35,679 nucleotides of DNA from Methyloversatilis sp. Lineage in GTDB: Bacteria; Pseudomonadota; Gammaproteobacteria; Burkholderiales; Rhodocyclaceae. Every line of letters starts with the position of its first letter. Position 1 is the first letter of the stretch. The position numbers were made by a program, and so were the translations under genes. The stretch is from assembly GCA_017984755.1 (NCBI GenBank), contig JAGNYW010000027.1, positions 1 through 35,679 of the forward strand, in the 5' to 3' direction. This document shows positions 1-35,679 of the stretch, one piece after another. Below the pieces are notes generated by a model. That model ran no database searches. It was not told the DNA's origin and was given only the letters and a program-made list of their open reading frames with translations.

Positions 1-118
1 GTGTGTGGACTGAGCAATGTCTTGAGGGCCTGCAGGCGATCGGTTCGCGACATCGGGAGATAAGCTCCTCGACATGCGGTGCGGGACAGTCGTCCGGATT
101 GCGCCATTGCTCCTCGGT

Positions 119-135
119 GTATATCCTGTATATAC
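119..135. promoter_or_regulatory. Palindromic candidate operator of vapBC
   Basis: GTATAT, five bases, ATATAC form a perfect inverted repeat ending 23 bases before the antitoxin start. AbrB/MazE-fold antitoxins usually bind such AT-rich palindromes over their own promoter, alone or in complex with the toxin. The AT-rich core could also supply the -10 region. The site is read directly from the sequence; its operator role is inferred from position and family. Confidence 0.5.
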
Positions 136-158
136 GTTGTCGTCGGCAGAGGCCCATC

Positions 159-419
159 ATGCGAACCCGTATCTTCAAAAGTGGTAATTCGCTCGCCGTG
201 CGCATTCCGAAAGAAATGGCGATCGCCGGGGTGTCGGAAGAGGTCGAGATCGAGCGCGTCGGCAATACGCTGGTGCTGCGACCTGCGCAGAGGCAGTCTC
301 TGGCCGATCTCCACGAAATTCTCGCGTCCTTCCCGAAGAGCTTCATGGCGGAGGATCGCGAGTTTCATGAAGAGCGCGATCGCGACCGGGACATTGCCGC
401 TCCGTCTGCAAAGGTTTAG
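159..419 (+). CDS. vapB: VapB-type antitoxin (AbrB/MazE fold)
   Basis: Eighty-six-residue antitoxin of the SpoVT/AbrB class. The N-terminal half carries the swapped-hairpin DNA-binding signature: RIFKSGNSLAVRIPKE followed by a short acidic strand and VLRP. The charged C-terminal tail (HEERDRDRD) is the part expected to wrap and block the toxin's PIN active site. I chose ATG 159 because the family starts at this MRTRIFKSGN segment; a longer in-frame reading adds 52 residues with no family likeness. The toxin gene begins two bases after the stop, so the pair is co-transcribed, and the palindrome just upstream suggests autorepression. It could also be called a generic AbrB-type addiction antitoxin; the VapB label follows from its partner. 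Confidence 0.88.
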   Translation: MRTRIFKSGNSLAVRIPKEMAIAGVSEEVEIERVGNTLVLRPAQRQSLADLHEILASFPKSFMAEDREFHEERDRDRDIAAPSAKV

Positions 420-421
420 CC

Positions 422-835
422 GTGACCTGGATGATCGATACGAACATCTGCATCGATCTGATGGCGCGACAACCGCCGCAGGTGGTGTCCCGCTTCCAGC
501 GGGCCAGTGTCGGTGACATCGTGATTTCGGTGGTCACGTATGCCGAGTTGTGTCACGGCGTGGAACGCTGTCAAGGCGAGGATCGCGATCTCGCCGCAGC
601 CAGCTTGCGGCGCTTCACGGAGCGCGTTCCCGTGCTGGCGTTCGATGAAGGCGCCGCCGAACGTTATGGCGCACTTGCCGCTGCTGTTCGTGACCGTCGG
701 CGCGACGCGCTCGACCGGCTGATCGCCGCTCACGCCGTTGGCGCAGGCGCGACGCTGGTGACCAACAACGAGGCTGACTTTGCAGGCTACCCCGGGTTGG
801 TGGTTGAAAACTGGATGCGCGAATCCGGTGCGTGA
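422..835 (+). CDS. vapC: VapC-type PIN-domain ribonuclease toxin
   Basis: 137-residue PIN-domain toxin, a Mg2+-dependent ribonuclease of the VapC/FitB group; known members cut tRNA or rRNA when freed from the antitoxin. The acidic active-site set is present: D6 in IDTN, E42 in YAELCHG, D98 in LDRLIAAHA and D119 in TNNEADF. The C-terminal segment GLVVENW is typical of the family. The start is GTG 422, two bases after the antitoxin stop; ATG at 431 is an alternative that would remove part of the first strand. Length and residues look intact, so the toxin should be active. The RNA target cannot be told from sequence. Confidence 0.9.
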   Translation: MTWMIDTNICIDLMARQPPQVVSRFQRASVGDIVISVVTYAELCHGVERCQGEDRDLAAASLRRFTERVPVLAFDEGAAERYGALAAAVRDRRRDALDRLIAAHAVGAGATLVTNNEADFAGYPGLVVENWMRESGA

Positions 836-912
836 TTCCGGTGCATCATGCCGGCGCATGACCTGCGCCCCCTGACAATGAACGCTGCCCCCGACGGGCA
901 GCCAGCGCTTTC

Positions 913-926
913 GCATATATATATGC
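913..926. repeat. AT-rich perfect palindrome before the methyltransferase
   Basis: GCATATATATATGC is a perfect 14-base palindrome in otherwise GC-rich DNA, 27 bases before the TTG start of the next gene. It lies in the 118-base gap after vapC. It could be a regulator site or part of a promoter (TATATA as -10 element). No factor can be assigned. Confidence 0.4.
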
Positions 927-953
927 ACAACAGACTGATCCGGACCCCGAACC

Positions 954-2090
954 TTGACTGATTCACGACTTGTATTCACCGAAGGCGACGCAGAGAAAAG
1001 CCTGCGCTGGCAATCCGAAGCGGGTTCGCCGCCGCCGAAGCGTGTCATCGTGGCCGACGACACGCTGAGCGGTGACAGTGCCTTCCGGCTGGCCAGCGAA
1101 GGCACGGGCCTGCTGTGGCGCAGCGATTTCCAGAATGCGCGGCAATTGCTGCAGGCCCTGGCGCGGCGCGTCGATCGCAAGCCGCGCAAGCCGCCGGCGA
1201 CGATGCGCGATGCCTTCAACCAGTACCGTCTGGCGCAGTCGCAGCGTGCCCGCACGCTGGGCATGCTGCTCATTCCGTTCGAAGCCGGTCATGTGATTCC
1301 GCTGCGCCGCGCGCCGGATGTGGCGGAAGCCTGCACGCAGGCGCATGGCGAGGCGACCGAGCCTTATGCCAGTTCGCTGCGCGAGCTGCTGGGCATCATC
1401 AGCGCCTATGAATGGCGCAGGAACGGCGTCGAGGTGCCGGCGCTGGGCGCGCGCATTCACCCGCACTACGGCGTGTTTTCGCCGGTGCGCGGCGAATATG
1501 TCGATCTGGTCGCGAAGGCGCCACTGCCGGCGGCGCAGAAAACCGATGCGACGGCGTTCGACATCGGCACCGGTACCGGCGTGCTGGCGGCGGTGCTGGC
1601 GAAACGCGGCTTCACCAAAGTCATCGCGACGGATCAGGACCCGCGGGCGCTGGCCTGTGCCCGCGACAACGTCGAGCGGCTGGGCCTGCAGGCGCAGATC
1701 GACGTGGTCAGCACCGACCTGTTTCCGCCGGGGCGTGCGCCGCTGGTGGTGTGCAATCCGCCCTGGCTGCCGGCGCGCCCCGCCTCGCCGCTGGAACACG
1801 CGGTGTATGACCCGGACAGCCGCATGGTGCGCGGCTTTCTGGCCGGGCTGGCGGATCACCTGTCGCCGGGCGGCGAGGGCTGGCTCATCCTGTCGGATTT
1901 CGCCGAACATCTCGGCCTGCGTACGCGCGACGAGCTGAATGCATGGATCGACGCGGCCGGGCTCAAGGTGCTGGGCCGGCTCGATGCCAAGCCACGCCAC
2001 CCGAAGGCGGCCGACGAAACCGACCCGCTGCACGCCGCGCGGGCGGCCGAGGTGACGACGCTGTGGCGGCTCAGGGCGCGCGGCGACTGA
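954..2090 (+). CDS. Class I SAM-dependent methyltransferase with NPPW motif
   Basis: 378-residue protein with a poorly recognised N-terminal domain (about 1-170) and a Rossmann methyltransferase domain. The SAM-binding loop is DIGTGTGV at 203-210. ATDQD, some 20 residues later, is the acidic end of strand 2. The N/D-PP-W/Y substrate motif is NPPW at 268-271. This motif is typical of methyltransferases acting on planar nitrogen in nucleobases or glutamine side chains (RsmC/RlmG, HemK/PrmC, 'methyltransferase small' families). The start must be TTG 954 or lie further inside, because an in-frame TGA sits at 936. No strong ribosome-binding site is visible before it. The gene stands alone. The substrate is not determinable; a ribosomal RNA or release-factor-like target is the family-based guess. 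Confidence 0.8.
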   Translation: MTDSRLVFTEGDAEKSLRWQSEAGSPPPKRVIVADDTLSGDSAFRLASEGTGLLWRSDFQNARQLLQALARRVDRKPRKPPATMRDAFNQYRLAQSQRARTLGMLLIPFEAGHVIPLRRAPDVAEACTQAHGEATEPYASSLRELLGIISAYEWRRNGVEVPALGARIHPHYGVFSPVRGEYVDLVAKAPLPAAQKTDATAFDIGTGTGVLAAVLAKRGFTKVIATDQDPRALACARDNVERLGLQAQIDVVSTDLFPPGRAPLVVCNPPWLPARPASPLEHAVYDPDSRMVRGFLAGLADHLSPGGEGWLILSDFAEHLGLRTRDELNAWIDAAGLKVLGRLDAKPRHPKAADETDPLHAARAAEVTTLWRLRARGD

Positions 2091-2109
2091 GGCTGCGAAC
2101 GCCGGGCGC

Positions 2110-2355
2110 TCAGCGCACGGCCAGCCAGACCAGCGTGCCCAGTACGAGATTGACCAGGATGGCGGCGAACAGGCCGCCGAGCAGGAAGTGCTGCGGGCCG
2201 AGCCCTTCCGTGGTGGTCTGGATCATGCGCGCGCGCCCGATGCCGGTGAAGGTGAGCAGGATGATCTTCAGCGCGCGCAGGGCGCCGCGCAGCAGCGGTA
2301 TGTTCTGGTCCGACACATCGTCTCCGGCTTGAGTGGCGCTTGAGTGACCGTTCAT
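2110..2355 (-). CDS. DUF2970 small membrane protein
   Basis: Eighty-one-residue protein matching my recollection of DUF2970, a short family found mostly in betaproteobacteria. An amphipathic stretch LRGALRALKIILLTFTGIG is followed by RARM and a single C-terminal membrane helix of about 20 residues ending the protein (LGGLFAAILVNLVLGTLVWL). I chose the internal ATG at 2355 rather than the codon at 2415 because family members begin close to the amphipathic stretch. The function is unknown. It runs convergent with the methyltransferase (19-base gap) and divergent from the DUF2157-like gene. Confidence 0.75.
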   Translation of the reverse strand: MNGHSSATQAGDDVSDQNIPLLRGALRALKIILLTFTGIGRARMIQTTTEGLGPQHFLLGGLFAAILVNLVLGTLVWLAVR

Positions 2356-2435
2356 TGTGCCCGACGCCGGCGCCCGCGAAGCGCGTATCGACAGGCGTGG
2401 CATGATGCCGGCCATGCCATGCGGGATATTTCCAG

Positions 2436-3512
2436 ATGAACGATGACCTGTCGCGCGCCGACGCGCAGCAGCGTGCCGACGACATCCACGTGTTCCGGCG
2501 CGAACTGGCCCGGCTGGAACGCGACGGTGTGCTGACGCTTGACGCCACCGCGCAGCAGGCGGTGCGATCGCATCACGACGGCCTGCTGGCGCAGCTGTCG
2601 CACAGCCATGACGTCGATGTCAGCGCGCAGGCGCGACAGCTGTCGCTCGGTCTGCGCATCGCGTCCTTCCTGGGCGCGCTCGCGCTTTCGGCCAGCGTGT
2701 TCTTCCTGTTCCGGCAGTTCTGGGCGCTGTTCGCCGAACCGCTGCAGGTGGCGCTGCTGATGTCGGCATCGCTGCTCAGCCTCGGCGCGACGGTGTGGCT
2801 GCAGGGCCGGGATGATTCGGCCTATTTCACCAAGCTGGCGGCGATGGTGGCGTTTGCCTGTTTCGTGCTGAATCTGGCGTTGCTGGGCGACACCTTCAAC
2901 ATCACGCCGTCGGACAAGGCGCTGCTGCCCTGGGCGGCGTTCGCGCTGCTGCTGGCGTACGCGTGCGGGTTGCGTCTGCTGCTGGTGGCCGGGCTGCTGT
3001 GCGTGACCGCGTTCGTCGCGGCGCGCGTCGGGGCGTGGTCCGGCATGTACTGGCTGAGCGTGGGCGAGCGCCCGGAGAATTTCTTTCCCGTGGCGTGTGC
3101 GATGTTCATGCTGCCGGCGCTGGTGAGCCATCGCCACCACGCCGGCTTCGACGCGACCTGGCGGCTGATGGGGCTGCTCGCCTTCTTCCTGCCGGTGCTG
3201 GTGCTCGGCCACTGGGGACGCGGCAGCTACCTGACGTTCGACGTCGCGTTCATCGAAGGCTTCTACCAGGTGGCCGGACTGGTTGCCGCCGCCCTGCTGG
3301 CGTGGCTGGGCGCCCGGCGCGGCTGGCCGGAGGTGATGAACACCGCGGTCGTGTTCTTCGTGGTGTTCCTCTACACGAAGTTCTTCGACTGGTGGTGGGA
3401 GACGATGCCGAAGTACCTGTTCTTCTTCGTGCTGGGCCTGTCGGCGCTGCTGGTCATTCTGGTGCTCCGGCGGCTGCGCGCCGCCGCCGTCTTGCCGCGG
3501 GGGCAGTCATGA
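2436..3512 (+). CDS. DUF2157-like polytopic membrane protein
   Basis: 358-residue inner-membrane protein. A soluble N-terminal segment of about 75 residues contains the helical LERDGVLT-type start seen in DUF2157 proteins. About nine hydrophobic helices follow to the C-terminus. No catalytic motif is visible. The last four bases (ATGA) overlap the start of the next gene, so the two are translationally coupled and probably act together in the membrane. A DUF2157/DUF4401-type protein followed by a single-pass partner is a recurring arrangement, but neither has a known role. Family assignment is from general resemblance, not a search. Confidence 0.7.
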   Translation: MNDDLSRADAQQRADDIHVFRRELARLERDGVLTLDATAQQAVRSHHDGLLAQLSHSHDVDVSAQARQLSLGLRIASFLGALALSASVFFLFRQFWALFAEPLQVALLMSASLLSLGATVWLQGRDDSAYFTKLAAMVAFACFVLNLALLGDTFNITPSDKALLPWAAFALLLAYACGLRLLLVAGLLCVTAFVAARVGAWSGMYWLSVGERPENFFPVACAMFMLPALVSHRHHAGFDATWRLMGLLAFFLPVLVLGHWGRGSYLTFDVAFIEGFYQVAGLVAAALLAWLGARRGWPEVMNTAVVFFVVFLYTKFFDWWWETMPKYLFFFVLGLSALLVILVLRRLRAAAVLPRGQS

Positions 3513-4375
3513 GGTCGGGAATCATGAAGGGGGCGCGGCGCAGGCTGCTGTTCGCCGGGGTTGCGCTCATTCTGGCGGTGAACGCCTTCGTGCTCGGCGG
3601 TGTGGCGTGGAACCGTTCGGGCGAGCCGGACAGTCTGCTCACCCTGAGTCAGCGTGAATTGCAGCTGCCCTACGAGTCCGCGATGCTGGGCGACAGCAGC
3701 GGCCTGTCGCTGGTGTTGCTGTGGCGCGTACCGGCAGCGCCGAAGGACGACGGTTTCTACGATTCGCCCATGGGGAGTTACGGCGGCTCGCCGGTCTGGC
3801 TCGATGCCGACAAGCTGCGTGCGCTCGGCTTCGACCTGCCGCGCAGCGCGGACGACCGCCGGCGTCAGGCCGCGCGCGAGGTGTTCGTGGTGCTCGAACT
3901 GGCGGGTCCGGCGCACGCCAGGGCGTTGGAGCAGGCGCAGCGCCGGATCGAGCGGCTGGAACGGGCCACTGCTGCAGCCGATGACCCGAAGGCGCACGAA
4001 CAGGCCGTCAAGGCGGCGCAGGACAACCTGAAGAACGAACAGCAGCGCAATTCCCGCCTGTTCGCCATCGACGCCGGTCCGGACGCCGACGCGCTGCGCG
4101 CCCGCCATGCGGACCGCAGCCGCCATCTCATCGTGCGCGGCATGGTGCGGCCTTCGGTGACGCAGATCGGTGATCAGATCACTGTGTCGGGCTGGCTCGA
4201 TGCGCTGTCGATCGGCCGCATGTCGGTACCCCACCCCTTGCGCGACCTGGTGCTGGGGCTGGACCGCAGCACGGCGGGTGACGCGGCTACCGCGTTCGAG
4301 GCCGACGTGGCATGGGGCCGACGGCACGAGCCCTGGGTGATGGCGATCCGCGTTGCGCCGGTCGGCACGCCTTGA
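3509..4375 (+). CDS. DUF4824-like membrane-anchored protein
   Basis: 288-residue protein with one N-terminal membrane helix (about residues 10-30, LLFAGVALILAVNAFVLGGV) and a large periplasmic part. NRSGEPDSLLTLSQREL after the helix resembles the start of the DUF4824 family. A helical, Glu/Gln/Ala-rich segment (about 135-180) probably forms a coiled coil. The start ATG 3509 overlaps the preceding stop as ATGA. The second ATG at 3524 would also keep the membrane helix. The function is unknown; it is likely the partner of the polytopic protein encoded just before. The family call is from memory and moderate in strength. Confidence 0.65.
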   Translation: MRSGIMKGARRRLLFAGVALILAVNAFVLGGVAWNRSGEPDSLLTLSQRELQLPYESAMLGDSSGLSLVLLWRVPAAPKDDGFYDSPMGSYGGSPVWLDADKLRALGFDLPRSADDRRRQAAREVFVVLELAGPAHARALEQAQRRIERLERATAAADDPKAHEQAVKAAQDNLKNEQQRNSRLFAIDAGPDADALRARHADRSRHLIVRGMVRPSVTQIGDQITVSGWLDALSIGRMSVPHPLRDLVLGLDRSTAGDAATAFEADVAWGRRHEPWVMAIRVAPVGTP

Positions 4376-4390
4376 GCGGCTGCGCCTTCG

Positions 4391-5839
4391 CTACGGCGCG
4401 TCGCGTCCGGTCATGTCTCGCACGACGGTGACGCTGCAGTCCGATTCGGCCACCACGCGCGCCGACACGCTGCCCAGGAAACGGCGCATCGCCGAACTGC
4501 TGCGCGCCCCCATCACGATGTGATCGACGGCATTGCGCCGAGCGAATTCGACGATGGCGCTCGCCGGGTCGGGCGCCTCGAGTACCTGGTAGGTCACGCC
4601 GCCCCCCCGTTCCGGGTCGTCCAGATGCAGCGCCTGCACCAACGGCCGGGCCCAGTGCTTGAGTTGCACCAGCAGCTTCACGTGCACGCTTTCACCGGTC
4701 GGGTCGGTCAGCTCGTCCGGCCCGATGCGCCGCGTCTTCATCACCGTCACGCAGGCCAGCCGCGCCGGTCGGTCGTTCTGCAGGGCGCGCTGCAGCGTGT
4801 CGCGCAGCGCGTCCATGAGTCCGGGCGACGCGCCCGCGACATCGACGGCGGCCATCACGATGGTGTGCCCGGCGGTTTTCGAGGCGTCGCCGGTCCGTGC
4901 GGCGGGTTTTCTGCCGACTGCCGCGAAGCGGCGGCGCAGCGTGTCCATGCGTCCGGCCGGTTGGGTACGCGCGGCGCGGGCACCGGGGATGACCTGTTCC
5001 GGATGGGTGAGGTCGAAGGCGAGCAGGGCGGCGCTGTCGTGGCGGCGTTCGGGATCGACTTCGAGGCAGCGCAGCACGATTTCCTGCAGCCAGGGCGGGC
5101 AGTCGGGTCGCAGCATGCGCGGCGGCAGCGGCTCGCGGTACAGCCGCTCGCGCAGGCCGCGCACGCTGTCCGGCTGACCGAACGGACGCTTGCCGGTCAG
5201 CATGAAATAGAGCATGACGCCCAGCGCGAACAGGTCGCTGCGCGGTTCGTCGCGTACGTGCTGCACCTGTTCCGGCGACATGTAGGGCCCGGTGCCGATG
5301 GGCAGCGTGAATTCCTCGTCCAGCAGATCCGGCAGATGGTCATGACGTGACAGGCCGAAATCGACCAGCACCGCAGTGCCGTCCGGCCGGAACAGGACAT
5401 TGCTCGGCTTCACGTCGAGGTGGATCAGGTGCTGGCGGTGCAGGTCATGCAGCGCCGTCGCCACGCGCGCGCCCACGCTGACCACTTCGTCTGCCGGCAG
5501 CGGCGCGTGATCGAGGCGCGGGCGCACAGACGCTCCGCCGATCAGTTCCATCACGATGTAGGGGCAGGCGGTGAAGTCACCTTTCGCGATGAACTGGGGC
5601 ACATGCGCGCCGCGCAGCACCGGCATGATCATCTGCTCGACCTCGAAGCCGACGATGGTCGCAGGGTCTTCGCCGCCCTTGATGCGCGGCACCTTCATGA
5701 CCATCGGCAGCGCGTGCTCCGGGTGGGTGACGCGCCACAGGTTGGCCATGCCGCCCTGGTGCAGGTGCGCTTCCAGACGGAAGCCGTCGATCACGTGACC
5801 GACTGTCAGAGCGCCCGGGCGGAGTGGGGGAGGTGGCAC
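4391..5839 (-). CDS. Ser/Thr protein kinase fused to a universal stress protein domain
   Basis: 482-residue cytoplasmic fusion. Residues about 15-285 form a Hanks-type kinase with all key parts: glycine loop HQGGMANLW, K49 in MVMKV, H140-L-D142-V-K144-P-S-N147 catalytic loop, D160-F-G, SPE at 188-190 and D202 in the F helix. It should be active. Residues about 325-475 form a UspA domain, ending with the nucleotide-binding-like signature GARSSSAMRRFLGSVS. There is no membrane helix or PASTA repeat. The start is GTG 5839 directly after the TGA of the metallophosphoesterase gene (TGAGTG), so translation is coupled. Such kinase-USP fusions are known in betaproteobacteria. The kinase may signal stress read by the USP part; the substrate is unknown. 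Confidence 0.9.
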   Translation of the reverse strand: MPPPPLRPGALTVGHVIDGFRLEAHLHQGGMANLWRVTHPEHALPMVMKVPRIKGGEDPATIVGFEVEQMIMPVLRGAHVPQFIAKGDFTACPYIVMELIGGASVRPRLDHAPLPADEVVSVGARVATALHDLHRQHLIHLDVKPSNVLFRPDGTAVLVDFGLSRHDHLPDLLDEEFTLPIGTGPYMSPEQVQHVRDEPRSDLFALGVMLYFMLTGKRPFGQPDSVRGLRERLYREPLPPRMLRPDCPPWLQEIVLRCLEVDPERRHDSAALLAFDLTHPEQVIPGARAARTQPAGRMDTLRRRFAAVGRKPAARTGDASKTAGHTIVMAAVDVAGASPGLMDALRDTLQRALQNDRPARLACVTVMKTRRIGPDELTDPTGESVHVKLLVQLKHWARPLVQALHLDDPERGGGVTYQVLEAPDPASAIVEFARRNAVDHIVMGARSSSAMRRFLGSVSARVVAESDCSVTVVRDMTGRDAP

Positions 5840-6583
5840 TCAGCGACCCACTTTCAGACGTTCGCCCAGACGCGGCGGCAGGCCGGCTGCAATGATCCTG
5901 GCCGCCGCCGCATCGTGGTCGTAGGGCACGCGCTGGAACGTGAGCAGCGCCTGCGCGGGTTCGAACAGCGCCCAGCAGGCGGCCGGATTGCCGTCGCGCG
6001 GCTGGCCGGCGGAACCGGGCAGCACGAACCACTGCCGGTGGGTGGGTACCGGAATGCCGATGCCGGGGGTGGGCGTGAAGCTCGCAATCTTGCCGAGACC
6101 GGACAGGTTGTAGAGCTGGGGTTCATGCACGTGGCCGGCGAAGGTGTAGGGCAGGGCGGTGGCGTGCAGGCTCTGCATGGCTTCGGAACGGCTGGTCACG
6201 TATTCCCAGGCCTGCGGTGCGTAGCCGTTGGCGTGCGCGAACAGGCTGTTGTAGCGCTCGACCGCGAACGGCAGCCGCGACAGGAAGGTGAGCTGATCGT
6301 CGTCGAGCTGGCTGCGGGTCCAGTTGATGACCTGCGTCGCGTCGCTGTTCATGCCTTCGCGCGGCCCCTGCACCACGGCTTCGTCGTGGTTGCCCCGGAT
6401 CGCGATGGCGCCTTCGGCCACCAGCGCACGTACCCGTTCGACCACCCAGTGCGGGTCGGCGCCATAGCCGACGAAGTCGCCCAGCAGTGCATAGCGGTCG
6501 GCTCCCTTCTGTTGCGCGTCGTCGAGGCAGGCCTCGAAGGCTTCGCGGTTGGCATGGATGTCGGTGATCAGCGCCAGCTTCAT
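5840..6583 (-). CDS. Calcineurin-like metallophosphoesterase
   Basis: 247-residue binuclear-metal phosphoesterase. The motif set is complete: D8-I-H10, GD at 35-36, GNHDE at 64-68, a histidine in FAHAN, and GHVHEPQ near two thirds. It resembles the YfcE/MJ0936 'metallophosphoesterase 2' group, whose members cleave phosphodiesters or phosphomonoesters; some relatives are protein phosphatases. It is the first gene of a two-gene unit, abutting the kinase-USP gene without a gap. A kinase next to a possible phosphatase suggests opposing partners, but this is inference, since the fold alone does not fix the substrate. Confidence 0.88.
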   Translation of the reverse strand: MKLALITDIHANREAFEACLDDAQQKGADRYALLGDFVGYGADPHWVVERVRALVAEGAIAIRGNHDEAVVQGPREGMNSDATQVINWTRSQLDDDQLTFLSRLPFAVERYNSLFAHANGYAPQAWEYVTSRSEAMQSLHATALPYTFAGHVHEPQLYNLSGLGKIASFTPTPGIGIPVPTHRQWFVLPGSAGQPRDGNPAACWALFEPAQALLTFQRVPYDHDAAAARIIAAGLPPRLGERLKVGR

Positions 6584-6714
6584 CGGAGCGGTGCTCCGGT
6601 GCGGCCGATGCGGGGGCTCGATCGGGGCAGGGCTGCAATGCTATTGTGTTGCCCGCCGCGGGCGGAAGTCCCGGTTGTCTTCATTCCGTTCTTCATTTCA
6701 TTCACTGATTTTTC

Positions 6715-7344
6715 ATGCGTACAGACGGTTGCATCACGTCCTGGAAGGACGACAAGGGTTTCGGTTTCATCAGGCCGGACGACGGCGGTGACGAGATATT
6801 CGCGCATGTCAGCGCCTTCGATATCGAAGGCCGGCGGCCGATGATAGGTGAGCGCGTGAGTTTTTCCATCGGCAAGGATCGTCGCGGCCGTCGCTGCGCG
6901 CAGGCGGTGACCCCGGCCGGCGTACCGGCGAGGGCTCGCGGGGTCGAGCCGCGCGGCGGCGATCGACCGGCGCAGTCGGGCAGCGCAGCGCTGTTCATCA
7001 TCCCCGCCTTTCTGCTGGTCATGCTGATTGCAGCCTGGGCGTGGCGCGTGCCGAGTGGCTGGTTTCTGCTCTACGCGGCACTCAGTGCGGTCACTTTCGG
7101 GCTGTACGCCGTCGACAAGGCGCAGGCGGCGCGCGACGGTTTTCGCGTGCCGGAGGCGAGGCTGCATCTGCTGGCGGTGGTGGGTGGCTGGCCGGGCGCG
7201 CTGCTGGCGCAGCAGTTCCTGCGTCACAAGTCGCTCAAACCGTCGTTCCGGCGGGCGTTCTGGGTCACCGTTTCGCTCAACTGGGGCGGTTTCCTGCTTC
7301 TCGCCAGCCCGCCTGGCCGCGAAATGATCGCGCGCATGATCTGA
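6715..7344 (+). CDS. Cold-shock domain / DUF1294 membrane protein
   Basis: 209-residue fusion. Residues 1-70 form a cold-shock OB fold with RNP1-like KGFGFIRP and RNP2-like EIFAHVSAF, which binds single-stranded nucleic acid. After a basic linker, residues about 85-200 carry three or four membrane helices of the DUF1294 type (FGLYAVDKAQA, then GGWPGALLAQQFLRHKS). The combination is common in proteobacteria but uncharacterised. It may tie RNA binding to the membrane. Start ATG 6715 lies downstream of a pyrimidine-rich leader with no clear Shine-Dalgarno sequence. The gene diverges from the phosphoesterase-kinase pair; the 131-base gap must hold both promoters. Confidence 0.88.
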   Translation: MRTDGCITSWKDDKGFGFIRPDDGGDEIFAHVSAFDIEGRRPMIGERVSFSIGKDRRGRRCAQAVTPAGVPARARGVEPRGGDRPAQSGSAALFIIPAFLLVMLIAAWAWRVPSGWFLLYAALSAVTFGLYAVDKAQAARDGFRVPEARLHLLAVVGGWPGALLAQQFLRHKSLKPSFRRAFWVTVSLNWGGFLLLASPPGREMIARMI

Positions 7345-7365
7345 GGCCCGGTCGGGCTGGCGGCG

Positions 7366-7956
7366 CTAGAACTTCACCAGCCGGACGCGCCTGAACCAGC
7401 CGCCGAACGCCGCGGCTTCGTCGCTTACCACGGTGAGCGGCACCTCGGGCAGCAGGTCTTCCAGCACCACATCGAGGCGTGTCGCGATGCGTCCGGCCAG
7501 CGGCGAAAGCAGCCGGCGAACAGGTGAAGCCCTGTCGGGCGACAGGAATTTGTCGAGCAGCAGCACGCCACCGCCGGGGCGTGTGACACGCGCGGCTTCG
7601 CGCAGGCAGGCCACGCTGTCGGGCACGACCGCGACGATCAGGTGCAGCACCACGCAATCGAAGCTTTCGTCGGCAAAGGGAAGGCGCATCGCGTCACCGC
7701 GGACCGGCTGATAATCCAGCCCGTCGGCACGCGGCAGGCTGCGCGACAGCATCGCGCGGTTGTAGTCCACGCCGGTGTAGCGGTGCCCCGGCGCGAGCAG
7801 TGGCAGATCGAGGCCGGTGCCGACGCCGCACAGCAGCACATCGGAGGGCGTCTTCGGCAGCGCACCCAGACTGGCACGGCGTGCGCCGCGCGACGCGACG
7901 TCGACCAGCCGGTCGTAGAGGGGAGCGATGCGGGTGTAGGAGCGGTCGAGTGACAC
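7366..7956 (-). CDS. Class I SAM-dependent methyltransferase (PmtA-like)
   Basis: 196-residue methyltransferase of the 'methyltransferase 11' type. SYTRIAPLYD at 6-15 and GVGTGLDLPLL at 44-54 (motif I) resemble phospholipid N-methyltransferases of the PmtA family and small ubiquinone/menaquinone-type methyltransferases. GDAMRLPFADESFDCVV is the motif II region and RPGGGVLLLDKF lies in motif III. It is convergent with the CSD-DUF1294 gene (21-base gap) and sits 23 bases downstream of apaG on the same strand, so it may be co-transcribed with it. The methyl acceptor is not determinable here. Confidence 0.78.
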   Translation of the reverse strand: MSLDRSYTRIAPLYDRLVDVASRGARRASLGALPKTPSDVLLCGVGTGLDLPLLAPGHRYTGVDYNRAMLSRSLPRADGLDYQPVRGDAMRLPFADESFDCVVLHLIVAVVPDSVACLREAARVTRPGGGVLLLDKFLSPDRASPVRRLLSPLAGRIATRLDVVLEDLLPEVPLTVVSDEAAAFGGWFRRVRLVKF

Positions 7957-7979
7957 GTGTGTCGCCGACGAAAGCGGAA

Positions 7980-8363
7980 TCAGTGGAGTATGCGCGGCAT
8001 CGCGAGCGTGAATTCCGGGATGTCGGCTTCGAACTGCGTGCCGTCATCGGCGACCATCTGGTAGGTGCCGCGCATGGTGCCGACCGGGGTGTTCATCGCG
8101 CAGCCGCTTGTGTACTCGAACTTTTCGTCCGGTTTGAGCAGCGGCTGTTGCCCGATCACGCCGAGGCCGCGTACCTCCTGCACGGTTTCAGCCGAATCGC
8201 GGATGACCCAGTGCCGGCTGATCAGCTGTGCCGGCACGGTGCCGGTGTTCCTGATGCTGACCGTGTAGGCGAAGATGAAGCGGGATTCTTCGGGGTCCGA
8301 CTGATCTTCGACATAACGTGTCTCGACGGTCACGGTGATTTCGTATTTTTTCGCTTCGGCCAT
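7980..8363 (-). CDS. apaG: ApaG protein (DUF525)
   Basis: 127-residue single-domain protein with the fibronectin-III-like ApaG fold. Recognisable blocks are ITVTVETRYVEDQSDPE, YTVSIRNTGT, SRHWVI, VRGLGVIGQQPLLKP, YTSGCAMNTPVGTMRG and PEFTLAMP, in family order and at the usual length. ApaG is linked by family knowledge to cobalt/magnesium tolerance phenotypes and diadenosine-nucleotide metabolism in enterics; its biochemical role is unsettled. Here it is next to rpe on the opposite strand, a common betaproteobacterial neighbourhood. The start ATG is supported by length. Confidence 0.95.
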   Translation of the reverse strand: MAEAKKYEITVTVETRYVEDQSDPEESRFIFAYTVSIRNTGTVPAQLISRHWVIRDSAETVQEVRGLGVIGQQPLLKPDEKFEYTSGCAMNTPVGTMRGTYQMVADDGTQFEADIPEFTLAMPRILH

Positions 8364-8418
8364 AGGCGCTTTTTAACCGAAGTCTTCCGACGCGGCAAGC
8401 AGCGAGTCATCGCGCCGG

Positions 8419-8446
8419 CTGTCCGCGCGGCGGGAGCCGATACAAT
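8419..8446 (+). promoter_or_regulatory. Candidate promoter of rpe-gph-trp
   Basis: TACAAT at 8441-8446 is a good -10 element 42 bases before the rpe start. The best -35 partner, CTGTCC at 8419-8424 with 16-base spacing, matches only half of the consensus. It is the only good -10 in the gap between apaG and rpe. Strength and start site are unknown. Confidence 0.45.
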
Positions 8447-8488
8447 CGCGCCTTCGCCATCCGTTGCGCAGCCGCGATCACACTCACC

Positions 8489-9202
8489 ATGAATACAGTT
8501 TCCGCTTCCGATTTCCTGATCGCGCCCAGCCTGCTGTCGGCCGATTTCGCCATGCTGGGTCAGGAAGTGCGCGACGTCATCGCGTCGGGCGCCGACTGGA
8601 TCCACTTCGACGTGATGGACAACCATTACGTGCCCAACCTGACCATCGGTCCGCTGGTCTGTCAGGCGCTGCGCCCGCACACCGACGCGATGATCGACGT
8701 GCATCTGATGGTCAAGCCGGTCGACCGCATCATTCCGGACTTCGCCAAGGCCGGCGCCAATGTGATCACCTTTCATCCGGAAGCGTCCGAACACATCGAC
8801 CGCACGCTGTCGCTGATCCGCGACAACGGTTGCCGGGCCGGGCTGGTGTTCAACCCGGCGACGCCGCTGCACCATCTCGATCACGTGATGGACCGGCTCG
8901 ACATCGTGCTGCTGATGTCGGTGAATCCGGGCTTCGGCGGCCAGAGCTACATCCCCGAAACGCTGAACAAGCTGCGCGCAGCGCGCGCCAAGCTCGATGA
9001 CTACCAGGAGCGCAGTGGCCGGCACATCCGGCTGGAGATCGACGGTGGCGTGAAGGTGGACAACATCGCCGAAATCGCGCGCGCCGGCGCCGACACCTTC
9101 GTCGCGGGTTCGGCCGTGTTCGGCGCCGGGCAGGCAACGGACGCGCATCGTTACGACAGCGTGATCGCCGCGCTGCGCGCGCAGCTCGCCACGGTACGGT
9201 GA
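8489..9202 (+). CDS. rpe: Ribulose-phosphate 3-epimerase
   Basis: 237-residue TIM-barrel enzyme interconverting D-ribulose 5-phosphate and D-xylulose 5-phosphate in the pentose phosphate pathway. Visible signatures are [10 protein letters not shown] at the start, [12 protein letters not shown] with the metal-binding His and Asp, HLMV with a second metal His, [10 protein letters not shown], and EIDGGV with the C-terminal catalytic Asp. Length is slightly above the usual 220-230. It opens a run of closely spaced genes with gph and the trp genes, the standard betaproteobacterial order. Confidence 0.97.
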
Positions 9203-9212
9203 TGACTTGCCG

Positions 9213-9893
9213 ATGAGCGACAGACTGGCGGTCGCCGCCATCACCTTCGACCTCGACGGCACGCTGGTCGACAGCGTGCCCGATCTGGCCGCCGCGGCGC
9301 GCGACATGGCCGCCGAACTCGGCCTGCCGCCACGCAGCGAAGATGAAGTGCGCGTATTCGTCGGGCGCGGGCTGGCGAATCTGGTGCAGCGCTGCCTCGG
9401 CGAGCGTGCTGCCGATGCGGATCTGCTGGCGTGCGCGATCGAGGTATTCAAGCGCTGTTACCAGCGGCGCAACGGTCAGCATGCCGCCGCCTACGACGGT
9501 GCGCTGGCCATGCTCGCGGCGCTCGCCGCAGCCGGGTTCCGGCTGGGCTGCGTGACCAACAAGCCGGAAGCCTTCACCTTGCCGCTGCTCGACATGATGA
9601 AGATGTCGGACTTTTTCGATGTGGTCGTCAGCGGCGACACGCTGCCGCAGAAGAAACCCGACCCGGCGCCGCTGCTGCATGCGGCGCGCCGGCTTGGCGT
9701 GGCACCGTCGCGCATGCTGCATGTCGGCGACTCATACAACGACATCGACTGCGCGCGCGCCGCCGGCGTGCCGGTTTTCGGCGTGCCGTGGGGCTATAGC
9801 GAGGGCCGCGTGCTGGACGCAAAAGATTGCGATGGGCTACTATCCTCGCTCCCCGACCTGCCCGAGCGGGTCGTGCTTTCGACCGAATACTGA
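9213..9893 (+). CDS. gph: Phosphoglycolate phosphatase
   Basis: 226-residue HAD-superfamily phosphatase that removes 2-phosphoglycolate formed during DNA repair or oxygenation reactions. The HAD motifs are FDLDGTLVDS (nucleophile and acid/base Asp), VTNKP (motif II Thr), KKPDP (motif III Lys) and VGDSYNDI (motif IV). I chose ATG 9213; an in-frame TTG at 9207 would add two residues. It starts 10 bases after rpe and is followed 154 bases later by trpE. Gph immediately before trpE is a well-known betaproteobacterial arrangement. Confidence 0.95.
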   Translation: MSDRLAVAAITFDLDGTLVDSVPDLAAAARDMAAELGLPPRSEDEVRVFVGRGLANLVQRCLGERAADADLLACAIEVFKRCYQRRNGQHAAAYDGALAMLAALAAAGFRLGCVTNKPEAFTLPLLDMMKMSDFFDVVVSGDTLPQKKPDPAPLLHAARRLGVAPSRMLHVGDSYNDIDCARAAGVPVFGVPWGYSEGRVLDAKDCDGLLSSLPDLPERVVLSTEY

Positions 9894-10047
9894 ATGGACA
9901 GCCTGAAACCCGAGGAGACACCCGTCAGCAGTTGCGCACGCGCGCGCCTGCACGGGTACCTGTGGCGCGGCGCCCGAGCCTGAACACCGGTCCGGTGCCC
10001 AGCGGTTCCATGTGGCGCCCGTTCAACCCCTGCTCTCCCGATTGTCC
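9894..10047 (+). promoter_or_regulatory. trpE leader region with two tiny ORFs
   Basis: The gph-trpE gap contains ATG 9894 directly after the gph stop, opening a 29-codon ORF (to 9983) with one Trp codon. ATG 10010 opens a 13-codon ORF whose second codon is Trp and whose stop overlaps the trpE ATG (ATGA). A GC stem around GGTACC (about 9940-9970) could fold. Classic attenuators have tandem Trp codons and a T-tract terminator; neither is seen. A coupling role of the 13-codon ORF is possible but speculative. Confidence 0.25.
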
Positions 10048-11538
10048 ATGAACAACGATCAATTCGAGGCGCTCGCACGCGCCGGCTACAACCGCATCCC
10101 GGTCGCGCGTCAGGCGCTGGCCGATCTCGATACGCCGCTGTCCGCCTACATGAAGCTGGCCGACGCGCCGTATTCCTACCTCCTCGAGTCGGTGCAGGGC
10201 GGCGAGCGCTGGGGGCGCTATTCGATTCTCGGCCTGCCGGCGCGCACGCGCATCGTCGTGCGGCGCAATGCGGTCACCGTGCTGCGCGACGACGTGATCA
10301 CCGAATCGCTCGAGTCGCCGGATCCGCTGGCTTTCGTGCAGGACTTCATCGGCCGCTACCGGGTGCCCGATCTGCCCGGGCTGCCGCGCTTCTCGGGCGG
10401 ACTGGTCGGCTACTTCGGCTACGACGTGGTGCGCTACGTAGAACGTCGCCTGCAGCCGGGCTGGGACAAGCCCGATCCGCTGGGCGTACCGGACATCCAC
10501 CTGCTGCTGTCCGACGAACTGGCCGTATTCGACAACCTGTCGGGTCGCCTCACATTCATCGTTTACGCAGATCCCGCTCAGCCCGGTGCGCTCGATGCCG
10601 CCAACGCACGGCTCGATGCACTGGCCGCGCAGCTGCGGGCACCGGTGCGCGCGCCGGACACGCCGCGCGGTGAATCCGTGCCGGCGGTTTCCGGTTTCGG
10701 CCATGACGCCTATTGCGCTGCGGTGGAACGCGCGAAGCAGTACATCTTCGATGGCGACGTGATGCAGGTGGTGCCGTCGCAGCGCATGAGCAAGCCGCTG
10801 TCCACCACGCCGATGGCGGTGTACCGTGCGCTGCGGGCGCTGAATCCGTCGCCCTACATGTATTTCTTCAACCTCGGCGATACCCACATCGTCGGCGCCA
10901 GCCCGGAAATCCTTGCCCGCCTGGAAGGCAACAAGGTGACCGTGCGTCCGATCGCCGGCACGCGCAAGCGTGGTGCCACGCCGGAAGAAGACCGTGCGCT
11001 GGCCGACGAACTCCTCGGTGACGAAAAGGAACGCGCCGAACACATCATGCTGGTCGATCTCGGCCGCAACGATCTCGGCCGCGTCGCTGCCATCGGCACG
11101 GTCGAAGTGACCGACCGCATGGTGGTGGAGAAGTATTCACACGTGATGCACATCGTGAGCAATGTCGAAGGCGTGCTCAGGCCCGGCCTGACCGCGATGG
11201 ACGTGCTGCGAGCGACCTTTCCGGCCGGCACCGTCAGCGGTGCGCCCAAGGTGCGCGCGATGGAAATCATCGACGAACTTGAGCCGGTCAAGCGCGGCAT
11301 CTACTCTGGCGCGGTGGGCTATCTGGGCTTCAACGGCGGCATGGATGTCGCGATCGCGCTGCGCACTGCGGTGATCAAGGACGGCCAGCTGCACGCCCAG
11401 GCCGGTGGTGGCGTGGTGATGGATTCGACGCCCGAAGGCGAATGGCAGGAAACGCTGAACAAGGCGCGCGCCGTGCTGCGCGCTGCGGAACTCGCGGAGG
11501 CGGGGTTGGCGGCGGGTACAGAGGGGCGGGGGAACTGA
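10048..11538 (+). CDS. trpE: Anthranilate synthase component I
   Basis: 496-residue large subunit that converts chorismate plus ammonia into anthranilate, the first step of tryptophan synthesis. The N-terminal domain contains [15 protein letters not shown], the LLES element that forms the tryptophan feedback site in the family. The chorismate-binding domain shows [36 protein letters not shown] and [16 protein letters not shown] in the usual order. ATG 10048 fits the family length; a GTG at 10012 would add 12 unlike residues. The trpG start follows the stop after one base, so the subunits are co-translated. Confidence 0.97.
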
Positions 11539-11539
11539 C

Positions 11540-12114
11540 ATGCTGCTGATGATCGACAATTACGACTCCTTCACCTACAACCTCGTGCAGTACTTCGGCG
11601 AGCTCGGTGAAGACGTGCGCGTATATCGCAACGACGAAATCACGCTCGACCAGATCGACGCGCTGAAGCCGGACCACATCGTCGTGTCGCCCGGCCCGTG
11701 TTCGCCCAACGAGGCGGGGGTGTCGGTGCCGCTGATCAAGGCGTTCGCCGGCAAGTACCCCATCCTCGGCGTCTGCCTCGGCCACCAGAGCATCGGTGCG
11801 GCGTTCGGCGGCGACGTGGTGCACGCCAAGGTGGTCATGCATGGCAAGACGGCCGCGATCCATCATCTGGACAAGGGCATGTTCCGCGGCTTGCCCAACC
11901 CGTTCACGGCGATCCGCTACCACTCGCTGGCGGTGTCGCGCGACACGCTGCCGGATTGCCTCGAAGTCACGGCGTGGACCGACGACGGCGAAATCATGGG
12001 CATGCGGCACAGGACGCTGGCCATCGAAGGCGTGCAGTTCCACCCGGAGTCGATCCTGACCGAGCATGGCCACCGGATGCTGAATAATTTTCTCGACGAG
12101 TGGAGGGCCGGCGC

Positions 12115-12118
<4 letters not shown>
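11540..12118 (+). CDS. trpG: Anthranilate synthase component II (glutamine amidotransferase)
   Basis: 192-residue class I glutamine amidotransferase that feeds ammonia to TrpE. The catalytic triad is C79 in [11 protein letters not shown]168 and E170 in VQFHPES. The oxyanion segment [11 protein letters not shown] is also present. In many bacteria this subunit also serves as PabA in folate synthesis; sequence cannot decide this. The ATG is one base after the trpE stop and its own stop overlaps trpD as ATGA, giving a tightly coupled operon. Confidence 0.97.
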
Positions 12119-13149
<1,031 letters not shown>

Positions 13150-13154
13150 ATTCC

Positions 13155-13997
13155 ATGTCCGACATCCTGCAGAAGATCCTTGCCACCAAACGCGAGGAAA
13201 TCGCCGCCAGTCGCGCGGCCGAAAGCCTGGAAGCGCTGTGCGGGCGAGCCGCTGCGCAGCCCCCGTCACGCGATTTCGTCGCCGCACTGCGTGATCGCGT
13301 TGCGCGTCGCGAGGCGGCCGTGATCGCGGAAGTGAAGAAGGCAAGCCCGTCCAAGGGCGTGTTGCGGGCCGACTTCCGGCCGGCGGACATCGCGCGTTCC
13401 TACGAAGCGGGTGGCGCGGCCTGCCTGTCGGTGCTGACCGACCGCCAGTACTTTCAGGGTTCGCCCGATTATCTGGTCGAGGCGCGCGCGGCGTGCAGCC
13501 TGCCGGTCCTGCGCAAGGACTTCATCATCGATCCGTATCAGGTGGTCGAGGCGCGGGCGATGGGCGCCGACTGCATCCTGCTGATCGTCGCGGCCTTCCT
13601 GCCGCCGTCGGGCGACGCCGATGCGGTGCACAGGACGAAGGCGGTGGCCGACATGCGCGCGCTGGAAAAACTTGCGCACGAGCTGGGCATGGCGGTGCTG
13701 GTGGAAAGCCACGACGCCGGTGAACTCGATCTCGCGCTGCAGCTCGCGACACCGCTGATGGGGATCAACAACCGCAGCCTGCGTACCTTCGAGGTGTCGC
13801 TCGACTTCACGCTGTCTCAGCTCGACCGCATTCCGGCCGATCGCATCGTGATCACCGAAAGCGGCATTCTGGCGGCAGAACACGTCGCGACCATGCGGGC
13901 CCGCGACGTGCATGCGTTTCTGGTCGGCGAAGCGTTCATGCGCGCCGCCGATCCCGGCGCCGAACTGGCGAGGCTGTTCGGTGCCGTGACGGCCTGA
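13155..13997 (+). CDS. trpC: Indole-3-glycerol phosphate synthase
   Basis: 280-residue TIM-barrel enzyme closing the indole ring from CdRP. Signatures are [11 protein letters not shown] (catalytic Lys, residues 59-69), [24 protein letters not shown] with the second Lys, [12 protein letters not shown] and ITESGI. It is monofunctional, not fused to trpF, as usual in betaproteobacteria. It is the last gene of the rpe-gph-trp run; its TGA directly abuts the stop of the convergent Spy-like gene. No trpF, trpB or trpA is in the window. Confidence 0.97.
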
Positions 13998-14588
13998 TCA
14001 GCTGTTCAGGTCGCCCTCATGGCCATGCCGGCCGTGATGGGGTTTGCCGTGATGATCCCCGCCCATGCGGGTCAGCGACTTCGCCGCTTCGCTGCGCTGT
14101 GCCGGCGTGAGCACTTCGGCCAGATCGGCCAGCGTGCGCGTCATCAGTTTCGACATCTGCTCGCTCCGGGCGTGGCGGGCGGCGCGATGCTGTTCGATGA
14201 GGTCGCGATCGATCGTTTCCGCCGACAGCAGCGCCCGCATTTCCGTCATTCCTTCGCCGTTCGCCGGACGCAATGCCTTCATCTCGGCCATCGACGCCTG
14301 AACGATTTCACGTGCGCGCGCCTTCTGTTCGTCCGATGCGCCCACGTCGGCAAACACGCGTTCCACCCGCCGTGCCATCCGCTTTTCGCCGTCCCCACGC
14401 TTGTGGTGCGGCTGGGCAACGCCTTGCGCATCCTGTCCGGCGCCATGTCCGTCGGCATGTGCGGACGCATTCGGGGCAAGGGCGAACGCTGCGCTCAGCG
14501 CAGCGGCGGCGGCGATGCCGGCCAGCCAGCGTTTGCGCAGCGTCGCGGTGGCTGCGCTGCCATTCGATGCGTCATTCGGTTGCTTCAT
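13998..14588 (-). CDS. Spy/CpxP-like periplasmic protein with His-rich tail
   Basis: 196-residue exported protein. A long basic N-region and hydrophobic core (about residues 22-40) end in NASAHA, a plausible signal-peptidase site. The mature part is helical. It carries the LTxxQ signature of the Spy/CpxP family as LTPAQR near residue 160, with Arg/Glu-rich helices before it. Family members are ATP-independent periplasmic chaperones or metal-stress sensors. Two histidine-rich stretches (HADGHGAG after the signal and HHGKPHHGRHGHE at the end) suggest metal binding. AGGAG sits about seven bases before the start. OmpR-type direct repeats lie upstream. It may belong to an envelope- or metal-stress response; the trigger is not known. 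Confidence 0.82.
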   Translation of the reverse strand: MKQPNDASNGSAATATLRKRWLAGIAAAAALSAAFALAPNASAHADGHGAGQDAQGVAQPHHKRGDGEKRMARRVERVFADVGASDEQKARAREIVQASMAEMKALRPANGEGMTEMRALLSAETIDRDLIEQHRAARHARSEQMSKLMTRTLADLAEVLTPAQRSEAAKSLTRMGGDHHGKPHHGRHGHEGDLNS

Positions 14589-14646
14589 GATCCAGCTCCT
14601 CTGATTTGCCGGAATGCTCCGGCAGCGAAATCAGTGTCGAGCCCGG

Positions 14647-14685
14647 GTGTAAACCGGTGTTGCGACCGCAGTAACCATTTGTAAG
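14647..14685 (-). promoter_or_regulatory. TTACA direct repeats, candidate OmpR/PhoB-type site
   Basis: On the minus strand, TTACA, TTACT and TTACA start at 14684, 14673 and 14652, that is 11 and 21 bases apart, all on one helix face. They lie 60-100 bases before the Spy-like gene. CTTACAAATGGTTACT closely resembles the RstA box TACATNTNGTTACA of enterics. OmpR-family regulators typically bind such direct repeats. The exact regulator is inference. Confidence 0.4.
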
Positions 14686-14767
14686 ATTCGGGGCCGGACG
14701 TCGATTCCAAGGCGGGGATTCGCATTGCGGCCAAAATGGGAGACGTTGTGTATGCAGGCGCCGTTTT

Positions 14768-17041
14768 TTGATGATGATTTCCAGCGTTGGCGCGGGTTTT
14801 ACGGCGATACGCTGCGGTATGATTCGGCCGAATCCCGTCTTAAGAACGGCCGACAAACCAAAAAAAGGTCAGTGTGCGGAAACGCCGCCAGGCGAGATCC
14901 GCTTTCTGCTCAGCATGACAGCCAACGCCGTACGCGCGATAGACCGTGCCATGCTGTCCAGTGCGCCATCCGTCCCGGTGATCGCGGAGGTGGTGCTCGG
15001 CCTCCGTGCGTTGCCAGCCGACGCAGGAAGCCTTTCGGCGCTCCTGTGCCTCGATCCGGCGTTGGTGCTGCGCATGCTGCGCGCTTCCGAAGTGCTGGAC
15101 CGTCCACCGGGCGAAAGCGCCGCCCGCCGCATCGACGCAGTGCTTGATGCAGGCGGCAGGGCACTCATGCAGTCGGCGCTGCTCGACACTCAGCATTGGT
15201 CCGGGCGCTTTCCCTGCGTGCCCTATGGTTTTCGCCGCTACTGGGCGCATTCACTGCTGACTGCAGAGACGGCGCGCGAATTGTCGCTGCGTGGCGGGAA
15301 GAGTGATCCGGAGGAGGCGTTCATTGCCGGCCTGCTGCTGGACGTGGCATTGCCCCTGCTTTCGCGGTCGGTCGAGTACGTGCCGCTGCTGGCGCACGGG
15401 GATACCGAATCCCTGGTGACTGCGCAGGAAAGATCGGCCTTCGGCATTTCTCACGCAGAAGCCGGTGCCGCGCTGCTGCCGGGCGCGTGGGCGGCCGATC
15501 TGGCCGATGCGTTGCGCTTTCATCATTCCGATGCCGCGCTGTTCGACGATGCCCCCGAACTCCTGCGCGTGGTGCGGGCAGCCGAAGAGCTGTCGGGCGG
15601 TGGCTCCGGCGACGCCATGCAGCACGCAGCGCTGGCGCACGCGTTGACCGGTCTGCCGATGGATCAGCTCAACGACGCCTGGCAGACCGCATGCCGCGGT
15701 ACCGACGCACGCCTGGCAATGCTCGGACTGGGGGGGCAGGGTGCCTCTGCGGTTGCGGGCGAGCTTTATCGTCCGTACTTCGAACCGGTACCGGCGACAG
15801 ACGCCGGACAGCCCGCATTGGGGAATCTCGCGCGCGCAGGCTTGCTTGCGCAAGTGCTTGCGCCCGGGCCCGACGCCGATGTGTGGCGTGCCTACCGGCT
15901 CGCCGCCGCCTTGTTGCTCGACCTGCCGTCGCCGAGGATTCTTCTGCGTACTTCCGGCGACATGCACTTTGCGACCGCGGACGGCCCTGCCGGAAAGGTC
16001 GCCGAGAAATTCGATCTGTCGCGTGGCGAGCTCGAAGAGATGCGGTCGCAGCTGTCACAGGGTCGCCCCTGGTATTGCGAAAGCGAGCAGCAGGCCGCGA
16101 CGCTGCCGGTGAGCCTGCAGCGCCTGTTGCGCCTGTCGCAGGGCGACGCCTTCCTGATCGCGCCGATGAACAGCGACGGCGCGCTCGAGGCGCTGGCGCT
16201 GCATCGCATGCCTTCTGCCCTGCTGCCGGAATTGCGGGCCAGGGCAGGCGAACTCGACATGCTGGTGGTTGCAGCGGCACGTGCGTCGCGCCTGCAGCGC
16301 ACGCACGACCGCGACATGAGTGATCTTCGCCGCAGCATGGCTGACCATTATTCGGCGCACGCGAAGCAGTTGCGGGCCGAGTTGCACACGCCGCTCGGTC
16401 TGCTCAAGCATCAGGTCAAGTCGATGCGGCTGAAGATGGGGGCCGATTCGATGCTCGAATCCGAACTGGCGGTGTTCAACGATCAGGTCGCTCGCATCGA
16501 CACCGTGCTGCAGCAGTTCGAAAGCCGGCCGCCGGACATGGTCGCGGCCGCGCAATGGACCGACATCAATCAGCTGATCGAACAGATCGTGGCCGAATCG
16601 GATGTCAGAACCTTCCGGTCGCGTGCCATCACGACCGAACTGCATCTCGATTCCGCTCTGCCGCCGCTGCATCTTCCGCTCGCGGTGATGCGCGACATCA
16701 TGTCGGTACTGCTGTCGGTCAGCGCAGAGCAGTGCGGCAGCACGGGCCGGATCGCGGTGAGCAGCGCCGACGGGTTGAACTGGAACGGACGCCTGTTCGC
16801 CGAAATCCGCGTACGCGACTTCGGCCGCGGCATGGACGCCGCACGTGTCGCCGCGCTGTTCGGACAGTCCCCGATGGAGGGCGGGGTGCGCAACACGCTG
16901 GCGCATGCGCTCGAACAGGCCATCTCCCTCGGCGGGTCGCTGTCGTGCAAAAGTGCGGTGGGGCAGGGTACCGTGCTTCAGCTGCTGTTGCCGCGTCAGA
17001 CGCGCCGCACCGGGGCGGCGGCGGGCGGCAGTCCGGACTGA
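14768..17041 (+). CDS. HDOD-domain protein with degenerate histidine-kinase-like C-terminus
   Basis: 757 residues from the first ATG. An HDOD domain (about 65-270) is followed by a GAF-like middle region (about 340-500) and a C-terminal part laid out like HisKA plus HATPase. The H-box position reads RAELHTPLG (536-544): the usual phospho-accepting His (SHELRTPL) is Ala537, while a His stands in place of the Arg at 540. The ATP-binding end is also weak: RDFGRGMD resembles the G1 box, but no clear N-box is seen. It may be a non-phosphorylating output or scaffold. The start is uncertain: ATG 14768, 14819 or 14915 are possible, and the HDOD domain needs only the last. HDOD proteins in betaproteobacteria often act in signalling, c-di-GMP or motility control. 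Confidence 0.75.
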   Translation: MMMISSVGAGFTAIRCGMIRPNPVLRTADKPKKGQCAETPPGEIRFLLSMTANAVRAIDRAMLSSAPSVPVIAEVVLGLRALPADAGSLSALLCLDPALVLRMLRASEVLDRPPGESAARRIDAVLDAGGRALMQSALLDTQHWSGRFPCVPYGFRRYWAHSLLTAETARELSLRGGKSDPEEAFIAGLLLDVALPLLSRSVEYVPLLAHGDTESLVTAQERSAFGISHAEAGAALLPGAWAADLADALRFHHSDAALFDDAPELLRVVRAAEELSGGGSGDAMQHAALAHALTGLPMDQLNDAWQTACRGTDARLAMLGLGGQGASAVAGELYRPYFEPVPATDAGQPALGNLARAGLLAQVLAPGPDADVWRAYRLAAALLLDLPSPRILLRTSGDMHFATADGPAGKVAEKFDLSRGELEEMRSQLSQGRPWYCESEQQAATLPVSLQRLLRLSQGDAFLIAPMNSDGALEALALHRMPSALLPELRARAGELDMLVVAAARASRLQRTHDRDMSDLRRSMADHYSAHAKQLRAELHTPLGLLKHQVKSMRLKMGADSMLESELAVFNDQVARIDTVLQQFESRPPDMVAAAQWTDINQLIEQIVAESDVRTFRSRAITTELHLDSALPPLHLPLAVMRDIMSVLLSVSAEQCGSTGRIAVSSADGLNWNGRLFAEIRVRDFGRGMDAARVAALFGQSPMEGGVRNTLAHALEQAISLGGSLSCKSAVGQGTVLQLLLPRQTRRTGAAAGGSPD

Positions 17042-17059
17042 ACAGACCCCGCGGACTGC

Positions 17060-17707
17060 TCAGGCCACCTTCCAGCGGCTGTTGGCATTGACGTGCTGGG
17101 CCAGAAAATCCATCTGGTCAGCGAGGATGTTCCGGTTGCTGAGTATCAGATACTCGGCCTTGTTCGGCACGTAAGGGGCGTACAGCAGTTGCATGTGCGC
17201 CTGTTCCGGCGTGCGCCCGCTCTTGCGCTGATTGCACGCGCGGCAGCAGGTGACCACATTCATCCACAGGTCGCGCCCCCCCTGCGACACCGGGACGATG
17301 TGATCACGCGTCAGCTTCTGGTAGGAAAAGTCGCTTCCGCAGTAGGCGCAGACGGAGCGGTCGCGATAGAACAGTTCGCGGTTGTTGAGTGGCGGCACGG
17401 CGGCCTGCAGCTTGTGCGCGTGGCTCCGGCCCTTGATCGCGATGATGCTGTTGGTGCGGATCGACGACTGTTCGCCCGTTACCCGGTTGATGCCGCCGCG
17501 GATTTCGAATTCATGGCTGCCGGCCACCCAGGCCACCAGATCCTTTGCCTGATAGAACACGGCATGCTGCCAGCTCACCCAGCGGTGCGGAAGTCCGTTC
17601 GCGTCCAGTGTCAGGACCCACGGGTGCGCGGGACTGCGTCGCTGATTGGCGATACCGGTGCCGGGGTGATCCTCCATCAACGGAAACACGATCTGGGCAA
17701 CCTCCAT
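17060..17707 (-). CDS. HNH endonuclease domain protein
   Basis: 215-residue protein with a C-terminal HNH nuclease module: CAYCG (120-124), DHIVPVSQGG (135-144), N150 and CCRACNQRK (154-162), giving a two-Cys-pair structural zinc and the His-Asn-His metal site. The N-terminal 110 residues are of unknown fold. Stand-alone proteins of this kind are widespread and conserved in proteobacteria and cyanobacteria without an assigned role, and need not be mobile or restriction-linked. No methyltransferase or intron lies nearby. It is convergent with the HDOD gene and divergent from the TonB-like gene. Confidence 0.85.
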   Translation of the reverse strand: MEVAQIVFPLMEDHPGTGIANQRRSPAHPWVLTLDANGLPHRWVSWQHAVFYQAKDLVAWVAGSHEFEIRGGINRVTGEQSSIRTNSIIAIKGRSHAHKLQAAVPPLNNRELFYRDRSVCAYCGSDFSYQKLTRDHIVPVSQGGRDLWMNVVTCCRACNQRKSGRTPEQAHMQLLYAPYVPNKAEYLILSNRNILADQMDFLAQHVNANSRWKVA

Positions 17708-17724
17708 GGTCTGCTGCTCGGTCG

Positions 17725-17752
17725 GTGTCGAACGCGTTGCCGCCTCTATACT
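17725..17752 (+). promoter_or_regulatory. Candidate promoter of the TonB-like gene
   Basis: TATACT at 17747-17752 is a near-consensus -10 element 59 bases before the start at 17811. The -35 at this spacing is poor (GTGTCG at 17725-17730). It lies in the 103-base gap between two divergent genes. Confidence 0.35.
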
Positions 17753-17810
17753 GGATGACCCGTTTCGGCGGGCTTCCGCGTCCGGTGCGCATGTACTCTA
17801 GCAAAGGAAG

Positions 17811-18431
17811 ATGAATTTGCAATCGCTCTGTGCCCGGTTCGTCCCCGCGCGACTGGTCATGGCATTTGCGGTGTCCGCGACACTTCATCTGCTGCTGCTC
17901 TGGCCGTCGCAGCCGCAACCGGCATCGCTGGAGCGGACGGCCTCGCCCCGCCTCAGTCTGCTGAACACGGCAGCGGCAAAGGGCGCAAGAGACTCCGGGG
18001 TGGAGTCGGCTGCGGTCGGCGAGCACGATGCACTGCCGGCGCACGTTGCGGCACCGGTGCGGCTGAACGCCCTACCTGCGGCGCAGGCGGCTGCCGCGCC
18101 GAATGCCGTCACGCCTCCCGAGGCGACGCTGCGCGCACTCCGATTCGCACTGGCGCGTGGTGTTGCGGCAGCAGGTGCCGTGTCGGGGGACGCAGGCGCA
18201 TGGGTCAGGCTCGAGATGCGCTTCCGGGCGCGCCGCGTGACCGATGTACGGATCGTGCGCACGAGCGGCGACGATGCATTCGATGCCCGGGTTCTGGCGG
18301 CTTTCAAGGCGGCCGCGCGCCATGCCGTAATACCGGACAGCCTGCAGCCGGACAGTTTCGTCGTGGAACTCGAGCTGGAGGGCGGAGACCTCGAACACGT
18401 GCAAGATGAACATCCATTCTCATCCGGCTGA
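17811..18431 (+). CDS. TonB-family protein
   Basis: 206-residue protein with one N-terminal membrane anchor (about 14-31, LVMAFAVSATLHLLLLW), an Ala/Pro-containing periplasmic linker (about 35-115) and a C-terminal TonB-like domain (about 120-195) with VRLEMRFRARRVTDVRIVRTSG and FDARVLAAFKAA. TonB carries proton-motive energy to outer-membrane receptors. The linker is short and lacks the long Pro-Lys/Pro-Glu repeats of true TonB, and no exbB or exbD is adjacent, so it may be a TonB-like energiser or envelope protein. A strong Shine-Dalgarno AAAGGAAG precedes ATG 17811. Confidence 0.72.
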   Translation: MNLQSLCARFVPARLVMAFAVSATLHLLLLWPSQPQPASLERTASPRLSLLNTAAAKGARDSGVESAAVGEHDALPAHVAAPVRLNALPAAQAAAAPNAVTPPEATLRALRFALARGVAAAGAVSGDAGAWVRLEMRFRARRVTDVRIVRTSGDDAFDARVLAAFKAAARHAVIPDSLQPDSFVVELELEGGDLEHVQDEHPFSSG

Positions 18432-18609
18432 ACCCGCCCTACCTTCGGCAGGAGGCGAAAGTCCGGTCACGCCGGTGGCGAATCCGGCGGGCACCCGCCG
18501 GTACTTTCCCGTGAGCGACGGAGCGCACATCTCGTGCCGGACGCGCGCGCTTGTGCGAGCATACGGCCGCGGGGACGGCGATGGCCTGTCGTCCCCCGAT
18601 TCTGCCGGA
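18423..18609 (+). promoter_or_regulatory. Structured RNA candidate, resembles a diverged cobalamin riboswitch
   Basis: TCCGGC (18423-18428) can pair with GCCGGA (18604-18609), closing a domain of nested helices. Inside are a GCC/GGC hairpin with a TTCGG loop (about 18436-18455), GCCGG-TGGCGAAT-CCGGC (18471-18488), CGCACA with TGTGCG (18524-18529, 18552-18557) and GGGGACG with CGTCCCC (18571-18577, 18590-18596). The order of blocks, with hairpin, GGTG-N-GAATCC, CCCGCCGGTA (18494-18503), GTGAGCGACGG (18511-18521), GGGGACGGCG and CCCGATTCTGCCGG, parallels my memory of the cobalamin riboswitch (Rfam RF00174). The most conserved AGGGAA block is not clearly present, so it may be diverged, decayed or coincidental. 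This covers most of the gene-poor stretch 18432-18712. Confidence 0.38.
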
Positions 18610-18690
18610 CCAGCGATGTTCAAGGTCGTCAGCCGGCTCGATGTCTTTCTGTCCGGGAATCCCTTGTCCGAGATCGAGCGGAAAATCGCG

Positions 18691-18705
18691 CCTTGCCACG
18701 CAAGG
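18691..18705 (+). promoter_or_regulatory. Hairpin masking a ribosome-binding site
   Basis: CCTTGC-CAC-GCAAGG is a perfect six-pair stem with a three-base loop. Its 3' arm overlaps AAGGG (18702-18706), the Shine-Dalgarno sequence seven bases before ATG 18713. This is the usual layout of a translational riboswitch expression platform. No T-tract follows, so it is not a terminator. Confidence 0.4.
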
Positions 18706-18712
18706 GCAGGCG

Positions 18713-18826
18713 ATGAAACAGCAGCGGCCCGCCGGTGGGGCGGCGGCGCGGAGCGGGCTTGCCGCGGTGTTCGTTACTTCGGCAGGGCACGCACATGAGC
18801 GTTCCGCTACCGTCGGACCGCAGTGA
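18713..18826 (+). CDS. Small ORF, 37 codons, signal-peptide-like
   Basis: ATG 18713 has a good Shine-Dalgarno sequence and opens a 37-residue reading frame starting MKQQRPAGGAAARSG, then LAAVFVTSAGHAHE, which ends like a signal-peptide cleavage region. The hydrophobic core is interrupted by Arg and Ser, so it reads like a damaged signal peptide. It overlaps the start of the histidine kinase gene by 32 bases in another frame. It could be a leader peptide, a relic of a riboswitch-controlled exported protein, or chance. Confidence 0.25.
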   Translation: MKQQRPAGGAAARSGLAAVFVTSAGHAHERSATVGPQ

Positions 18827-21290
18827 TGCTGCCGGGGTCGTCGGGGGCAGCACGCCCCATTCCCGGGCGCCGTGGTCATGGCAGCGCTGGTCGATGTTCA
18901 ACGGCGTCGTGGCAATCCTGTACTGTCTGCTTGCCGCGGCAAGCTTCCAGTTGCGCGAACCTGCGTCCGGCATCGCCCCGATGTGGGCGCCGCTCGGGCT
19001 GGCGATGTTCGTGCTGCTCAATCACGGGGTGAGAGCGTTGCCGGGCGTGTTGTCCGGCGTAATCGGCGCGCTGATCATCGTGGGTCTTCCGCTGCCCATC
19101 GCAGCGATGCATGCGCTCGGTCAGGTGTTTGCGTCGTGCGCCGGTGCATGGGCGCTGCGTCGCATGGTGGGCGTGCCGGCACATCTGCTCGAGCGCACCG
19201 ATGGTGCTTTCAAACTGCTCACTATCGCGTATGCCTCGGCAATTTTCAGCGCGACCGCCACGGTCGGCGGTCTCGTCCTCGAGCAGGGTCTGCCTGCCGC
19301 GCGGTGGCTCGATGTCGGATCGGCTGCCTGGCTCGGAGACGCGCTGGGCATCATCGTGACCATGCTTCCGCTGCTGGCGTGGACCACCGATCGCACGCCT
19401 TTGCTGCCGCTGCGTCGTGTCGTGGAGCAGGCGTTCATCATTTCGGCGCTGATTGCCGTGCTGTGGGCTACTTTCTTCGGTGTGACGGTGCTGACCGAGC
19501 CGATGCTGCAGCTGTATGTGGCGCTGCCGCTGGTGATCTGGGTAGCGCTGCGTTTTCCGCCCAAGGTGGGCTGGACGGTGTTTCTCGTCGCCGCGCTGGT
19601 GGCGCTCTCCGGCACTGTGCTGGGCAGTTCGCTGCTGAACGAATATTCGACGCACCTGCAGGTGCTGGTGCTGCACGGATTGATCACGCTGACGGCGGCC
19701 ACGGCGCTTTTCATCGGTGCCGCAATGTTCGAAAAACGCGATGCCCGCCGCACACTGCGCGAACGCGAGTCCCATTTCCGTGCCCTGACCCTGCTGTCTG
19801 CGGACTGGCACTGGGAGCTCGATGCCGATCTGCGTTATCACCGGCTGCCTGATCAGCTGACCGGCGCGCATTTCGGCGATGCCGAGCTCAACGGTTGTGC
19901 GCCCTGGGAAATCGCCGGCGAAGAGGCGCTGACCCTGCCCTGGGGTCTGCTGCGCCAGACACTGGAGCGTCATGAAGCCTTCCGCGATTTCCTGTCCCGC
20001 CGGCGCGACGGTACGCGCTGGCGTTATCTGGCGTCGTCCGGCGAGCCGGTGTTCGACTCGAACGAAGAGTTCTGCGGCTATCGGGGCGTCAGCCGGGACA
20101 TTTCCGCCGAAATGCAGGCGCGCGAAGCGCTGCGCGAAGAAGAATTCAGACTGCGGGCGCTGGTCGATGCGCTGCCCGAGCTCATCGTGCTCAAGGACAG
20201 GCATCTGCGCTGGCGCCTGGCCAACCGTTCCCTGCTCGACACGCGCTGGCTCAAGAAGACCGCCTGGCTCGGCGCGACCAGCGAAGAACTGGCGGCGCAC
20301 CTGCCATCGATGGCCGATGTGCTGAACGACGATCACCGCATTTCGCAGGAAGTGGCCTTGTCGGCACGGCCCAGCTTCGAGGAACGGCGCCAGACGATGC
20401 CTGACGGCGAAGAGCGCGTCTTCGAAGTCAACGTGATTCCGCTGTCCGATGACGACGGATGCTTCAGCGGACTGGTGTCGGTACGACGCGACGTGACCGC
20501 GCAGCGTGAGGTCGTGCGCATCCAGGCGGAACATGTGCGGAACGTGCAGTCGCTGAATGACGAGCTGGAAAAACGTGTCGCGGCACGCACGACTGCGCTC
20601 GAGGCCGCAATCCGCGAACTGGAGGCCTTCAGCTATTCGGTGTCGCACGATCTGCGCGCACCGCTGCGCGCGCTCGACGGATTTTCGCGCCTGCTGGTCG
20701 AGGATTACGGTGACCTGCTCGATGAACAGGGGCGTGAATATCTGGCGCGGATCCGCCGCAACAGCCAGCGCATGGGCGAATTGATCGACGATCTGCTGGA
20801 ACTGTCGCGTGTGTCGCGGGCCGAGGTTCACCGGTCACTGACCAATCTGTCGGAAATGGCCCGCGACATTGCACGTGAACTGACGGCGGAGGCGCCCGAC
20901 CGCCACGTCATGTGGGTCATTCCGGAAGGTCTCTGGGCGGATGCGGATCCGGGCCTCGCGCGCGTGGTGCTCGAAAATCTGCTGCGCAACGCATGGAAGT
21001 TCACCCGCCTGCAGGCGCAGCCCCGCATCGAGATCGGGCAATCGACGCTTGACGGTCAGGCCGCTTATTTCGTGCGTGACAACGGCGCGGGCTTCGACAT
21101 GACCTATGTCGGCCGCCTGTTCGCGCCGTTCCAGCGTCTGCACAACAACCGGGAATTCGACGGCAGCGGCATCGGACTCGCCATCGTGCAGCGCGTGATC
21201 CGGCTGCATGGCGGTCATGTGGCGGCTCTGGGCGAGCCGGGGCAGGGCGCCACGTTCAGCTTCAGCTTCGGCTCGGTATGTCCAGGCTGA
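18795..21290 (+). CDS. MASE1-PAS-PAS sensor histidine kinase
   Basis: 831-residue membrane sensor kinase. About eight N-terminal helices (about 30-315) form a MASE1-type sensory domain, including the typical GIAPMWAPLGLAM and WLGDALGIIVTMLPLL. Two PAS domains follow (about 330-450 with GYRGVSRDIS; about 455-575 with LPELIVLKD), then a coiled coil. HisKA has its phospho-acceptor H618 in YSVSHDLRAPLRAL. The HATPase carries LENLLRNAWKFT, RDNGAGFD and GSGIGLAIV, all intact. The kinase should be active; it has no receiver and no cognate regulator adjacent. ATG 18795 has AGGG seven bases before it; GTG 18735 is a weaker option. The last 29 bases overlap the convergent Nudix gene. Confidence 0.9.
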   Translation: MSVPLPSDRSDAAGVVGGSTPHSRAPWSWQRWSMFNGVVAILYCLLAAASFQLREPASGIAPMWAPLGLAMFVLLNHGVRALPGVLSGVIGALIIVGLPLPIAAMHALGQVFASCAGAWALRRMVGVPAHLLERTDGAFKLLTIAYASAIFSATATVGGLVLEQGLPAARWLDVGSAAWLGDALGIIVTMLPLLAWTTDRTPLLPLRRVVEQAFIISALIAVLWATFFGVTVLTEPMLQLYVALPLVIWVALRFPPKVGWTVFLVAALVALSGTVLGSSLLNEYSTHLQVLVLHGLITLTAATALFIGAAMFEKRDARRTLRERESHFRALTLLSADWHWELDADLRYHRLPDQLTGAHFGDAELNGCAPWEIAGEEALTLPWGLLRQTLERHEAFRDFLSRRRDGTRWRYLASSGEPVFDSNEEFCGYRGVSRDISAEMQAREALREEEFRLRALVDALPELIVLKDRHLRWRLANRSLLDTRWLKKTAWLGATSEELAAHLPSMADVLNDDHRISQEVALSARPSFEERRQTMPDGEERVFEVNVIPLSDDDGCFSGLVSVRRDVTAQREVVRIQAEHVRNVQSLNDELEKRVAARTTALEAAIRELEAFSYSVSHDLRAPLRALDGFSRLLVEDYGDLLDEQGREYLARIRRNSQRMGELIDDLLELSRVSRAEVHRSLTNLSEMARDIARELTAEAPDRHVMWVIPEGLWADADPGLARVVLENLLRNAWKFTRLQAQPRIEIGQSTLDGQAAYFVRDNGAGFDMTYVGRLFAPFQRLHNNREFDGSGIGLAIVQRVIRLHGGHVAALGEPGQGATFSFSFGSVCPG

Positions 21291-21804
21291 AATGGTGAAC
21301 GCCGAAGCTGCCGCTGCGCCGTTCGTCGAAAAACGTGCGCAGCGTCAGCGCCACGCTGCGGAACGCCAGCGCATCCCACGGGATGTCTGCTTCGTCGAAC
21401 AGCCTGACTTCGAGTGACTCGCTGCCCGGCGCGAAGTCGAGATCCAGCAGTTCCGCCCTGAACAGAAGGTGCAACTGGTCTATCCCGGGCACGCTGACCA
21501 TGGTGTAGGGCGCAATGAGGCTCACCCGCGCACAGGCTTCTTCCAGCGTTTCGCGCATGGCGCCTTCGGCGGCGCTTTCCCCGTTCTCCATGAATCCCGC
21601 AGGCAGTGTCCAGTAGCCGTGACGCGGTTCGATGGCGCGACGGCACAACATGACCTGTTCACCCCATACCGGCAGCGTGCCGACGACCATGCGCGGATTT
21701 TCGTAATGGATGCTGCCGCAGGCCGGGCATACGTGACGCAACCGGTTGTCGCCGGCGGGAATGATCCGTTCGACCGGATTCCCGCAGTGAGCGCAGAACT
21801 TCAT
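21262..21804 (-). CDS. Nudix hydrolase with zinc ribbon
   Basis: 180-residue hydrolase of nucleoside-diphosphate-linked compounds. An N-terminal zinc ribbon (C4, C7, C26, C29) precedes the Nudix fold. The Nudix box runs from G70: GFMENGESAAEGAMRET and then LEEACA, with E76, R84, E85, E88 and E89 in place. The box glycine near the end is replaced by Cys, a tolerated position. The layout resembles NADH-pyrophosphatase-like and ADP-ribose-type Nudix proteins conserved in betaproteobacteria. The ribbon suggests an NudC-like lineage, but the protein is shorter than NudC. The 3' end overlaps the histidine kinase gene. Confidence 0.88.
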   Translation of the reverse strand: MKFCAHCGNPVERIIPAGDNRLRHVCPACGSIHYENPRMVVGTLPVWGEQVMLCRRAIEPRHGYWTLPAGFMENGESAAEGAMRETLEEACARVSLIAPYTMVSVPGIDQLHLLFRAELLDLDFAPGSESLEVRLFDEADIPWDALAFRSVALTLRTFFDERRSGSFGVHHFSLDIPSRS

Positions 21805-21893
21805 GTTTCAGCCGGCCGCAGCCGAAGTTGTCCGAATCCGGCAGTTTAGCTTCAGGGCTGCCTCGTGCGTGCGGGATGCCGCATCGCATGCCC

Positions 21894-21921
21894 TCAAGTT
21901 ATGTGACTCCCTCGCCGTAAG
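21894..21921 (+). promoter_or_regulatory. Sigma-28-like promoter of the HDOD-REC-GGDEF gene
   Basis: TCAAGTTA (21894-21901), 12 bases, GCCGTAAG (21914-21921). The -35 matches TAAAGTTT at six of eight positions; the -10 has the GCCG core of GCCGATAA. Spacing is one base longer than the usual 11. It lies 64 bases before the start at 21986. Confidence 0.6.
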
Positions 21922-21985
21922 TAAAATGGTATCCGGATATTTTCGGGCCATCCTGCAACCCAGCTGTAGCGAGTATCGGACGACG

Positions 21986-23914
21986 ATGAATGAACTGATC
22001 GACATGAGCCGCTTTGCGGAGGTCAAGGCCGCAGGCGAGTTGCCTTCGCCCAAGGGCATCGCCTTGTCCATCGCCCGCGTCACGCAGCGTGGCGATGCAT
22101 CGCTTGCCGAGCTGGCCCGCCTCGCGCAGGGGGATCCCGTACTGGTCGGACGTCTGGTCTGCGCCGCGAACGGAACGCTCGGACCGGGAGCCCGTCCGAT
22201 CGTCGCCTTGCGCGATGCATTGTCCGTGCTGGGCATGGCGGCCGTACGCAATCTGGCGCTCGCCTTTTCGCTGATATCGAGCAACGGCAAGGGCCTGTGC
22301 CGAAGCTTTCCGTATTCGCGCTTCTGGAGCGGCTCGGTCATTCGCGCGATCGCGATGCAGAGAATCATGATGGTGAGACGCTCTGCCGGACTCGAGGAGA
22401 GCTTCTGCGTCGGATTGCTTTCGGGCATCGGCAGCCTCGGGCTGGCAAGCGTCTTTCCCGCCCAGTATTCGCGTGTGCTCGATGAAGTGGGGTGTGGCGA
22501 CGAGCTTGCGCTGCGCGACCTGGAGCGGAAGACATTTGCGATGACGCATGTCGAGTTGAGCGCAGCGATGCTCGCCGACTGGGGCATGCCCCGCTTCTTC
22601 ATCGGTGCCGTACTGGGTCATGAGTCGGCGATGACTCACCAGGGTGACCCGGCATCGCGCGAGTTCGGCCTGACACTGGCACTCGGTCTTGCACGCACCA
22701 TAGAAGTCGCCTGCCTGTGCGACGAAGAAGACCGCCCGCAGCACATGGCTGCCGCCCGCGCGCTGGTCGGGCGAATGGACTGGCTCCCGGATCAGCTGAC
22801 GACGCTGTGCGATGACGTCGTGCGCGAATGGCAGGAGTGGTCCCGGATACTGCCGGTCGATGCCTATGCATTGCCGAATCTGAACGACATCTCGATGCCC
22901 GAGACGCCGGTCCCGTCGCCGCAGGTGGTCGAGATGCCGGCCGCCAACGATGCGCCCGATCGCGAGGTGCTGCGGGCGCTGGTGATCGACGACGACGAGT
23001 CGACGCGCATGATCCTGAAGACCTTGCTGCTCCGCTCCGGATATCAGGTCGCGTGTGCCGAAAACGGCGTGGTCGGCATGGAGCGCGCCCTCGAATTCGA
23101 GCCGCAGATCATGGTGGTCGACTGGATGATGCCGGAGATGAACGGGCTGGAACTGACGCGTACGCTGCGTCAGACCCGCATGGGCCGCAACATCTACATC
23201 ATCATGCTGACCAGCCACGACGAGGAGGAGCGTCTGGTCGAGGCGTTCGAGGCGGGTGCCGACGACTACATGGTCAAGCCGCTCCGGGCGAGGGTGCTCG
23301 AGGCCCGGCTTCGGGCGGGGCAACGTCTGATCAAGCTGCAGCGGGATCTGGAAGCCGAGCGCGAGGAAATCCGTCGCTACACGGCCGAATTGGGCGTCAG
23401 CAACCGTCGTCTGCAGGAGGTTGCCCTGACCGATGCCCTCACCGGATTTCCGAATCGCCGCTATGCCATGGGCCGGATCACCCAGGAATGGGCGATTGCG
23501 TTGCGCAGCGACCGACCGCTGTCCTGCATGCTCATCGATGTCGACCACTTCCGGCAGATCAACGATACCTATGGACATGACGTGGGTGACCGCGTGCTCG
23601 AGCAGACGGCCCGTGCCATCCGTGAATCCATGCGCACGCAGGATGTCGTGTGTCGCACCGGCAGCGACGAGTTCCTGATCATCTGTCCGGATACCCGGCT
23701 GGAACAGGCCATGGTCTGCGCGCAGCGAGTCTGCGCCGGCGTTGCAGCAGTTCCGCTCCAGGCTGGCCAACTGCGGCTGAAGAGTTCCATCAGTATCGGT
23801 GTGGCCGAGCGACTGTCGGCCATGTCCGATGCCGATGCGCTGCTCGCGCTTACCGATCTGGCCTTGCTGAAGGCGAAGAAATCGGGAAGAAACCAGGCTT
23901 GTGCTGCGCCATGA
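21986..23914 (+). CDS. HDOD - receiver - diguanylate cyclase-like protein
   Basis: 642-residue cytoplasmic signalling protein. HDOD domain: about 15-235 (LPSPKGIALSIARV, then DPVLVGRLVCAANG). Receiver: 330-445 with acidic IDDDEST, phospho-acceptor D379 in VVDWMMPEMNG and K in MVKPLRA. GGDEF domain: about 480-638 with LTDALTGFPNRR and DVDHFRQINDTYGHDVGD; the signature is GSDEF (559-563), with Ser for the second Gly. Catalytic Asp/Glu are kept, so c-di-GMP synthesis is possible but not assured. Start ATG 21986 was chosen because the HDOD fold begins there; a longer reading to 21803 is out of keeping with the family and would run over the promoter. The sigma-28-like site upstream suggests flagellar co-regulation. 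Confidence 0.9.
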   Translation: MNELIDMSRFAEVKAAGELPSPKGIALSIARVTQRGDASLAELARLAQGDPVLVGRLVCAANGTLGPGARPIVALRDALSVLGMAAVRNLALAFSLISSNGKGLCRSFPYSRFWSGSVIRAIAMQRIMMVRRSAGLEESFCVGLLSGIGSLGLASVFPAQYSRVLDEVGCGDELALRDLERKTFAMTHVELSAAMLADWGMPRFFIGAVLGHESAMTHQGDPASREFGLTLALGLARTIEVACLCDEEDRPQHMAAARALVGRMDWLPDQLTTLCDDVVREWQEWSRILPVDAYALPNLNDISMPETPVPSPQVVEMPAANDAPDREVLRALVIDDDESTRMILKTLLLRSGYQVACAENGVVGMERALEFEPQIMVVDWMMPEMNGLELTRTLRQTRMGRNIYIIMLTSHDEEERLVEAFEAGADDYMVKPLRARVLEARLRAGQRLIKLQRDLEAEREEIRRYTAELGVSNRRLQEVALTDALTGFPNRRYAMGRITQEWAIALRSDRPLSCMLIDVDHFRQINDTYGHDVGDRVLEQTARAIRESMRTQDVVCRTGSDEFLIICPDTRLEQAMVCAQRVCAGVAAVPLQAGQLRLKSSISIGVAERLSAMSDADALLALTDLALLKAKKSGRNQACAAP

Positions 23915-23958
23915 CCGGATGAGCGAGGAATTTTCCGCGGGTCGTTGAAGCGATGCGC

Positions 23959-23985
23959 TCAAGTTTTGTCCGGACGCGCCGTCGA
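23959..23985 (+). promoter_or_regulatory. Sigma-28-like promoter of the REC-GGDEF-EAL gene
   Basis: TCAAGTTT (23959-23966), exactly 11 bases, GCCGTCGA (23978-23985). The -35 matches TAAAGTTT at seven of eight positions. It lies 31 bases before ATG 24017 and in the short gap after the HDOD-REC-GGDEF gene, so the two regulators appear to have separate but alike promoters. Confidence 0.68.
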
Positions 23986-24016
23986 TAAGCTTCGTTGATC
24001 GTTTTCACGGCCCGGA

Positions 24017-25771
24017 ATGAAGTTGATGGAGCGCCACTCGGACAGGTTGGGAGGGTTCAGAACCATCAAGGTATTGATGGTCGAGGACAATGAAGACGAC
24101 GCCTTCCTGCTCAACGCCCAGCTGAGCGCGCGTGGGCTCGACACCTATTCGGAGCGTGTCGACAGCGCGCCGGAGTTGGCTCGCGCGCTCGATGAGCGGG
24201 AGTGGGATCTGGTCATCTGCGACCATGCCATGCCCGGCTTCGATTCAGCGTCCGCGCTCGAAGTTGTCCGCCGCAGCGGGCGCGACATTCCTTTCATCAT
24301 CTATTCGGGAAAGATCTCCGATCACATGGCCTTTTCGGCCATGCGCAACGGGGTGGCCGATTACGTCCAGAAGGGCAACATCGCGCGCCTGGTGCCGGTG
24401 ATCGAACGCGAACTGCGCGGCGTCGAAGCGCGTCGCGCCGTGCAGACGGCCGACGCCCGCATTCATGCGCTCGCCTTTTTCGACACGCTGTCCGCACTCC
24501 CGAATCAGACGCTGCTGCGTGCCCAGATCGACGACTGGCTGGACAATGAACGCCGCAGCGCCGAGGCGCGCCATGCCGCGCTGATGGTGGTCGACATCGA
24601 CCGCTTCCTGCGCATCAATACAAGCTTCGGATACGACGCAGGCAACGTCGTGCTGCGCGAGGTCGTATCGCGACTCATCGAGCGTGCGGGCAAGGGGGCC
24701 ATGATCGCCCGCCTGAGCGGGGATCGTTTCTGCGTTTTCGCACCGTCCTGCAGCACGCGGGACGACGCGCGTCTTTTCGCACACAAGTTGCTGGAGGCGT
24801 TCGCGTCGCCGGTCATCAAGGACGGTCTCGAGCTTTTCCTGACGGCGTCGATCGGTCTGGCCATGACGCCCGACGACGGTGACGAGGCGCAGGCACTGAT
24901 CATGAACGCCGAGGCGGCCATGTCCAGCGCAAAGCGTTCGGGGGGCAACGGCCTGACGTTCTACGCGCACGAAATGAGCGCCAGTTCCGCCGAAAAGCTG
25001 GTCCTGGAGACGCATCTCCGACACGCCGTGCAGCGCAGCGAACTGTTTCTCAACTATCAGCCGATTCTCAACGGCAGTACCGGTCGTACATCGGGCGTCG
25101 AAGCGCTGCTTCGCTGGCGGCATCCGCAGCGCGGAGTCATTCCGCCGGACCGCTTCATTCCGCTGGCTGACGAGTCGGGTCTCATCGTCGAAATCGGTGC
25201 CTGGGTGATGCGCGAAGCCTGTACCCAGGGTCGCATCTGGCACGAACAGGGTATGCAGGACCTGTCCATGTCGGTCAACGTATCCGCTGTGCAGTTTGCG
25301 CAGCCGCGGCTGCTCGAAACCGTCAGAACGACGCTGGAAGACACCCGCTTTCCGGCAGAGAAGCTGGTGCTGGAAATCACCGAATCCGTTCTGATGAAGG
25401 ACGCCGAAACGACCATCGGCATGCTCAAGGCGTTGAAGAACATGGGCGTCAGGATATCGATGGACGACTTCGGAACCGGTTACTCGTCGCTGTCCTACCT
25501 GAAACGCTTCCCGATCGACATCGTGAAGATCGACAAATCATTCGTGCGCGACATAAATGACGATCCGGATGATGCAGCCATCATTCGCGTCATCATCGCA
25601 CTGGCACGCAGCCTGCGGCTGACGACTGTTGCGGAGGGCGTTGAAACGCCGGAACAGCTTGGTTTCCTGAGGCGCGAACAATGCGACCGCTTCCAGGGTT
25701 ACTTCTTCTCGCGACCGGTCGAAGCCGACCTGCTCAGCAAACGAATCCAGGATGGTTCCCTGCTGATCTAG
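24017..25771 (+). CDS. Receiver - degenerate GGDEF - EAL phosphodiesterase
   Basis: 584-residue response regulator likely to break down c-di-GMP. The receiver (about 16-135) has VEDNEDD and phospho-acceptor D69 in ICDHAMPG. The GGDEF domain (about 150-320) reads SGDRF at 234-238: both the first Gly and the Glu are lost, so cyclase activity is unlikely; it may act as a GTP-sensing module. The EAL domain (about 330-580) keeps E362-A-L, N in SVNVSAVQF, ITES, DDFGTGYS at 483-490, KIDKSFV and EGVET, the full catalytic set. No membrane segments. Being next to the HDOD-GGDEF protein and flhDC, it probably tunes c-di-GMP for motility. Confidence 0.92.
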   Translation: MKLMERHSDRLGGFRTIKVLMVEDNEDDAFLLNAQLSARGLDTYSERVDSAPELARALDEREWDLVICDHAMPGFDSASALEVVRRSGRDIPFIIYSGKISDHMAFSAMRNGVADYVQKGNIARLVPVIERELRGVEARRAVQTADARIHALAFFDTLSALPNQTLLRAQIDDWLDNERRSAEARHAALMVVDIDRFLRINTSFGYDAGNVVLREVVSRLIERAGKGAMIARLSGDRFCVFAPSCSTRDDARLFAHKLLEAFASPVIKDGLELFLTASIGLAMTPDDGDEAQALIMNAEAAMSSAKRSGGNGLTFYAHEMSASSAEKLVLETHLRHAVQRSELFLNYQPILNGSTGRTSGVEALLRWRHPQRGVIPPDRFIPLADESGLIVEIGAWVMREACTQGRIWHEQGMQDLSMSVNVSAVQFAQPRLLETVRTTLEDTRFPAEKLVLEITESVLMKDAETTIGMLKALKNMGVRISMDDFGTGYSSLSYLKRFPIDIVKIDKSFVRDINDDPDDAAIIRVIIALARSLRLTTVAEGVETPEQLGFLRREQCDRFQGYFFSRPVEADLLSKRIQDGSLLI

Positions 25772-25832
25772 CGCTCTTCCGACCCCTCCGGCACGCCGCT
25801 TCGACGCGTGCCAGCCTCTCTCCTCCGCTCGA

Positions 25833-25851
25833 TGTAGGAAATCTTCCTACA
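25833..25851. promoter_or_regulatory. Palindromic regulator site upstream of flhD
   Basis: TGTAGGA-AATCT-TCCTACA is a perfect inverted repeat with 7-base arms, 127 bases before flhD. Such TAGGA/TCCTA palindromes fit binding sites of NarL/FixJ-type response regulators (RcsB, BvgA and GacA-like sites have similar form). ACAGGA recurs at 25849-25854 and 25873-25878. It is a likely control point of the flagellar master operon; the factor is unknown. Confidence 0.55.
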
Positions 25852-25896
25852 GGATTCTGCTCGTCTTCACGTACAGGAAGTTTCGCCTTGTCCTGA

Positions 25897-25925
25897 TTGG
25901 GTGTCGGCGTTCTGCTCGGCACAAT
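25897..25925 (+). promoter_or_regulatory. Candidate sigma-70 promoter of flhDC
   Basis: TTGGGT (25897-25902), 17 bases, CACAAT (25920-25925). It would give a leader of about 45 bases before ATG 25978. No sigma-28 or sigma-54 signature is seen here, as expected for a class I flagellar operon. Moderate match only. Confidence 0.45.
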
Positions 25926-25977
25926 GCATCCCACAGTCAGACGCATACAGCGTCCGGATCACCGAAGGGATCGCATC

Positions 25978-26295
25978 ATGAAGACGACAGGTTTGCTCAA
26001 TGAGATCAGGGAACTCAATCTCTCCTATCTCATGCTTGCCCAGCAGATGATCCGCGAGGATCGCGACGCCGCCATGTTCAGGCTCGGCGTCAGCGAAGAA
26101 GTCGCGGACATGATCGAGTCACTGTCGCCGGCGCAGGTGTTGAAGATGGCCAGCGCAAACATGATGCTGTGCCGCCTGCGCTTCGACGATCGTGTCCTGC
26201 TCGGCCTGCTGTCGAGTCACGGTCGCGACGCATCGACATCCCACCTGCACGCCACCATCCTGGCCTGCGCGCAGCCGGTTGAAGCGGTTTCCTGA
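25978..26295 (+). CDS. flhD: Flagellar master regulator subunit FlhD
   Basis: 105-residue helical protein, the DNA-binding-assisting subunit of the FlhD4C2 activator of class II flagellar genes. LLNEIRELNLSYLMLAQQMIRED and LSPAQVLKMASANMMLCRLRF match the family's first and central helices. Start ATG 25978 has GAAGGGA about 10 bases upstream; an in-frame reading from 25897 adds an unlike stretch across the promoter. The gene is followed 17 bases later by flhC. Length is close to the enteric protein. Confidence 0.95.
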   Translation: MKTTGLLNEIRELNLSYLMLAQQMIREDRDAAMFRLGVSEEVADMIESLSPAQVLKMASANMMLCRLRFDDRVLLGLLSSHGRDASTSHLHATILACAQPVEAVS

Positions 26296-26312
26296 TTCAG
26301 GGGGTAAAGGTC

Positions 26313-26852
26313 ATGAGAAACAAAAGCATCGTTTCGGAAGGTCGTGAAATCGGTCTTGCGGTGGAACTGATCCGGCTCGGCGCGCGCCTGCAGCTGCTCG
26401 AAGCGGAGACTCACCTGTCACGCGAACGCCTGCTCAAGCTCTACAAGGAAGTGAAGGGCGTTTCGCCGCCCAAGGGCATGCTGCCGTTTTCGACCGATTG
26501 GTTCATGACGTGGCAGCCCAACATTCACGCTTCGCTGTTCATGTCCTTCTTCGGTTTCTTCAAGCAGAACACCCGACTTGCCCAGCTCGATTGCATCGTT
26601 AAGGCGTTCCGCCTCTACCAGGAACACATCGAGACGCACGATATGGAAGAAGTGCTCAGTCTGACCCGCGCCTGGACGCTGGTTCGCTTCTTCGACGCCA
26701 AGTTGCTGCAGCGCACGCCCTGCACCTGCTGCGGCGGCCACTTCGTTGCCCACGCGTACGACCCGAAATCCAGCTACATCTGCGGCCTGTGCCACATCCC
26801 GGCACGTGCGGGCAAGACGCGCCGTGCGCGCGAGGCCCTGATCGCCGCGTAA
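26313..26852 (+). CDS. flhC: Flagellar master regulator subunit FlhC
   Basis: 179-residue zinc-binding partner of FlhD. The four zinc cysteines are C137, C140, C157 and C160, at the same numbers known for the E. coli protein, within PCTCCGGHF and ICGLCH. The N-terminal DNA-contacting part includes ELIRLGARLQLLEAETHLSRERL. Together with FlhD it activates flagellar basal-body, fliA and related operons. An intrinsic terminator follows, so flhDC is a two-gene operon separate from motAB. Confidence 0.97.
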   Translation: MRNKSIVSEGREIGLAVELIRLGARLQLLEAETHLSRERLLKLYKEVKGVSPPKGMLPFSTDWFMTWQPNIHASLFMSFFGFFKQNTRLAQLDCIVKAFRLYQEHIETHDMEEVLSLTRAWTLVRFFDAKLLQRTPCTCCGGHFVAHAYDPKSSYICGLCHIPARAGKTRRAREALIAA

Positions 26853-26879
26853 CCCTGTTCCACTCTCCTGTCTGACCTC

Positions 26880-26936
26880 CTCCTTGCGAAAGCAAGGAGC
26901 TCGCCGCCGCGGGGCAACCCGTGGCGGCTTTTTTTT
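26880..26936 (+). terminator. Tandem hairpins ending flhDC
   Basis: The first stem, CTCCTTGC-GAAA-GCAAGGAG (26880-26899), has eight pairs and a GNRA loop. The second, GCCGCCGCGGG-GCAA-CCCGTGGCGGC (26903-26928), is followed by eight T residues (26929-26936) and is a strong Rho-independent terminator. The first hairpin is not needed for termination and may protect the mRNA end. Confidence 0.92.
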
Positions 26937-26987
26937 CGTACCTGTCAAAGGTCATGACGAGGGCAAGACGACGGACCGATGAGTCAG

Positions 26988-27014
26988 TCAAGTTTCGCAG
27001 GCCGGTGCCGTTAC
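26988..27014 (+). promoter_or_regulatory. Sigma-28-like promoter of motAB
   Basis: TCAAGTTT (26988-26995), exactly 11 bases, GCCGTTAC (27007-27014). The -35 matches TAAAGTTT at seven of eight positions. It lies 57 bases before motA and after the flhDC terminator, as expected for a class III flagellar operon. Confidence 0.75.
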
Positions 27015-27071
27015 ACCAACAGGCGCTCAGTGCGTGATGCTCCGAACATCCGTCATACACAGGAAAAGTTC

Positions 27072-27929
27072 ATGTTTCTGATCATCGGCTACGTAATCAT
27101 CCTCGCAGCTTCCGTGGGCACCTACGCCCTGCACGGCAGTCTGGCGGCCCTCTGGGTGCCGGCTGAATACGTGGCGATCTTCGGTCTGATGATCGGCGGC
27201 TTCGTTGCCGGCAACGGCATGCCTGCGATCAAGGCCACGGTTGCCGCACTGCCCACCGTGTTCAAGGGTTCGTCCTACAACAAGGCGTACTACGTGGACG
27301 TGCTGGCGATGCTGTACGAAATCCTCTCGAAGGTGCGCAAGGAAGGCCTGATGTCGATCGAAGCCGACGTCGAGAATCCCGAAGCGAGCCCGATCTTCTC
27401 CAAGTATCCGAAGTTCCTCTCCGATCACCACGCGGTCGACTTCCTGACCGACTACCTGCGCATGATGGTGGGCGGCAATCTGAACGCCTTCGAGATCGAA
27501 AGCCTGATGGATGCCGAAATGGAAACCCACCATTCCGAAGCCCACGTTGCGGTGCATTGCGTGTCGAAGGTGGCGGACGGCGTGCCGGCGTTCGGCATCG
27601 TCGTGGCGGTGATGGGCGTGGTCAACGTGATGGGCTCGGTCGGTCAGCCGCCGGCGGTGCTTGGCAAGATGATCGGCGGTGCGCTGGTCGGTACCTTCCT
27701 CGGCATTCTGCTTTCGTACGGTTTTGTCGCGCCGATCGCTTCGCAGCTCGAACAGAAGATGGAGGAGGGCGGAAAGATCTACCAGTGCATGAAGGTCGTG
27801 CTGCTGGCCAGCATGAACGGCTATGCGCCGCAGGTCGCCATCGAGTTCGGCCGCAAGGTTCTGTACTCGCCCGACCGGCCGAGTTTCAAGGAACTCGAAG
27901 ACGAAGTGAAGAACCGCAAGGGCAAGTGA
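27072..27929 (+). CDS. motA: Flagellar motor stator protein MotA
   Basis: 285-residue inner-membrane stator subunit. Four hydrophobic segments (about 1-20, 30-50, 170-200, 205-230) flank a cytoplasmic loop with KVRKEGLMSIEADVENP, the region that contacts FliG through charged residues. VAVMGVVNVMGSVGQPP in the third helix holds the proline next to the proton path. It resembles the E. coli-type proton stator rather than PomA. ATG 27072 has AGGAAAAG just upstream; longer readings add an unlike N-terminus. It is co-transcribed with motB from the sigma-28-like promoter. Confidence 0.95.
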   Translation: MFLIIGYVIILAASVGTYALHGSLAALWVPAEYVAIFGLMIGGFVAGNGMPAIKATVAALPTVFKGSSYNKAYYVDVLAMLYEILSKVRKEGLMSIEADVENPEASPIFSKYPKFLSDHHAVDFLTDYLRMMVGGNLNAFEIESLMDAEMETHHSEAHVAVHCVSKVADGVPAFGIVVAVMGVVNVMGSVGQPPAVLGKMIGGALVGTFLGILLSYGFVAPIASQLEQKMEEGGKIYQCMKVVLLASMNGYAPQVAIEFGRKVLYSPDRPSFKELEDEVKNRKGK

Positions 27930-27985
27930 GCCCGCCGCCACCCCGGCATCGACCCTTTCCCATCAACGCCCTGACGCACTGAGCC

Positions 27986-28927
27986 ATGTCCGACGATACC
28001 CAGCAGCCAATCATCGTCAAGAAGATCAAGAAGGGCGGCGGTGGCGCGCACGGTGGTGCGTGGAAGATCGCCTACGCCGACTTCGTGACGGCGATGATGG
28101 CCTTCTTCCTGCTCATGTGGCTGCTCGGCTCCACCGCCGAGGGTGACCTGAAGGGTATTGCGGAATTCTTCGAAAATCCGCTGAAGGTCGCCCAGCAGGG
28201 CGGGTCCGGCTCCGGCGACAGTTCCAGCGTGATCCAGGGCGGCGGACGCGATCTGACGCGCCAGACCGGCCAGGTCAAGTACGGCACGGTCGAAGCGCAG
28301 CAGCGCTCGTTCAACCTGACCGCCAGCCAGGAGCAGCAGAAAACGGAAAAGGAATCGGCGGAACGTGCCGAGCGCGCCAAGCTGGTCGAACTGAAGAGCC
28401 AGATCGAGGCGCGCATCGAGGCGAACCCCGACCTGCGGCCGTTCCGCAACCAGCTGGTACTCGATGTCACGGCAGAAGGCCTGCGCATCCAGATCGTGGA
28501 CGAACAGAACCGTCCCATGTTCTCGTCCGCCAGCGACCGACTTCAGCCCTACACCTCGGTCATCCTGCGCGAGATCGGACTCATCCTGAACCAGGTCGAT
28601 AACCGCATCTTCCTGTCGGGTCATACCGATGCAACGCCGTTTGCAGGCGGTATCGGCGGGTTTTCCAACTGGGAGCTCTCCTCCAACCGGGCCAATGCGT
28701 CCCGTCGCGAACTCATCGCCGGCGGCATGGATCCGGACAAGGTGCTGCGCGTCGTCGGCATGAGTTCCATCGTTTCGTTCGACAAGGACGATCCATTCAA
28801 TCCGATCAACCGGCGCATCAGCATCATCGTGCTCAACCGTCAGACCGAACAGCAATTCCTGTCCGACGGCAGTTCGGTCTCTGTCGAGGAAATCGTTGCT
28901 CCGTCAGAGGGGGGCGCTGCGCCGTGA
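27986..28927 (+). CDS. motB: Flagellar motor stator protein MotB
   Basis: 313-residue stator subunit. A basic N-terminus (IVKKIKKGGGG) precedes the single membrane helix, with the proton-carrying D32 in AYADFVTAMM, same number as in E. coli. The plug and linker (about 55-140) lead to an OmpA-like peptidoglycan-binding domain (about 160-290) with LSGHTDATPF, NWELSSNRANASRREL and NRRISIIVLNR. All key residues are intact. It lies 56 bases after motA. Confidence 0.96.
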   Translation: MSDDTQQPIIVKKIKKGGGGAHGGAWKIAYADFVTAMMAFFLLMWLLGSTAEGDLKGIAEFFENPLKVAQQGGSGSGDSSSVIQGGGRDLTRQTGQVKYGTVEAQQRSFNLTASQEQQKTEKESAERAERAKLVELKSQIEARIEANPDLRPFRNQLVLDVTAEGLRIQIVDEQNRPMFSSASDRLQPYTSVILREIGLILNQVDNRIFLSGHTDATPFAGGIGGFSNWELSSNRANASRRELIAGGMDPDKVLRVVGMSSIVSFDKDDPFNPINRRISIIVLNRQTEQQFLSDGSSVSVEEIVAPSEGGAAP

Positions 28928-28941
28928 TGAATGCATTCAGA

Positions 28942-28968
28942 TCAAGTTGGAGTGTTTCCGGCCGTATA
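28942..28968 (+). promoter_or_regulatory. Sigma-28-like promoter of the short chemoreceptor gene
   Basis: TCAAGTTG (28942-28949), exactly 11 bases, GCCGTATA (28961-28968). It starts 15 bases after the motB stop and 58 bases before ATG 29000. It probably also drives cheY and cheA. Confidence 0.7.
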
Positions 28969-28999
28969 CCGGGATGCTTACTGTTTCCGAGGTTCGACC

Positions 29000-30187
29000 A
29001 TGCATGACGTTGCAAGGAAGTTACGCCTGACCGCCACTGCAGCGTGGGGTGTGTCCGCCGTATGCACCGCGCTGGCGATCGGATTCTGGCAACCGGCTTC
29101 TCTGCCGCTCGTGTCTGTCGGCATCGCTGTCTGTGCGATCTGGACGGTCGGCGTATTCCTGGCGACCCGCAGCCTGAGCGTGACGCCCGCGCAGACCGCG
29201 GAGATGGAAACAAATGAGCGACGGCAGGATGCATCGCACGAACTTCTGGCCGGTACTGCAACCCAGGTGCAGTCGCAGTGCGACCAGATGAACGAAGAGC
29301 TCGTGCGTGTGCAGACCCTGCTGAGCGAAGCGATCGAAGGCCTGACCAGCAGCTTTCACCGCATGCTGGAGGAAACGTCCGACCAGCGCAGCACCGCGCT
29401 GTCGCTGACCGGCGGAGACGGCGAACAGTTCGATTTCGGGCAGTTCGTGGAAGAGACGTCCGGCACGATGCAGCGTGTTGTGGAGAGCGTCGTGCAGAAC
29501 AGCAAGCTCGGCATGGAACTGGTCGAACTGACCGACGGCATCGCCCATGAAACCGAGGCGGTCCGTTCGTTGCTGGGCGAAATCAGCGGCATTTCGAAGC
29601 AGACCAATCTGCTGGCACTCAACGCAGCGATCGAAGCTGCGCGAGCCGGTGAAGCCGGACGTGGTTTTGCCGTGGTGGCAGACGAGGTGCGCACGCTGTC
29701 GTCCCGAACCAATGAATTCAGTCAGCAGATCGAGACGCTGGTGGATCGCATGCAGCACAACGTGAAGCAGACCGAACATGCGCTCGCGGCTCTCGCAAGT
29801 CAGGACATGACTTTCGCGCTGCAGTCCAAGCAGCGCGTCGAAAGTGTGGTGGGCGGGCTCGAAACGCTGCATGTCCGTCGCCAGCATTCGATTGAAAAGC
29901 TGGGGGAATCGGTCGAACGCGTGAATACCGCGGTAGCCCACGCCGTCACTTCGTTGCAGTTTCAGGACATGACGTCCCAGTTGATCAGTCACGTGCAGCG
30001 CCGCATCGGAAACATCGATGGCGTCATGAAGGCGGTGCACGGCATGAGCCAGGACGCTGCGCAAGGACGTGCGACCGAGCATCACACGCGTGCCGTTGAT
30101 GAGGCACTGGAAAGACTGCTTGTTGCAAACGGCAATAACCCGGTGGCGCAGCACGCCTTCCGGGAAGGTGAAATAGAACTGTTCTGA
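29000..30187 (+). CDS. Methyl-accepting chemotaxis protein lacking a large sensor domain
   Basis: 395-residue chemoreceptor-like protein. Two adjacent membrane helices (about 14-30 and 37-55) are joined by only a few residues, so there is no periplasmic ligand domain, and no HAMP is evident. The signalling hairpin tip is [19 protein letters not shown] followed by [33 protein letters not shown] is typical of a group of chemotaxis proteins in flagellar clusters. The C-terminus ends EIELF after a flexible tail, a possible docking motif. It lies 11 bases before cheY, suggesting a role inside the core chemotaxis complex. Start ATG 29000 was chosen as it leaves room for the promoter. Confidence 0.88.
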
Positions 30188-30198
30188 AGGAGATTTTC

Positions 30199-30564
30199 AT
30201 GGCAAAGACGGTGCTGGCAATCGACGACTCTGCGTCGATCCGACAGATGGTGGCATTCACGCTGAAAAGCTCCGGCTACGATGTGATCGAGGCGGTGGAC
30301 GGCCAGGACGGGCTGGACAAGGCCAAGTCGAAGTCGGTCAATCTGGTGCTGACCGACCAGAACATGCCGCGCATGGACGGACTGACGCTGATCCGCAACC
30401 TGCGCGCAATGGCGCAATACAAGGCCACGCCGATCCTGATGCTGACCACCGAGTCATCCGACGCGATGAAGGCGCAAGGTCGCGCAGCCGGCGCAACAGG
30501 CTGGCTGGTCAAACCCTTCGATCCGCAGAAGCTGGTCGAGGTGGTGAAGAAGGTGATCGGCTGA
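30199..30564 (+). CDS. cheY: Chemotaxis response regulator CheY
   Basis: 121-residue single receiver domain. Acidic pocket D9-D10, phospho-acceptor D53 in LTDQNMPRMDG, Thr in MLTTES and Lys in VKPFDP are all present. Phospho-CheY binds the flagellar switch. AAGGAGAT precedes the ATG, a strong ribosome-binding site. The AQYKATPILMLTTE form resembles CheY of the polar/beta type. It lies 11 bases after the chemoreceptor and 43 before cheA. Confidence 0.95.
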   Translation: MAKTVLAIDDSASIRQMVAFTLKSSGYDVIEAVDGQDGLDKAKSKSVNLVLTDQNMPRMDGLTLIRNLRAMAQYKATPILMLTTESSDAMKAQGRAAGATGWLVKPFDPQKLVEVVKKVIG

Positions 30565-30607
30565 GCGCACGCATCGTGCGCCGATATCCAGAACGGGGAG
30601 ACCGTCC

Positions 30608-32821
30608 ATGACTGTGGACATGAGCCAGTTCTATCAGGTGTTCTTCGAAGAAGCGGCCGAACACCTGTCGAACATGGAGCAGATGCTGCTCGACATCGAT
30701 CTGGGCAGCATCGATGACGAGGAAATGAACGCCATCTTCCGTGCCGCCCATTCGATCAAGGGCAGCGCGGGAACATTCGGCTTCAACGATCTTGCGCAAG
30801 TGACGCACGAGCTCGAAACCCTGCTCGATCGCGTGCGCAAGCACGAGGTCGTGATGACGCCCGACATGGTCAACATTTCGCTCGAAGCAGGCGATCTGCT
30901 GCGCGATCTGGTGGCGGCTCATCGCGGCATCGGCGAGGCCGACCTGCAGAAGGTGGTCGAGGTCTGCGCGGCCATCAAACGTCTCTACGAGCAGAGTGGT
31001 GCACAGCCCGGAAGCACCGAGGCTGCCGTCGAGGACTGCGCCGAACCGCCATCCGCCTTTCACCGCTTCAGCTTTGCGCTGTCGCCGGACTGTTCGGATG
31101 TCGCAGGCGTGATCGAAAATCTGTCGAGCGAGATCGTCGGCCTCGGCATGGAGGTCGTTCACCTGGGCATCGACGAACAGGGACTCTGGCAGGGCGTGCT
31201 CACTGGTGCGCTCGATGCGGCTGCCGTGCGTGACGTGGTGGATTTCCTCGCCGTCGCAGGGAGTTATCTGGATCAACCCGCAGCACCCGCAGATGACGAC
31301 GCATTCGGTCTGTTCGACAGCGATCCGGCGCCAGCTTCCCCTGACGCCGAGACGGCGTGGGGCCTGTTTGCCGACACGTCGCCCGAGCCATCGCAGGCGG
31401 CCGACAGCAGTTACGGATTCTTCGAACCCGTCGTGAACACGCCGGCATCAGCCGCAGACGGGGCAGATGCCAGTTACGGATTCTTCGATGCATCGCCTGC
31501 AACGACCGCACAGCCGGCAGCCGTAGCCGAGGTGGTCACGGCAGTGGCCGCTCCGGTCGCGGAAGTGACCGCGGTGCCGGCCGCAGGCGGAGCGGATGTG
31601 CCGAGGGCAGCCTCGTCCAAGACCGCCCGGGCGGCCGGCGGTGACACGTCGATTCGCGTAGGTGTGGACAAGGTCGATCAGATCATCAACCTGGTCGGCG
31701 AACTGGTCATCACGCAGGCGATGCTGGTGTCGGTGGCGGAGAAGCTCGATCCGGTCGAATTCGAACGACTGATGAGCGGCGTACAGCAACTGGAACGGAA
31801 TACCCGGGATCTGCAGGAATCGGTGATGTCGATCCGCATGTTGCCGATGTCGACCGTGTTCTCGCGCTTCCCGCGCGTCGTGCGCGATCTGTCGCAGAAA
31901 CTGGGCAAGGAGGTGCGTCTGGTGCTGGCGGGTGAATCGACCGAGCTCGACAAGGGCCTGATCGAGCGTATTTCGGACCCGCTGACCCACCTGGTGCGCA
32001 ACAGTCTCGACCACGGCATCGAAACACCGGACGTGCGCGTGGCGCGCGGCAAACCGGCCGAAGGTACGATTACGCTCAAGGCTTCGCATCAGGGCGGCAA
32101 CATTCTGATCGAAGTCGGTGACGACGGCGCAGGTCTGAGCCGGGACCGCATCCTGTCCAAGGCGCGCGAACGCGGGTTGCCGGTCAGTGAGGGCATGACC
32201 GATCAGGACGTGTGGGCATTGATTTTCGAACCGGGCTTTTCGACGGCGGATCAGGTGACCGAAGTGTCCGGACGGGGCGTCGGCATGGATGTCGTCAAGC
32301 GCAACATCACGGCGATGGGCGGTCGGGTGGATATCGACTCGATGACCGGCATCGGCACGCGCATGACGGTACGCCTGCCGCTCACGCTCGCCATTCTGGA
32401 CGGCATGTCCGTCGCGGTCGGCGACGAGCACTACATCATTCCCCTGAACTACGTGATCGAGTCGCTGCAACCGACCGCCGACATGATCAAGAGTGTCGGC
32501 GGGCAGAAGCGGCTGGTTCAGGTTCGCAATGAGTTTCTGACCATACTGACGCTGCGTGAGGCATTCGGCCTGTCCGGCGGCGAGACGGATCCCGAGCGGG
32601 GCATTCTTGTGGTGCTGGAATCGGATGGCGGCAAGATCGCACTGCTGGTGGATGAACTGGTGGGGCAGCATCAGGTCGTCATCAAGAGTCTCGAAGCGAA
32701 CTATCGCAAGGTGCAGGGCATTTCCGGTGCCACGATTCTCGGCGACGGTCACGTCGGCCTGATTCTCGACGTGCAGGCGCTGGTCGACTCGTCACGCGGC
32801 AATCTCGCAGCCGCGGCCTGA
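30608..32821 (+). CDS. cheA: Chemotaxis histidine kinase CheA
   Basis: 737-residue kinase. P1 Hpt domain: 1-120 with phospho-acceptor H48 in RAAHSIKGSAGTFGF. A P2-like domain spans about 150-220. A low-complexity linker (230-345) holds four aromatic-Gly-Phe motifs. P3 dimerisation starts at about 346 (IRVGVDKVDQIINLVGELVI). P4 ATPase has HLVRNSLDHGIE, VGDDGAGL, GFSTADQVTEVSGRGVG and GMDVV. P5 is a CheW-like domain to the end (about 600-737). All catalytic parts are intact. It phosphorylates CheY and CheB. GGGGAG lies before ATG 30608; ATG 30620 is a possible alternative. Confidence 0.96.
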   Translation: MTVDMSQFYQVFFEEAAEHLSNMEQMLLDIDLGSIDDEEMNAIFRAAHSIKGSAGTFGFNDLAQVTHELETLLDRVRKHEVVMTPDMVNISLEAGDLLRDLVAAHRGIGEADLQKVVEVCAAIKRLYEQSGAQPGSTEAAVEDCAEPPSAFHRFSFALSPDCSDVAGVIENLSSEIVGLGMEVVHLGIDEQGLWQGVLTGALDAAAVRDVVDFLAVAGSYLDQPAAPADDDAFGLFDSDPAPASPDAETAWGLFADTSPEPSQAADSSYGFFEPVVNTPASAADGADASYGFFDASPATTAQPAAVAEVVTAVAAPVAEVTAVPAAGGADVPRAASSKTARAAGGDTSIRVGVDKVDQIINLVGELVITQAMLVSVAEKLDPVEFERLMSGVQQLERNTRDLQESVMSIRMLPMSTVFSRFPRVVRDLSQKLGKEVRLVLAGESTELDKGLIERISDPLTHLVRNSLDHGIETPDVRVARGKPAEGTITLKASHQGGNILIEVGDDGAGLSRDRILSKARERGLPVSEGMTDQDVWALIFEPGFSTADQVTEVSGRGVGMDVVKRNITAMGGRVDIDSMTGIGTRMTVRLPLTLAILDGMSVAVGDEHYIIPLNYVIESLQPTADMIKSVGGQKRLVQVRNEFLTILTLREAFGLSGGETDPERGILVVLESDGGKIALLVDELVGQHQVVIKSLEANYRKVQGISGATILGDGHVGLILDVQALVDSSRGNLAAAA

Positions 32822-32834
32822 GTCCGGGCCGGCA

Positions 32835-32861
32835 TTTCCGATTCGCGAATCGCCCCGGAAA
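32835..32861. repeat. Inverted repeat after cheA
   Basis: GATTCGCGAATC (32840-32851) is a perfect 12-base palindrome, and TTTCCG (32835-32840) pairs with CGGAAA (32856-32861) around it. It starts 14 bases after the cheA stop. Without a T-tract it is not a standard terminator; it could end or stabilise the cheA mRNA or bind a protein. Confidence 0.4.
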
Positions 32862-33079
32862 CCGCGGTTGCGCTGCGTGCGGCTGCAGGACGGGTCGGGG
32901 CGATGGGTTACTTCCCCGGCAGCATCCCCTTCGGCAGCAACGCCGCAGCAGGGCTCACTTCGCGCGATGTCGATCGCCGGTGCAACGAACTGATCTCCAG
33001 CCATCGGTCATCATGGCCGACACCGCGCATGACCGCGCCGTGCGCAACACTTGTATCCAAATTCAGTCACAGCACTGCC

Positions 33080-33107
33080 TCAAGGCGCTTCGTGGCCATG
33101 CCGTTAT
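33080..33107 (+). promoter_or_regulatory. Sigma-28-like promoter of cheW
   Basis: TCAAGGCG (33080-33087), 12 bases, GCCGTTAT (33100-33107). The -10 half is good; the -35 is weaker and the spacing one base long. It lies 31 bases before ATG 33138 and 19 before ATG 33126, the two possible cheW starts. Confidence 0.5.
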
Positions 33108-33137
33108 CACGGAAGTGACAGAGCCATGGAGCGAACA

Positions 33138-33647
33138 ATGATTCAAACGGCACAAGCAGCGCATCAGCGGTCGGTCAGCAGCGACGACGCGGGTTACGCC
33201 CAGGAATTCCTGACCTTCACGCTGGGTGGTGAAGAGTATGCGATAGACATTCTCAAGGTTCAGGAAATCCGGGGCTACGACGCGGTGACCAGCATCGCGC
33301 ATGCACCGGCGTTCATAAAGGGCGTCATCAATCTCCGCGGCACCATCGTTCCGATCGTCGATCTGCGCGTCAAATTCAATGTCGGCGTGGTCGAGTACAC
33401 GCCGTTCACGGTCACCATCATCCTGAATGTCGGCGGCCGGGTGGTCGGCATGGTGGTCGATGCCGTCTCCGACGTGCTCGCCATCGACGCCGGGAAGATT
33501 CTTCCGGCGCCCGACTTCTCTTCCAGTTTCGATACCCGCTACATCCATGGCCTCAGTTCAATCGACGAGCGGATGCTGATCGTCGTCGATATCGAAAGAC
33601 TGATGCTGTCCGCCGACATGGCGCTCGTCGATGAACACGTGCACTGA
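33138..33647 (+). CDS. cheW: Chemotaxis adaptor CheW
   Basis: 169-residue adaptor coupling chemoreceptors to Che[21 protein letters not shown], then [35 protein letters not shown] and [13 protein letters not shown] are the standard CheW blocks in order, and the protein ends at the usual length. Start ATG 33138 has GGAG six bases upstream; ATG 33126 would add four residues and has a poorer site. The adjacent chemoreceptor starts nine bases after the stop, so receptor and adaptor are made together. Confidence 0.95.
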
Positions 33648-33656
33648 GTGAATGAA

Positions 33657-35679
33657 ATGGCAAATGCAAAGGATGTGTCGGTCATGCGCAGCATGACTGT
33701 TCAGAAGCGCCTGATGCTGATGGTTGCGGGCAGCCTGATCGGGATCGTGCTGCTCGCGGCACTGTTGCTGGGTGCGATGCGCTCCAACATGCTCGAGGAT
33801 CGCAAGTTGGCAGCACGCTTCGCGGTCGAATCCGCTTGGGGTGTCCTCGCCGCGTTCGAGAAGCGGGCGGTGGCCGGCGAACTGACGCAGGAGGAAGCCC
33901 GCAAACAGGCCATCGCGACGCTGCGCACGCTGCGCTACAACGGTGAAGACTATTTCTGGATCAACGATTTCGGACCGCGCATGGTCATGCATCCGACCAA
34001 GCCGGAGCTCGAGGGCAAGGATCTGAGCGGATCGAAGGACCCCAACGGCAAGCACCTGTTCGTCGAATTCGTCGCGGTGGCCAAGGCGAATGGCGCAGGC
34101 TTCGTCGATTACATGTGGCCGCGTCCGGGTGCCGATGCGCCGGTAGACAAGGTGTCGTACGTACGCGCCTTCGAACCCTGGGGCTGGATCATCGGCTCCG
34201 GCATCTATGTCGACGACGTGAACGCAGTACTGCTGCGCCAGGCCGCCTGGGTTGCACTCATCGTGCTGGTCGTCGCCGCCGTGATCGGTATCCCGGGGGT
34301 GCGACTCGGTCGCAGCATCGCCGCTCGCCTGCGCGATGCCGGCGTTCATGCGCGTGCCATTTCCGATGGCGTTCTCGACCGCTCCATCGTGGCCGGCAAC
34401 CGTGACGAAATAGGACATCTGCTGATGTCGCTCGAACAGATGCGCATCGACCTGAAGGAACGCACCGAACGTGATCAGGCAGTGGCCGCAGAGAACCTGC
34501 GCATCCGGACAGCGCTCGATTTCGTGAACCGGAATGTGCGCATCGCCAATGCCGACGGCGACGTCATCTATGCCAACGCGACGATGATGAAAACCCTCAT
34601 CGACATCGAGGGTGATGTGCGGACGAGCGTTCCGCAGTTTTCGGTGGCCCGCATTCTGGGCAGCAATATCGCGATGCTGTGCAACAACCCGGCCTTCGTG
34701 CGCAAGTCCGAACCACATGGCACCGGGCAGCGCAGCGAACTGGTGATCGGTCAGCGCACTTTCGAAGTCATCACCACACCGATTCCCGGGGAATCGGGTC
34801 AGCGCATAGGGATTGTCGCCGAGTGGACAGAACGCACCCAGGAAATCTCCGTCGAGCGCGAAGTCGAGGACATGATCGCCGCTGCAGTCAGTGGCGACTT
34901 CACGCACCGCATCAAGGTCGATGACAAGGCGGGTTTCTTCAAGACGCTTGCAGTCAGCATGAATGAACTCGTGGCGGTGGTTGCGTCCGGTCTCGAAGAC
35001 ACAGCGCGTGTGCTGAACGCGATCTCGCGTGGCGTGCTGACCGAGAAGATCGAGCGTGATTACGCGGGAACATTCGGTCAGCTGAAGAACGACACGAACA
35101 CGACGGTGGACAAGCTGCAGGAGGTGATCGGTCGCATCAGGGATTCGACGGAAGCGATCAATACGGCGGCGCGGGAGATTGCGGCGGGGAATTCGGACCT
35201 GAGTTCGCGCACGGAAGAGCAGGCGGGGTCGCTGGAAGAGACGGCGAGTTCGATGGAAGAGCTGAACGCGACGGTGAAGCAGAACGCGGAGAGCGCACTC
35301 AAGGCGAACGAGCTGGGTCGTCAGAGCAACGAGGCGGTGATGCGTGGCGCGGAGACGGTCAAGCGGGTGGTGCTGACGATGAGCGACATCCAGGATTCGA
35401 GCAGGAAGATCGCGGACATCATAGGCGTGATCGACTCGATCGCGTTCCAGACGAACATTCTGGCGCTGAACGCGGCGGTGGAAGCGGCGCGTGCAGGCGA
35501 GCAGGGCCGTGGGTTTGCGGTGGTGGCGAGTGAAGTGAGGACACTGGCGCAGCGCAGCGCGCAGGCGGCCAAGGAGATCAAGGGGCTGATCGCGGATTCG
35601 GTCGAGCGGGTGGACGGGGGCGCGAAGCTGGTTGCCGAGGCGGGCGCGACGATGGAGCAGGTTGTCGACAGTTTCCGTC
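33657..35679 (+). CDS. Cache-domain methyl-accepting chemotaxis protein, cut by window end
   Basis: The first 674 residues are visible; the frame is still open at the end. Membrane helix 1 (about 21-41), a periplasmic single-Cache domain (about 50-190, with [20 protein letters not shown] and [14 protein letters not shown]), helix 2 (about 195-217), HAMP, a PAS-like segment (about 285-400, [14 protein letters not shown]), a second HAMP-like stretch ([20 protein letters not shown]) and the signalling domain with [19 protein letters not shown] and [19 protein letters not shown]. sCache_2 domains often sense small carboxylates. Codon choice changes sharply from about 35,080. ATG 33657 starts nine bases after cheW. 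The C-terminal methylation and CheR-docking parts are outside the window. Confidence 0.93.

Follow-up and report, generated by a model that had tools for sequence, protein, structure and literature searches.

Predicted FliA (sigma-28) promoters of motor, chemotaxis and c-di-GMP signalling genes beside flhDC in Methyloversatilis

The window analysed here, a stretch of 35,679 nucleotides, is part of contig C47 in a 3.27-Mb draft genome of 96 contigs. It carries five sites that are almost certainly promoters for RNA polymerase containing FliA (sigma-28), from which freed FliA would switch on the late motor, chemotaxis and signalling genes located beside flhDC. Class-3 FliA promoters as such are of an ordinary, textbook kind, and the possible twist is a site of the same type upstream of flhD in sister species. 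The parts worth following are this clade-specific site and the phosphodiesterase-like gene adjacent to flhDC.

FliA-type sites and their genes in the window

Analysis of the encoded proteins with Pfam gave the order HDOD-REC-GGDEF, REC-GGDEF-EAL, flhD, flhC, motA, motB, chemoreceptor, cheY, cheA, cheW and a second chemoreceptor (Table 1). The EAL protein is 85-94 % identical in nine named loci, seven from Methyloversatilis records and two from unclassified proteobacterial bins, which points to Methyloversatilis as the genus. With its EAL motif intact and its GGDEF motif degenerate it is likely a c-di-GMP phosphodiesterase. For cheW the ATG at 33138 was used, which the window has in common with the 11 relatives compared; the ATG at 33126 is not common to them.

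Table 1. Coordinates of genes, predicted promoters and other elements in the window
Feature	Position	Strand	Remarks
Sixth pattern match	18304..18328	+	judged a coding coincidence; within an ORF weakly resembling TonB
Predicted FliA-type promoter 1	21894..21921	+	TCAAGTTA-N12-GCCGTAAG; precedes the HDOD-REC-GGDEF gene
HDOD-REC-GGDEF protein, 642 aa	21986..23914	+	Pfam HDOD, Response_reg, GGDEF; signature motif GSDEF
Predicted FliA-type promoter 2	23959..23985	+	TCAAGTTT-N11-GCCGTCGA; precedes the REC-GGDEF-EAL gene
REC-GGDEF-EAL protein, 584 aa	24017..25771	+	Pfam; EAL motif intact, GGDEF motif degenerate (SGDRF)
19-base inverted repeat	25833..25851	+	TGTAGGAAATCTTCCTACA; operator-like, upstream of flhD
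flhD, class-1 master regulator	25978..26295	+	Pfam FlhD; no FliA-type site upstream in the window
flhC	26313..26852	+	Pfam FlhC
Intrinsic terminator between flhC and motA	26903..26936	+	11-pair stem and T-run; present in 13/13 genomes
Predicted FliA-type promoter 3	26988..27014	+	TCAAGTTT-N11-GCCGTTAC; precedes motAB
motA	27072..27929	+	Pfam MotA_N, MotA_ExbB
motB	27986..28927	+	Pfam MotB_plug, OmpA
Predicted FliA-type promoter 4	28942..28968	+	TCAAGTTG-N11-GCCGTATA; precedes the chemoreceptor-cheY-cheA run
Methyl-accepting chemotaxis protein	29000..30187	+	Pfam MCPsignal
cheY-like response regulator	30199..30564	+	Pfam Response_reg
cheA	30608..32821	+	Pfam Hpt, H-kinase_dim, HATPase_c, CheW
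Predicted FliA-type promoter 5	33080..33107	+	TCAAGGCG-N12-GCCGTTAT; precedes cheW
cheW	33138..33647	+	Pfam CheW (match given from 33126); start common to relatives

The five sites listed in the first-pass annotation (21894, 23959, 26988, 28942 and 33080) were all found on the forward strand in the form TCAAG-N14/15-GCCGT. In site order, the 8-mers are separated by 12, 11, 11, 11 and 12 bases, which agrees with the claim that three are of exactly 11. The distances from the end of the -10 octamer to the start codon are 64, 31, 57, 31 and 30 bases, so the range of 31-65 given earlier was right within a base. All five open with TCAAG, a -35 element of the TAAAGTTT type, and their -10 element, usually GCCGT, is a close variant of the box GCCGATAA. 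The cheW site has GGC instead of TTT after TCAA and a 12-base spacer, and the -10 of the site at 23959 ends in TCGA, without the usual TAA end.

The pattern used in the annotation gave six matches in the window versus a mean of 0.17 expected, and none of 100 shuffled sequences reached six. The listed sites are all real, but a sixth match, at 18304, had been overlooked. It was rejected as a further promoter and is regarded as a coding coincidence, because of its position within an ORF and because only three of eight relatives with the gene have a match at the same place (L107, L110 and L111; nine named relatives searched, gene found in eight). The ORF resembles TonB at 21.8 bits, below the model cut-off of 27.1, and has no Pfam match.

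In enteric flagella, export of FlgM is established to free FliA, after which the late class is transcribed. In this bacterium too, completion of the hook-basal body would lead to export of FlgM and so to free FliA, which would turn on the motor genes motAB, the chemotaxis core (the chemoreceptor-cheY-cheA run and cheW) and the two signalling genes beside flhDC, encoding the HDOD-REC-GGDEF and REC-GGDEF-EAL proteins. The latter, a probable phosphodiesterase, would keep c-di-GMP low during swimming. In this scheme the dependence on FliA, the start points of transcription, the timing and the activities of the enzymes are predictions. Transcription of flhDC is kept from reaching motAB by the strong terminator that stands between them, so motAB needs a promoter of its own.

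Some chemotaxis genes of other bacteria are under class-2 control, and the five sites might likewise be taken for FlhDC-activated class-2 promoters or for ordinary sigma-70 promoters. However, none of the four sigma-70-like sites found between 21200 and 34000 (2.2 in shuffled sequence) overlaps any of the five, and the GCCG box is a hallmark of FliA sites in the motif table of PMC4183435, so that this assignment is highly improbable and recognition by FliA is preferred.

Conservation of the sites across the genus

A search of 61 genomes yielded 12 relatives of the same genus, inferred to be Methyloversatilis, whose HDOD-REC-GGDEF protein is 71-82 % identical. Sites in them were picked with the pattern T(A/C)AAG...GCCG, with spacers of 10-13 bases allowed. 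Counting the window's genome, the HDOD-REC-GGDEF gene is preceded by a site in 13/13 genomes (59-113 bases before the start), the REC-GGDEF-EAL gene in 13/13 (at -58 in all), motA in 13/13 (at -84 or -85 in 12 and at -153 in one) and the chemoreceptor gene in 13/13 (-51 to -67). For cheW a site is present in all 12 genomes having the gene in the fetched stretch, 46-49 bases before the start in 11 and 96 in one; the stretch from G006 contains neither a cheA nor a cheW ortholog. As a control, the 220 bases preceding flhD, flhC, motB, cheY and cheA were inspected in the same genomes and contained no TCAAG or TAAAG site. A TGAAG match precedes cheA in 12/12 genomes, within the preceding coding region.

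The 64 picked sites have spacers of 11 (41 sites) or 12 bases (23 sites), and none of 10 or 13. The second base of the -35 is C in 63 and A in one, and TCAAG is followed by T in 46. At the free positions of the -10 the fifth base is T in 59 sites and A in five, and the seventh is A in 49. Mean pairwise identity amounts to 0.97-1.0 for TCAAG and 1.0 for GCCG. The letters T.AAG and GCCG were, however, fixed by the picking pattern, and the identity of the boxes is therefore partly by construction. What counts as evidence is the presence of a site before the gene in each genome and not the identity of box letters. The free positions beside the two boxes show identities of 0.41-1.0 and 0.62-0.96, the spacer 0.34-0.69 and the upstream flank 0.34-0.54. 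The downstream flank, at 0.35-0.79, is not always diverged and reaches the highest value at motA.

The sites could be chance matches in GC-rich DNA, picked by looking in front of genes: one of the six in the window is evidently coding, and the loose pattern does give 13 control matches genome-wide. Against this stand the shuffling result and the finding that each of the five genes has a site in every genome possessing it, with none at the control genes. Since the sites recur at all five genes, chance is refuted as a general account, and we consider it the least probable of the alternatives, to the point of being negligible.

A narrower objection concerns single sites, most likely that at 33080, or that at 23959 with its TCGA end, which could be weak remnants or sites for another factor, the genes being transcribed mainly by read-through. 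Their departures from the usual boxes and the 12-base spacer at 33080 fit such a view, as does one sigma-70-like match at 33115-33142, between the fifth site and cheW. The peculiarities are, however, kept in the relatives, with TCAAGG at the cheW site in 12/12 genomes and GCCGTC at the REC-GGDEF-EAL site in 13/13, and this alternative is unlikely. Five functional FliA promoters remain the favoured interpretation, and they provide a defensible core of the FliA regulon for Methyloversatilis.

A scan of 31 related loci with the weight matrix gave 68 matches scoring at least 20 versus none in the reversed control, many of the 68 being training sites. Three loci from other genera, L062, L063 and L066, have no site before the genes that scores at least 15.

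FliA, FlgM and sites elsewhere in the genomes

FliA is encoded in the window's genome on contig C86 (272.4 bits, cut-off 189.6), and solved FliA structures match it at 2e-64 and better. FlgM is present as well. The pattern TCAAG-N-GCCGWNA also occurs upstream of fliA, at 171 bases from its start (L094); this match lies inside the preceding ORF and was set aside.

The sites of flagellin, ycgR and a second HDOD gene (HDOD2) were left out of matrix building. The best flagellin of each genome has TAAAGTTT-N11-TCCGTTAC upstream in 12 genomes and the same boxes with N12 in G002, giving 13/13. A different match, TCAAG-N12-GCCG(C/A)AA, scoring 15.7-16.0, precedes the second flagellin gene in G002, G007, G011 and G012; no site was found at the second flagellin pair of G003 or at the other eight more distant matches scanned. 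The ycgR gene is preceded by TCAAGTT(C/T)-N11-G(C/T)CGATA in 12/13 genomes (the GTCGATA form in 10), the site in G002 being weaker, and HDOD2 has a FliA-type site in 13/13. The idea that HDOD genes at large belong to the FliA class was rejected, as a strict script finds sites in 6 of 57 further HDOD stretches, two of which have no complete frame; near matches in G000 (contig C56) and G006 (contig C37) fall outside the strict count. Since sites are found in few of the 57 stretches, some HDOD families are tied to FliA-type sites and HDOD genes in general are not.

Enrichment before flagellin, flgM and chemoreceptor genes had been named in the first-pass annotation as a check of the regulon. Besides the flagellin sites there is one candidate for flgM, scanned in this genome alone, TAAAGTTT-N12-GTCGTAAT, with a score of 16.4. 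The chemoreceptor genes number 14 in the genome; the MCP gene of sites in the window, itself used in training, scores 20.7. Among the other 13, one (contig C5) has a strict TMAAG-N-GCCGWNA site, six have weaker ones and six none that convinces, two of the last being cut by contig ends. Seven of the 13 reach a score met by at most 8.3 % of random stretches, with the threshold set after seeing the data.

The annotation had further proposed a FliA regulon with a lineage-specific consensus. FliA-type promoters of late motility genes stand, but TCAAG...GCCGT does not serve as their defining consensus: flagellin has TAAAG...TCCGT in 13/13 genomes and ycgR G(C/T)CGAT in 12/13, and TCAAG is found in E. 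coli as well. Because their boxes differ, a scan with TCAAG...GCCGT misses flagellin and ycgR. In the window's genome TCAAG-N-GCCGWNA gave 28 matches against 13 in the reversed control, so the signal of the loose pattern over the genome is modest; TCAAGTT...GCCG gave 12 against 8. TAAAG-N-GCCGWNA, with 7 matches genome-wide versus 14 in the reversed control, showed no enrichment and was uninformative. Over the 13 genomes TCAAGTT-N-GCCGWNA gave 76 matches against 6, of which 25 fall in the locus and 51 elsewhere, and the addition of TT after TCAAG makes the pattern usable for genome scanning.

Genes downstream of the genome-wide matches were viewed at 43 loci, some of them duplicates (19 proteins annotated, L070 left out). 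Several matches precede genes without a known link to motility, among them those for an acetyltransferase (L010), a carbonic-anhydrase-like ORF (L077), a GspH-like protein (L080) and a D-alanyl carboxypeptidase (L090).

The flhD upstream region and comparison with known systems

The absence of a FliA-type site before flhD, claimed from the window alone, holds there (best matrix score 0.2) but does not extend to the genus, in which 5 of 13 genomes have one. The scan of 220 bases before flhD, narrow in both length and pattern, gave 0/13 and a wider scan 5/13. In G001, G002, G004, G005 and G010 the gap between the EAL gene and flhD contains a site scoring 20.9-22.6, whereas in the other eight genomes, the window's included, scores in this gap do not exceed 9.1. 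In the named M. universalis record L110 a site likewise follows closely on the EAL gene. The sites upstream of flhD were not part of matrix building, and a reversed control of 863,270 strand-bases gave eight matches of at least 16 and none of at least 20. In other genera a site lies between the EAL gene and flhD in L061 (21.8) and L065 (23.6), and in L064, from a further genus without an EAL gene there, one scoring 16.5 precedes flhD. Ten of the 19 other-genus loci have flhD in this order, with the site in 3/10 and absent from 7/10, outgroup G041 among the latter.

In a tree of three joined proteins the eight genomes without the site group together (support 0.72), as do the five with it (0.96), the branch uniting the genus being supported at only 0.33. 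Because the two sets group apart, the tree fits one change within the genus, which may have been a loss or a gain.

An operator-like inverted repeat of the TGTAGGAAATCTTCCTACA form is present upstream of flhD in 13/13 genus genomes and in two of the eight other-genus loci looked at. In the gap between the EAL gene and flhD no terminator combining a strong stem with a T-run was seen; weak T-runs are present there in four relatives. FliA-driven transcripts could therefore run on into flhDC.

A wider proposal, put forward tentatively and with considerable doubt, is that FliA feeds directly back on flhDC. A promoter about 170-220 bases upstream of flhD would serve this purpose in one Methyloversatilis clade and some other genera, while the clade of the window would have lost it and kept a path, free of intrinsic terminators, that leads from the c-di-GMP genes under FliA to flhDC and ends at the strong terminator behind flhC; sister clades would then differ in a direct positive loop from the late class to the master regulator. 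With the clade-specific site it becomes testable whether the master regulator of FliA is itself transcribed by FliA in certain species but not in sister species. Titles and opening lines of abstracts contained no report of FliA-dependent flhDC transcription and, among the matches listed, nothing alike on FliA or FlhDC in Rhodocyclaceae; both are weak evidence of absence. For Methyloversatilis and flagella no title among the matches listed dealt with flagellar regulation in the genus.

The proposed regulon links, beside flhDC, the turnover of c-di-GMP with late flagellar genes, for which there are parallels. The E. coli gene yhjH (pdeH) codes for a c-di-GMP phosphodiesterase and, like the tar operon, has a FliA class-3 promoter. 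The class-3 promoters of E. coli are alike in form (TMAAG...GCCG, N11) and in the control of motAB-cheAW, ycgR and yhjH by FliA, the site serving motAB-cheAW being located at flhC (PMC4183435). E. coli also has FliA sites with TCAAG, at flgKL and fliL (PMC4183435). Unlike in E. coli, the usual -10 is GCCGT instead of GCCGATAA, the five -35 elements have TC where TA is found there, cheW has a FliA-type site of its own, the phosphodiesterase-like gene is directly upstream of flhDC and an HDOD-REC-GGDEF gene is added. The excerpts of PMC7286023 and PMC6424431 give the canonical FliA consensus at most.

In Pseudomonas putida the flagellar sigma factor turns on the c-di-GMP phosphodiesterase gene bifA, as is proposed here for the REC-GGDEF-EAL gene, and the authors interpret this as a positive loop in favour of motility (PMC5026340). 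In that species FleQ, and not FlhDC, is the high-ranked regulator, and the likeness is one of regulation. In P. aeruginosa FliA raises expression of the phosphodiesterase gene PA4367, which according to the excerpt of PMC4866697 has no canonical FliA site, so that the effect may be indirect, unlike in the locus described here, where a FliA-type site precedes the phosphodiesterase-like gene. Finally, the late flagellar products FliZ and FliT of Salmonella feed back on FlhD4C2 (PMC5809477). Feedback there is exerted by proteins, whereas the flhD site of the sister Methyloversatilis species would be a direct FliA promoter.

Sequence elements around flhDC

In the window's clade, scanning of the upstream regions revealed no FliA-type site (predicted sigma-28 promoter) directly before flhD. 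Such a site directly precedes flhD in the same-genus loci L048, L049, L051, L052 and L057, and likewise in the other-genus loci L061, L064 and L065. The inverted repeat upstream of flhD, a putative operator for a NarL/FixJ-type regulator, was found in the same form in all 13 genus genomes when the loci of the relatives were compared, and in two of the eight other-genus loci inspected. A scan of the window allowing up to two mismatches detected no second copy elsewhere in it. The terminator following flhC is also kept in 13 of 13 genomes.

Coordinates of the features (L183 and L092, loci of the window's genome)
Feature	Location	Position
HDOD-REC-GGDEF gene just 5' of flhDC	window	21986-23914
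Inverted repeat, 19 bases, TGTAGGAAATCTTCCTACA, upstream of flhD	window	25833-25851
Intrinsic terminator, very strong, 3' of flhC	window	26903-26936
FliA-type sites, second HDOD gene region	L183, contig C20	1442-1469 and 2385-2411
TCAAGAGT-N11-GCCGTAAA site 5' of CheW-REC (CheV-like) gene	L092, contig C78	

FliA-type sites outside the window

The second HDOD gene carries a FliA-type site in every one of the 13 genomes, and additional HDOD genes of several genomes are also equipped with such sites. On contig C20 the second HDOD gene is followed by another FliA-type site, preceding a DUF1631 gene. The CheV-like gene of L092 lies 3' of a chemoreceptor gene.

Gene order upstream of flhDC

Like the window, 10 other-genus loci have a HDOD-REC-GGDEF gene just 5' of flhDC, whether the EAL gene is present or not; this arrangement is common to several genera.
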